Source of the DNA: Pollenia angustigena
Taxonomy: Eukaryota > Arthropoda > Insecta > Diptera > Polleniidae
DNA: 64,000 bases
NCBI GenBank assembly: GCA_930367215.1
Contig: OV884056.1
Span: 48,732,308-48,796,307 of the forward strand
Direction: 5' to 3'
Numbering within the stretch: position 1 is the first letter of the stretch; every line of letters starts with the position of its first letter. This document shows, piece after piece, positions 1 to 64,000 of the stretch. The translations under genes were made by a program, and so were the position numbers. The notes below the pieces were generated by a model, which did no database searches, was not told the DNA's origin, and worked only from the letters and a program-made list of their open reading frames with translations.

Positions 1-108
1 AATGAAAATAAAAATTTAAATTTAACAATGGCAGAGGTAAGTAGTTAGAATTGTGTTGATTTTTAACGTTTATAATAAATTATAATAAACAAAACATTTT
101 ACTTCATG

Positions 109-372
109 CTAGAAACGTCCAAAGATACAGTGCGACCGTGGCGTAAGTGGAATGGAGATGGCAGAACTGATAGAACCAGCAGAACTTTGTGGGACAAACT
201 TTGCAATTGAAGAGGCGAGTATTTGGAATTGTGTTCCTGGCGAGCACTTCACATCCAAATTATTTTTCTCCGTTGTCAAGCTGTTGGAGGGCACTGTATT
301 GAGCATTTCATTCTTTTTTCCATTGTAAGCCGGCACTATGTTGGACAATGTAAGCAAAAGAAGTTTTATAAA
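109..372 (-). other. possible remnant of a small secreted Cys-bearing peptide
   Basis: An open frame on the minus strand runs from a TAG near 402 to the stop near 109. It opens with a hydrophobic leucine/phenylalanine-rich stretch resembling a signal peptide, then a polar linker, then a CSPGTQF motif of the CxPGTxF kind seen at the start of pacifastin-type inhibitor repeats. The expected following cysteines are missing in this frame, but an NCKVC stretch appears one frame over, which would fit a decayed or frameshifted domain. There is no ATG in the hydrophobic part (the usable start is TTG), so this is not a confident gene. Alternatively it is a chance frame in a slightly GC-richer block. 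Confidence 0.2.
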
Positions 373-749
373 AAACCCGACAAATAAAACTAAAAACTAA
401 GAAGAAATTGAATTTACCAAACTAATAACAGTGTATTAAACAAGTTTTTTTATTTACAGCACTTTTTAAGCTTCACTTTAATTAATAATTTTTTAATTTA
501 CCTCGAGAATTCAATTTTGCGTACACATATGCTAAAATTCTTTTGCAATTGTTTACACACCGATCAGCTGTTTGTTTTGCAAAATTTCACTGGATACTGT
601 CTGCGTACTTTTTGAGATTTTTTCAGCCGATAGAGTAATATTGGTCTTACTCTCCCAAAAAAATTTACTGAGTATTTGCTACTGGAAAAGTACCCAGACA
701 GACCTAATAATTCAAACAGAAAGTTATGAAAATGGTTGTGAAGATAGAT
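373..749. other. AT-rich stretch, nothing recognised
   Basis: No reading frame, RNA signal or inverted repeat that I can support. Confidence 0.5.
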
Positions 750-928
750 AGAAAGAGATAGTGGGGTTATAATCGAAACATGCCAGGGCAACCTGTCCGT
801 GAAAACCTGGGTTCGATTCCCAGGTCAGTCAAGAATGGAAAATTATTAATAAATTTAAAATTTATTTCGTGTTGTAAACTATCTTTCTCTTTTAAAATAA
901 TTTAATGAAAATTAAATTTGATGAACTA
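750..928 (+). mobile_element. tRNA-like SINE, family A
   Basis: A perfect Pol III B box (GGTTCGATTCC, 810-820) lies inside a CCTGGGTTCGATTCCCAGG stem, preceded by a head (TCGAAACATGCCAG, 775-788) and followed by an AT-rich tail ending TTTAATGAAAATTAAATT. The same head and tail recur in opposite orientation at 3609-3785, so this is a dispersed repeat and not a tRNA gene. There is no acceptor stem or anticodon arm. Confidence 0.7.
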
Positions 929-1959
929 AAAATATTAAAATTCGGACTAAAAAGCATGAAAAGATCAATAAAATAACTACATACTAAAATTATCATTACA
1001 ATTATTTTGTTAAGTTAAATTGGTGTGTGTGTGTTTTTGTTTTGATTTGCAATTAAAATAACTCAAAGGTGTATTATAAAAGAAATAAGCCGAAACGCGT
1101 TTTATAAAGCAAAAAGGTAACAATATTCTTCTTTAAAATCTTTTTTTTGTTAGGAAGTGGAGAAGAAGTGACGGCCTCTAATTTTCTTCCTCCAAAAATC
1201 TTCTAATTACTTGCAGGGCTTAACACATTAGCACTTTTAACAACCCATTAAAAATTTTCCACATAAATCGTTGGTGTTAACAACACCCCCGTTCCCTTGT
1301 GTGTTTGCTAAAGAGATAAATTGTTTTAATTAGTAGAAATAAAGAAACACGTTGGTGCAAATTGTTCGTGTTTCTGTTTGTGGCACTAAACAAATTAACA
1401 TGTCAACCATTAATTTAGTCATCTGTTTAAAATGAAATTTTAAAAAACTTTAACGATTTTGTAAACAAAACACTTTGTTTATTTTAAACACCATTTAAAA
1501 TCGTATGTTTCGTTGTAGGAATTTTAAGTGTCGAGTTCTTTAACACAACAGGGATTTCCATAAAACTTATTAAAGTTAGTGTATTTTACAAAACTGGCGG
1601 ATGGCATAACATGAATAAAAATGATTTTCTTAAGACTTGTGTAACAACTGTTTCATGCTTAAAACACAGTTTGAGTTTACAGAAAAGAGAAAAATAAACA
1701 CATAATTGTAATGTAATTTAATTTGGCTGCGTTACGGATTTTTTTGTACATATCTGATAACCTAAATCATTTAAATCTTTTTTGAGTTTTGTCAAAAAAT
1801 AAAACAAGAACAAGTGCAAGTGCAAATGCTACTTTAAGCTCTGCCGAATCTTTAAAGTCCTCCACCAGAGTTAGAATATAAGAGGAGTGGATTTACTAAA
1901 AACTCAATACTGCAAATTCATAACAATCACGTACTACAAACTTCTTACTAAGATAATCA
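929..1959. other. AT-rich, no gene recognised
   Basis: A short TG run at 1022-1034 and long A/T tracts only. Neither strand shows a coding stretch I would defend. The 3' edge runs into the LINE remnant that begins near 1960. Confidence 0.45.
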
Positions 1960-2525
1960 AAAATAGAATAAGGCCATGTTTGGGAAATGAGGCTTAATTG
2001 TTAATAGAACAACGTGACCATCTATACCACATGTGGAAAAGGTACAATTTACCTGAACTACAATGTTAGCATCGTTTAGCGGGAAAAAGGGTTGTTTCAA
2101 AGATAAGACGCGATAAATCTTTACATTTTTATAACAAATTTTTAACAGCAGTTGACTGTAAAAATTGGCGAAAATATATGTATATGAGATATTAACATTA
2201 TTGACTCAGTTGACTGTTCATTGGAAGTTGATGTTAACTTGCTTAATGAAAATTTCACTAAGATTGCTTATCCGACTGTTCAGTCTAGTTTTTATGGTGA
2301 AAGTTTATCATTGATTTCATGTAGTTAATTTAATTTCTAATACACTAACACTTGTGATGTATTTTACTCTTTCAATGCAATGAAATCTAATTCAATTGGT
2401 TTAGATAAAATCAACCAGAAATTTGCTAATATTATTCTTCCTTGGGTAATTCGATATGTTACACATCTTTTTAAAACAATTCTGAATTTTTCGTTGAACT
2501 GTGTGAACTGTGAGTTCATCAAATT

Positions 2526-2633
2526 TTATTTTCAATAAATATTTTAACTGAAGGAAGGATTTTAACAACATAAAATTAATTAAAATTTATTGATAATTTT
2601 TTTGCTTGCTGAGCTGGGAATCGAACTCGGGTT
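2526..2633 (-). mobile_element. tRNA-like SINE, family A, reverse copy
   Basis: The reverse complement of 2611-2631 reads as a B-box region (GAGTTCGATTCCCAGCTC), and the tail runs leftward to about 2526. It abuts plus-oriented tails of the same family at 2634-2825, making a head-to-head composite. Confidence 0.65.
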
Positions 2634-2825
2634 GAATTTACGTTTCGAGAAGAATAAAAATTATGAATTAATTTCATGTTGTAGAAATCCTACCTTCAGT
2701 AAAATAATTTAATAAAAATTTAATTTAATGAATTTACGTTTCGAGAAGAATAAAAATTATGAATTAATTTCATGTTGTAGAAATCCTACCTTCAGTAAAA
2801 TAATTTAATAATAATTAAATTTAAT
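2634..2825 (+). repeat. two tandem 96-bp units of SINE tail
   Basis: The unit beginning GAATTTACGTTTCGAGAAG at 2634 repeats at 2730 with almost no differences. Each unit contains the SINE tail (AATTTCATGTTGTAG, ...CTTCAGTAAAATAATTTAATA). The near identity implies a recent local duplication. Confidence 0.8.
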
Positions 2826-3090
2826 GAACTCAAGCCTAACGAAATATTCAAATTAAAAATCGAACTACTAAATCACAATTGTACTAAATAGCTAAAAATA
2901 TCACAAGCTCTTTATGTTTATATTTGTACTTCAAGTTGTACAAATCAAATGTCGAAGAAAGTGGACAAAAAAATAGGAAACAAATGTACTCAGGACAAAG
3001 TCTTGACAGAAAGAGTACGAAAAAACAGAAAAAGAAACATGTAAATAAATTGAAAAATGATAATTAAAAAATGTTAAAGATTGATTTTTG

Positions 3091-3296
3091 ACTGTTGGCT
3101 AGCTGGTACCGCAGTGGTGCAGAGGGTAGAACTGCAAATAATTCTGATGATGAGAATTTGGTTATTCTCGAAACGTAAATTCAACCTGAGTTCGATCCCC
3201 AGCTTAGCCAAGAAAAAAAACTATCAATAAATTTTTATTAATTTCATGTTGCAAAACATCTTTTTAATATTATAATTTTAACCTGTACATTTCCAA
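3091..3296 (+). mobile_element. tRNA-like SINE, family A, longest copy
   Basis: Carries an A-box-like TGGCTAGCTGG (3096-3106) and a B-box AGTTCGATCC (3189-3198) inside GAGTTCGATCCCCAGC, then the family tail (AATTTCATGTTGCAAAAC). The spacing of A and B boxes (about 90 bp) is longer than in a tRNA gene. The copy lies inside the LINE pseudogene. Confidence 0.75.
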
Positions 3297-3608
3297 TACA
3301 GTGGAAACATGCTAAAATTGTTCCAGCACCAAATGGCGAATCTCTCCTAAGTTTTTGAAAAGGTGTTATATAAACAAATTTAAAACCATTTTAATGACAT
3401 TAACCTGTTAACTAATCGTCAATCTGAAATCAGACCTCAGCGCAGCTGTACTTCAGCTATTACCGATGTGAAAAAGCTTAGATAAAAAAAATTAAGTTTT
3501 TGCTATTATTGGAGCACTCAAAAGGTTTTCATACAATGCACCATTCAAGCTTGTGCATGAAATTGTTAAAATTATTTTTTTTATCCAAATTTTAAATTTT
3601 TAAATCAG

Positions 3609-3785
3609 GCTTCAGTTCATGAAATTTAATTTTCATTAAATTATTTAATGAAGAAAAGAATTTTTAGAACATGAAATTAATTAAAATTTCATTGATAATT
3701 TTTCATTCTTGACTGACGCTGGGAGTGAACTCACGTTCACGAACAGGTTGATCTGACATGTTTCGATAGTAGCCACTATCGAATA
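3609..3785 (-). mobile_element. tRNA-like SINE, family A, reverse copy
   Basis: Read in reverse, the head (TCGAAACATGTCAG), the ACCTGTTCGTGAA block, a mutated B box (GAGTTCACTCC) and TCAGTCAAG match the copy at 750-928 in order. The head end (3760-3785) was the landing site for the repeated hAT-end material that follows. Confidence 0.7.
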
Positions 3786-4152
3786 ATAATAATAAAAATA
3801 ATTGTTCGAATAATTTAGATTTGCTTATTTCGATTAATCGAATAATAATAATAATATATAGTATTTCTGTTAAATGTTTAATTTTTTTAATGTTAAGGTT
3901 GGTCTGTCATGTTTCGATAGTAACCGCTAAGGTGTTTAGTCGATTAATTGCTGTTCGATTAATCAAACAATTTTAGACGAATAATTGTTCGAATAATTTT
4001 GATTTGCTTACTTCTATTAAAGGGTTAATCGAAGAATTTGTACCGATTAACTTATACCGATTAATCGAATAATAATAATATATAGTATTTCTGTTAAATG
4101 TATAATTTTTTTAAAATTAAGGCCGATCTGACATATTTTCGGTAGTAACCTC
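3726..4152. repeat. tandem units made of SINE head plus hAT end
   Basis: The block GATCTGACATGTTTCGATAG... followed by CGAATAATAATAAT...TATAGTATTTCTG occurs at about 3735, again from about 3900, and a third head starts near 4123. Units are roughly 160 and 220 bp. Each joins a SINE head to CGATTAATCG-rich sequence of the adjacent hAT, so the array was made after the hAT landed in the SINE. Confidence 0.65.
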
Positions 4153-4324
4153 TAGGGTGTTTAGTCGATTAATTCTTGTTCAGAGTAGCTAAAATGGAAT
4201 ATTTTTATGAACTTTCATTACTGGGTCGTTTTGAAAGTTTGCTCGATTTTAAATCCACTTCAATTCGATTTCTAGAACATGCCCGTATTTTTTGACAAAC
4301 AAAAATCATGCGTTTCTCTTTAAG

Positions 4325-4690
4325 AATGAGTTTTATTTAAAAATATTTTACGAAGGATAAATCTAATAATGCTAAATGTAACAGGTGTCCAAAAATGTAT
4401 TAACATAAATTTTCTTCAACAACTTCACTAATTTACCACTTACACAGTGACTATAACAGATTAATTAAGGAGATGCTCCACCAACAAAATCAAAGGGGGC
4501 TGCAAGTGGTCCAATGTTAAACAAGATACTTTCATCGATTCTCTAGAGAAAATTATTTGCAGAAGCATAGCTGAAGATGGAATGCCCGTGAAAAGTTTTA
4601 AGAAATCCGAAGTTATATTGACTCTTTTTAAATCTATGTGCCCGCAAGAGAAGCAACAGTTTGGAGCTACATTGACAAGTTTTATTTAAA
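4325..4690 (+). pseudogene. hAT BED zinc-finger / transposase N-terminal remnant
   Basis: Frames spell KYFTKDKSNNAKCNRC, then a TSLIYHLHSDYNRL stretch: the Cys-x2-Cys and His-bearing arms of a BED finger, the usual N-terminal DNA-binding domain of hAT transposases. After several stops comes an uninterrupted IAEDGMPVKSFKKSEV / MCPQEKQQFGATL stretch, in the position of the linker before the hAT catalytic core. The core itself is missing. Confidence 0.6.
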
Positions 4691-5457
4691 AAAGAATATT
4701 TATTTACACAGGTACTAAATTTTTCTAAAATTATCGCAAAAAAAAATCTCGTAATTTATAAAATTTCTGGATTTAGAATTATTCGATTAATCGATTAATA
4801 TTAAAATTTTAGTCGTTTAATCGAATAAGTTAAAAATGCCAAATAACGATTAATCGAACAAAAATAGAAGCCGATTGAAAAGTTTCAAAAAATCCAAAGT
4901 TATATTGACTCATTTTAAAATCTAACTGCCCGAAAGTAAAACAACAATTCGGAGCTACATTGACAAGTTTTATTTAAAAAAGAATATTTATTTACACAGG
5001 TACTAATTTTCTCTAAAATTATCGAAAAAAAAATCTCGTAATTTCTAAAATTTCTGGATTTAGAATTATTCGATTAATCGATTAATTTTAAAATTTTTTT
5101 CGTTTAATCGAATAGGTTAACAATGAAAAACACCGATTAATCGAAAAAAAAAAATAAAACCCAATTGAAAAGTTTAAAAAAATCCAAAGTCATAATGACT
5201 CCTTTTAAAATCTAAGTGCCCGAAAGTGAAGCAACAATTTGGAGCTACATTGACAAGTTTTATTTAAAAAAGAATATTTATTTACACAAGTATATTCTAA
5301 TTTTTTCTAAAATTATCGAAAAAAACTCGTTATTTATAAAATTTTTGGATTAAGAATAATTCGATTAATCGATTAAATTTAAAATTTTATTCGTTAAATC
5401 GAATAAGTTAAAAAAGCCAAATATCGATTAATCGTTTAATCGAATAAAAATAAAACC
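4591..5457. repeat. three tandem ~288-bp units inside the hAT element
   Basis: Units start with GAAAAGTTT..AA..ATCC near 4590, 4877 and 5167. Each includes GGAGCTACATTGACAAG and a CGATTAATCGATTAA block. Units are highly similar, so an internal array expanded within the element. Confidence 0.85.
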
Positions 5458-5804
5458 CGATTAATTGAATACCCTAGTAACCACACTATCTCCTCAGACA
5501 TCTTTGTCACTTAACACTTTAAATTTTATACGTTTGCTGTGAAACTGATGTCGTCATAACTTTCAAGTGGATGCCAATCAGCTGCAAATGGTGAATCTAT
5601 TTATATCGCTTTCTTTATAAGTAGCTAGAGAAGTTTCTTAGGGATCTATTCTCGGACCCCTGCTAAACTCGTTACATGCGAAGGGTCTTCCATAACAGCT
5701 CTCGTATTCTAGAATACGGTCAGCTCTTACTGCGTTGTCTCAAGGAGTCAGCTAAACTGTATTACAATTAAGCCATCGTGACCATGATTTAAAGTGCAAT
5801 ACTT

Positions 5805-5957
5805 AAGTGCCCCGGTAGGCTAGCTAGTAGTGAGCTAGTCTATCAACCCCGGGATTGCGGGTTCGATTCCCGCCAGAGACTTTGGTTTCTTTCCTGCAGA
5901 CAAGCGTAAAGCTTCGCGGGGATTAGCATAGGGAATTAAAAAAAAAAAAAAAAAAAA
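5805..5957 (+). mobile_element. tRNA-derived SINE, family B, with A-tail
   Basis: CCCCGGTAGGCTAGCTAGTA head, B box GGTTCGATTCC (5860-5870) inside GCGGGTTCGATTCCCGC, then a non-tRNA body (TTTGGTTTCTTTCCTGCAG) and a 20-nt A run (5938-5957). The same head and B-box block occur inverted at 36118-36225. Confidence 0.8.
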
Positions 5958-5988
5958 TTAAGCATACGTCTCTGGACTTAACTTCTAA

Positions 5989-6104
5989 CCCCCGTATTTA
6001 TAAAAATTTTAAACATTTAATAAAGGTTTACAAAACAAATTTTGTATGAAAATTTGCCTTAATAAACGTTTGTTAAATTTAATAATCGTTTATAAATACG
6101 GGGG
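5989..6104. mobile_element. 116-bp MITE, TAA target duplication
   Basis: Ends CCCCCGTATTTATAAA and its inverse, flanked by TAA at 5986-5988 and 6105-6107. A 3-bp TWA duplication is characteristic of PIF/Harbinger elements. No coding capacity. Confidence 0.75.
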
Positions 6105-6291
6105 TAAATGATTTGCAAATCACTAAAAACGCTATAAGATTAAGAAAACAACTGAGGGAATATTTATTTTTTTTTGAAAATTTGTTTATGTTTTTTAGTT
6201 TTATTTTTATATTAAACTTTCGTTTTACTCTAATTAAATATAATTTATGTAGTTCTTACGGAATACATTCTTTTATTTCGTATGAGCTTTA

Positions 6292-6564
6292 GTCCGAGTT
6301 TAGACGAGCGAACATTTGGAAGGAAAACATCTGGAGTTCTCTTTCGTTTTTTCATTCACGGTCACGCAGCCGAACATGTTGCCGGAAACATTCTGTTAGT
6401 ATTGCTGTTTTTTTTTTTTTCTTAAAAAGCAAAGTCAACAAAGAAAATGAGAACAAAGCGTGTCGCCGAGTACCGAACACAAAAACCATTCTCTCTTCCC
6501 CACCCGTAATTTGCTACCAAACAAAATGTTTCGCTTCCAAATGTTTGCCTGTCTAAATGGACAC
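6292..6564. mobile_element. 273-bp MITE, TTA target duplication
   Basis: Ends GTCCGAGTTTAGAC and (inverse) GTGTCCATTTAGAC, with CAAACATTTGGAAG-like sequence extending the inverted repeat. Flanked by TTA at 6289-6291 and 6565-6567. PIF/Harbinger-type duplication. Confidence 0.75.
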
Positions 6565-6567
6565 TTA

Positions 6568-7098
6568 GAATTTTTGCCAGCAGACAGAAAAGGCTTAACG
6601 CGCTGCACAAGGTTGGTCTGTAAATGTAATTTGTAAAAAACTTTAATTAAAAAAGCAATTAATAAATATTTGTAAAGGCTTAAGGTAAATTAAAAATTAT
6701 GTTAACAAAAAAGGTTAACCCAAGTAAAAAAGTTAAAAATGTACACATTAAAAATGAAAAAAGTTAAGAAAATTAACCAAAATTAGCATTATATTAATTT
6801 AAAAAGGCAACAACCTTCACTTTGAATCACCAAATAATTCCATAGAAAATAAACTTCAATGACATTCTTTTTTTCCCCAAACTTAAGTACGAAAAACTTA
6901 TTTTTATTTTTACATTTTTCATAAGCTTAACTAATTTAAATAACGAGAATTTTTTTTTAACAATTAAAAAGGACGGAAATACAGGGGACTTAAACATTTT
7001 TTTAGGTCAATGATTAAAGAGCTGTTAAATTTTCGTGGTAATGTTTTACACAGTTATTTGGTTTTAACTAAAAATGGTTTCTTATTAAAACGATCTTC
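6568..7098. other. AT-rich, nothing recognised
   Basis: No coding frame or repeat relation found within the window. Confidence 0.45.
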
Positions 7099-7290
7099 GT
7101 ATGACGTGCTGAATTCCCAGTTTTTCATATTTGACAAATACACTGAAATTTATTGTTGAGGGAAAGCTAGCCTCTATGCGCATTTCGCCGGTTGCTTAAA
7201 CCAGCTCATCAGGAAACCTTTTCCAAAGATTTTAGAAAAGCCAAAAATATTAAACAAATAAAACCCTAAAGCGAATAAGAGTTATAAACA
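7099..7290 (-). repeat. hammerhead-bearing repeat, copy 1
   Basis: About 190 bp shared with 25793-25975: both run from a GATGTGCTTAATTCCCA-like edge, through the hammerhead core, to AATAAAAC..TAAAGCGAAT. It has no coding frame. The shared boundaries, in unrelated surroundings, mark it as a dispersed element. Known carriers of such ribozymes include Penelope-like elements and small retrotransposon-type repeats; which applies here is not shown. Confidence 0.7.
7161..7224 (-). ncRNA. type I hammerhead ribozyme
   Basis: On the minus strand all conserved core positions are present in order. Stem I 5' arm is 7224-7213, then CTGATGA (7212-7206). Stem II is GCTGGTT / AACCGGC (7205-7199 with 7193-7187), seven pairs, one of them G-U, closed by a TAAGC loop. 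GAAA follows (7186-7183), then the self-complementary ATGCGCAT that supplies stem III with A15.1-U16.1. Cleavage is predicted after A17 (7175). The stem I 3' arm (7174-7161) pairs its first six bases and then TTTCC with GGAAA across an internal loop. The very short loopless stem III matches minimal type I hammerheads that are known to work better as dimers. Self-cleavage is an inference. Confidence 0.75.
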
Positions 7291-8667
7291 CTCTAAGTCT
7301 TACTTGTAACAATATCAAAGCTTAAACAAAACACCAACAATAAACAGTGAGTTTATCTTTTCTTACATCCCCCTACAATTGGTTGGGTTTTTTCTGACCC
7401 GAATTGTAGTTGTAAGTGGGTTAAAAGAAAAAACAAAATTTAAAAACAAACCGCTTCATTATATTGTCTTCGTAAGAAAACAACGAAATAAACCAATTTG
7501 CCAATTCAGTTTTATGCACGGGCATTTCATTTTTCATTTTAACAAAATGTTTTTAATACGAATACAAAAATTAACTTAAATAATACACAAAATTGGCAGA
7601 CGTGACTAGCCCGCATGATTTTTTTTTTTTTTTTTTTTTTAGTTCAGCAAATGCCAACACGGAACAGTCAGACTCTGTGCCAATAACTTTTGACACTTAA
7701 TAATTTGATAAGAGTCAAATCTAATTCAGATTTAGAACACGTTCACCTAGAAAATTTGAGTTCAATTTTTAAAAAGCCATCACTTTTTGTATTGTTACAG
7801 AAAAAAAAAATGCTGGAAACAAATTCAGTAATTTTGTTGGCTTCATAGAAAACTAGTTTTTTATCTTAAAACATATTTTTTATTACCATAAATTATATCT
7901 TTTCTCAAATAGAAACTAGATTAAAATACCTTAAAATGTTAAGGGAAACATAAATTTCAAAATTTATTTCTTCTTAAATAGAAACTAGATTAAAATACCC
8001 AAAAATGTTAAGGAAAACTTAAATTTCAAAAGTTATTGAGTTTTTGTGCAACTGGGCGTATGATTGTTATTGATAACATTGCTTTTCAAAATGGAGCTAT
8101 TTAAAAGTTACCTTAATATGAATTACCTGATTCTTATGTATTTTCATCTGCTGATGACGATAGCGTGATTAGTTTTTCCCTAACAGCTTTAGTTTCAAAG
8201 ATAAAGTGACACATATTATTTGAACAATTAACACTATTTTCTATTTTATTCGGTCAGTTTTTCGCTAACGGTCTTCAAAACCTTAAAATACTTTCTGGTT
8301 ATTAATCTACACAAAAATCTCTTTCTTTTGTGAAGGGTCACGTTATTGAATTTATCAGGATATCTCACTGCTATTGCAAGGATATTAACATTTTTGTGTT
8401 TTTGGTTCAGTCCTTAAAACTTTTGTATGTAAATTTTCTGCTATAAAAACAATAACTTTGATAATAACAGATCCTTATGTATTTTTGTCTTCTCATTACA
8501 AATTTAAAATTCGTTTTCGCCTACCAACTTTTGGTTAAGAGATACTGTGCATTAATTTAAAAAAATAAATGAATTTGGTTTTTGTGTGAAATTTATCATC
8601 AACAACAAAATGGTTACGAAGAAAACGAATTGTGCGAATAATCCAGACAGTTTTGTGTCAGTATATT
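7291..8667. other. no gene; poly-T and a 69-bp duplicated block
   Basis: Contains a 22-nt T run (7619-7640) and two tandem copies of an AAATAGAAACTAGATTAAAA block, near 7907 and 7976 (period 69). Open frames here are short and without recognisable domains. Confidence 0.5.
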
Positions 8668-10167
8668 TTTATACCCTACACCACAATTAGTTGTGGAGAG
8701 GGTATACTAAGTTTGTCATTCCGTGTGAAACTTTTTTATTATTCATCTAAGACCCCATAAAGTATATATATTCTGGGTCCTTGAGTAATTCTAAGTCGAT
8801 TTAGCAATGTCCGTCTGTCTGTCTGTCCATCTGTCCGTCTGTTGAAAACACGCTCACTTTCGAAAAACTCAAAAGAAATAAAAACACTTGGTGCCAAATT
8901 GCTTGTAGTTATCCTAAGCCGTATGGGATTGAAATCCAGCAAAATCGGTTCAGTAGGATCAGAGATATGAATCAAAATCTGGGACCACCACCTAAAAAAA
9001 TTTATAATTTTGTTACAAAAACGTATGTAAATGGTGGAATAATGCACAGAATTATATAAGATTTCGTTAAAATTTGTTTTATACGACTGGAAATCTCGCT
9101 GTAAAATTTCGTGAAGATCCGTCCATAATTTCACCTAGGCCCCATATAAACCCTACTTCCGGAAAACAGCTAAGTACGCTTAAAACCGTAAAAAATAATG
9201 CTATCATAACAAAATTTGGTACCTCACAGTTTTATTGAACCGGAAATAAGACTGTAAAATTTTGTGAAGAACGGTCCATAGTATACCATAGGCCCCATAT
9301 AAACCCTACTACCGGAAAACTGTTCAGTACGCCTTAAACCGCAATTTACAATGCTATCATAATAGAAATTTGTAGGTCACAGTTTTATAGGAGTAAAAAT
9401 AAGACTGTGAAATTTCGTGGAAATCGGTCCATAATTTACCGTAGGCCCCATATAAACCCTACTTCCGGAAAACAGTTTAGTACGCCTAAAACGGTAAAAA
9501 TAATGCTTTCATAACAAAATTTGGTACATCACAGTTTTATTGAACCAGAAAAAAGACTGTAAAATTATGTGAAGAACGGTCCATAATTTACCCTAGGCCC
9601 CATATAAAGCCCACTCTGGTTAAATAATTAAATACGCCTTAAACCGTAGCAGATATAGATATTGCGGTAAACTTTCTTCCAGCTTAGCTTCATGAGGCCA
9701 GAAAAAATGTTGTGGAATTTTGTGATATACGGTCCATAATTTACCTTAGATCCCATATTAGCAGTCTTCTGAAATTCACTGAAAACGCTTAAACTAATTC
9801 ATCCGCTGTATTGAAATGTATGTTTTTTCTGCAGAATTTTGGGATGATTGGTTCATAGCTTACCATGGCTCCAATATAAGTTGCCCTCCTGAAAATCATT
9901 TAAGTTCGGCTTAAACTGTAACGAATCGTGATATTTTATTTAAGCTAGTTAAAATTGCTAAAAAAAAAAAGCTTTGAACTTTCTGATTGTCGGTCAATAA
10001 CTTAATATTGGTTTTAACCGCAACCAATTTGAATGCAGATGTTTGTTTTCATAAAGATTATAATAATTCAATAGTCATCATACAGATTTTACTCCTAAAA
10101 CATTCGAACTGTCGGTGGAGGGTATCAAAGATTAGGCACAGCCGAATATAGCACTCTAACTTGTTTT
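8668..10167. mobile_element. DINE-1/INE-1-like element, copy F1
   Basis: Begins with a hairpin (ATACCCTACACCACAATTAG with its complement, 8671-8706), then ACCCCATAAAGTATATATAT, then GTCCGTCTGTCTGTCTGTCC: the layout of the Drosophila DINE-1/INE-1 Helentron-related elements. The body is about six degenerate ~145-bp tandem units (CCCATATAAACCCTACTTCC, ...ACTGTAAAATTTCGTG). It ends at a conserved block, GGCACAGCCGAATATAGCAC (10136-10155). No coding capacity. Confidence 0.75.
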
Positions 10168-10242
10168 TAAATTTTAAATCAAGATAATTAATAGATGCTA
10201 AATACCCCAGGAAAAACTTTTTGATTTTTAATAATAAATACA

Positions 10243-10391
10243 CTTGACTTCTAGTAAGTGTATTTTGTAAGTACTGAATTCTTTGGACACCTCGAACAAA
10301 AATATGTAGTTATTCACCCGAAAAATAAGTAGTGTTTATTTTCTCCAACATTATTTGCTAACTTACCAGGTAAGTAAAGTTTTTGCTGGGA
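10243..10391 (-). mobile_element. fragment of CCCAGC-ended MITE
   Basis: Reverse copy of the left part of the element at 55896-56388: it shares CCCAGCAAAAACTTTACTTA-type ends and the TAGTGTTTATT...GGACACCTCGAACAAAAATA body. Confidence 0.65.
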
Positions 10392-10515
10392 CTGTTTGAC
10401 AAAACTGCTTTACAGCGATGGTAACTTGGGAAATGCCACACCATTAAATTTGGGACGCCAATGATCTGGCAGGAGCCCAATGCTAAAGCTTGTTATTTTT
10501 GGTAAAACATATTTA

Positions 10516-11330
10516 AACAAGTTAGAAATACAGTCGGTCAAGCCCGACTATATGATACCATACACTACAGTATTTAAAAACACATCACTTATGTGTCTAT
10601 AAAAATATGGATTTATCTATGTTTATAAACTTCTTTAAAATCGGTTTGAAAGCTTGTGAGAGGCAAAAATTGCTCCTTACCTCGCCTTGTGGTCCTATTT
10701 TAGAAGATGTGTCCGCTTAGATATGCATCTATCCATGTTTTAAATTTCAGTAACATCCGTTTGAGAGATAGAAATTGCTCATATCTGCCCTTGTGGTCCT
10801 ATTTGTTAAAAAATACATATCTTATGTGTCCATACAAATATGGATCTATTTATGTTTTTAATTTCATTAAAATCGGTTTGATAGTTTCTGAGAGGAATAT
10901 ACTGCCCCCCATCTCCCCTCGTGGTCATATTTTTTAAGAAATGCATAACTTATGTGTCCGTACAAATATGGAACTGTTTATGTTTTTAATTTCATTAAAA
11001 TCGGTTTGATAGTTTCTGAGAGAAAGAAATGTCCCCCTTCTTTCCTCGTGTTCCGACGATTGGGCCCATTTTTAATAGTCTTGGTCCTTGTGCCAATTAG
11101 AATCTATGTCCCAAATTTTATCAAGTTATCTCCAAAATTGCGACCTGTACTTTGCGCACAAAGTTACGTGGCCAGCCAGCCAGCCGGACGGACGTCGTTA
11201 GTTAGACTCAGAAAGAGATTCTAAGTCGATCGGTATAATTTAAGGTGGGTCCAGGACCAATATTTCAAGGTGTTACACACATCAGCACAAATGCATAATA
11301 CCCTCTCCACTATTGTGGTGTTGGTATAAA
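10516..11330. mobile_element. DINE-like element, copy E1
   Basis: Runs from AACAAGTTAGAAATACAGTC with a GTCGGTCAAGCCCGAC hairpin to a terminal hairpin (ATACCCTCTCCACTATTGTG..., 11299-11328). The interior has about four ~125-bp units with ATTTCATTAAAATCGGTTTG. Three more copies lie at 16303, 30057 and 34285. Architecture resembles family F but the sequence is distinct. Confidence 0.7.
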
Positions 11331-12357
11331 CATGTAGAAAATTGTATGAAATAAGAAGATGTTTTCAAAATATTTCACGACCCTTTTAGGCTGGGTTTTT
11401 GAGATCTCAGTTAAACTAGGTTTAGTTAATCTGAAAACAAATTTGTGCCGCCATTACCAAGTTTGCAGATAACATTTTGACGGAACAGCCAAGTTTTGCT
11501 TAATAGTTGGTTTTTAATGAAATAATAACAAAAAAATATCATATTTCGCCGGAGAATCCGAGTTTCAGACTACGTTAAACTTAGTTTAAATTTCTTTTAA
11601 GCTAAGTTTAAATTCTTTTTACTTAAATAAGCTCGTTGGAATGTCTAGTTTGTGGAGACATTGCAGAATGGAAGGAAACAATTGAATTTTTCAAAGTTAT
11701 AAGGACTTTTCTTAAAGTATATAATTTCGAATATCCTTGCAAAACAAGTAAGATATTCTGATACACTCACCAATGTGATTTTGTTCAAATGAAAGAGCTT
11801 TTTGTGTAGATTAATAATCCAGGAAATATTTACTGGCAGCGCTTGCATCATCTCCTTAAAATGTCATGGTCACATAAAGTATTATAAACTAAGGTATAAA
11901 TAATAAGGTGAGAATATTAAATTTATAAGTATACGAAATACAAAATACGTGAGCGACAGGTGTTTAAAATATAAAATACATTTTAAGATTTTTGAAAATG
12001 TCCCAGCTTACATTTTGTATCATTTTCGAATCTTTAGGAATCAACTTCACGATCAAAATTAATGTTTATGAGCTCATATTTCGATCATAAATTATACTTC
12101 CGTTGTAAAAAAATGGTACCCTACTGTTGAGTCGCCTCAAAGAATCATTTGTGCTACAATTTGCTAATTCCTTTTTGAGCATATTAATGAATGATATATG
12201 AATCCTTGTTCAATCACTCAAGTGATAAAGTGTAGCCATCGAAAGTGATCTGAGAAAATTCATTTAGGTTATTTTATCAAAAATGTATCACCCAAGTATT
12301 AACTGGGGTAATTGAAATACAAAAACAAAATACGTTGTAGTTGTATTTTAAATTCAT
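11331..12357. other. no gene recognised
   Basis: AT-rich; no inverted repeat or protein similarity that I can support. Confidence 0.45.
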
Positions 12358-12366
12358 ATTTCAAAT

Positions 12367-13393
12367 TAGGGTTTCTAATTTCCCGGACTTTTTCTATTCC
12401 CGGGGAATGAAACAAAAAAAATCTTATTCCCGTGAATCCCGGGATTCTTTTAACAAAACAAAGATTTCATTAAATGTGTTCAAGGCAAAAGTTTTTACTT
12501 TCTTAATAGAATATACACATATACAACACGAATTATTAAAACTTATTAGTATTTAGTAGTTGTTACTTGGTCAAATTAAAAAAAAGCAAAAAATTTTTAG
12601 TTTTATTAAAGCATTTAAAAGCTCATCGGAGATTCTATTTCTAATTCTTGTTGAAATGTATATTGCCTGCTACCGAAAACGTTCTCTCGCTTTGTACAGA
12701 CGTTGGTTTTATTGTAAGAAGCGCATCATACAAAGATTATAAATTTGTTGGCCTGCTACCCGTGACCCAATAGACGTGAAAATCATTTTTTAAGATATTT
12801 TCAGGCTTTTGTATTTTCTTTACATTTATTTTATTAGAATTTGTAGATGGTTCAACATCTGGGGCCTAATTACCGCATTCGATATCGAGTAAGCTATCGT
12901 ATCGAGTAAACTATCGTATTTTTCTGCATTCGATAGACACTGATGTGTCGAATGAAAACTAGAGAGTTGTAATGGCTTTGGTTACTCGATATCGAATGAT
13001 ATCATCTCAAATTACGATACATTTCATTCGATATCGAGAGTCATAATACCAAAATAAAAAATTTCGATCAATTTTGCTCGATATCGAATGCGGTAATTAG
13101 ACCCCTGATGTTGGTGATGGTGTATCGTGTACATTTTCATTTCCTACTTCAAGAATCTTTTTAGACATTTCATCAGCAATTAATAAGACCGTTGATTTAT
13201 TGGCGTAGGAAAAAAATCCGATTTGTAGGTAGTTTTTAGTAGTTTGATTTTTTGATTTTAACGATGCTAACAAATTAAAATTTCAAAAAATTTAATTTGA
13301 AATACTCGAAAATTCCCGGAAAAAATTTATGGGGATTAATTAAAAAAAAATGTCCCGGAATTCCCGGGCATTATTTCCCGCGTAGAAACTCTA
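12367..13393. mobile_element. hAT-like element with ATTTCAAAT duplication
   Basis: Ends TAGGGTTTCTAATTTCCCGG and (inverse) TAGAGTTTCTACGCGGGAAA form imperfect inverted repeats. ATTTCAAAT stands on both sides (12358-12366 and 13394-13402). Subterminal TTCCCGGG motifs recur. No transposase is left; a palindromic element sits inside. Confidence 0.75.
12851..13112. mobile_element. palindromic MITE saturated with TCGATATCGA
   Basis: The inverted repeats begin CAACATCTGGGGCCTAATTA on the left and, inverted, CAACATCAGGGGTCTAATTA on the right, and continue through CCGCATTCGATATCGAG. The interior repeats the ATCGAATGATAT / GATATCGA motif in both orientations. Target duplication not certain. Confidence 0.7.
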
Positions 13394-13713
13394 ATTTCAA
13401 ATACAAGTATTTAAAATACTGCCTAACCTTGATCATCACTTCAAAATAAGTAATAGATTAGATTGTTTTAGTATTAAACAAGAAGAAGAATTATATATTC
13501 CTCTTTGTACAATTTTACTTACCATTGACGATTTCCGAGACCGGAATTCTACTAAGCTTACCGAAGCTGAAAGTAAAGCAAGATTTCATAAACAGATGAC
13601 CAGCCGGACGGACATCATTCGATCGAATGTGAATCTTTCGTTTAGTATCAATAAGTTAGGTCTCGCATAATTGCTTCTTATAAGTAGCAGTAATTTGCTC
13701 TTTAGGCCTATAA

Positions 13714-13856
13714 CTGCCTGTTTTTAGAAAACGTAAACAAGTGAGTGAGTGAGAAATTAGATTGAAAACAAAAACCAATTTTCGTTTTTTATTAATGTTT
13801 TCAATTTAATTTCTCACTCACTCAAACAAGTGAGTGCGTTTTCTAAAAGCAGGCAG
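13714..13856. mobile_element. 143-bp PIF/Harbinger-type MITE, TAA duplication
   Basis: Ends CTGCCTGTTTTTAGAAAACG and inverse, followed by a GTGAGTGAGTGAGAAATT inverted block. TAA flanks both sides (13711-13713, 13857-13859). A second copy with a TTA duplication is at 43942-44080. Confidence 0.85.
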
Positions 13857-13859
13857 TAA

Positions 13860-14467
13860 GTCATCTAAAAAAGGTAATGAAATCAATTTAATACTACGAA
13901 AAACTACAGTTCAAAAACTTTCTGTAATAAAATTAATGGAAATCCCAAAATTCTAATTCTCGGTAAAAGATATTTAAGATTCGTCACAGCCGAAAACAGC
14001 ATTTTTAGTGCTTTTTATTTATCAAAAAAAAAAAAAAACACTTAATCATAATACAATTTCCCTAAAGTCATTAAAACATTTCGCTGGCGTTGTTTAATGA
14101 ATATGACACATAAATACATGTGTATTTACATACCAACCCCATTCTTATTTTTGTGACAAGTTTAAACACGTATTTATGTACGTTTGTTTCTACATTGAAA
14201 AAAAAAATGAATTTATCCCTACTAAAATCAAGCCGAAGCGGTATCAATAAACTCTAAATACGGATTTCCTTAAATCAAGTACAGAATGCGTGATTCAAGT
14301 ACAGAATGCGTGACTCAAGTACGGATTATTCAATTAAATAAAAATTATCTTTTAACTGTGCTTGATACAAGAATTTCTAAGCTGGTTTAATCCCGAATTC
14401 GTACTTGAAATAAGCCACAAGTGAGATTAAATTGATTCTAACCTACACACTTACCCCAGGATAAACG

Positions 14468-14499
<32 letters not shown>

Positions 14500-15200
14500 A
14501 TGTATTATTTTTACTTTACTTTACTTGCCCGTTAAACATGTTTGTTTTTCTTTCGTTGTATTACCCGCCATTTTTATAGAAGAACTTCCAATTAAAAGAC
14601 ACCAGCAGAATGCCCGATATGGCTTGCGTAATATTTCTACTTAGAAAGTTTGAAGTACTTAGCTAAATATTTATAACAAATAGAATTTGGGAATTTTTGC
14701 TTTTTAAACATAAAAATAATGTATGTTTTACTTGTAGTATTGTTGTTGATCGTTCATAAAACAAGCAAAGCATTTAATACCTACTGGGGTAGTGTTGTTC
14801 TTGTTTCTACAACAAACTTTTGCAAACATACGCGTATGCACGCATAAAGAATGCAATGCAATATTTAAAGTAGGACTCGTGCTTTAAGTCACTGTTTAAA
14901 AAACTGCAATTACTTTCATTTCTTTTGATTTGACTTCTGCTTCTGAAATCAACACAGTTTCAGTCAAAGCAAAATCACAAAATGAAAAACAAACAGTTGA
15001 AAGAAACTTCTGTCAGCAGTTGTTTTAAAAATTGTTATGTTGATTTTCTTTTCTATTGAGCAGTTTCCCAAGTAAAAGTACACCCAGTCTCTTTGCTTTT
15101 GTAAGTCGCAAACACTTGCAGAAAAAAAAATTTCTTTACTTGCAAGTTATAACTTGTAAGCAACTGCAATCGGTTGATCTTTCTTCTCGTGTTTTACACG
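13860..15200. other. no gene; minisatellite and GA microsatellite
   Basis: Three tandem copies of a ~19-bp unit (TCAAGTACAGAATGCGTGA, 14275-14335) and a GA-rich run (14469-14500). Otherwise AT-rich without recognisable genes. Confidence 0.5.
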
Positions 15201-15204
15201 ACTG

Positions 15205-15475
15205 CCCCAGGGACCGAGCACATTTCGTGATTTTGAAGTCCTAGGACAGGACCATATAACCCTGCTTTGGAGTAGTTTTAAAACTACTCCATGGTATACT
15301 CAAGAGGATTAGTTTTGAAGTCGCTTAAAAACGAAGGCATGTCATTAAAAAACGAAGACATGTCGTCTCACTACAAACACTTTTTAACAATGACATGGTC
15401 CATGCTTGCATTACATTGGACTAGGCCATGGAGTACTCCATTTTATCAAAATGGATCAGGAGGTCCAATATTATT
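15205..15475. repeat. dispersed repeat L, copy 1
   Basis: Shares CCTAGGA..GGACCATATAACCC, GTAGTTTTAAAACTACTCCA and the AAACGAAGACATGTCGTCTC block with 50445-50705. Probably a non-autonomous DNA element; its ends are not clear in this copy. Confidence 0.6.
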
Positions 15476-16302
15476 TACAGGGAATGTAAAAAAAAGTTGA
15501 GTAGAGAAAAGAGAAGCAATAAATCTGCTTGTGATTTTGATTTTTTAACTTATCAAAAGCAGAAGAAAACTCAGCAAACGCCTGCCGATGGTTTTCATAG
15601 GTTTTAAGAGAATCAATGTTTGATTTTAAAAAGCAGAGAAAAGTAAAAGCATTGAAAATTTAAAATTTTGCGACTTCTTAACTTTTGACTTAAGTTTTTT
15701 AAACACTGCCTTAAGTAATTGGAAGATACTTAAATTTAGTACGAGTTATTTCTTTCTGTGTACATTTTTGAATAATAGTCATTATACGAGTATTTGTTGA
15801 TTTGGTATCCAGAAAATTTCAATTTTGTTTACGACACAACATTCAATTAATTGTGTTAATAAAAAGTTGTTTGCGAAAGTAAAACAAAAAAACTGTCATA
15901 CCCAAACATACACACATTGAAATTAATATAAATCTTACTTAGCCCGGTGCGCTTCGCTAACGCCATTGAAATAAAATAAGTAAACATTTTTTAAAACCAT
16001 TTGTGTATATACTAATAAGTGCTTCGTTTGAACCAAATGTTATTTTTCTTTATGCTGCCTGTACTCTACGCAAGTTCAGTGCTCAAGTCTGGCACTGAAG
16101 AGCAAGTTTGTGTAGTGTGTGACAGTGCTTTTGCGGTTTCCTTAGTGAACTGAGTAAAAATAAAAACGATTTTGATATTTGTTCAAGTTTGTAGATCTGT
16201 AGACTGAATTTGTAAAGTGTATCTTCAAAAACTTGAGGGTTGTCGCGTTTTTAAAGTGATAACAACAAACAGAGGGCCGCTGATAAAATGTTTTCGGCAG
16301 GT
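15476..16302. other. no gene; orphan Helitron-type 3' end
   Basis: At 15947-15975 the minus strand reads TAGCGAAGCGCACCGGGCTA, the same terminal hairpin block as the Helitron ending at 59259. The rest is unrecognised. Confidence 0.45.
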
Positions 16303-16954
16303 TTCCTGAGTCGAATTAACGATGTCCGTCCGGCTGGCAGGCTGGCTGGCTGGCAGGCTGGCTGGCTGGCTCGCTATCCATGTAACCTTGTGCGCAAAGA
16401 ACAGGTCGCAATTTTGGAGATAATTTGATCAAATTTGGGACATATCGTGTTGGCACAAGGACCAAGCCCATTGAAAATGGGCCAAATCGAAAGATCACGA
16501 GGAAAGATAGGGGGAAATTTCTTCCTCTCAGAAAGTATCAAACCGATTTTAATGAAATTTAAAACATAGATAGATACATATCTTTATGGACTAAAAAGCG
16601 ATGCATTTTTTAAAAAATAGGACCACGAGGGGAGATAGGGGCAATTTTTGCCTCTCAAACCGATTTCAATGAAATATAAAACATAGATAGATCCATATTT
16701 ATGTGGCTACATAAGCTATGCAGTTTTTAAAAATAGGACCATAAGGGGAGGTAGGGGGCAATTTCAGCCTGTCACAAACTTTCAACCCGAATTTAATTAA
16801 ATTTAAAACATAAATAGATTCCTATTTATATGGACACATAAGCATGATTCGTCATATGTCCCGAATAGGGTGCACTCTCGTAAATATGTTTTAAAATACT
16901 GTGGTGTAGGATATCATATAGTCGGGCTTAACCGACTGCACTTTCTTTCTTGTT
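16303..16954. mobile_element. DINE-like element, copy E2, truncated
   Basis: Begins inside the conserved CTGAGTCGAATTAACGATGT block, lacks the ATACCC hairpin end, has the GGCTGGCTGGC run and the ~125-bp units, and ends at TCGGGCTTAACCGAC..TCTTGTTTT. Confidence 0.7.
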
Positions 16955-18008
16955 TTTACTTGAACATGTTGCCTTCTTTGCTTTTAAATTAAAACAAAAT
17001 ACTGAAAGGTTTCCTTGTATAGTATGTGTCACAAGTTTCGTTTACGCAGTGCCAAACATAAGCACTGATCTTGTGTAGCCGGCATTAGTCAATTTCATTG
17101 TCCTTGCATGACCGATCTTTTGTATTTTTAACTAAATTATTTATTCCGAAATGTTGAACTTTTACAGAAACCATTCTATAAATTGTTTCTGTAATCATTT
17201 CGTGATAAAAAGGATTTTCTGATTGGGCCAAAGCCTCCGATCCTAGCGTTTGTGCTGCCAACACACCTCTAGGCCGGTGATCCGTTACACGGCGTAATAG
17301 AGATGAGCTTCAGTGACACTAGTTGTCATCAGTTGTCACCTAATTCCTGAGACGCATCTATGCTAGCGTGCCATTCAGGTTACTCAATACTGTACGCCTT
17401 CTTACATTGGCTGTATTCCAGCGGTTGCTTAAACTCCATTTCCAGAGAACACTTCGTTAGAGACCGGAAGTCATGAGCTGCTTGGGAATTTCAAACAGAG
17501 AAATCGCTTCTTGCTTCTTGGATAACAGACAGAAGGCTTTTAGCCTCTGTGAAAAAACTCCGTTCCCCAAGTAAATAAAGGGCAAATATATATTCTAAAA
17601 ATATATGATCGTATATTGTGGTTTATTTGCTGTTTTTAATTCTGGCTTACAAATTCTAAAAAAATAGCTACAAAATATAGAGCATAATACGATGAGTTGG
17701 AACTTAAAACGCACATACTAAAATATTTGGTATTTTCTTTTAATGGATTAAAGTTTTCTTTAAAAAAAAAACAGAGTTGCATTTTAAAAGATGAGCCAGA
17801 AAATCTATTTCGTATTGGTCATCTTACCCTTGGTGCTCTATCTAGATCATATAAAAAATACCTTTGGAATCAACAATTATAAATTGCTAAACAAAATTTA
17901 ACAATTAGTACAAACCGCCATAGTCTAAAAAGTAAATGTATTTTGTTATTGAAGTTGGTACAAAATACAAAAACTCAATTTGGTTCATGTTTATATTAGT
18001 GTCCTTAC
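16955..18008. other. no gene; GC-richer block 17221-17560 of unknown origin
   Basis: The block 17221-17560 is clearly less AT-rich than its surroundings and resembles decayed coding or LINE 3' sequence, but no frame on either strand gives a recognisable domain. Confidence 0.4.
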
Positions 18009-18016
18009 ACTAACAC

Positions 18017-19869
18017 CAGGTGCGGATCCAGCTTGAGCCTTAGGGGGGGGGGAATTTTTTATGATACAAAAAAAATTTGTTTTTAAAAGTTTATTAAAAG
18101 CAATTTGTGTATATTATATTAAAAAAACTCAACAATAAGGTTAAATAAAATATTCAATATAAATTAAAATAAACTTATCTTTTTAAATAAGCAATTTATG
18201 ATTTCCTTGTGAGGCAAATTTAGATAGTACAGTCTATGTTCAGTTTGTCATTGTTGATCTGAGCCATGTTTTTATTCGACGAAGGGTAGGAAATAACCTC
18301 TCGCTCGTAGCATTACTGACGAGCATTGAAACGAAAATTTGAAATATTTTTCTTAGATTTGGGTAGATATCTTCATCACAGTTTATTAAAGCATCTACAA
18401 CGTTATCTGATAGATTTTAGATTTCCATGTTTGTTGCCAATGCTACACTTCAGACTCAAGTTTAGATGTTAGTAGGTGTTTATCCCGAGTTGTGGTTTTA
18501 AAAGTTTTATATCTATAATATGACTTGATTACACTTTGAGTAGAAGTTTTGGTATGTTCAATACATTAAAGATATCTTTTGGAAAGGTGTTTTGCGATCT
18601 TCTAAAATAAATTCAATAAGAGAATGAAACCTACAACTCGGTAGAAATCTTCAACATTTTGGATGTGATTATTTCGTTCAAATCTTGTTTTTTAGGTTGG
18701 AACCTCGATTTGAACGCAAATCACTTTAACTTTTTTAAAAATCACTTTAAATTGTTCTTCTGCTTTATTTCTTTTTTCTTCAAGGCACATGATCAAAGTT
18801 TTGATAAGGCTTGATCCTTTTTGAAGATCTATATCGTACTTTTGTAAAATGATACAAAGCGGCTGTGTTACAATAAGTATCACACTTAATATGTTTATTC
18901 CGCAAATAAATTCAAAAGTTCTAAGTGAGTTCCTTAATATAAGGCTCTTGATGAAGTATCTCTACCTTTCCACGCAGATATTTTTTCCAAAGCTTCTACT
19001 ATATGATGTACACTTGTTGCAAAGTGTAAAGCTGAGTCGTGACGGTCCACCCATCTTGTCTCGCATAATGTAGAGAGTTTGGCTCCCAAATACTTTACTA
19101 AGAACGTGTTTTGCCTGATTTACGGGAAATAGCAAGGCGTTTGTTTCGCATTTGTCGCGGTTTCCAGAATTTTTTACAGCTCCATTTTCTGCTGACATCA
19201 AACGACACCCATCAGTTCCAACTCCTATACAATTTTTTAGGTCAAGACTAAAAGTTGTCAAAGTTTTAAGAACTGTTGATGATAGTGCCATCGCATCAAT
19301 TGACACATCAGCGTCATTATCAATATCCTGTGAAGGCTCTTCAAATGCTTTTACAACAAAGCCAAAACAATTCTTGCCTAACAACTTTTTGTTGTATGGT
19401 GAAATATCTTAAATGTAAGGAAATCTGGCTTTCCCCGACAAATCCGTGCTTTCGTCAAAAATTATCGAATAGAATTTTGATTCATATAACACATTAATAT
19501 AAACAAAATTGCAAATACCAAGGCTTTTTAATAATTCAACCGCACGCATTTTCAAGTCAAACGTTTACTCTTTGGTTATACATAGATGGCACCTGCTGTA
19601 TAAGTATTTGAATACAGTAAACTAGATGTTTCATTGAAAATATCTAATAAATAACTATTAGGATGAAGATTTGGATATTTATTGAAAATTTCGTTAGAGA
19701 TTCAATAAAAAAACAAAAAAAAAACTTGCTGGGATTTCCAAAAATTTTGTACATTAAAAAAAGATAATATTAATGGGAACTCTTGTATTATCAAAATAAA
19801 CAAAACATATTTTTTTATCATTTACGGGGGGGAAATTTCCTTATTTCACCCCCCCTGAATCCGCGCCTG
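18017..19869 (-). mobile_element. hAT element with perfect 8-bp TSD
   Basis: ACTAACAC is repeated exactly at 18009-18016 and 19870-19877. The ends CAGGTGCGGATCCAGC and (inverse) CAGGCGCGGATTCAGG, followed by runs of G, are of the CAGG-GCGGAT type seen in Zaphod/ZMYM-like hAT transposons. The 1853-bp body carries a single decayed transposase on the minus strand. Confidence 0.9.
18180..19560 (-). pseudogene. hAT transposase pseudogene
   Basis: Read 3' to 5' on the plus strand, frames spell in order: a YSIIFDESTDLSGKARF block containing the catalytic DEST/D signature of the DUF4371-type hAT RNase-H fold (about 19480-19420); a VGTDGCRLMSAENGAV stretch (19210-19165); an ETRWVDRHDSALHF block (19080-19030) with the conserved R-W of this group; and a C-terminal dimerisation region, YPNLRKIFQIFVSMLVSNAT followed by SERLFS, near 18350-18280. 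At least one frameshift (around 19065) and several stops break it. The terminal repeats and target duplication of its own element are intact. Confidence 0.8.
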
Positions 19870-19877
19870 ACTAACAC

Positions 19878-20543
19878 AATTTATCTCTCCTTTTTCCTTT
19901 GAATTTTCAACGGAATTTCATAATGTTTAGTTTCAATTGTTGTTGGTGTTAGTTGTTTTTTTACACTTTATTTATTGTTAATTTCATTTTTAGTGTGAAA
20001 TAAAAATATTTGTTTATTATCCAACAAACCCAGTTGGCAGTGTTGCCAACTATGTTTGACAAATGTGGAAATTTTTAATTAAAAAAATATCTAACATAGG
20101 GATTATTTAAATCTTATTACAGAAAAGAAATCAATATTAATCATATTAATACATAAGAAAGAAAGTTAAGCCGAGAGAGCCGTGGTATAGCCCACGTCGT
20201 AAAAAAATTTGTTACTAAGCATCGTAACGCCACGAAGTTAAGATTAATATTAAATTTGTTTGTGCAGAAATTACTAAAATACTTCAAATAAATAAATTCG
20301 TTTGAATGAGCTTTTCAAAAGGAGCTCATAAAAGACCCATAATCGATTATGGACCTCTATCTACGTAAATATTAAAGTAAATTTTTCCAAATTATATCAG
20401 AATTTCAAACTTTATAGAGAATTTTTGGTACAGTAAATGCAATTTGAAGGTGTCATACTTTCTTGAAAGCTTTATTTAAATATGGACTAACTTCGATAAG
20501 ACTTGGTAGTGTAAATATCAGAAATGCAAGCAATTCATTCAGA
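19878..20543. other. no gene recognised
   Basis: AT-rich; nothing supportable. Confidence 0.45.
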
Positions 20544-20627
20544 AACAAGTTAGAATACTATATTTGGCTGTACAGAATCTTTGATACCCTCCACCGACAG
20601 TTCGAATATTTCAGGAGTGGGCTCGAT

Positions 20628-21349
20628 ATTATATCTATATATTATCAATTAATCTGTAGTCGGATATCTTTGAATGAGATTGCGAAGCATTCAAGGGTAA
20701 CGTTTGTATGGATACCAGGGCATTTGGAATGCCCGGGCAATCAGATAGCAGATGAGCTGGTCAAACATGGTCTTCGCAAGGATGATGCATTGCTTAATCG
20801 ATTCGTTGGCCTTCCAATAGCTCACTGTAAGTCCCTTATCAATCGCGAGTCTTAAACAGTTGCTCAGATGGGGTGGACCTGCTCCATATCCAGGATACAA
20901 TGGTCTGCATATGATGAACGGAGAACTTACTACCTAGTTAGTTTAAAAAGGGACCAGATTAGAACAGTGGTATCAGTTATAACTGGGCACTGGCCGCTGG
21001 GGACCCATGCTGGAAGAATGGGTCTAGAATTCAATGACTACTGCAGAAGTTGTCATGATGAAGAGGAAGAGGAGACTTTGCTTCACTTTCTTTGTCAATG
21101 CCCTGGGATACGGGGCGCCAGGGAAGAATACCTGGGGGAACCGGTGTTTGCCTGCTTGGAGGATCTATCTAGTTCTAGAACTTATATCGCTTTTTCTCTT
21201 CATTATGAAGACAAATTGGTTGAACTTTGCAGTAACGCCATCTGAGTAACTGCTCTATAGGATGAGCATTGGCGCTGGGTATCACAAAGCGACCAATAAA
21301 GGACCCTAAGCTGTCTTTCTCGATGGGAGCCTACAACTTTACCTAACTA
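20628..21349 (+). pseudogene. 5'-truncated LINE: RNase H and C-terminal CCHC-like region
   Basis: One frame runs to 21245 with a single internal stop (TAA, 20853-20855). The first part has the last RNase H motif, VTFVWIPGHLECPGNQIADE, typical of I/R1-type non-LTR retrotransposons. The second contains VSVITGHWPLGTHAGRMGL and the zinc-knuckle-like CRSCH..EEEEETLLHFLCQC..C signature that closes such ORF2 proteins. A short 3' UTR (to about 21349) includes CGATGGGAGCCTACAAC. Truncation at the 5' side, as is normal for LINE insertions, removed the RT. It sits inside the DINE-like element F3. Confidence 0.85.
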
Positions 21350-21731
21350 TCCGAACTTAAATGGTTGGCAGGAGGGCAATTTATATTGGACCCATTTAAA
21401 ATTATGAACGAATCATTTGAAAACTCTGTAGAGTAATTTCTGGTATAAAGAAACATAAATTTAAATAAATTTCTATACAGCGGTAAAATTAGTTTTAGCC
21501 GATACGAAATTTGACATTATGATTTCTAGTCCTACAAAATTGTGACGTTCCAAATTTTATTATGATAGCACTGTTTATTATGGCTTTAGGCGAACTAAAT
21601 GGTTTTCTGGAAGTAGGGCTTATATGGGGCCTTTAGGAAATTATGGACCGATCTTCACGAAATTTTACATTGTAATTTCTAGTTAAACCGAATTTTTGTA
21701 AAGTCTTATATAATCCGTGCATTTTTCTACC

Positions 21732-22839
21732 GGCGGCATGAAATAACCCCCCAAAATATAAACCCCCAAAAAAATAATGAAATAACCCCCCAAAAGTTTG
21801 TACAGAGAACAACAAAAACGATTTTTGGGGGGTTATTTCATTTTGTTTGGGGTGTTATTTCATTTTTTGAATTGGGGTACTATTTCATATGAAATTATCC
21901 CCCAAAAAATCATTATGAAATAAAGCCCCAATATATTTTTTGGGGGATTATTTAATTCTCAAATTTATAATGAAAACGTTTTTGGGCGCAAGGATTTATC
22001 CACTTTGGTAAACCGGTATGGCTTCGATAAAAAAAAGCTGCCCTGCATAGCCAGGCGCAATGGTTTTCTACTATATGGTATACCAAACACCGGCTTCGCT
22101 AACTAAAGCTTCTCTGCGTAGCCGGGTCAAGTCGGTATTTTTTTACTATGGAGGAGAAAATCCTGGCGCTATGCAGAGAAGCATGAGCTAGCGAAGACGG
22201 TGTTTGTTATACCATAGAGGAAAAAGTCATTGTTGGCGAAGCCTTAGTTGGCGAAGCTTGTGTTTGGTATATCATACCATGATATATATCGCGTGATTCT
22301 TTAAAGCAAAACTGTATAATTAATTGTATTACATACCCAGTAAAAACTTCGCCTACTTTTTCAAAATGAATAGCTTCCTTAACTCATTATTTTGTAGCTT
22401 TCTTCTATAATTACTTCTATAACGACTTCTATAACTACTTTTTTCTGGATGTGTGCAGGTAAAAAAAATAATGACTTACTTTTTAATGCGTTCATTTTGG
22501 GACATCCTTTGTAAAATTCATTGGTTCTTTCAGTAGAATTGTAAGTAATGTTCTTATGTTTTTCTGATTACTCAATACATTATTTTGTAGGCGAAGTTTT
22601 TACTGGGTATATTGGGCCTTTATTTCATATTAGAAATTGGGATTATATTTCATATGAAATAAGCCCCAAAAATTAGGGAATTGTTTCATTTATGTTTGGA
22701 GCGTTATTTCATTTCGTTGGGGGCTAATTTCATTTTCAAAAATGGGCTTTATTGCATACGAAATAAGGCCCCACGCTTTGGGGGGCTATTTCATTATTTT
22801 TTTGGGGGGTTATATTTTGGAGGGTTATTTCATGCCGCC
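21732..22839. mobile_element. element G1, saturated with CCCC/GGGG motifs
   Basis: Perfect terminal inverted repeats (GGCGGCATGAAATAACCC / its inverse) bounded by TTTTCTACC (21723-21731) and TTTTCTGGC (22840-22848), a 9-bp duplication with two differences. Both flanking thirds repeat TGAAATAACCCCCCAAAA-like motifs in both orientations; the middle carries a CTTCGC / GCGAAGCC module and a nested MITE. No transposase. Confidence 0.8.
22336..22607. mobile_element. 272-bp MITE nested in G1
   Basis: Ends CCCAGTAAAAACTTCGCCTA and inverse, TA on both sides; internal ACTTCTATAA repeats and GCGAAGTTTTTACTGGG right end. Confidence 0.75.
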
Positions 22840-22848
22840 TTTTCTGGC

Positions 22849-23983
22849 GGTGCGCAAAATGACCCCAGGAAATATGGCCCCAAAATGAAAATGAAAAACG
22901 GCCCCAAAAATTTTACATGAGACACAACAACACGCAATTTTGGCGCAATTTTTTTGTTTTTTTTGGGGTTATTTTTCGTTAGGGTGTTTTTGCATTTTAA
23001 GTGGAATGAAAAATGACCCCAATATCAAGGAATGAAAAATGGCCCCAAATAAAATCACAATTTTTACTTTGGGGCTATTTTTCATCTACTAATAAAAAAT
23101 GCAAGTTTAAAGAAATGAAAAATCACCCCAAACATTTTTACACAAATTTTATAAGATTCTATGTAAAAGTTTCTAGGGATAACATAAAAAACCAGAATTC
23201 TTATACCAAAGTAGAGAAAATCCTTGCCGGTTATGCAGAGATGCTTTAGTTAGCGGAGCCGGTGTTTGTTATACCATAGAGGAAAAAATCCTTGAGCTCG
23301 GCCGAAGGCCGGCTATTACGAGAAGAGTTCGTTATACCATAGAAAAGAAAATCCTTGCGCCCGGCCGAAGGCCGGCTTTGTGGTGTAGCTTTAGTGAGCG
23401 AAGCCAGTGTTCGTTTTACTAAAGAGAAGAAAATCATTTCACCCGGCCGAAGGCCGGCTATACAGAGAAGCTTTAGTAAGCGAAGCCAGCGTTCGTTATA
23501 CCATAGAGAAAAAAATCCTTGTGCCCGGCCGAAGCCGGCTATAACGTAGAGCTTTAGTAAGCTAAGCCAGTGTTCGTTATACCATAGAGAAAAAAATCTT
23601 TGTGCATGGCCGAAAGCCCAACCGTACTATCAATCGTACGATTTTTAAAACCAAAACTGTATAATTATTCGGATTTTAAAATCGGGATTCTAAATTTGGG
23701 ATTTTTAGTTTTGGCCATATGAACTCCACCGAAAATGTTTAATGTCACTTTCTTTGTGTTCTTTTTTGGGGTTAAAATTCATTATAAATTTTGAGGTGAT
23801 TTGTCATAATGAAGAATAACCCCAAATTTAGGGTCATATTTCATTTTATTTTTAGGGTTATTTTTCATTTTTTTGGGGTAATTTTTCATTAAAAAAATGG
23901 GGCCATATTGCATTATGAAAAATAGCCCCAACTTTGGGGTCAATTTTCATTTATTTTTTGGGGCCATATTTCGCAGCGCCTCC
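22849..23983. mobile_element. element G2, sister of G1
   Basis: Begins GGTGCGCAAAATGACCCC and ends GGGGCCATATTTCGCAGCGCC, followed by TTTTCTACC (23984-23992). Repeats AATGAAAAATGGCCCCAAA-type motifs in both orientations around a central tandem module. It lies next to G1 at the same target sequence. Confidence 0.75.
23213..23620. repeat. ~82-bp tandem module with GGCCGAAGGCC palindrome
   Basis: Five units with palindromes at about 23299, 23362, 23444, 23526 and 23607; three spacings are 81-82 bp, one is 63 bp. Each unit has CCGGCCGAAGGCCGGC, AGAAGCTTTAGT, GCGAAGCCAGTG and TTATACCATAGAG. The same module appears singly in elements M1 and M2. Confidence 0.85.
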
Positions 23984-24313
23984 TTTTCTACCATTTATGT
24001 TAGATTTTGTAACAAAATTATCAATTTTTTTAGGGTGGTGGATCCAGATTTTGATGCAACGCTCTAATCCTACTAAACCAATTTTGCTGAATTTTAATTC
24101 CAAACTACTTTAAAGAACTACAAGCAATTTGATATCAAGTTTATTTTTTTCTTTTGAGTTTTACGAAAGTGAGTGTCAACAGACGGACAGACAGACGGAC
24201 ATGGCTTATTCGACTTAGAAGTACTCAAGGAGCCAGAATATATATATTTTATGGCGTCTTAGAAGTTCAATAAAAAAAGTTTCACACGGAATGACAAGTT
24301 TAGTATACCCTCA

Positions 24314-25152
24314 TTCATTCTTCCAAAACGCAAGAACTTTTTACGTCGTTTTTTACTAAGATTTCTGTAACAAAAGAATTTAATGACAAATATGATACAA
24401 ATATTTCTCTATTAAACAGAATTTTATAACAAAAATTAGATTAAAAGTGTATTAAAAACAACTGTCAAATTCTTGCGTTTTGCGTTTTCGATTTCCGGGT
24501 GTTCTGCGTACCTCAAATGGCAACACTAGTATTTACACACGTTAACAATTTATAGTGTCATATATTTGTATAGAGTGTGGGTAGAAATGTGTAGCAGTTA
24601 TTTTAATTTACTTTTCCAACACCTAAAAATTTCGTAAATTACACACATTTACATACATAAAGCTTTCAGTTATTTGCGTTTAAGCATTGAGTAGGAGTAA
24701 ACACTAAACGCAGTTTTGTACGTCCGGTGACGAGAAGGGAATAGATGATAGATTTTTTGACACGTATTTTGAAATATGGGCATTTCCCCAGAATGGTATA
24801 CCAGGATGAAAAAATAAAATGTTGATTATCATCGTCTTTTATTGTTTATTATTAGAAAAAAAAGTTTATGTTCTTATAAAAGAACGGTTTCCTAGCATAT
24901 CTGAGCTGTTTTACTTGAGGAAATTGGGCTGGAAACTGGAACATTTTATAATTTCCTGTATTTCCTACTTCTAAAGACATTTTTATATACTTATTTTACA
25001 TGCAAGAAATTATGTTATGTCTACATTCTTTCTTCATAATCTCTCCATTACAATCAATTTTAAAAGGAGTATTAAGTTTGTTTTGTTAAAGAAATTTGAA
25101 GACATTTATGGTAAAATAAATGCATGGTGATAATAATAAAAAAAAACATATG
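24314..25152. other. no gene recognised
   Basis: AT-rich, no recognisable coding or terminal-repeat structure. Confidence 0.45.
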
Positions 25153-25508
25153 GGGAATTTTCAAAAGTGATTAATTTATTTTTAAAGTGTATTAATGAAG
25201 GTATCCATCCAGTATTTACAAAATAAAATATCTCTCTTGGTTTATTTAATTGGCTTTTGTACCCAGGGTTGTTAGATGTGACGATTTTTCGTCATTTTGA
25301 CGATTTTTTTGTGAAAATACAGTAAAATGACGATTGACAATTTTAAAACTAAAAGTAATAGTGTTATGACGATTTTCTGGAATCAATAAAACACTTACAA
25401 GAAATATTAACAATTATATTGGGGGAACAGTTCAAAACTTAAAAATCATTTTTCGAAATACATGAATTATTAAAAATTAAACAAAAAAAGTTCTTCCTCC
25501 ATCACAAC

Positions 25509-26209
25509 CACAGAAAAAAAAAATTTTCATATTTGAATACGAAAATCGCATATTTGATAAAAAAAAAAATTTTTTTAATTTTCTGCGATGACAATTTTTC
25601 GGTATTGATGAAAAAAATTGTAGGTATAGATATTGAATTTTTTGTCAACAACCAAGTTTATTGAGTCAATAAAAAAAGTTGTTGCCCAAAATAATTGTTT
25701 TCAACAAAATGTTAACGTGATTTGTTCAAATAAATTGTTGAAAATTTTTAATAAATCAAACAAAATGTTTATAATCTTTATTTATTAATGATGATGTGCT
25801 TAATTCCCAATTTTTTTCATTTTAAATAAATACGCTAAAGTTTATTATGGGGGGATAAGCTAGTTCCTATGTGCATTTCTCTGGTTGCTTAGGCCAGATC
25901 ATTAGGAAACCTTTTTCCAAAGACATTGGCAAAACTAATTATATTTTACAAATAAAACTAAAGCGAATGAGACTTTACAAATGGAAAAGAGTTGTAAAAA
26001 TACTGTATTTACTTTGATTCAAATTTTTTTATTGATTATGTAGAAATATTTAATTATTTCATTATTAAATATGTTTTATTGAATGCTATTTTGCAAAGTG
26101 TAAATTTGATCAATTTTTTCATTGAATCAAACAAAAAGTTTATTGACCTAAAATTTAATTTTCAACAAACTGTGTTGTTAAAAATTTTCTTGAATTATTT
26201 TTTTCTGTG
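25509..26209. mobile_element. CACAG-ended element with AAC duplication
   Basis: Ends CACAGAAAAAAAAAATTT and (inverse) CACAGAAAAAAATAATTC, flanked by AAC on both sides. Same terminal family as 32428-32910 and 45308. Contains hammerhead repeat copy 2. Confidence 0.65.
25793..25975 (-). repeat. hammerhead repeat copy 2, core mutated
   Basis: Minus strand 25918-25852: the core reads CTAATGA instead of CTGATGA, so the invariant G5 is lost and activity is unlikely. Stem II (TCTGG / CCAGA), GAAA, a short ATGCACAT stem III and the AG cleavage-site context remain. Stem I still pairs through its first six positions although its 3' arm differs from copy 1. Confidence 0.7.
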
Positions 26210-26289
26210 AACCAGGTGATTTTCATTAGAAGCACTATTAATTCGAATTCTACTATTAAATGAATGCCATCGATACGGCAAAAAATATA

Positions 26290-26710
26290 CACTAGAGCCC
26301 CGATTTGCGTCGGTCCTATTTGGTCCGCTTTTTAAAAATTGGTTAAATCCGCTTTGCGTTTTAACGATTTCGATTTGCGTCGCTACATACGATTTCATTT
26401 TATCGCTGAAGTCATAATCATATGTGAAGGATTTTTCTATTTGCGTGTAAAAAGCCGAATTCCCATTTAATTCTGTTAGGTTAGTTATTCTAAGTACAGT
26501 TGAGTGTTAGGAAGTAAGAAGTGAGTTCATAATAAGAAGTTGTGTAAAAAAATTAGTGCAAAGTGAAGAAAATGCACTAGTTTGGAACTAAAATTGGACG
26601 TCATAAATATTTTCAAGTCGATTGAAAAGACTGTTGATTTAGACAGAACCCTTGGCGTATCATCTTCAACAGTAAAAACGATTTGCATTAGTGATAGCGC
26701 TAAAACATAA
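26290..26710 (+). pseudogene. pogo/Tigger-type remnant with CENP-B-like HTH
   Basis: TA followed by CACTAGAGCCCCGATTTGCG, resembling a Tigger terminus. A clean frame at 26582-26710 gives LELKLDVINIFKS..., then DRTLGVSSSTVKTI, the N-terminal helix-turn-helix of CENP-B/pogo transposases. No second HTH, catalytic domain or right end is seen, so the copy is truncated. Confidence 0.65.
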
Positions 26711-27640
26711 TCATTTAAAGATAGCTCGAGTTAATAGCAAATGCTATTTTATTTTTTATTTAATGTTTTTGTGAATATAGATAAATGAAATAACTCTGTA
26801 GGAAATCAAACACATTTATAACTAACTTCAAACTGGTTTTTTTATAACCACATCTAGTTGATTAAGTGACTTTTTTCCTTGTCGACGACTCATTATTTTA
26901 ACATGGGCATGTCATAGGCAGTAGTCAATTGGCCATCTTTGCATGACTTTTTAACTGACTACTAACTACTTATTTTTCAACCTATTTGTAATTAATTAAA
27001 AGTATTGTCAGTTAATAATAAATTATTTAAATTTTAAGTAATATTTTTCAAAAAAATATATGTACATATGAACATGCATACATATGTATGTATATATTTA
27101 TATATTTTGTTATAGAAATAATTATTTATAAAAATTTTGCATTAAACTGCCCTAAATGATGATGTATAATAGTCCTGAAATAAATACGCCACATAATTGC
27201 TAGTACATAAACAGATTTGTATTGATTTATTTTTTAAATTTTTTAAAATGTTTGTATATATTTTTTTCATTTGACTTCATGGCATGCTTGTTTTACTTAT
27301 TTTGATTTTATTTGTGTTTTACGTGTGCCTTTATGGTTGATATCTGCATGAGATTTAAACCAATTTGTAGTCATTTAAAAAAAATTAATTTATAGTTAGT
27401 GTTTTTTGCAACTGACTATTTTATTTACTACAGGGAAATAAATGTTTGTTATGTTTTTATGAAAATATATTTTTTCTTATGTATTTATTTTCAAATGATT
27501 AATATATTTGAGCCCACTTGCTGAAATAAATAGAATAAAAGTTTACAATATCCCTTTCTTTTTCATAAATAAAATTTCTTGCTAAAAATTAATATTTTTG
27601 AACCACTCAAGGCAATAAATTGTCTCAAATTTGTAAAATT
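26711..27640. other. AT-rich hAT interior, no gene
   Basis: Short TATATA / CATACATATG runs (27060-27110); nothing else recognised. Confidence 0.45.
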
Positions 27641-28959
27641 TAAATATTTGACGATTTGTTGGCGATTTTGTTAAAACTTTTGACGATTTTTAAAGAAAAA
27701 AGCCAAACAACTCTGTATGTACCGTTCGCGAACGTACGATTTTTCCATATGGGGGATTTCATGTCAAGTGACCCTATTTTGAAATCGATGTCTTCCGATT
27801 AAGATGAAATTTGCACCAAGGTCAGTCCTATTAGATAGTAGTTTAGACACATATTTTGAACAAGATCGGTCTGAAAGTTTTTGAGTTAGTGGGGGCCATG
27901 TCCATGTAACTTATTACCTATTGGTATTAGCAAAATTTGTCGCAAGTAGCTTCGATAGCTATTTGAACCATCTTTTGAAAATTTTTTTTTTAAATTTAAA
28001 ACTTTTTTTTATTTTTTTTTTTTAGCGGGGATATATTTTTTTTTTTTGTTCAAAAGAAAGCTTATGGGCGATTCTATTCTAGACAACTTTTAAAATCAAT
28101 TTTCAAATCACACTATTGGACACGTTTTTGATGCCAATTTAAAGGAAAATATCTATATTTTATAATAATATAATTTTTTTAGACGTAAGCTTAAATATAA
28201 ATTTGTTGTGCACTTCGAAGCATTAAGATTCATAGATTTGGCGCGAACAGAAAATTCATTGCATGTTGCACCCGTCATGGCTTAAAGAGCAAATTTCTTA
28301 TTATTAGATTATATTTCTCTACGATGTTTGATTTGATAATCATCGTCTGATATCTCATCTTTCACAATAAAAAAGAATAATACAATAAAAGTTTAAAAAT
28401 TAACAGAGTTTTGTATTTTTGTGGTATGATCTTATGAAAGTGGGCCGATTTGGTTGCACCCGTCATGCACTTTAAAGCTCTCTCGTGGCTATTTGATCGT
28501 TTCATATAAATTCTTGTAAAAAGATAACAACAGTATATAAAAAAATGTTACCCCTTCTAGAAATAACTTAATTGCAGATGTGTTTCTTTCTATTAGTAAA
28601 AGACGTTTAAAGCGTCTAAATGTTGCACTCGTCAGAATAGAATTGCCCTTATGTATTTTCCTTCAAGGTAGTTCTGGTCCCTTTTTGTGATGCGAGCGGC
28701 TTATGTATAAAAAAAAATAATTTCTAACTCAAGACAAGGGTTTTTCAATTTTTAGCAAATTTCATCCAAATCGGAAGACATCGATTTCAAAATTGGGTCA
28801 CTTGACATGAAATCCCTCATATGGAAAAATCGTACGTTCGCGAACGGTACATAAGCCAATTAAATAAAAACCAAGAGCTATATTTTATTTTGTAAATATT
28901 GGATGGATACCTACATTAATACACTTTTAAAATAAATAAATCACTTTTGAAAATTCCGT

Positions 28960-29642
28960 TTCATTACGCAGATTTTTACATTTCACTACTGTCAGCCGAA
29001 GTTGACTTATATTTTGCGTACGTTCGTGACCACAGGTTTATAACTCTTATTATGAAAACTTAAACTCGATGAAATCCATCTTTTGTACTAAACATAGAGC
29101 TACCCAAATGCTATCGAATCGCAAAAAAAAAGCTAGGAAAAGTTTTGTTTTCTATTTTATTTGTACATAAAAAGCGTAAGAACGTACGTTCGTGACCCCA
29201 GGAAATACCCATATGTGTATGCAACGAAACTCATCAATCCTCTGGAAACTGTCTAACTTCTAACAGGAATTAATTGTTAATTAAGGGTTATTAATAAAAG
29301 TGACCATTTAGTTTTCTCAATTAGTGTACAACTGTCTGATAAATTGAAAAATGTAATTTATATAATGTGGCAACATTGTAGTACATACCGACTACCTTTG
29401 GTTTTGTTTAAAATACGTAGTGGCAACGTCTAACTTTTGTACATTTCTTAACTTAAAAACAGAAGTCATTTTTAAAACCTTTCTTTTGCTTCAATTCGGA
29501 AAATCAAATCTTGTAACGTTAATTTAACCGCCTTATACTCAATGCAAATGGATGAAACTTTCTTTGATAAAATGCTTTTTTGACCGCCTTTAACTCAATG
29601 CAAACTTTACAGGCATACATATTCCTGATGACTGTACACGAA
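28960..29642. other. no gene; CGTACGTTCGTGACC repeat pair
   Basis: TGCGTACGTTCGTGACCACAGG (in part, 29018-29036) and ACGTACGTTCGTGACCCCAG (29183-29202) occur in direct orientation about 165 bp apart. Origin unknown. Confidence 0.4.
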
Positions 29643-29871
29643 TACATGGGCGTAGCCAGGATTAAATCTAGGGGGGGGCAAAAATTTTTTTAAAGGTTCT
29701 TTTTTAAGAAAAGTTTTTCTTAAAAAAAAATTTTTTTTAATGTTGTTATTTGTGCTTAATTTTTGTTTTTAATTGTAAATTGTTTCGTTTTTTGTATTAA
29801 ATTGTGTTTCTTTAAAAAAAAAATAACTTCGTTAGACATAAAACTGTCGTTGAAGTTGTCATATCTTCAGC
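29643..29871. mobile_element. solitary hAT-type terminus
   Basis: TGGGCGTAGCCAGGATTAAA followed by eight G residues, a layout typical of one hAT end. The matching opposite end is not visible. Confidence 0.4.
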
Positions 29872-30056
29872 ATAAAATATGGCAGCTTCATATTCTAAAA
29901 GTTCACTTGTAAAGTTACCATATGGGGAGAAACCAGCTGTTGGCATACCAGTCACTTTTTAGGTTAATGTTATTAATAATGGCTGTAAATTTTATAACAT
30001 AGGCTGGTGCTCTAATCGAAATTTGAATACTTAGAACGGGCAACCCTAATGCTAGT

Positions 30057-30683
30057 TATACCCACACCACAATAGTGGAGAGGGTATTATGCATTTGTGC
30101 TGATGTGTGTAACGCCTTTAAATATTGGTCCCATCTTAAAGTATACCGATCGACTCAGAATCACTTTCTGAGTCGAACTAACGATGTCCGTCCGGCTGGC
30201 TGGCTGTCCATGTAACCTTGTGCGCAAAGTACAGGTCGCAATTTTGGAGATAATTTGATCAAATTTGGGACATAGGTTCTTATTGGCACAAGGACCAAGC
30301 CTATTTCAAATGGTCCAAATCGTAGGACATCGAGGGATGATAGGGGGAATTTTCTTCCTCTCAGAAACTATCAAACCGATTTTAATTAAAAAAGGGATGC
30401 ATTTTTAAAAAATAGGACCAAGAGGGGAGATAGGAGCAATTTCTGCCTCTCAAACCGATTTTAATGAAATTTAAAACACAGATAGATCCATATCTATATG
30501 GACACATAAGCTATACGGTTTTTCAAAAATAGGACCACAAGGGGAGGTAGGCGGCAATTTCTGCCTCTCACAAACTTTCAAATGATTTTAATGAAGTTTA
30601 TAAACATAGATAAATTCCATATTTATATGGACATATAAGCATGATGTGTTTTTAAATGCTGTGGTGTAGGGTAGGGTAGGGTT
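30057..30683. mobile_element. DINE-like element, copy E3
   Basis: Starts with the ATACCCACACCACAATAGTG hairpin, includes GATGTCCGTCCGGCTGGCTG and the ~125-bp units; its far end is cut by the duplication boundary. Confidence 0.75.
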
Positions 30684-31326
30684 ATCATATCTTCAGCATC
30701 AAATATGGCAGCTTCAAATTCTAAAAGTTCACTTGTAAAGTTACCATATGGGGAGAAACCAGCTGTTGGCATACCAGTCACTTTTTAGGTTAATGTTAAC
30801 AATATATATATTTATATTAGGGTGGCACTTATTTTGTAAAATGTCGAATTTGAAGTACTGCGCCCCACTATTTTTTTAAACTTAGTCTAAAAAATTTTAA
30901 GTCGAGGCGCACGGAGGTAAAAGTTTAAGCTTAAGAAAATTTTCCATTTTTTCCAAACGAGTACTTCTAGGGTTTTTGTTTTTTCGAATATTATAATAAA
31001 GATAAGAAAATTAATACCTTATCGCTTGGTTTTCAAATTCTGATTATTTTTGTCAAAAATCGTTAACCCTCTTATCGGCCTGGGGTCAGAAATTACCATT
31101 TTCCCACAATATGTGTTCATTTTCCCATGTAAATGCGTTTTCAAATTAATGCCTACAAATGGTAAGTAAACGATAATTCAAATGCACCTAATGCAGTGCT
31201 GCTAGACATTTTTTCCAAAAATCTTTCAAACAGAATCGTCAAAATTTTGTACAAAGTCGTAACAAAAATATTGTCAAAATGACGAAAAATTTTCGCATCT
31301 ACCAGGACTAACCTAAAGCTCTGTTA

Positions 31327-31495
31327 CCCTACGTTTCCACATGCAAGTACATAATTACTTGCAAGTAGCGTATACATATTATCAACGAAAAATCGAGGAA
31401 ACAGTCGATTGGCTGAAAGTACAAAAATTGTGTGAATGTTAGTGAAAAAGTGTGAGTGTATTGAATTTTTCGAACTTGCTTGTGGAAACGGAGGG
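31327..31495. mobile_element. 169-bp MITE, TTA duplication
   Basis: Ends CCCTACGTTTCCACATGCAA and (inverse) CCCTCCGTTTCCACAAGCAA; TTA at 31324-31326 and 31496-31498. PIF/Harbinger-type. Confidence 0.8.
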
Positions 31496-31499
31496 TTAG

Positions 31500-32427
31500 T
31501 GTAATCACTTCCCCGCAATATGAATAAATATTGCACGGGGATTTCCCCGAATGCGTTTTTTTTTAATGTTTTTAATCAGATGAATATTGTATACGCTACG
31601 GGCAGTGAAGTAATTTTTGATTTTCAATTAAAAATTGGTGAAAAATGCCACACAAAAAGAGGAAATTTACATGGTTGGCTTTCCAAACCTTCAGATAACG
31701 GGAGCTAAGCTACACTCTAAAGGAGATTGTCTATAAGACTCATTAAGCTAAGGGTAGAGAAAGCTGCTCGTCTAGTTGTAAAATAATGTTCACTATTTTG
31801 GGAAAAACCAAAAATTCTTGTTCAACAATTTCACCGAGCTGCTTAAAAAGCTATTGGATTTGTATAATGAGTGGAAAAGCATTTTAAAATCTAAAAATAG
31901 AGATGAAGACATTTATAAAAGCAAAAGAGAAGAGTGGAAAAATGGCCTTAATGAGATATGATATTACAATTCTGGTAGAACTATTTTCTAGATATACAAT
32001 AAAAATATTTAACCTTTTTAATATTTGTACGAGTTTCTTAAAAGAAGACCTGAAAACATGGGAGAATTTAGAAGATAACAAGGAAGAAAAAAGCATTGTT
32101 GAAAAATAAAAATTGTAGTAAAAATAAGTAACAAAAGACGAGGAGCAGCGATAGTATTTGTTCAAGGTATTAAACAAATTTTTATTTAATTCCTGAAACA
32201 AAATTGCTTATTTATCTTGTGTTTTAGATTGTTCAACTTTATAGACAGCAATACTCCAAAGATGCCACTCTGAAAGATTTATCAATAGAATTCGACTTAT
32301 AAATTTTATTTCTAATTATTACAAACCTAACCTATAAAGTTTTAATATATCTAACTTTTCATTCAATGAATATAACGAAAGAATCATTACCTTTATAACT
32401 ATTACTCTACTATTGTTTCAGTTAGAA
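31500..32427. other. interior of element Q, no gene recognised
   Basis: Open frames of 60-105 codons overlap on both strands here but show low-complexity composition and no domain. Confidence 0.45.
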
Positions 32428-32910
32428 CACAGAAAAAATTAAAAATTTTCTCTTATCACCAATTGTATACCAAATTCATAGAATCAAGCAACCCATTTGT
32501 TGATTTTGCACCTATTACCAAAATGATTATATTGAATACTAAAAATTGTAAAAATTTTATGTTTTGAAGATTTTTTTTTTAAATAAATTATATTTTTAAT
32601 TTTAATTAAAAAAAATGATCAAAAAACTTTGCCGTTTCAAACAATGTGTTGATTGATTTTGAAAATTTCCAACAACAATTGCACAAGTTAAAATTATTTT
32701 ATTTTAAACGAAATAATTTTTTATTATTTGATTATTATTTTAATTCAAAATTAATTTCAAAACAACTAAAATGTTAATTAAATTAAAATCATATTTTTAG
32801 TTTTCGTTCAACAAAAAAAATAATTGATTCAATTATTACATTAATTAAGTTTAAATACTTTTTAAATAATTTTATTAATTGATAAAAAATTACTAATAAT
32901 TTTTTCTGTG
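32428..32910. mobile_element. CACAG-ended MITE, complete copy
   Basis: Ends CACAGAAAAAATTAAAAATT and (inverse) CACAGAAAAAATTATTAGTA. The body (TTGTTGATTTTGCACC, CCAAAATGATTAT) is shared with 45308-45768, which lacks its right end. Confidence 0.75.
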
Positions 32911-32945
32911 AAGTTTTAAACAAATTAAAAAAAAAGAAATTAATA

Positions 32946-33757
32946 CCCAGCTAACAATATGAGTCCTGAAAGAGTCTTTTAGGACTCCTTTTTATGAGCA
33001 AAACGCTCATAAAAAACCTCCTAAAACCCTCAGATATGAGCGTGTTTTCCTATGAAACCGTCAAAAAATTTTGTACTGAATATGAGCGTTTTAGGACTCC
33101 TAAATTTATGGATTTGTATGGTAAATTGTGAGCCTTTTTGCTCACAAATCAATCATAACAACGTCTTAAAAGAGTCATAAAAGAGGGATTTCGGAGCCAA
33201 AAAAGAGTGTTATAAGAGTGTTTCTTTTTCTTGAAATTAGGGTATTAATTTTATATGTAAATTTGTGCTTTTTAGCTTTTAATGGAAAAGTTTTATTAAT
33301 ATATGTTTTGTGCATGGAAATCATAATCATTTTAAACAAATTTTAGCGGACAAAACCGCCTAATTTTCTTTTTACAAAGGCTTCAAATGGATAGTTTTTT
33401 ATTTAAAAACAACAGAAATAAAACTTCTTTTTGCACAATTTCTCAAAGATTTTATCAAAACCACAACCGAACAGCGCAAAATTATTACAATAATGACAGA
33501 CAAACGCAAAATATTGAAATTATCAAGAGAAAGAAAACAAGCTACCGTTGCCCCTCAGAAAACCCTCATAAATAAGAGTTTTCTAGGAGGGTGCTCCTAA
33601 ATTGCTCATAAAAATGAATCTTTTCGGAGTCCTGAATTCTACAGGCTCCGAAAACAATCAGAATTGCTCATAAATTAGGAGGGTAATCATAAAACCCTCA
33701 AGAAAAGGAATCTTTTAAGAGTCATATTTAGGAGCGCTCCGAAAATTGTTTGGTGGG
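32946..33757. mobile_element. CCCAGC-ended element saturated with GCTCATA / CTCCTAAAA
   Basis: Ends CCCAGCTAACAATATGAG and (inverse) CCCACCAAACAATTTTCGG, TA on both sides. Motifs TATGAGC, GCTCATA, AGGACTCC and their inverses recur throughout both halves. Confidence 0.75.
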
Positions 33758-34284
33758 TAATATAATACAATTAGATAAATAACTAATTAACTGCGACTTG
33801 AAGATACAATATATAGCACAAATTTTTTTAAATGGGTAATTTCTGACCTCAATGCAATAACAGGGTTAATGATTTTGGACAAAAATAATCAGAATTTGAG
33901 AACCAAGCCATAAGGGATTAGTTTTCTTATTTTAATTACAATATTCGAAAAAATAAAAACCCTAGAAGTACAGTTTGGAAAAAATGGAAAATTTTCTCAA
34001 GCTTAAACTTTGACCTCCTTGCGCCTCAGTTTAAGATTGTCCGATTTGGCTAAAATTTTCACCATATATTTTTTAGACTAAGTGTAAAAAAATAGTGGGG
34101 CGCAGTACTCCAAATTCGATATTTTACAAAATAAGTGCCACCCTAATGTATATATATCATGTCCTGTGGTTCCTAGTAGGAACAAAGGGCCGCAAATTTA
34201 ATAGTAATGGCTGTAAATTTTATAACATAGGCTGGTGCTCTAATCGAAATTTGAATACTTAGAACCGGCAACCCTAATGCTAGT

Positions 34285-34985
34285 TATACCCACACCACAA
34301 TAGTGGAGAGGGTATTATGCATTTGTGCTGATGTGTGTAACGCCTTAAAATATTGGTCCTAGATCCATCTTAAAGTATACCGATCGACTCAAAATCACTT
34401 TCTGAGTCGAACTAACGATGTCCGTCCGGCTGGCAGGCTGGCTGGCTGGCTGTCCATGTAACCTTGTGCGCAAAGTACAGCAATTTTGGAGATAGTTTGA
34501 TAAAATTTGGGACATAGGTTCCTATTGGCACAAGGACCAAGCCTATTGAAATGGTCCAAATCGTAGGACATTGAGGGATGATAGGGGGAATTTTCTTCCT
34601 CTCAGAAACTATCAAACCGATTTTAATAAAATTTAAAACATAGATAGAACCATATCTTTATGGACACAGAAGGGATGCATTTTTAAAAAATAGGACCACG
34701 AGGGGAGATAGGAGCAATTTCTGCCTCTCAAACCGATTTTAATGAAATTTAAAACACATATAGATCCATATCTATATGGACACAAAAGCTATACAGGTTT
34801 TCAAAAATAGGACCACAAGGGGAGGTAGGGGGCAATTTCTGCCTCTCACAAACTTTCAAATGATTTTAATGAAGTTTATAAACATAGATAAATTCCATAT
34901 TTATATGGACATATAAGCATGATATACTGTGGTGTAGGGTATCATATGGTCGGGCTTGGCCGACTATACTTTCTTACTTGTTTTT
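34285..34985. mobile_element. DINE-like element, copy E4
   Basis: Complete: ATACCCACACCACAATAGTG hairpin at the left, GTCGGGCTTGGCCGAC hairpin and TTCTTACTTGTTTT at the right, ~125-bp units between. Confidence 0.8.
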
Positions 34986-35625
34986 ACTTCCATAAATAAT
35001 ATTTTATGTTATTTACAGGTTAAACTTACATACTTGATAGTTACAAATTGATGATGATTTAAAACATTTTGAAATTCTGATATATAATTATTAATTTACT
35101 TAAAAAGTTACAGACAACTTTTGACCCTTAAAAAGTATTGAAAAATTATGTAGAAAACTTTTAAGGGTTTTTCATAATAAACCAGTGTTTATTGATATAA
35201 ATTAAAAATTTTTTTAATTTTAAAAATAGGTTGCGGTAGTAACACGGTACAAACAAAATTTAAAATATACAAAAAAAGTACAATCGTACCATTATTTTCT
35301 GGCAAAGCCACGTTGCCCCACTCGCCTCTTTCAATAAGGAGACAACCTCTTTTTGTCAAATTATTTATTGTTTGTTTGCAAATTTATCTGCCAGCCTGGA
35401 TTATGAGGTTGTGTGTTTGCTCTGTTGCATTATAACGGTAAATGGATGAGCTGAGTGAGTTTAATTAATTGTCAGTTTTTTAAGTACTTTCCTAAAATTA
35501 TAAACCATAAATAGTTCAACAAAATAACCACAATACTAATTATAACCACAATACTAATTATTATAAACCAAGTTTAGATACAGTATGAATCAAACGTATC
35601 TGATATGGTATGAGTATGGTTCATA
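34986..35625. other. no gene recognised
   Basis: A 17-bp direct repeat (AACCACAATACTAATTA, near 35526 and 35544) is the only structure. Confidence 0.5.
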
Positions 35626-36049
35626 CCCAGCGGAAAATATTGAAAGGACCGCAAGTGGCAGGCCTTTTTGAAGGCCTCTATACTCCTTTCTAAAAGATTC
35701 GCTTCGCATGATATCCTGTCTTCAGAAGTATGCCTTCTAGAAGGTATAAACTTCTTTTTAAAAGGCCTTCTGAAATATTCAATACACATTCGCTAGTCCC
35801 TTCTTTAAGAAGGGAGAAAGGAAGATGTTCAGTTTTTTTTACTTTTTATTTTTAGTGACCTTCTTTACTCCCTTCTTTGGGAAGGGATCGAAGTTGTTTT
35901 TAAAGGATGTGTGGAAGGCCTTGCGCCCAATGACAAACTGTGTAAAAAATAAATAAGTATGGAATGCGGCGAGAAGGGCTTCTGACTGCTTGTGACTGCT
36001 AAATAAGGTCTTCTATAAGGCCTCCTTACCCATTCCAGTTAAAGCTGGA
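35626..36049. mobile_element. CCCAGC-ended element saturated with AAGGCCTTCT
   Basis: Starts CCCAGCGGAAAATATTG after TA; the right end is less clear, near GCTGGATA. AAGGCCTTCT, CTTCTTTAAGAAGG, AAGGCCTCC and relatives recur in both orientations. No coding frame. Confidence 0.6.
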
Positions 36050-36117
36050 TATTTATTATTATTATTGAAAGCTACAAACACAATTACAAATTATATTCTA
36101 GCTTAATTATCCGAGCA

Positions 36118-36225
36118 ATTGTAAGCTTGGCCTTTATCCCGGTGAAGTGAAACAGACCAGAGATTCTGGCGGGAATCGAACCCACAACCACCTCACTGGT
36201 AGACTAGCTACCGGGACACCCTAGT
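36118..36225 (-). mobile_element. tRNA-derived SINE, family B
   Basis: Reverse complement begins GGTGTCCCGGTAGCTAGTCT and has GTGGGTTCGATTCCCGCCAG (B box 36174-36184), matching the copy at 5805. Confidence 0.75.
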
Positions 36226-37652
36226 GTTCCTATTTATTTCATCATATACTTAGAAATCAATGTTGTTCAGAGTAGTTAAATTATAATGACGTCTACTCAC
36301 TCATATTTTAAATTTCATGAGTTTCTATGAGTAGCGAAAAAAAAACGATTTATTGCAGATCTCTGTTCATCATCAGTTAACATAAGAAATCATTTGTCAT
36401 AGTAAAGTCATACAAATGACATGTCAATAGGAGAGCAATTTAAAACTTGTCTAGCAAATAAGTTATTTACATATCAATGTGTGTGTTATCAAGACATCTT
36501 GATATACATATGTCTTTATATACAAATAAATTTGAAAAGTATTTGTTCTATTCTCTCGACAGGGTCAACAGTGTTACACCTTTTTTTGTAAATATTTAAT
36601 GAAGTCAATGAAACCCATATTAAAGTTGACAAAGTTCTTAAAGTACACAGCACACAATTTTGACAACAATTGACAAAGGTGGGTGATATTTACAGTTAAT
36701 TTGCCATATTTGATATTTAATATCAATACAATAGCTGCTTCTTAGAAAAAATTTCATGTATTTGTGTGTACATGACAAAGACTGACATATTTACTCAATT
36801 AAAATACATATTTGAAGAGCTGAACAATGAACTTTCATAAGTGAATTAAATTATCTATTAAATTAAGGTACAACTATTAAACAAAATGTAGGCATAATAA
36901 ATTTTATTGAAATAATAAATTATTTAAGGATTAGTTTTAATTTAATATAAACGTGTTATTTAATTGCCAGAAATTACTTTTGCTGCAATAAAACTTATAT
37001 GCTGGTCTTAAGTAATAATATGAGAAAGTCAAGTGCGAAAGTATAGTTCATATTTTCGCACTTGTTTTTCTCGTATTATTGCTTTATATGTAGTCCTACT
37101 CCACCAGTGCGACCAGATTTTTAAAAAATATAAAGCTAAATCATACTTGAAATAGAGCTTAAAAGAGCTGAAGAGAAAATTTAAAGCTTAATTTTTGTAT
37201 AGCTTCCTGTAATAACTTTTAATTATTTCGATATTTTTCATAGATTAAATAGTATTTAAGTAAGTATATACCCTGTTGGCAAAATGGTCATAGACGCAAA
37301 TGTCGTCAACGATGTCTTTAGGACCTTTTTGAATTCGTCGCCTATATAAAATATTTGGAGACATTTTTTAAATTTGCCTTGAATAATACTTCATTGAGGA
37401 CAATGTAAGTGAGCATTGCATTAACTTTGTCGTGTTTCAAACCACTTTGACGACAAAATGCATGCAATGGTCGCTTACGTTGTCCTGTACTAAAAAAAAT
37501 TATAAACTTTAAATTTGTATTTAATTTAAAATTAAAATTTCTTGATATTTTGCTTTTATTAGCATTATTTTTGATAGAAAAAAAAAATTTAAGAAAAATA
37601 ATCCTGAACGTAGAAAACGTTTTTTTGCTCTCCTGAACAATTAGTTTGTAAC
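36226..37652. other. no gene recognised
   Basis: AT-rich. A GTGCGAAA / TTTCGCAC hairpin lies near 37032-37070. The only long frame (37342-37671, minus) overlaps the next MITE and shows no domain. Confidence 0.45.
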
Positions 37653-37655
37653 TTA

Positions 37656-38004
37656 GTCCCAATTTCCACAATGCAAGTCTTATTGATCAGCTTGCTACTT
37701 TGTAGGCGAGAGTGACGAGGGGAAAAGAAACGAGTACTCAGCTTGCTGTACTCGTCATATGCGTTTTGTTTTCTCATTCGTAATTTTCAGCAGGTCTATT
37801 TTGACAATTATCTTTCATATTTAATTTCGTTGTACAATGTTAATTTCGTAGCGTGTGTGATTTTTTGTCAAAACGCACATATACATTCATACAAATGGAA
37901 TAACAGATAAATAATAAGGCTTGACTCGTGAAAACGACGAAGCTGATTTAAAGAAGAAAATGTGATAAGTTTATCAATAAGACTTGCATTGTGGAAATTG
38001 GGAC
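37656..38004. mobile_element. 349-bp MITE, TTA duplication
   Basis: Ends GTCCCAATTTCCACAATGCA and inverse; TTA at 37653-37655 and 38005-38007. Shares AAGTCTTATTGA and GACGAGGGGAAAAGAAACGA with the MITE at 40554, so they are related. Confidence 0.85.
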
Positions 38005-38007
38005 TTA

Positions 38008-39049
38008 CAACGTTATGTGAATTGATGGGTCCAGAAGCACAAATAAATTAATGTTCCTGCTGACTACATTGCCATATCGTAGGCTCAATATGCAAACCTG
38101 CTAAATCCCCCTTTTAAGTAAATTGAGATTTTAATGCCGTGTGGAAAAGAAAGATACACCTCGTCGACCAGCATGTAGTTTTTCTTCAAATTGAGTCTTA
38201 AAGTGTGTTAAGCCAACTATATTTTAAGGTTTTCTCTCAAGCTGCGCATATGAAATATAAAAAGTTGTTTCCATTAAAAGTTGTTGGAAGTTAGCCGGTT
38301 TGCATATTTTGTCGACGATATGTTAATTTCAGCACCCATTCCCTTATTAATCAATAGCCTTTTGGAGGTCTGACTGTCTCCACACATCCAGTATCCACTA
38401 TTTTCGAGCCCAGTCTCTCAAACTCATCGGCCATTTCATGAGTTGGAATTCACAGCCCATCAAGGCCCTGGAATTTACTAGTTGGAATTCACAACCCATC
38501 AAGACCCTAAGAGATTTTAGTAAATAAATCCTCGAGGCATACCCATTTACCCGTTCCCCTTATTCTGGATATATCGTCAAATCTGAAGTATCGCCAATAT
38601 ATCAGTATCGGTTTTCGTTAAATCCCTAATTGTCACTTACCTATCGGCGACTAAATCGTTGATAGTGTCAACAATACTGTCATCAACGACAATATAAAAG
38701 TAATGTCGCTAATCGGGCATTAACGACTTTATAAGAAAAAAGTCGTTTATATAGTCGCCAATGACAACTTTAACCACATTGTTACCCATATGATCATTAA
38801 CGACAATGTGCATGATAATGTCGCTCATATTGTCGTGTACGACTTGAGTTCCCTGTGTTCGAAAAAGTCGTCGATGATTTGCATGAGCTGTCGCCAACAT
38901 GTCGTCAGGGATTTATTATGGGTCTTGTACGCGTCGTCGACGTTGTCTTGAAGACATGGCCAACTGGGTAAGTATGTATAATATCTTTGGCTTTGTTCTT
39001 AAAGTACACATTGACATTGACAAAATACTCATATTTGAAAAAATTAAAT
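38008..39049. other. no gene; GTCGTnnnGA-rich stretch
   Basis: From 38640 to 38960 the motif GTCGT / ACGAC recurs many times (for example GTCGTCGATGATT, ACGACAATGTG). Similar motifs occur at 37290-37345 and 39850-40020. Probably one degenerate element; ends not found. Confidence 0.4.
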
Positions 39050-39052
39050 TTA

Positions 39053-39190
39053 CAGCCAGTCCCACGATGTCACACGTTAACGTTCGCATAGAAAATAACT
39101 TTTAAAACAAAAACAAATTTTAGAAATTGTTTTTGTTTTAAATGTGATTTTCTAAGCGAACGTTAACGTGTGACATCGTGGGATTGGCTG
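39053..39190. mobile_element. 138-bp MITE, TTA duplication
   Basis: Ends CAGCCAGTCCCACGATGTCA and inverse, arms continuing ACACGTTAACGTTCGC; TTA on both sides (39050-39052, 39191-39193). Nearly perfect hairpin. Confidence 0.85.
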
Positions 39191-39193
39191 TTA

Positions 39194-40550
39194 AAGTTTT
39201 TATGAAAATTTTTTTAATTATATGTAGCTAAGAATAATTCGAAACTTTAATAATCAACTTTGACTTCGAAATATAATAGATGTGTTCATTAACTAGCAGA
39301 ATTTACAAAATTTTTCTCCCATTTACTCAAAAAAATAAAAAAGTAAATGGACTCTTAACCAGCAACAACTAGCAAGTTGGCCATATCGACACTATTCAGA
39401 TGTAATTAAAGAGATAACGGCTGAGTTCCTAAACATCATAATACTTTGCAGTCAAAGTCAAAAAAGTATCATAGAGTTTAACTATATCTAGTTTGATTAT
39501 TGTGTACGCATCGATATTGTTTTTAGTGAACTTTGGTACAGATAACATTGTAAAATTTTTCACGATCGCTTGGTAGGAAGCACTTAAAAAAGCGAGTTGC
39601 TTTGCAACTGATGTTTTGGAACTCACCCTATATCCTAAATAGTTTAATTGTTTTGAACTATTTGCCGAAGAATATTGTTCGTAAATTTTAGAAAAATAAA
39701 TATCTTATGTAATTAAAAGACATTTAATTTAAACATTTTGAAAATTATTTTTTTTTTTTTTTTTAAGAAAATATGAAGCATGTTAAATAATTCTTGATAT
39801 TAAAAATTTTACTATCAGATATTTTCAACTAATTTTTAAAAAAATACTTGACGAGTCGTTGTCGTGGTCAAAGTAGTAGTCGTTTGAAATTTTTTGTCGA
39901 TTTCAAAATCAAGACAACAACAATGTAAAACACAAAATTTAAAAGTTCGTCGTATATAAGTCGTTTGCGTCAACCATAATACTACCAAGTTTTAAAAACG
40001 ACTAGTTTTCGATAACGACAAAAACACTCATAAGAAGGCCAAACAAGATATTTTTTCCCTGTTACCTAAACCAAAATAAATGTTCTTGTCGACATTGTGG
40101 GCCTGGCAGTTACTCTTAGCTATGCTTTTGTTCTATAATTGATATATCACTATATATAGTCTTGTGCTATTATCACTGAAATATGGAATAGAAATATGTA
40201 TTTGGTTTTTACAAATCATATAAACTCACTATTTATTCAATTTGACAACATTTTTTAACTTGTTTGAAAAATAGCGTAACTTTTTTATTCTTTCCCTGCA
40301 GCATTGTTATGTACAGATGTAGATTACATCTGCAACTTTTGTGCTGCCAGCCTATTACTCTTTTAACTAAATCACACATAAGTTTATTTGGATAAACTGT
40401 TTTATTTTGAAATATAAATAAACACGAAATTAGAATTAAAAAAAAAATAAAAAAAGGGTAGAAAAAGCTGAATGCATTGTTGAAAAAAGCCGATAACAAA
40501 AAGCTTAAAGCAAAATGAAATATCTTAAGCTAAACATGAAAAAATAAAGC
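39194..40550. other. no gene recognised
   Basis: AT-rich; contains the second ACGAC-rich patch (39850-40020). Confidence 0.45.
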
Positions 40551-40553
40551 TAA

Positions 40554-40820
40554 GTCTGAGTTCATACGGCTCATGTCTTATTGACAAGATTGCTACTTTA
40601 TAGGCGAGTGGGACGAGGGGAAAAGAAACGAGTACACAGATGCATGTACTCTCTTTACGTTTTGCTTTTTCATTCGTTGTTTAATTTTGTTATTGTTTTC
40701 AATATGTATCAAAAAAGCACATGTCGTCAACATGACATGAATCATTTGAGTGCCAATTCATGTTCAAAGAAGAAAATGGAAGAATCTTGTCAATAAGACA
40801 TGAGCCGTATAAACTCAGAC
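40554..40820. mobile_element. 267-bp MITE, TAA duplication
   Basis: Ends GTCTGAGTTCATACGGCTCA and (inverse) GTCTGAGTTTATACGGCTCA; TAA at 40551-40553 and 40821-40823. Sister of the MITE at 37656. Confidence 0.85.
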
Positions 40821-40823
40821 TAA

Positions 40824-42296
40824 ATTTAGCACCATAGTATTTTTAAACAAATTTTTGTAAATGTACCTACATATATGGGATAAAAGCGTGATTATATTCA
40901 TATAAGAGTTCTTTGTGGCTAAATATTTATAGATATCTACATCTATATGTGTATGGATGTGGGCTATGTAAAACTATGAACCATTTTCTACTTTTTTCAA
41001 TGGCTTTTGCCCTTAAAACAATTTTGCTGGCTCGCTGGGTAAGTAAAGATTTTGCTGAGTTATTATGAAATTTTGTCTAAAGTAATTTTGTGAAACTGGA
41101 GATTGTCACAACAGATTGCATAACTTGGCTCATAATTTAATAAAGAACTAAGGATTCGTTATAGTAAAATAAAGCACTATTAGTTGTTCTTAAATAATTC
41201 ATACAAGACCACCCTGTCGCTTTTGCATGTGTTAAATACTGCTATATTTTCTATTTAAGACACAAACCATTTTTTAAAAGCTTTTTTTAATAAAGCTTAA
41301 TTATATTTTAACGGTTATTTGTAAATGAGGCACAAAATATTTATGGCAAAAAATTACTTTAAAAAGATTTTTTTTTATATATCAAAGCTTAATGACGGAC
41401 GGACATCATAAGGTCGAATAATAAAGCGAATTTGAGTCGTTGGGTAGACAAAAAGGCAGTTGATGTGCCAATATTTTTATGTGTTACGCGTCGAAAAGAT
41501 GTGAAACAAAATATTCAATCGTTTTTCGAAAATAGATGAAAAAGTGTGTCTATAACTCATGTCGAAAACTATCAAAAGATATGACGTCGTTACGTTATAA
41601 ATGTCATAATATTCTACTCGAAGCCGATGTGAAATTGCAGACGTTAAGAAACCAAAATTTACTAAAATTTAAACAATTTAAACAACGGCGGCTAAGACAC
41701 AACCGTCGGCTTTACCAAATAAAGTAAAGTGCTACTTTAATGTTGTTTGTTAACAAAAAAGCTTTGAAAAATTCGTATATTTTTCAAAAATTTTCAAAGC
41801 AAAATATGTAATTAAGCAATGAAAAAACAGCGAAGAACAAAATTCTTACCTCTTTCGTATCATTATTTATTGCATTTGTAATTTTTATTCGTGAGTTTAT
41901 TTGGCAGCTCAAAGCGAAAACATTCTCATAAAAATTTTACAGACACACTTTTTCTGTAAATTGGCAAGTAATTTCCTTACGTGGCAGCTTGTACTCGCCA
42001 AAAATGTTACAGACGCAGTTAAGTGAGAAAAACAGCTGTTTGTTTCAATTTATGGCATTTTTGTTTCATTACTCAGATTTCAATCGAAAAGTTTCTCGAC
42101 GTGGGAGTCACAGAACATGGGCACTGCTTAGTAATTTATTGACTAAGAATAAATTATAATTACCAATTATCGGTCAAATCAATTCGAAATTCCCAATAAA
42201 ATCCCTTATTATTTTCAGTCCATAACTCACGCCAAATATCTTAATGTAGTCGTTGGTAAAGAAAATAATTTTTCACAAAAAAATAGTTTGACAATT
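40824..42296. other. no gene recognised
   Basis: A basic 63-codon frame (41536-41727) has no known domain. ACAGACACACTTTTTCTGTA and ACAGACGC motifs near 41940-42015 hint at an unrecognised element. Confidence 0.4.
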
Positions 42297-43211
42297 AACA
42301 AGTTAGAGTGCTATATTCGGCTGTGCCGAATCTTTGATACCCTCCACCGACAGTTCGAATGTTTAAGGAGTAATATCTGTATGATGTTATTATTATATTA
42401 AACTGTGACGATTTGTTATCATTTATGGTTTTAGGCGACTAAACTGTTTTCCGGTAGTAGGGTTTATATGGGGCATATGGTAAATTATGGACCGATCATC
42501 ACGAAATTTCACAGCGTCATTTCTAGTCCTTTAAAACTGTGACGTACCAATTTCTGTTATGATTGCATTATTTTTTACGGTTTTAGGCGTACTAAACTGT
42601 TTTCCGGTAGTAGGGTTTATATGGGGCCTAAGGTAAATTATGGACCAATCGGCACGAAATTTCACAGTGTTATTTCTAGTCCTAAAAAACTGTGACGTAC
42701 CAAATTTTGTTACGCTAGCGTTATTTTTTACGGTTTTAGGCGTACTAAACTCTTTTCCGGAAGTGGTGTTTATATGGGGCTTAGGGTAAATTATGGACGG
42801 ATCTTCACGAAATTTAATAGCGTGATTTTCCGTGCCTTGTTCTAGCATTTATGTTATTTTTTGTAACAAAATAATCAATTTTTTTAGGCGGTGGTTCGTT
42901 CCACATTTTGATTCATAGCTCTGGTCCTACTGAACCGATTTTGCTGGATTTCAATCCCAAGCTGCTTAGGATAACTACAAGCAGTTTGGAACCAAGTCTG
43001 TTCATTTCTTTTGAGTTGTTCGAAAGTGAGCGTGTTTTCAACAGACGGACAGACGGACAGACAGATGGACATGGCTAAATCGACTTAAAATTACTCAAGG
43101 ACCCAGAATATATATACTTTATGGGGTCTGAGATGAATAGTAAAAAAGTTTCACACGGAATGACACTCTTAATATACCCTCTTCACAACTAATTGGGGTG
43201 GAGGGTATAAA
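42297..43211. mobile_element. DINE-1-like element, copy F2
   Basis: Runs from AACAAGTTAGAGTGCTATAT and GGCTGTGCCGAATCTTTG through ~150-bp units (TTTTACGGTTTTAGGCGTAC) to GACGGACAGACGGACAGACA, TATATATACTTTATGGGG and a closing hairpin ending GGAGGGTAT. Confidence 0.8.
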
Positions 43212-43265
43212 AATATTCGATTAAATTTTTTTTTTTTTTTATTCATTCTGCTTGCGGAGTTATTA

Positions 43266-43818
43266 CAGTACTTTTCGCTTATAGTCACATCCTTTAGTTG
43301 CAACCATAAAGTGGACTATATCGCTAATGTGACTATAAGGCTTATTCACATATATGCCACTATGACGCATATAACCGAAATCGAATATAATCAAGTTGTG
43401 TGAATAAAGGAAATAAAAAATTCATATAAATTACACCGACATCAGGCTTATGGTTTTACAACAGAGTTGCATACTGTATAAAAAATAGTTAAAGTAATAA
43501 CAAGATATTTCATAACTGATACCAACGGCAAAAACTAATTGTTTACGAGTAGAGAGTTGATGACAAAAATGAAATGATTTAATTCATTCTTTCTTTGGAT
43601 GGATTTTTGATTCGAAAACTAAAAAAACTAATTTGCTTTACTTTTCCCTTTGACTACTGTTGGTAAATGGCATATATGGCAAATATGCTTATATCGCTAA
43701 ATGGACTATAATGTTAATACTTTATATTAAATTAACTTATAGCAGCAAAATAAACAGATAAAATGGACTATATCGCTAACGTGACTATAAGCGTAATGAC
43801 TATAAACGAAAAGTACTG
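43266..43818. mobile_element. pogo/Tigger-type MITE, TA duplication
   Basis: Ends CAGTACTTTTCGCTTATAGT and (inverse) CAGTACTTTTCGTTTATAGT, flanked by TA. Repeats GACTATA and CGCTTATAG motifs. Same terminal family as 46018-47870. Confidence 0.85.
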
Positions 43819-43941
43819 TAATTTCAATTTAACTAACGTTTATTTATTTTGTCTTAAATTTACCACAGCAATTTATTAATTTATTTTTATAACATACAAA
43901 TATGTCTCATAAGATAATATTGAATAGAGTAACTGCTTTTA

Positions 43942-44080
43942 CTGCCTGTTTTTAGAAAACGTAAACAAGTGAGTGAGTGAGAAATTATATTGAAAACAAC
44001 AATAAAAAATTAAAATTTGTTTTTGTTTTCAATATAATTTCTCACTCACTCACTTGTTTACGTTCTCTTAAAACAGGCAG
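43942..44080. mobile_element. 139-bp PIF/Harbinger-type MITE, TTA duplication
   Basis: Second copy of the family at 13714: CTGCCTGTTTTTAGAAAACG ends; TTA at 43939-43941 and 44081-44083. Confidence 0.85.
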
Positions 44081-44083
44081 TTA

Positions 44084-44490
44084 GTTTTTTTATTCACACA
44101 TTTAAACAAGTTATAAACTAAAAATAATTCAAATAATATAAACAACAAGATACACACATAATTGGAAATCTACAAGTATAAATATTTATATAATAAATAG
44201 TCCTAAAATATAAATTTATTATTAATTAATGTACATTTATACTATGAGCTTCAAAAGTAAGTTAACATATCTCAAAACTTTCTTTTTTTCATTACATATG
44301 CAATATCCTTAGTCTAGTTACAGAAATACAAAAAATTTAAAGCCATATTTTTACTTTCATTAGTTTTATAGTTTTTATGCAATAGAGAAGAATTAAATTT
44401 CAAGGTAGCAACGTTTTTACAATTTGTTGTCAACTGTTATTTTTACAATAAGGAAGCAGAAGCTATAGAAATAGTTTAAAAATAAAAGGG
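44084..44490. other. no gene recognised
   Basis: AT-rich. Confidence 0.5.
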
Positions 44491-44495
44491 AGGGG

Positions 44496-45022
44496 TGCTT
44501 TAAATCCATGTGAGATAAGGCCATGCTGGCTTTATTGCTCAATTGAATGGGAGATAAAGCCATAATGGCCTTATGGCCCAATCATTGAGAGGTAAGGTCA
44601 TATTTAAAATTTTGCGAAATGAGCCATATTTTTTTCGAAAATGAGATTTAAGGCCATATTTTCTCAGAATATTGTTATGCAAGGTGTAAACATTCTGTAG
44701 AAGGGAAAATCCTTAGCTATCATTGAAAAACATTTTTTTATTCTTGTGACGCACTCAGGAAAACTTTATTCAGCGAAGCCACCTGCCGTGTCCTACTGGA
44801 GGAAAAAGCCCTAAGCACGGCCGCAGGCCGCCACGCAGGAAAGCTTTAGTGTGCGAAGCCAGATTTCAATACTTAACTTTAGTGTCTCCGGAACTGAAAT
44901 GAGAGATAAAGCCATGATGACTTCATCTCCCATTTACATGAAAAAAAAAATAATAAAGGCTTTATCTCCCTATTGAATGAGAGATAAAGCCATCATGGCC
45001 TTATCTCACATGGTATTAAAGT
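44496..45022. mobile_element. element M1, saturated with GAGATAAAGCCAT
   Basis: Ends (TTTAAATCCATGTGAGATAA, inverse TTTAATACCATGTGAGATAA) enclose repeated GAGATAAAGCCAT and ATGGCCTTATCTC. The centre (44772-44862) has GCGAAGCC, ACGGCCGCAGGCCG and GAAAGCTTTAGTG, the module seen five times in G2. No coding frame. Confidence 0.75.
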
Positions 45023-46017
45023 TGTATATTATGTGGCAATTAGGGATGGCAATCGGGACTGGTTTTCGCAAATCCAAATTTCAAATATCAAATCCTGGAA
45101 TTCCGGTATTTTTCGGGAACTCGGGATTTTTGGGGTTATCGGGATTTTTCGGGATTCGAGATTTTTGAAAATTTAAAGATAAATGCTTTTAATTGTTATT
45201 TAATTTGAAAAAAAAACGTCTTTAAAAGAGGTTTAAAAACTTTATTACATTAATCTTCTTCTTTAATTATTTTTAGCACTGCTCACATTAAAATTTCTTT
45301 ATAATTGCACAGAAAAAATCAAAAATAGTCTCTAATCAACAAATTCATAGAATCAAGCAAAAATTTTTGTTGATTTTGCACCTTTTACCAAAATGATTAT
45401 AGAGATTAATAAAAATTGTAAACATTTTAAACTTTTAAAATGCTTTTCAATAAATGATATTTTTTAATTTTAAGTAAAACAATGATTAAAAAACTTTGCC
45501 GTTTTAAACAATGTGTTAATTGTTTTAATTAAATATAGCTCTGGTTTTGACAATTCCCAACAACAGTTCTACAAGTTTAAATTATTTTATATAAAAAAAA
45601 AAAATCAATAAAGATTTTTTGTTATATAATTAAAAATTTTTTACAAAACAACTAAAATTATATTTTTAATTTTATTTGAACAAAAAAAATAATTGATTCA
45701 ATTATCACATTAATAAAATTTAAATACTTTGCAAACAATTTTTTTAATTGATAAAAAACTACTGATAACACTTTGCAAGTTGGAAAAATAGACAAGCAGG
45801 GCACATGGCGTTTTAACATAATTCGGGTACGCTGACTCCAATGGTGCCCACCGTTTTTTTTAGGTTAGCTCTTGTTCTCAAGATATACCGTTATTTCGAA
45901 AATGAAGCAGGTTGCACAATATTTATTCGCGTAACTCAAAAACGATTTAGTTTATTGAAGTTACTGAAAAGAAGTCCGCAATAAAATTTCCTTTAAGAAA
46001 GGTAAATTTTATTTCTA

Positions 46018-47870
46018 CAGTACTTTTCGCTTATAGTCCACTACTAAAGTTGCACAACTTTTGTGGACTATAAGCGAATTTGGACTATAACCGACTTTTT
46101 TAAAAGCCATTTTATGGATAATAAGTGAAACCTAGTATAATCCACATTTTAGACTATATAAATATTATTTTCTTCAATAAATCCACTCTTTTTAAACAAA
46201 AGAAAAGTTTATTTAAACATAACCAAATATTGATTTGTTTTCAATTTAAAAAAAAAAAAAATCTTTTTTATTAATTAATTCAAATGCTTTAAAAGATTTC
46301 AATAAAAACAAATGAGTATGAGATTCATTTTAATTCTTTGGATGACGAAATCAAACAACATAAATATCAATTTCATACGATCTTTACATGGGGTCTTAAC
46401 CTGACAATTTTTTGTTATACCAAACGTCAAAGTCTATATAAAAAAAACTCTAATATTTTTATTAGCGTTTTTTTTAATGAAGTTTGACGTTTATTATGAC
46501 AAAAAATTGTCAGACGAAGACACCATGTCATGAAATATAAATTGCGAAATTTTGCATTTATAATAGTTGCCAGAAAGGTAAATTAAAACATGTTGCCAGT
46601 AGATTAAAAATATGGGGGATTTCATGTCGAGTGGCCCAATTTTTAAATCAATGTCTTCCGATTTGGGTGAAATTAGAACCAAACTTATTCCTATTAAATA
46701 GCAGCTTAGACACAAATTTTCAACAAGATCGGTCAAAAAGTTTCTGAGATAAAGGGGGTCAAAGTTTGACATTTTGTCCATACATTTGTTCTTTATCATC
46801 CATGTAACTTATAACGTATTGGTGTTAGATAAATTTGTCCCAAATAGCTAAGATAGCTATTTGATCAATCTTTTTAAAAAAAATATTTATGTTTTTTAAA
46901 AAAATTTTTTTTTTAAATTTAAATTTTTTTTTGGCGGGAATGTTTTTTTTTTTTTTTTTGGCTCAAAAGAAAGCTTATGTCTTTTCTTTTTGTCCCAAGT
47001 AGCTTCGATAGCTTTTTGATCAATCTTTTTAAAAAATGTTTTTTTGTTATTTTTTGTTTATTTTTTAAATTTTAAACTTTTTTTTATTTTTTTTTATCCG
47101 GAAAGTTTTTTTTTTTTTTTTGCTCAAAAAAAATTTAAATTTACCTTTAAGGTAAATTTAGTCGCTTTGTGGGATACGAGTGGCTTATGTATAAAAAAAA
47201 ATAATTTCTAACTCAACACGAGGGTTTTTAAATTTGAAGCATACGCAGCACTATTTTGAATTTTTTCCTAAAAGACCAGAACTACCTTAAAGGAAAAGAC
47301 ATAAGCTTTCTTTTGAGCAAAAAAAAAAACATTCCCGCTAAAATAAAATAAAAAAAAAGTTTTAAATTTTAATTTTTTTATAAAAACAATAATATTTTTT
47401 TTAAAAAGATTGATCAAATAGCTATAGAAGCTACTTGGGACAAATATGTCTAACACCAATAGTTAATAATTTACATGGATGAGAAAGAACACCTGTATGG
47501 ACAAAATGTCAAATTTTGACCCCCTTTATCTCAGAAACTTTTTGGCCGATCTTGTTGAAAATTTGCGTCTAAGCTACTATTTAATAGGACTAAGCTTGGT
47601 GCTTATTTCAACCAAATCGGAAGGCATCGATTTAAAAATTGGGTCACTTGAAATGAAATCCCCCATATATAAAAAATAAAGTGGCCTATAAGCGAACATT
47701 TTTGCATGAAGAACTATATTCGCATGCTAAGAAAATGTGGCTTTTAAACGAAAATGGACTACAAGCGAAATGGACCTTAGAACAAATAATTTGTATGAAT
47801 ACTACAGTTTTGGCTTATATGTATCCGTTTTTGGCTTTTAAGCAGGATGGACTTTAAGCGAAAAGTACTG
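46018..47870. mobile_element. pogo/Tigger-type element, TA duplication
   Basis: Ends CAGTACTTTTCGCTTATAGT and (inverse) CAGTACTTTTCGCTTAAAGT, TA on both sides. Subterminal GGACTATAAGCGAA motifs. Its centre was replaced or enlarged by a foldback element; no transposase. Confidence 0.85.
46610..47668. mobile_element. foldback element inside the pogo-type element
   Basis: ATATGGGGGATTTCATGTCG and the inverse at the right form arms of about 200 bp (including GATCGGTCAAAAAGTTTCTG and GACATTTTGTCCATAC). Overlapping frames on opposite strands here are mirror images of each other, an effect of the arms, not genes. Homologous to the inner part of 25153-28959. Confidence 0.8.
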
Positions 47871-48118
47871 TATTATGCGCAGTAGTTTTAGAAACATAAG
47901 TTTTTTTTTTTTTTTGGAAAAAATTTGATTTTCTTATCAAAATTTAGAAATTTTTGTTTTTTAAAAATTCATAAAATATTAAAAAAAATGCAGCTAGTCT
48001 TCAAGACATAGAAAAAAAACGAAGCTGCAAATAAAACAAGCAATAAATGATTAAAATCTGTTGGCAAATTTTGATTTTATTCACAAAAGTCGAAAAAATT
48101 TAATTAATTTAAGAAAAA

Positions 48119-48500
48119 AATATATTTCTAGTCTGCATTGAACATTTTGTATGGGAGCCCCCTAAAGGAATGGAGATAGCGGGTGGATATGTTAGAAATA
48201 AATGATTGAGATCAAAAACAAAGTGGGGTTGGTCATACATTTTACCCATCTAGGGATATGCTAGGCGCTGCAGGGGCCAAATTTAAGAATTTCATTAAAC
48301 GGCCATATTTGTATGGGAGGCCCCCAAAGCGGTGAAGATGTGTGGCGAGTATGTTTAAAGAAAATGTTAAGAACAAAAAACAAATGGAGGTCGGTCATAC
48401 ATTTTATCCCCCTAGGGGCTATTCCTTGGCAGTTAAGGTGCTTTTTCTTCAATATATTTCTAGTCTGCATTGAACATTTTGTATGGGAGTCCCATTAAGG
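48119..48500. repeat. tandem repeat, ~165-bp units
   Basis: Three copies of TTTGTATGGGAG.CCCC (48150, 48308, 48479). The first and last share TTCTAGTCTGCATTGAACAT; GGTCGGTCATACATTTTA-like sequence lies between. Confidence 0.7.
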
Positions 48501-48609
48501 AATGGAGAAAAAAAGAAAAATTTGCGGAATTTGTTATTTTAGTTATTTTAGCAGTTGAGATAGTAAAAGTCATAAGATTGTGCTGTATCTTCGACATCTT
48601 CATTTGTCA

Positions 48610-49905
48610 TTGGATAAAATAAACTGTTGCCTTTACTTCTGATCAGCGTTACCATATATTTTTAGAAAAAATCTTGTTATCTCAGAAAAAAAATCTTGTT
48701 TACGCAAAAAAAACTTTTTTTTTCAAAAGTGCCAAATTTTTAAAAGAAAATACCAATATGTATTAGGAATTCATTTTATTTACTGATATAAAAAATTAAA
48801 TATAAAATTGGTATTTCTAATTTGTTTCTAACACTATTTTTGTTTAAATTAATTTTTGAGGAAATACGTTCTACATTTGCTGCAGATATTGGTAACGACA
48901 AAATTGAATATACATACTAATTTTTTATAATTTGGAAAAACTTCGGACTTATCTCAACGCCTTTCTTTAAAGACATCCTCCCAAAAACTCTTAATATTTT
49001 GCTCTTTTTGTAAATTATGTTCGTAAAATCAAAGTGAATATCACTTACATCTAAAATATTTGGGAAAACAGCACATAATTGAGCAATACTTTTTTGGTAA
49101 CCTTTTATTATATTAAAAGGTTCTAAAACTTCAACTTGTTTAAGGAAGTCGTTATCAAAATCGAACCTTTTTAACAATCGACATAAAACTTTAAACAATG
49201 AACTCCTAAGTCTGTTTCATCATCTTCAGGTAATTTATATGAACTAGTGCTGAAATAACTTCAGCACCTAAATAAAACTTACATACTGAAAACTTGAAAA
49301 ACTTTATATATTTATGAAAAACTTGAAAAAACTTTAAATAAATTCAAAACTTTTTGCCATCTCAAAAAACTTGCAAAAAAAGGGAAATCTTGACAAATGG
49401 CAACGCTGCTTCTGATTCATTAAATGAAAACAGTCGCAGTGAAGGCAAAAGCAAAAAACGAAATGTTGTACACAACAAAGAACATCGGCAGTCAACATGT
49501 TCGCAAGTGTTTGGTTTGACCGACTGAAAATTTTAAAAAATCCCGTAGTTAACGAAGATGGGACGTTGCGTTTGTGTTTTTGTTTTCCATATTTTTTTTA
49601 AATAATACATGCGTACATAAATATGTACATACATATTTATTTATTTTTAAGCTAAACAAATCTTTTTAATTTTTTTTAAATAAATAAAACTTTAAATAAC
49701 ATTATCGCTTTCATATACATACAATGAGCACAACGTCCCATCTTCGTTAACTTCGGGATTTATTAAAAGTTTCAGTCTGTCAAACCAAACACTTACGAAC
49801 ATGTCGGATGACGATGCTCTTTGTTGTGTGCAACTTTTCGTTTTTTGCTTTTGCCTTCACTGCGACTGTTTTCATTTAAGAATCAGAAGTAAAAGCAACG
49901 TTTTA
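48610..49905. mobile_element. foldback element with a hAT in its left arm
   Basis: AAATGAAAACAGTCGCAGTG, GGCAAAAGCAAAAAACGAAA and CGAAGATGGGACGTTG on the left pair with inverted copies on the right (49725-49900). Left arm is interrupted by 48644-49408. Confidence 0.8.
48644..49408 (-). mobile_element. 765-bp hAT element, perfect 8-bp TSD
   Basis: CTTCTGAT stands at 48636-48643 and 49409-49416. Ends CAGCGTTACCAT and (inverse) CAGCGTTGCCAT. The minus strand keeps a decayed transposase C-terminus: KRFDFDNDFLKQVEVLEPFN, then ILSLPISAANVERISSKIN and RNKLE, the hAT dimerisation pattern (LPxSxAxxER). The N-terminus and catalytic core are gone, an internal-deletion derivative. Confidence 0.85.
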
Positions 49906-50352
49906 TTTTTGTCTAATGAAAAATCAGAAAGCGGAAGAAAAAGCAATTTTTTGATTTTGACTGCAGCTTTTTAAACCCTGGTTTTTTCAATTAGCTCAAG
50001 CGTTTTTGAGTTATGAGAACATATGTTGTGCAACCTCCTCCATTTCGGAAATAACGGTATATCTTGATAACAAGAGCTAACCTGAGAAAAACGGGTAGCA
50101 CTACTGGACTCAGCGCACTCGAATTAGGTTAAAACGACAAGTGCCCGGCTTGTCTAAAAAAAGTGTAAATTTCGAGCACAGTGTAATTTTTTCTGTGTGT
50201 TGGACACGCTTTTAAAGAATAACAAAGTTTAACTTTTTTTCTTTCGTTTTCAATGGCAGTATTAACAGAGTTAATCAAAAACATATTAACATAGCGTTTA
50301 CATTTGCCAGTACTGGCAAGACAGTAGCAAGCAATTCATTCCCTGCAAATAA

Positions 50353-50705
50353 TAGGACCAGTCCAAACACGCGTGTAAAGAGTAGTCCACAAGGGACCAG
50401 GACTAGTCCAAAACTAACCCAAACGTATGGAAAAAACCTGGTCTATTTAACATTACGATGTCCTAGGAGAGGACCATATAACCCACCTTTGGACCACTAA
50501 GGAGTAGTTTTAAAACTACTCCATGGTACACTCAAAAGGGTTAGTTTTGAAATCGTATAAAAACGAAAGCATGTCGTTAAAAAACGAAGACATGTCGTCT
50601 CACTACAAACAGTTTTTAACAATGACATGGTCCATGCTTGCATTACATCGGACCAGTCCATGGAGTAGTCCATTTTATTAAAATGGACCAGGTGGTCCAA
50701 TTTTT
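50353..50705. repeat. dispersed repeat L, copy 2
   Basis: GGACCAGTCCAAACACGCGT at the left, GGACCAGGTGGTCCAA at the right, central GTAGTTTTAAAACTAC palindrome; shares its body with 15205-15475. Confidence 0.6.
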
Positions 50706-51554
50706 ATTGCGAGTGTTTCACATTTTCTACATCTTTGATGGTAGATGTTAGATGTTGATCAGTGTAAAAAGCCTATTATGATACTACATTTTTTATTCAT
50801 TAATTGATTTAGAATTGATAGAAAGAAACAGTAAATGGTAGAAAGAGCAAACTATAAAAAAATGTAAGCAAAGTTTTTTTTTCTCTCGTTATGGTTTTGT
50901 TTCAGGGATGGCGTTGAGAATTTTTAAAATTGTACCAACAACCTTTAAAATTTGTACTTTTTTACCCTAATTGTACTAAAAGATTTTTTTAGTTGAAATT
51001 AATTTTATTTATGTTCATAAAAACCCCACAAAAAGGTATTATAAATCTTAGTTTAAAAAGTATCAACAAAAATCTACAATTTAAACAACTTAGCCATCCC
51101 TGTTCTGTTAATTTTATTAAATGTTGCCAGCTGTTTGTTTATGAGAAACCTAAAAACAAAAAGCGGGAAAATCGCTGAATATGCCAACAAACCGCTGATT
51201 CAGCAGCACTTTTAATATTTCAAGCTCGAAATGTTAATTTTAAGTTGAACAATTTTACATATTTTTTGACATAACTTAATTTTTTATCGATAACTTTAGT
51301 ACAATTTTTGACAGTTTGCCATTTATCTTAATACAGCTGAACCCTTCAAACTTGGTTAATTTTTCTATTTCTTTATATTTGCATTATTCACCTTGACTTG
51401 AACAATGCATTAAAAATGTAGTGTCATAAGGGCTTAAGGGGGAATGTCATGATGAATTTCTTTTTTTATTAAAACCAAAATAATAAAACCCGAAAATTTA
51501 ATCCCACGAATCCCGGGAGTTTTTGCGATCTGGATTTCGGGACTGGCATGCCTA

Positions 51555-52194
51555 GTAACAATCAAGTAGCATATGATGTAGCAATAAGGTAGCATATGAA
51601 AAAAAAACAGAAAAAAAAGAACATTCGGAAGAACGATTATTTAACGAACATCTGATAGTCAACAACAAAAACAACCATTTATTATAATGAACCAGCACTG
51701 ATGACTATTTTGTTGTTCGTCTACTTTATTGCTACATTAAAAGTTAATTTTTAATTCTACCTGAACTACTCATTTTTCACTACTTAAATATAAAATTGTT
51801 GAAGTAAAAATAAAAAAAAAACCAAACCTACAAAAGAAGAAGTAGCAAATCATTGGATTTCAAGACTACCGCTCTATTGGTAGCTAAAGATTCATTATTA
51901 TTTCGACCTTATTTTTATAAAAGGAGTATTTAGCAAATTTTCATATAAAATTATTTTTATAAACCTGTTATAAAACTGAAATATTTCTAATCAATAAAGC
52001 CTTTCATATTAAGCAATAATAAAAATATCTAAATACATAACTCAAAACATTTAATTTCTATGCTACTGCTAAAGAATAATTCCTATAGCTATCGACCAAA
52101 TGTGTCCACAGTCCGAAGAATTTTGCGCAAAAATGTGAGCAAACTGGGTCTGTAGGAAAACATTGCTGCTTTTCTAATATGAGGCCGGCCAAGC
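51555..52194. other. no gene recognised
   Basis: AT-rich. Confidence 0.5.
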
Positions 52195-52567
52195 AGTTAC
52201 CGTGAATGGTACTTCTTGTGGCCAGAAATTGAGGATATGGACCTGGACGATATGTGGTTCCAACAGGATGGTTGCACTTGCTGTACAGCCAACTAAACAA
52301 TGTCTTTTTTGCGAATTTTCAAGGCCGCGTTATCTCACCTCGTGGCGATATTAATTGGCCGTCACGATCATGTGATTTGACATTTCTTTCTTTGGGGATA
52401 TTTAAAAGAAAAAGTGAACGTCAATAACCCAATAACAATTCAAGAGCTTAAGGAGGAGGTAATATGGCACATAAGCGATATTGAACCTCAATTATGGCTC
52501 AGAAGCCGTGGCGAGCCTTTGGCCGATATTTTGTTCACACATAATGGTCATAGATCCTTCTTCAATT
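52195..52567 (+). pseudogene. Tc1/mariner-type transposase remnant (C-terminal half)
   Basis: Frames give [20 protein letters not shown], where the QQDG aspartate is the second catalytic residue, a TA-rich substitution of the usual CHTA, then (after a frameshift near 52380) SCDLT / FFLWGYLKEKVNVNN, matching the DLTPLDFFLWGYLKEKV block that carries the third acidic residue, and a C-terminal RSRGEPLADILF. N-terminal HTH missing. A second, longer copy lies at 61570-62140. Confidence 0.8.
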
Positions 52568-52622
52568 AACGATGCATGACGCATTTTTGTTGGACCACCC
52601 ATTATTATGGATAGTTTGCTTA

Positions 52623-52764
52623 GTGCCGGTGCACACACGTCAAGTTTGACTCGTCAAGTCTTAAGTTTTTAGAAGAGAGGGGAAAAGAAGTGGCATTCTC
52701 TTTTCCCTTCTCTCCTAAAAGCTCAAGACTTGCCGAGTCAAACTTGACGTGTGTGAACCGGCAC
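52623..52764. mobile_element. 142-bp hairpin MITE, TA duplication
   Basis: Ends GTGCCGGTGCACACACGTCA and (inverse) GTGCCGGTTCACACACGTCA; arms extend through AAGTTTGACTCG. TA at both flanks. Confidence 0.8.
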
Positions 52765-52766
52765 TA

Positions 52767-53568
52767 ACAACTAATAAAAGCATTTGTAGATAATTGTTTT
52801 TCAATCGTAACATATTGCTTTTGGTAAAGAGGAAAATGTTTTTTTTAATTTAAACCATTCAATTATATGAAAGTGTTTAACATATTTGGTTTTCTTTTTG
52901 ATTTAACCATAAAACTGTTCCCGGTAAAAAAATATGGTTAAAGCGACACGTTTAAAAATTGCTCGTTTAAAAGAGTTTTGTTTGAGGTGACCCTAAAGAG
53001 AATTGGGTTTTCTTAACGTGTAGGGCCAGGTGATCGTAAGACGGGACACTTTTGCTGCTTTGTTCGATAGTCAAAAGGTTTTTAATCAAGTGACGCATAT
53101 TTTAAAAGAATTTTTTTTTTCTAGCTCGAAATTGATAACTATCTAAAACCAGTTTGTACCAATTTTGAAATAAATATTTTCTAAAACAAAAATGTTCTTA
53201 ATTCTTCTTTAAGGGCAATAAACATTTTTTTTTTTTTTTAATCAATTCTATCTAAAATTTTATCAATATTCGTTACAGACTTTCCTTTGTATAAATAGAT
53301 ACATACATACATACATGCACACATAGATACGTAAATATAACTAATATATACACATTAAACTTGTTTTTTGTTTTATTTTTAAAAATAAATTTTAATAGAC
53401 ATAACTACATATCTAGGCTTAAACTATTTTCTCATATTTATCAGCTACTTTGGACATCACATCACTTCGTTTCTGTCTTTCGATTTGCATCTCTATTTTA
53501 CACATTTCATTTTGTTTTATTTCGATTTCAATTTCTGTTTCTTTCTTCTTCCCACGATTCTGCCACTT
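52767..53568. other. 3' flank / 3' UTR side of Lgr1
   Basis: AT-rich. On the minus strand an AATAAA at 53521-53516, about 50 nt after the stop, is a candidate polyadenylation signal; another A/T-rich AATAAA lies near 53390. A TACA repeat (53302-53318) is present. Confidence 0.4.
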
Positions 53569-53740
53569 TCATACAAAATCCTCTTTGTTCTTTAGCATTG
53601 TTTCAGATTCAGGTGGGGTAATACTTTGTTGAGTTTTTGGTATCAGAGAGCCGCGTTGAACGGAGCAGGTGAAATTTGTTGTGCCCGGAAATGAGATACT
53701 GTTTTTGTATTTTAAAGCTTTTTGTTTGCAAAGGCCAAAT
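53569..53740 (-). CDS. Lgr1: Lgr1 last exon: cytoplasmic tail
   Basis: Acceptor CTTTTCCAG; reads [15 protein letters not shown] (with a membrane-proximal Cys, a candidate palmitoylation site by family analogy), then a Ser/Thr-rich tail with TPPESE, and stops at TGA (53571-53569). 56 residues plus the split lysine. Confidence 0.9.
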
Positions 53741-56700
53741 CTGGAAAAGACAAGATATTGAGAGAAAAAAAAATTCTTCTTTTTTTCATGCAACTTACTT
53801 GGCCAATAAGGTATACAAATCTTGTCTATATTGAGAGGTTAATATGGCATATAAATAAGGATCTGCACATGAGTTAAGGGGATAGAAAAACACTAATAAT
53901 ATCTTTGATTTAGTTACATTTATCAATGGATAGCCCGCCAAAGCAGTTAAAGCAAAAAATGCTATGGGAGCCCAACAGGCGAAATTGGTGAAAACCTTTG
54001 AATTAAAATTTAAGTAATAAGTAAAGAATTTTACTCAAATTAAAATCTTTTTTCCAACTTCAACTTACCAGTAAAGCCATTTTCTTGGCCACACTCATCT
54101 CACCCCTGGAATTACCATGAGCATGTCGTGTCTCCTCCCCCAAAGACAAATAAATTTGCCCATAACAAATGGCAATAATAAAAAACGCTATACCATTTAG
54201 ACCCATAATGGCCACCAGATAAACTGTATCAAAAGGATCTCTATCCTCCATGGGTAAGCAAATGCTAAAAAGAGAATTTGCAAAAGAGAAAAATAAAACT
54301 AATTATTTTTAATCTTGCAAGTGATTACTGCACACTTTTTTTTTATTTTATGTGGTTTTATGTCTTTCGGCTGCTTTTACTTACCTTGTCGAGGAATAAT
54401 TACTTATACCAAATAATGGCAATAAGGACATAACAACTGAGTAAATCCAACCGCCAATCATGATATAAGCTGCTGGCCTGATTTTAATGCGATGATTTAA
54501 GTACATGGCATGAGTTATCGCCAGCCAACGTTCTATCGTTATAACGGTCAATGTGAAGACAGATAAATGACTGGCAAACACCGTAAGGAAACCAGCCACT
54601 TTGCAACCAGCACCTGTAAATATGTAGACAAAAATAAACTAAATAATTATGCAGAGGAAAATGGAAGAGGGAAGGAGATTTTCAATATCAAGCAATTACA
54701 CGACTGCTTAACTTGTGTATTAACAAGAATGAATCAGGGTTTGGAATATTCTTTCGACTTTATTTATTATTATTAATTAAATGAATTATTGAGTTAATTT
54801 ATATAATCAATTACTGTTACTTCAATAACATAATTTAATAAAAATAACACTGTGCAACAAAAAAAACCAGCCTCAACACTTGCAACGCGAAATGAAAGTA
54901 GACTACTAGTAGAGCAAATCTGCCAAAGTGTTTTGAAAAGTTAGCACGGGCCCCGAAATATGGGCCGCTAAATTCTTAAATTTTTTGAAAAGGCGTTTGG
55001 TATAAGTCAATAAAAATGTACTAAATGTGCTTCTGAGCTAAAAAATAATTTCAGATATCTTTCGTAGAATCGTAAGGCGATTTTTTTCTTCGAATTTATT
55101 AACCCTCTAACTCTCGTTTGAAGGGGTCATTTTTGTTAAAATGAAATGAAAATATTCGTCGAACATTTTAACCCTCAAACGTGTCGTTTTAGTGTAAAAG
55201 TTAAAAAAAGGACAAAAATGACCCCTTAAAATGAGTGTTAGAGTGTTAATTTATTCTATGAAAAGAATCGCCATACAATTCTACTGAAGACATCTGATAT
55301 AGTCCTTTAGGTCAGAAGTACATTAAGTATATTTTTTTGACTTGTACCGAGCGCCTTTTCAAGAAATTCAAAAATGTCAATGCCAGAAATTTCGAGAATT
55401 CGTTTTAGATACATTGAACGAACTTTTCGTTTTTAAAGACCCCTAGTGGCGGCGATGACACGAATTTTGTTGCACAATGTAATTTAATCCAAAATACCTA
55501 ATTATTTGCAGGGTTGGGCAAAATGCATATGCATTGACGTAAATACAAAGTACATTTAAGTCGTGTATTTAAAGCACAGAGTATACAGAGACGTCACGAG
55601 ACAGAAAATATTGTGTTTTTGTATGTCTTTTTCTTCGAAAGCTGCCCTTTTTGCGTTTTTTGTTTTGATTATGCAATTTGTGTAGATAGTAGCGGCCTGT
55701 TTTTACGCATTGTCACTTCACTAACAAAAAATGTTTTCTTTCTCTTTCTTCGAAAGCTGCCCTCGCAAATGATTTAGGCATTTTTCATACGTCACTTTTT
55801 TCATCTCTGTATACTTTGTGATTTAAAGTACGGAATACAAAACACTTTGTTTATTTTTAATCAATGTCCAATATAATTAGGAATATATAATATTTCCCAG
55901 CAAAAACTTTATTTCATAGTAAGTTAACAAGTAATGTTGGAGATAAATAAACACTACTTATTATTCGGCTGAATAACTACTTATTTTTGTTCGAGGTGTC
56001 CACAGAATTCAGTACTTACAATACACTTACTAGAAGTCAAAAAATATCTAGTTATTATTAGGCTACGAAAGGTTGTTTTGTAAGTACTTACAATATACTT
56101 CCTAGAAGCCAACAAATCACTAGTTGATATACCTAATAAGTACTTATCGTTACCAGTAAGTTAATATTCTGTTCTGAAAACAACACAACTTATAAGTAGT
56201 TATTGAGCTGATTATTAGTGAGAAAATATTCAGTAAAATATTAGAATTAATAAGTAGTTGCTAAGGTCTTTACTAGTAAGTGCTTATTTAAGTTTTCAGA
56301 ATACTGAAAATTTTATTGACAACTAATTACCAGATAACGTATGAAATAACTACCACCTATTACTAAAAATCATAAAGTTTTTCCAGGGTTATTCCAATAT
56401 TGGATTAATATAGCGGAAGTAAGAGCGGAAGATATAACAACAAACGTAATCCCGATTAACAAAGAAGTTCGTCAGGAATGTATATTGTCTCCTTTATTAT
56501 CTAACATTTCGTCAGCTCATTACTGGTTTGACCTACCGACCATTTAAAAAAAAAACGTTGGTTAAGTATGGGGCATATATATTTTATATTTGTAATAAAA
56601 ATCTAAAACCGGTTTCACGTAGTTTTTTATGGTTTCTGAGAAATTAAGAATTAATTTTGCTCCATATCAACAATTTTAAAGCTTATTAAAATTGTTTTGC

Positions 56701-59700
56701 TCTACGCATCATTGTTTGGCGAATGCAGCAAATTTCTCATACAAAAACGTAAAAAATTAATTTGAGGGTTGCTATTAGGGAATTCATTCGGGTAACCGTT
56801 AATCGGTTAACCGATTAATTACTACCCGCTTAACTGATCGGTTAAATTAAAATTGGCTATTTTCGATTAACGATTAAACCGGTTAATTTCGGTCGGTTAA
56901 CCGATTAACCAATGTAATAAAATTTCTAATTGTTTGTAGAATTTAACCATATTTTTTGTGTTTTAAAATTTGGGTGAGCTCAAAAACGTTAGTTGCAAAG
57001 GAAATTCACTCTTTTAAATGCATTCTACAATGCATCCGTGTCTAATTTTACAACGTTTTCTGTACCAAAGTTCACCAAAATGTTACCTGTGTGCACCAAA
57101 AAAGTTGTTTTTAGAAATATTTGTTCATAAAATATATTTCCTCCTATCTTCTTCTTCTTTTATATATATAAAAATGAAAAATGTTTGTATGTTTGTTTGT
57201 TTGTTTGTTTGTCGGCTTATAGACTCCGAAACTACTGAACCGAATTTCCTGAAATTTTTACAGTAACATCACGTGAGCCCTAAAAATAAAATAGGCTACT
57301 TATTTTTTCGATAGGGGCAGGGGAATTGGTACCCCCCATAGGATGCCAATATCGCATATCTTAAGAGCAGCTGGACGCATTTTGCTGAACTTTTTGTAGT
57401 AGGATCTTCTGAGCCCCGAAATTGAAATAAAATAGCAGCGGGGGTATTGGAATCCCCCATAGGACGCCAATGTTTAACATCGCATATCTTAAGAACTGTA
57501 ATAGTGAGAATGTTCAAACTTTCTAGAAGTCACTCTTATGGTATACTACACTTTTGAAAATGAAAATTAAGCGGGTAGGCGCAGGGGGGAAATACCTCCC
57601 AGAGGATGCATACATTAAATATCGCTCAACTGAAGAACTTTTAAAGGGAGAGTCTTAAAACGTGGTTAAAGCTACTATTATAGTAAACTATAAATTTCAA
57701 TATAAAAATGGGCGAGAGAGACAGGGGAGGAGCAGTGCCCCTCATAGATAGAAATATTTATAAGAGCCACTGAACGCATTTTGTTGAACTTTTGGTAGTA
57801 CGATCTTCTGAGCCCCGAAATTGAAATAAAGTAGCAGCGGCGGAAGTGGTTTTCCCCATAGGACGCCAATGTTTAACATCGCATATCTTAAGAACTTTTA
57901 TAGTGAGAATGTTCAAACTTTGCAGAAGTCTCTCTTATGGTATACTACACTATTGAAAATAAAAATAAAGCGGGTAGGCACAGGGGGGAAATACCTCTCA
58001 TAGGATGCATATATTAAATATCGCTCAACTGAAGAACTATTACAGGGAGTGTCTTCAAACGTGGTTAAAGCTAATATTATAGCAAACTTTAAATTTCAAT
58101 ATAGTAATGGGCGGGGTGGGCAGAGGAGGAGCAGATCCCCTCATAGATAGAAATATTAATAAGAGCCGCTGCACGCATTTTGTTGAACTTTTGGTAGTAG
58201 GATCTTCTGAGCCCCAAAATTAAAATAAAATAGCAGCGGCGGAAGTGTTACCCACCATAGGACGCCAATGTTTAATATCGCATATCTTAAGATTTGTTAT
58301 AGTGAGAATGTTCAAAATTTGCAGAAGTCACTCTTATGGTATACTACACTTTTGAAAATAGAAATAAAGCGGGTAGGCTCAAGAGGGGAAATACTCCCAT
58401 AGGATCCATATATTAAATATCGCTCAACTGAAGAACTATTTAAGGGATAGTCTTCAAACGTGGTTAAAGCTACTATTATGATAAACTAAAAATTTCAATA
58501 TCGAAATGGGCGGGGTAGCCAGAGGAGGAGCAGTACCCCTCATGGATAGAAATCTAAATAAGAGCCGCTGCAAGCAATTTGTTGAACTTTTGGTAGTAGG
58601 ATCTTCTGAGGTCCAAAATTAAAATAAAATAGCAGCGGGGGAAGTGTTACCCACCATAGGACGCCAATGTTTAATATCGCATATCTTAAGAACTGTTATA
58701 GTGAGAATGTTCAAAATTTGCAGAAGTCACTCTTATGGTATACTACACTTTTGAAAATAGAAATAAAGCGGGTAGGCTCAAGAGGGAAAATACCTCCCAT
58801 AGGATCCATATATTAAATATCGCTCAACTGAAGAACTATTGAAGGGAGAGTCTTCAAACGTGGTTAAATCTACTATTATGGTAAACTATAAATATCAATA
58901 TAAGAATGGGCGGGGTTGACAGAGGAGGAGCAGTACCCATCATGGATAGAAATATAATTAAGAGCCGCTGCACGCATTTTGTTGAACTTTTGGTAGTAGG
59001 ATATTCAAATCAAATAGTAGCGGGGGAAGTGCTACCCACCATAGGACGCCAATGTTTAATATCGCATATCTTAAGAACATTTATAGTTAGAATGTTCAAA
59101 CTTAGTAGAAGTCACTCCTATGGTATACTACACTTTTGAAAATAAAAATAAAGCGGGAAGGCGCAGGGGGGAAAACCGTCCATAGGATGCATATATTAAA
59201 TATCTCTCAACTGAAGAATTGGTTAAAGCAGTGTAGCGAAGCGCACCGGGTTAAGCTAGTTTCCTATAAAAACAGAAATTAAGGAATTCGGAAATAAACT
59301 TTTTTGCCGAATGATCGGTGCTAAGCTTTGTTAGGATGAGTAACATGATGAACTGACAACAGAAGAAACTCTCAATAGTAACACGAGCAATCTTTTAACT
59401 GAATTAACTGAAACAATTTGAAGTGTTAAAAATGTTTAAAATTAAAACAGGACTCTTATATCATAATGGAATATTTTATATGTTTAGAAAAATCTAGGAA
59501 AAGGACTGAGAATTTTGATATTCTGTATTATTGGTTGCTTTCGATTTCTGCAACATCTACGATAAGTAAAAGAATTTTTTCCAAGTCAAAATTTATCAAA
59601 ACTAAAGAAAAGAGTCGGTTAAATCCTAAGTATTTTAACCAAATTATTTTTCTAAAAGATTATTTTAGAAGATCTCCTTAAACTATTTAAATTACTGATA

Positions 59701-62700
59701 AAATTATCTCACAGTTTATTTTTTAATAAATAAATATAAATAATATCTATTGATTAAAAAATATGTATTGTTATGAATTATTTTTTTGTTTGATCGTTTT
59801 GGTTCAAGAATTGTTATGTTTTTATTTTTTTACTAATAAACTCCAAATAATAAGTAATTTTTAATTTTTATTTATTAAAATTACTTTTAAAAATTTATAA
59901 AAAAAACCTTATTAATCGGTTAACCGATCAATTGCATAACTAACCGATTATTAACCGATTAAACCAAAACCTCGATTAATTAATCGAGCGATTAACCGAT
60001 TAAAGTAAAAGCCTGGTTAAATGAATACCCTAGTTGCTAGGAAAAGCAAAATAAAGTGTCAACAACTTAATACACAGCAGTAAACATACTACGTGTGCAT
60101 ACGCGGCACAAAACAGTAATTTTCACTATCAATAATATGCTATTAACTTCTTAGTTTGTTCATGGACGTGCACAAAAATTTAAATTTTTCTTCAAAATTT
60201 CTTACAGCAAAAAAAGCTTAAGCGACATAATTTTCAATTTTCGTTTTTTTTTTTAAATAAAAGACTTTACTGGCAACTCTTTCATCATCTCCTATAGTAT
60301 TATGGTCACATAAGGTACCGTTACGAGGGGGCTGCTTTAAAACCATGTGAGATAAGGCAATGATGGCTTTATTGCTCAATTGAATGGGAGATAAAGCCAT
60401 AATGGCCTTATTGCCCAATCATTGAGAGGTAAGGTCTTATTTAATAAGAGATATAGCCATATTTTTATTCGCAAGTGACAGATAAAGCCATATTTTTTCA
60501 GAATATTGTTATGCATGGTGTAAACATTCAGTAATCTTGTGACGCACACAGGAAAACTTTATTCAGCGAAGCCACCTGCCGCGTCCTACTGGAGGAAAAA
60601 CCCCACGCAGCCACGCAGAAACACTTTAGTATGTGAAGCCAGATTTCAATACTTAACTTTAGTGTATCCGGAACTGAAATGAGAGATAAAGCCATTTTCT
60701 AATATTGCTTTATCTCCCTATTAAATGAGAGATAAAGCCATCATGGCCTTATCTCACATGGTATTAAAATATTTAAATAAGATTTGCAAACGACACAACG
60801 CTATGAGACAATTTACAGGATCTCCAGCAACAAGTTGATGCTCCAGTAATTTGTTTGGCTTAAATATAAATGGTTATAAGACCAAGTTCGTGACTACGAG
60901 ATGACTAGCGAACATCAATGCCTCATGTAGAGTAAACAACTTAAAAACGAGATCCTGATTTTAAATATAATAAATGAAACTTTGGAATTTGATAAGGATA
61001 TCAAATGTCGAGTGGAAATATCAAGATCATCCTTCCTTAAACTCTAGGAAATTTTCGTCAGTCGTGACATTGATTTTAATCTTAAATGAAGCTTTTTAAA
61101 TCTCTAAAAAATTTTCCTCAGTCGTGACATTGATATTAATCTTAAATTAAAGTTTTTAAACAGTTATGGTTGGTCAGTTTTTTTTGAACAGCGCTGAAGC
61201 CTGGACACTTAAGGTAGTAAGCATGAACCTAATTAGAGCGTTTGAAATGTGGTGTTTTCGTCAAATTCTGAAAACCATTTGGTCGGAAAGAGTCTCAAAT
61301 CAAGACTTACAGGTTATGTTGCCCTTATGTGTCGATTGTAACCACTCAATCGGCTCAAACGACGGCTGGCAGTCAATAGTCAAACATTAATCTTTTAACC
61401 AAATGGTATTTTAAGCATTGGTAGATGTACTTTGGACCTCGAGAAGAATTTTTGACAAAAAGTAGGAAAACAGAAGTAATGAGGAACATTTAAATCAATT
61501 AAAATAGATAATCATTCAATACAAATTTCGATCTCCCAAATGTTGACAAATTTGAACATGGAGAGGTCATGGAGAAGTACAAATTTAAGCAGCGCGTTAG
61601 GATAGTTGAAGCCTTTTACGAAAATGGAAGTTGAAATCAAAAAGAAAATCATCTTTAGCGAATTGCCGCATTTGGGCAAATGAGAATCCATGAGTGATTG
61701 TTGAAAAGCCGATAAATCCACAAAGAGTGACTTTTTGGTGCGGTTTATGGGCTGACGGCGTCAACGGGCCGTACTTACAGTAAATGGTTTTCGCTATAAC
61801 AACATGATAACGGACTTCTTGTGGCCAGAAATTGAGGATATGGACCTGGATGATATATGGTTCCAATAGGATGGTGCCACTTGCCACACAGCTCGTTTGC
61901 AGCAGAAATTCAATGGTCATGTTATATCACGTCGTGGCGATGTTAATCTGCCAAAGTTTATGTGATCGTACACCGTTCGACTTCTTTCTTTAGGGATATT
62001 TTAAAGAAAAAGGGAACGTCAATAAGCCAAGAACAATTGAAAAGCTCAATTGAACCTCAATTATGTCTCAGAGTCATTGAAGCTATGAACCATCGGATAG
62101 AGGTTTGCCACCGAAGCCGTGGCGAGCTTTTGGCTTATAAAAATATTAAGATAATTCTTTTAAAAATTTGTGGCTTGTATACAATTAACATCGTGCGTTT
62201 TTGTTGGGCAACTCTTATAACGCAGTATGAGTGTGTAGTTTGCTGCGACAGATTTTTTCCATCTTCTGAAATGAAATTTGACAAACAAACATGTTAACCA
62301 AAATTGGCGATGAATCAGAAGGTTTTGCTTGTAAAGTTTTTGAAATGAAAATATTGATTCATAATTATATACATATGAATACAACGTGCAAGTAAAACTA
62401 ATTTTATAAATGTCACACAAATGGATTTATTTACATATAATTAAACATAAGAAAATAGTTCTCAAAATAAAATAGATTTTATTTCACGACGGCTTTCTGC
62501 AACAAATTTTCGTGTCCAATTGTATAAAATATGTGATCTTGACTCAGTTCTGTTTGAACGAATATTTAAATTTTTTGAAAACCAGCAAAAAATAATGTTC
62601 ATGTGTATTTATTTTAAAACGAATTTAATTTTCAAATATACATACATACGTTCGAAGCAAAACTTTCTGTATGCATTTTTGAAAAACCTTCATTTTTTTA

Positions 62701-63290
62701 CACACCCTTCAACTCTTTCAATCTATTGCCTTTTCTAGTTATGTATTATCCTACTTTCAATGCCAAACGTCTAAAATCGCTTTCATAATCAGAAATCGAT
62801 AATACCTCAAGTATTATTTTTCCGCAATCAAACGATATTTCATAGTCAGTAAAGTGGAAAACTCTTACGATTTACTCACCATATTGCCAATCATAAGCAT
62901 AATTGAAATATTCACCCATGGAATGAGCATCAATTGATGCTATTAATAGCAAGTATAGACCCAGACACAAGTCAGCAAATGCCAAATGGCACATCAGAAA
63001 ACGTGGCACTGATGGTGTTTCAGCTCTGCAATTACAAAAAAAAAAAAAATACCATTAATATTTTTTTTTTCTTAAAACCACAGAAATTCTCATGCAACAA
63101 ACAGACAGAGGAGGCAAAATTTGTTTGTTCACTTTACTTTATCGATAGAATCACAACGAGAACAGCTACATTTCCAATAACAGCCAAACCGACCACAATC
63201 CATACAGATGTACGTAACCACTGATAGCCCATGACATCTTCACAGGGATTTAATGCATTCGGGATGGGATAACATTCGACATCATGTTTT
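53569..63290 (-). CDS. Lgr1: Leucine-rich-repeat glycoprotein-hormone-type GPCR Lgr1 (3' six exons)
   Basis: Type A LGR, the insect receptor for the glycoprotein hormone GPA2/GPB5, acting at the plasma membrane through G proteins (family knowledge). Visible coding is join(63290-63138, 63025-62880, 54613-54385, 54264-54069, 53995-53799, 53740-53569), about 363 residues; the phases fit at all five junctions and every intron is GT-AG. It starts in the hinge ([17 protein letters not shown], the NPCEDxMG box that joins ectodomain to TM1) and contains all seven helices: TM1 with GN, TM2 with [12 protein letters not shown] in place of DRY after TM3, the ECL2 cysteine (SICLPM), TM6 FTNFACWAP, and TM7 [10 protein letters not shown]. 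The C-tail ends KNKEDFV. The signal peptide and LRR exons must lie upstream, to the right of the window. The frame is intact, with no sign of decay. Confidence 0.95.
53799..53995 (-). CDS. Lgr1: Lgr1 exon: TM6 and TM7
   Basis: Acceptor TTCAAAG, donor [27 protein letters not shown] is TM6; [19 protein letters not shown] then [19 protein letters not shown] is TM7 with the DPxxY variant of NPxxY. Confidence 0.95.
54069..54264 (-). CDS. Lgr1: Lgr1 exon: extracellular loop 2, TM5, intracellular loop 3
   Basis: Acceptor TCTTTTTAG, donor CTG|GTAAGT, ends in phase 0. [20 protein letters not shown] leads into TM5 ([19 protein letters not shown]), then the loop [20 protein letters not shown], which contacts G protein in this family. 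Confidence 0.95.
54385..54613 (-). CDS. Lgr1: Lgr1 exon: TM3 and TM4
   Basis: Acceptor TTTACAG, donor [28 protein letters not shown] with the conserved ECL1 Cys, [17 protein letters not shown] with ERW, TM4 [18 protein letters not shown]. Preceded by the 8.3-kb intron. Confidence 0.95.
54848..55479. mobile_element. 632-bp foldback element, TAA duplication
   Basis: Ends CACTGTGCAACAAAA and (inverse) CATTGTGCAACAAAA; TAA at 54845-54847 and 55480-55482. The halves are inverted copies of one another across about 300 bp each (GGGGTCATTTTTGT against ACAAAAATGACCCC). In the Lgr1 intron. Confidence 0.85.
55575..55820. mobile_element. 246-bp MITE with perfect ATTTAAAG duplication
   Basis: Ends CACAGAGTATACAGAGACG and (inverse) CACAAAGTATACAGAGATG; ATTTAAAG at 55567-55574 and 55821-55828. 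An 8-bp duplication fits hAT (or P). Confidence 0.85.
55896..56388. mobile_element. CCCAGC-ended MITE saturated with AAGTACTTA / AAGTAGTTA
   Basis: Ends CCCAGCAAAAACTTTAT and (inverse) CCCTGGAAAAACTTTAT. The interior repeats AAGTAGTTATT, AAGTACTTA and ACTAGTAAG in both orientations. Confidence 0.75.
56403..56520 (+). pseudogene. LINE reverse transcriptase fragment
   Basis: The frame [12 protein letters not shown]... leads to [16 protein letters not shown], the RT motif usually reading KGVRQGCILSPLLFN in RTE-like LINEs. Possibly the 5' part of the LINE continued at 60800, separated by the hAT and M2 insertions. Confidence 0.75.
57147..59259 (+). mobile_element. Helitron-type non-autonomous element
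   Basis: Starts TC after A (57146) with TCTTCTTCTTTTATATATAT, and TTTGTTTGTTTGTTTGTCGG; ends with a GTGTAGCGAAGCGCAC hairpin and CTAG followed by T: insertion between A and T, 5'-TC, 3'-CTRR, with no duplication and no inverted repeats, all as in Helitrons. No Rep/helicase. Confidence 0.8.
57230..59250 (+). repeat. five-unit tandem array, period 399 bp
   Basis: GGATCTTCTGAGCCCC-type landmarks at 57402, 57801, 58200, 58599 and 58999 are 399, 399, 399 and 400 bp apart. Units share CATAGGACGCCAATGTTTAA and AACTGAAGAACT. The last unit is shorter in the landmark region. Confidence 0.9.
59466..59681 (+). pseudogene. hAT transposase C-terminal dimerisation fragment
   Basis: The frame [20 protein letters not shown], then [20 protein letters not shown] and IIFLKDYF follows the hAT C-terminal pattern (D-YW, then S-T-S--R-FS, then R--L-P---N--IFLK). 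The frame is intact locally, but the rest of the enzyme is absent. Confidence 0.75.
60330..60775. mobile_element. element M2, sister of M1
   Basis: TTTAAAACCATGTGAGATAA at the left and (inverse) TTTAATACCATGTGAGATAA at the right; GAGATAAAGCCAT repeats; GCGAAGCCACCTGCCGCGTC and ACGCAGCCACGCAG in the centre, a decayed form of the module in M1. Confidence 0.75.
60800..61370 (+). pseudogene. LINE reverse transcriptase C-terminal remnant
   Basis: [19 protein letters not shown], then [12 protein letters not shown], a break, and [20 protein letters not shown] / [17 protein letters not shown]: the thumb/C-terminal part of RTE-like endonuclease-RT proteins. A 61-bp piece (61041-61160) is tandemly duplicated inside the coding region. 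Confidence 0.8.
61570..62140 (+). pseudogene. Tc1/mariner-type transposase pseudogene
   Basis: [19 protein letters not shown] (N-terminal HTH start), then after a deletion [20 protein letters not shown] and DGVNGPY, a broken region, [11 protein letters not shown] (stop in place of Q), SRRGDVN and DFFL-GYFKEK, with a C-terminal HRSRGELLA. At least five stops and a large N-terminal deletion. The sequence is close to 52195-52567. Confidence 0.8.
62141..62879. other. Lgr1 intron, nothing recognised
   Basis: AT-rich; short frames on both strands without domains. Confidence 0.5.
62880..63025 (-). CDS. Lgr1: Lgr1 exon: TM2 and extracellular loop 1
   Basis: Acceptor TTGCAG, donor [27 protein letters not shown] is TM2; [17 protein letters not shown] is the loop that meets the hinge in LGRs. 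Confidence 0.95.
63138..63290 (-). CDS. Lgr1: Lgr1 exon: end of hinge and TM1
   Basis: Polypyrimidine tract (63303-63319, T-run on the minus strand) and acceptor ACACAG, donor [28 protein letters not shown] then [20 protein letters not shown]. The exon begins one base into a codon, so at least one coding exon precedes it. Confidence 0.95.
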
Positions 63291-63319
63291 CTGTGTATGT
63301 TAGCAAAAAAAAAAAAAAA

Positions 63320-64000
63320 AAATATTACAAAAAAGGTTTAGTTATTTATTTGTTTGCATAAGGGCAGGATTAAAGGATATCATTTGAACTCAACAAGGAG
63401 TTTTTCATTCTTGGTTTATATTTAAATAATGTAAACATTTTAAAGATTTTTTGAATAACAAAAGTGTTAAAGCTTTTAATAAGTGAAATATGTTATGACT
63501 CAAATTTCATTATGATTCTTTTGCTTTCAGGAACCAGACATGATTTTTAATTAAGGTAAGAGAAGAGTTTCAATAAATATTTATACACCCTTCGCCTTTC
63601 GGTAGAGGGTATATATGGGCATTTCCGTCAAAAGGTCCACCGTGGCCAAAAATTTAAAAGTTATTAAAAGCTGATTATTTTACGATATTGTTATAGAGAA
63701 ATATTTACATTTTACTAATTTTATAAATTTACTCATAAATTTGTTCACTTAGATGAACAATCAGACTGCAAAGTTGTGCAAACGTAATTTCTTATATGTG
63801 AGAAGGTTTTATTGTATGTTTTCTTTAATATTTATCTTTCTTTAAAGAGGTGGTATTTGATAAAAATTATTCCAAAAAAATTTTCTTACATGGTCTGTAA
63901 TCTAAGGAAGAGTTCAAAGAGAAATATCTTATTCGGATTAACGGTAAATTTTTATATTATTTTGATCATTATTTAGTTAAATTATTATGGAAAAAATTTC
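63320..64000. other. Lgr1 upstream intron
   Basis: No further Lgr1 exon could be supported. A short hairpin-like ACACCCTTCGCCTTTCGGTA / GAGGGTATATA block (63584-63615) resembles the terminal hairpin of DINE-like elements, as an isolated fragment. Confidence 0.5.

Follow-up and report, generated by a model that had tools for sequence, protein, structure and literature searches.

The closest described relatives of the locus analyzed here are the metazoan non-LTR retrozymes reported from coral, mussel and axolotl (Cervera and de la Pena 2020, PMC7229834). The portion of that paper drawn on here mentions analogous repeats in many invertebrate phyla, insects included, and gives a length of 170-400 nt for retrozyme RNAs, with a range of 150 to >1000 nt in its discussion. 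Two axolotl hammerheads described in the same portion differ in helix III, which consists of one pair plus a palindromic tetraloop in Amex1 and of two pairs plus a tetraloop, like the invertebrate ones, in Amex2. Another point of comparison is provided by Penelope-like elements. According to parts of PMC7761336 and PMC6155905, their hammerheads usually lack non-conserved helix III nucleotides and, where mapped, lie in the pseudo-LTRs of a protein-coding element.

The window, a 64-kb stretch of the Pollenia angustigena genome, carries a type I hammerhead motif on its minus strand that is very probably the self-cleaving part of a non-autonomous animal non-LTR retrozyme, copied by the mechanism proposed below. 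Corals, mussels and salamanders have already yielded retrozymes, and the repeat described here would be a new member of that known kind. The motif belongs to family A, and a second hammerhead-bearing repeat is called family B. Loci outside the window carry L numbers, and u denotes a position on the 487-bp unit of family A as read in L026:250-736.

Table 1. Features of the hammerhead motif and of the repeats that carry it (L numbers denote loci outside the window; all other positions are those of the window)
Feature	Position	Strand	Basis
Type I hammerhead ribozyme motif, whole	7161..7224	minus	structural descriptor, aligned copies, covariance model
Stem I, 5' strand GGAAAAGGTTTC; outer GGAA, inner GTTTC	7213..7224 (read 7224-7213)	minus	
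Catalytic core CTGATGA	7206..7212	minus	sequence reading, descriptor
Stem-loop II, GCTGGTT/AACCGGC, loop TAAGC, 5-7 pairs	7187..7205	minus	
Core GAA	7184..7186	minus	
Helix III ATGCGCAT: two pairs and palindromic GCGC tetraloop	7176..7183	minus	
Predicted cleavage site, between A17 (7175) and 7174	7174..7175	minus	inferred from motif
Stem I, 3' strand	7161..7174	minus	
Putative retrozyme copy, family A, u15-u461 of 487-bp unit, 96% identical	7077..7524	minus	
Second, older family-A copy, u256-u437, core mutated to CTAATGA	25791..25975	minus	
AT-rich repeat of ~650 bp, apparently carrying the second family-A copy as passenger	25516..26172	minus	
Family-B copy, decayed	650-945	plus	
Family-B copy, decayed	3591-3889	minus	
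Antisense frame in family-A copy	L025:1111-1452	minus	
Antisense frame in family-A copy	L032:1116-1451	minus	
Antisense frame in family-A copy	L039:1027-1458	minus	
Antisense frame in family-A copy	L040:1680-2015	plus	

The hammerhead motif

As originally predicted, all elements of a type I hammerhead can be placed on the minus strand: CUGANGA...GAA, A15.1-U16.1, H17, and three helices in an arrangement open at stem I. A descriptor demanding the core, at least three pairs in each of stems I and II, A15.1/U16.1 and H17 matched the 64-kb window solely at 7161-7224, and the outcome was unchanged when core position 7 was set to N. Over 200 dinucleotide shuffles of the window, loose descriptor matches averaged 0.085 per shuffle, and no match had at least six pairs in stem I together with at least five in stem II. 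The motif is real and lies far beyond chance.

Read from its sequence, the motif is a predicted self-cutting RNA, and the proposed cut after position 7175 agrees with the motif reading, which puts A17 at that nucleotide. Stem III had been described as loopless, but it is better read as an A-U and a U-A pair closed by the palindromic GCGC tetraloop, both pairs being kept in 22/22 aligned copies. Because the helix III palindrome can still pair between two molecules, the accompanying suggestion of dimers stands.

Folded alone, 81 nt do not adopt the hammerhead as their minimum-energy structure and are no stabler than shuffles (z 0.54; 136/200 shuffles equally good), a lone fold of this kind being uninformative for hammerheads. 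Rfam lists no hammerhead family for the window at the gathering score and, at E<=10, none over 1.5 kb or over 86 nt around the motif, nor did an Rfam search of family B give one. These Rfam misses count against the motif. A genome-wide search with RF00163 returned no match anywhere, control genomes included, and does not demonstrate absence. The covariance score by which the original prediction had asked to be judged thus formally lies below the Rfam threshold. We judge the Rfam hammerhead models to be unsuited to so short a helix III, a judgment made without a positive control. Because Rfam lists no hammerhead, the claim made here is for the motif rather than for Rfam family membership. Our own covariance model, built from 22 family-A copies and searched against 264 kb (the window plus 200 kb of neighboring sequence), found 14 places at E<=1, and nine of the 11 places below 1e-9 are training rows of the model.

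Family A, a dispersed repeat with tandem units

The placement of the motif in a dispersed repeat was borne out by a genome-wide search, which gave 40 scored copies at 97-100% on contigs C1-C5 from 1,325 first-look candidates, and by 1,345 genome-wide matches (660 and 685) to the pattern CTGATGAGCTGGNNTAAGCAACCGGCGAAATGCGC, whose reversed control gave 0. This pattern has 35 places, two of them free; it runs from CTGATGA through stem II and GAA to the middle of helix III, and excludes stem I, U16.1 and position 17. Within the 264 kb, which are a non-random sample of the genome, 21 family-A fragments account for 1.7% of bases.

Elsewhere the repeat forms short arrays of 487-bp head-to-tail units with one hammerhead per unit, as in L026 (five cores at 487-bp spacing) and L029 (four cores spaced 487, 474 and 488). 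The first 100 listed pattern places fall into 77 clusters, and 19/21 same-strand neighbors closer than 2 kb among them are 474, 487 or 974-976 bp apart, the other two spacings being 830 and 941. A continuous match longer than one unit occurs at 8/30 loci, and no LTR layout was seen in the arrays or loci of the family. When folded, the unit is somewhat more stable than its shuffles (z -2.05; 4/100 equally good).

The window copy at 7077-7524 is single and nearly full-length; it lies outside any array, starts 14 nt into the unit and stops 26 nt short of its end. The second window copy, 78% identical to 7101-7283, is 5'-truncated (u256 to about ATTAATAA) and sits within an AT-rich repeat in which it is probably a passenger; a sister copy of the combined repeat is found at L015 in three pieces separated by other insertions. 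Four family-A copies share an open frame of 112-144 codons on the strand opposite the ribozyme (Table 1), probably through chance and homology. Inverted-repeat insertions occur near u243 in L023 and L049, related at 93% and in opposite orientation, and between 231 and 243 in L037; the near-identical spot in three copies may be one that a TTA-duplicating transposon prefers as its target.

Conservation of pairing was followed in an alignment (A2) of 22 of 54 rows, which left out seven broken or partial rows (L001, L002 twice, L013:4749, L016, L018, L032:1015) and 25 near-identical ones. Standard pairs fill 93.8% of its 352 pair cells vs 38-51% for slid partners, a comparison that favors the structure, which was drawn from the same sequences. 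Covariation is present: five cells are changed on both sides (shuffled mean 1.2; reached by 0/500 shuffles), and these sit in three pairs, a number reached by 40/500 shuffles. The core is broken in 5/22 copies, at G5 in w25k and L013b, at A9 in L007, and by a G at position 17 in L004c and L048. Older copies inside and outside the alignment also carry T->C at core position 7, which we take to be a free position; L002 reads CTGACGA, and L007, L013:8443 and L018 combine this change with others.

A second retrozyme-like family

The descriptor scan also located a hammerhead unrelated to family A at L001:6603, L015:7102 and L036:2759, all on the minus strand. This family B, found at L017, L033 and L051 as well, combines an A-CATG-T helix III with GUC as its cleavage site, and a B-box-like GGTTCGAGCCC follows downstream. 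In the four loci searched with ARAGORN, no tRNA gene turned up. Eight of the nine collected copies entered the pairing test, in which 89.9% of 79 pair cells are standard vs 17-38% when slid. Six cells are changed on both sides (0/500 shuffles), whereas the three pairs holding such changes are reached by 67/500 shuffles and the number of pair types by 320/500. The full core is kept in 3/8 rows (L015a, L036 and L001). The pattern CTGANGAGATNNAGTGGTTGNNATCGAAACATGTC, whose free places do not force stem II pairing, has 22,852 genome-wide matches (11,512 and 11,340; control 0). Among 100 listed places, GATTG/CAATC and GATCG/CGATC stems are both common, which amounts to a U-A to C-G double change; the few deviating stems are one GATCA/TGATC, one GATCA with CGATC and one GATCC with CGATC.

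Family-B units of ~567 bp are arranged in both head-to-tail and head-to-head blocks. The 100 listed places form 45 clusters, with same-strand neighbors 560-582 bp apart in 42/44 cases (the others 484 and 1116) and adjacent opposite-strand places closer than 2 kb oriented (-,+) in 11 cases and (+,-) in 0. Nine arrays offer two or more spacings of 540-600 bp; inside each of them unit length hardly changes, the variation lying between arrays (within sum of squares 27 of 967; 0/10,000 permutations). Both arms are equal in unit length in all three measurable blocks (636440, 1217169 and 4243986). In array 2410008 the unit ranges between 576 and 582 bp, and one step of 484 bp, which is outside the counted range, occurs in the longest array.

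At L051 (C1:4243600-4247400), a single 11-bp repeat, AAATATTAATA, noticed by eye in flanks rich in AT, encloses three minus and three plus units. The six units differ over 216 nt by 10 singletons and one shared column. The block looks like a single event in which both sides of a break primed rolling cDNA synthesis on one circular template, a reading that draws on one block read and on the spacing and orientation of the 100 listed places.

Two other classifications of family B, as a minimal Penelope-type hammerhead and as a SINE with a ribozyme, were dropped, since its tandem units and A-CATG-T helix III put it closer to the Amex1 type. A related short repeat at window positions 3045-3260 (plus strand) reads CTGATGA-T-GAGAAT/ATTCTC-GAA-ACGT-A-AATT; this resembles a hammerhead in which an additional base precedes stem II and ACGT has no loop.

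Insertion footprint of family A

The 5' ends of family-A copies scatter along the unit. Of the 3' ends at 29 loci (L026 being omitted, as its array reaches the locus edge), 15 lie within u450-470 and 13 within u482-u7, with L030 the exception at u428; these ends lie roughly 90-130 nt past the predicted cut after u363. The 3' ends may lie at TAA-rich spots, as in I-type LINEs. No 5' end falls within 5 nt of the cut in the 29 loci. In the 264-kb neighborhood, 16/21 fragments have 3' ends within u430-u10 where about three are expected; the p value of 2e-10 assumes independence of all 21 and is too small, because several fragments belong to one insertion. One 5' end falls in the same range. Near the cut there are one fragment boundary at u363 (L016), inside a broken inverted copy whose tail continues, and one 5' end within 5 nt (L013, u359). 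Since 3' ends lie past the cut and hardly any boundary coincides with it, the RNA template usually ran through the cut, as either a closed circle or an uncleaved transcript, between which family A does not discriminate.

Words common to both flanks average 6.48 vs 5.35 when permuted (0/5000) at 27 loci, with L026, L035 and L043 omitted, and words of at least seven letters occur at 12/27 loci vs 4.7 expected (p 0.0004); some of the shared words are A- or T-runs or extend into the element. Plain target duplications are AGGTGTAA (L027), GTAAAATAAT (L028), TTATGGC (L036) and GAGGGTAT (L040), the remaining loci of the 27 showing no clear one; where present, duplications are ~7-11 bp long. Among the L-numbered loci, the search for another element sharing the retrozyme tail gave only retrozyme copies and short truncated pieces. 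Family-A copies look inserted by target priming.

An inverted piece adjoins a forward piece at the adjacent loci L001/L002 and at L004, L013, L016 and L035, and all five have both outer arm ends within u430-u10 (for L016 the left end comes from the tail match). The outer arm ends at L052 are u4 and u221, only u4 lying within u430-u10; here an 11-bp repeat, AAACTTATTTT (by eye), flanks a copy of the classic twin-primed kind, with an RNA path longer than a single unit. Adjacent opposite-strand places closer than 2 kb number two (-,+) and 0 (+,-) among the first 100 listed for the family.

Within arrays, the closest unit belongs to another locus for 7/8 units of L029, L035 and L040; in L026 it is an array mate for 3/4 and belongs to another locus for 1/4, some end units in both counts including flank. 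Five units of L026 show one singleton and 0 shared variants over 150 nt, and four units of L029 show seven singletons and 0 shared variants over 190 nt. Random sets of five loci also lack a shared variant in 19% of draws, and the single-template case for family A is therefore weak; the star pattern indicating a single template is stronger for L051.

Comparison with known systems

The repeats described here have in common with metazoan retrozymes, as presented in the portion of PMC7229834 used, a type I hammerhead, a helix III of few pairs, tandem units of low GC (no LTR layout having been seen here), target duplications >4 bp and thousands of copies. Both families place the type I hammerhead in short head-to-tail units, the family-A unit has a GC content of 32.9% (low meaning <45-50%), and the duplications exceed 4 bp when present, which is not at every locus. 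The two-pair plus tetraloop helix III of axolotl HHR_Amex2 matches that of family A, and the one-pair plus palindromic tetraloop of HHR_Amex1 matches the A-CATG-T of family B, both being matches of helix layout with sequences uncompared (PMC7229834, in part). Units are 487 bp (A) and ~567 bp (B) here vs ~170-400 nt for the RNAs and 330 and 350 bp for the axolotl units in the same source. The B-box-like GGTTCGAGCCC sets family B apart from the axolotl hammerheads. Unlike the metazoan retrozymes described in that portion of PMC7229834, the repeats here include many dispersed single 5'-truncated copies. No description of head-to-head retrozyme blocks was found in the parts of PMC7229834, PMC7761336 and PMC6155905 covered, and a literature search for retrozyme with fly returned nothing pertinent, only circRNAs in cancer, which does not prove absence.

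The original prediction had also stated that no element explains the motif, which finds no support because the repeat is, on our reading, a retrozyme with tandem 487-bp units. Schistosoma Sm-alpha is a non-autonomous retrotransposon with a type I hammerhead, and family A can be likened to it on both counts by description, with sequences uncompared; unlike Sm-alpha, the family-A unit shows no Pol III boxes by simple consensus. Sm-alpha is named in the part of PMC6155905 used here. The likeness to Penelope-type hammerheads, proposed at the outset, holds for the type I layout and suspected dimer action (PMC7761336 and PMC6155905, in part), but it is weaker than the likeness to animal retrozymes with a short helix III (PMC7229834, in part).

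Neighboring elements

Several other elements lie nearby. An open frame of 684 codons at L019:3659-5710 (plus), which we take to be Transib-like, matches the DNA-mediated transposase structure 6pqn (E 3.3e-90) and, more weakly, RAG1. At L005:6332-8719 (minus), an open 796-codon frame contains a reverse transcriptase domain (RVT_1 E 1.7e-42). The window itself holds, at 20448-21245 (plus) and 18965-19408 (minus), frames that by eye are LINE-like (RNase H/tail), together with what may be a fragment of a transposase. Some 29 kb beyond the end of the window, L013:8600-9523 (minus), downstream of the Penelope-like fragment considered below, contains CTGAGGA-T-GCTACTC-GAA-GAGTAGC-GAA-GTA, read by eye as a possible decayed Penelope-type hammerhead. 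The frame at L013:9524-10000, beside the same fragment, is GIY-YIG-like by reading, with no Pfam match.

Alternative explanations

The repeat might be all or part of the pseudo-LTR of a Penelope-like element, in which case its hammerhead would work for that element, an autonomous one. Such elements are known to carry type I hammerheads and to show tandem copies (PMC7229834 and PMC7761336, in part), and ~32 kb beyond the end of the window there is a reverse transcriptase fragment (L014:1748-2482 minus, RVT_1 E 4.6e-7) that is Penelope-like by reading alone. We nevertheless consider this very improbable: the 2.1-kb part of the L026 array that was read consists of 487-bp units with no reverse transcriptase between them, the family-A helix III is not of the kind lacking non-conserved nucleotides (PMC7761336, in part), and a relaxed scan of 20 kb around the fragment gave only the L013 family-A copy and one weak match. 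With the fragment nearby, a possible helper class may exist. The least probable account sees the repeat as a plain SINE or satellite whose hammerhead is a relic without function, its arrays being products of unequal crossing-over and conversion. It is indeed SINE-like for truncated copies to be dispersed and to have target duplications, and the core is broken in the second window copy and in four more of the 22 aligned copies. However, the stems keep pairing through changes that are partly both-sided, CTGATGA, stem II and GAA are intact at 1,345 places, and a head-to-head block in one apparent target duplication is not expected from crossing-over or conversion, though these can homogenize arrays.

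A stronger competitor, though still an unlikely one, holds that copies derive from uncleaved multimeric transcripts with fixed 3' ends rather than from circles, so that the ribozyme matters little for transposition. In 28/29 loci the inserts begin at u450-470 or u482-u7 instead of at the cleaved end u363, and a fixed transcript end would produce the same result; units also differ within arrays L029, L035 and L040. A single-unit template is indicated, by contrast, by the family-B unit length, near constant within each of nine arrays and different between them, and by the near identity of the six L051 units. Moreover, no consistent poly(A) tail was seen by eye at the 3' ends, although the right flanks of L047 and L049 are rich in A.

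Proposed mechanism and implications

For the retrozyme reading that we prefer, self-cleavage, RNA circles and a helper enzyme are steps that we infer. Read-through transcripts of family-A arrays would be cut at each hammerhead, singly or as dimers, and the 487-nt pieces would be closed into RNA circles by a host RNA ligase. The reverse transcriptase of another retroelement would then start at preferred sites ~90-130 nt past the cut and may circle the template more than once, and the cDNA would be inserted by target priming, at times from both sides of the break. The family-B blocks fit rolling reverse transcription of a circular RNA primed from both sides of one break. That retrozyme circles are reverse transcribed by rolling, with both break sides often priming at one start zone and leaving head-to-head palindromes in a single target duplication, is a proposal that we hold tentatively, a shade short of an even call.

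The layout of the copies suggests a mode of retrozyme insertion. The 3' start preference, the target duplications, the inverted arms and the single-template arrays would together be the genomic footprint of the proposed circle-templated step, and two retrozyme families, one with so many pattern matches, put thousands of insertion junctions on offer. If the proposal is true, two-sided, circle-templated, target-primed reverse transcription would be readable genome-wide in this fly.
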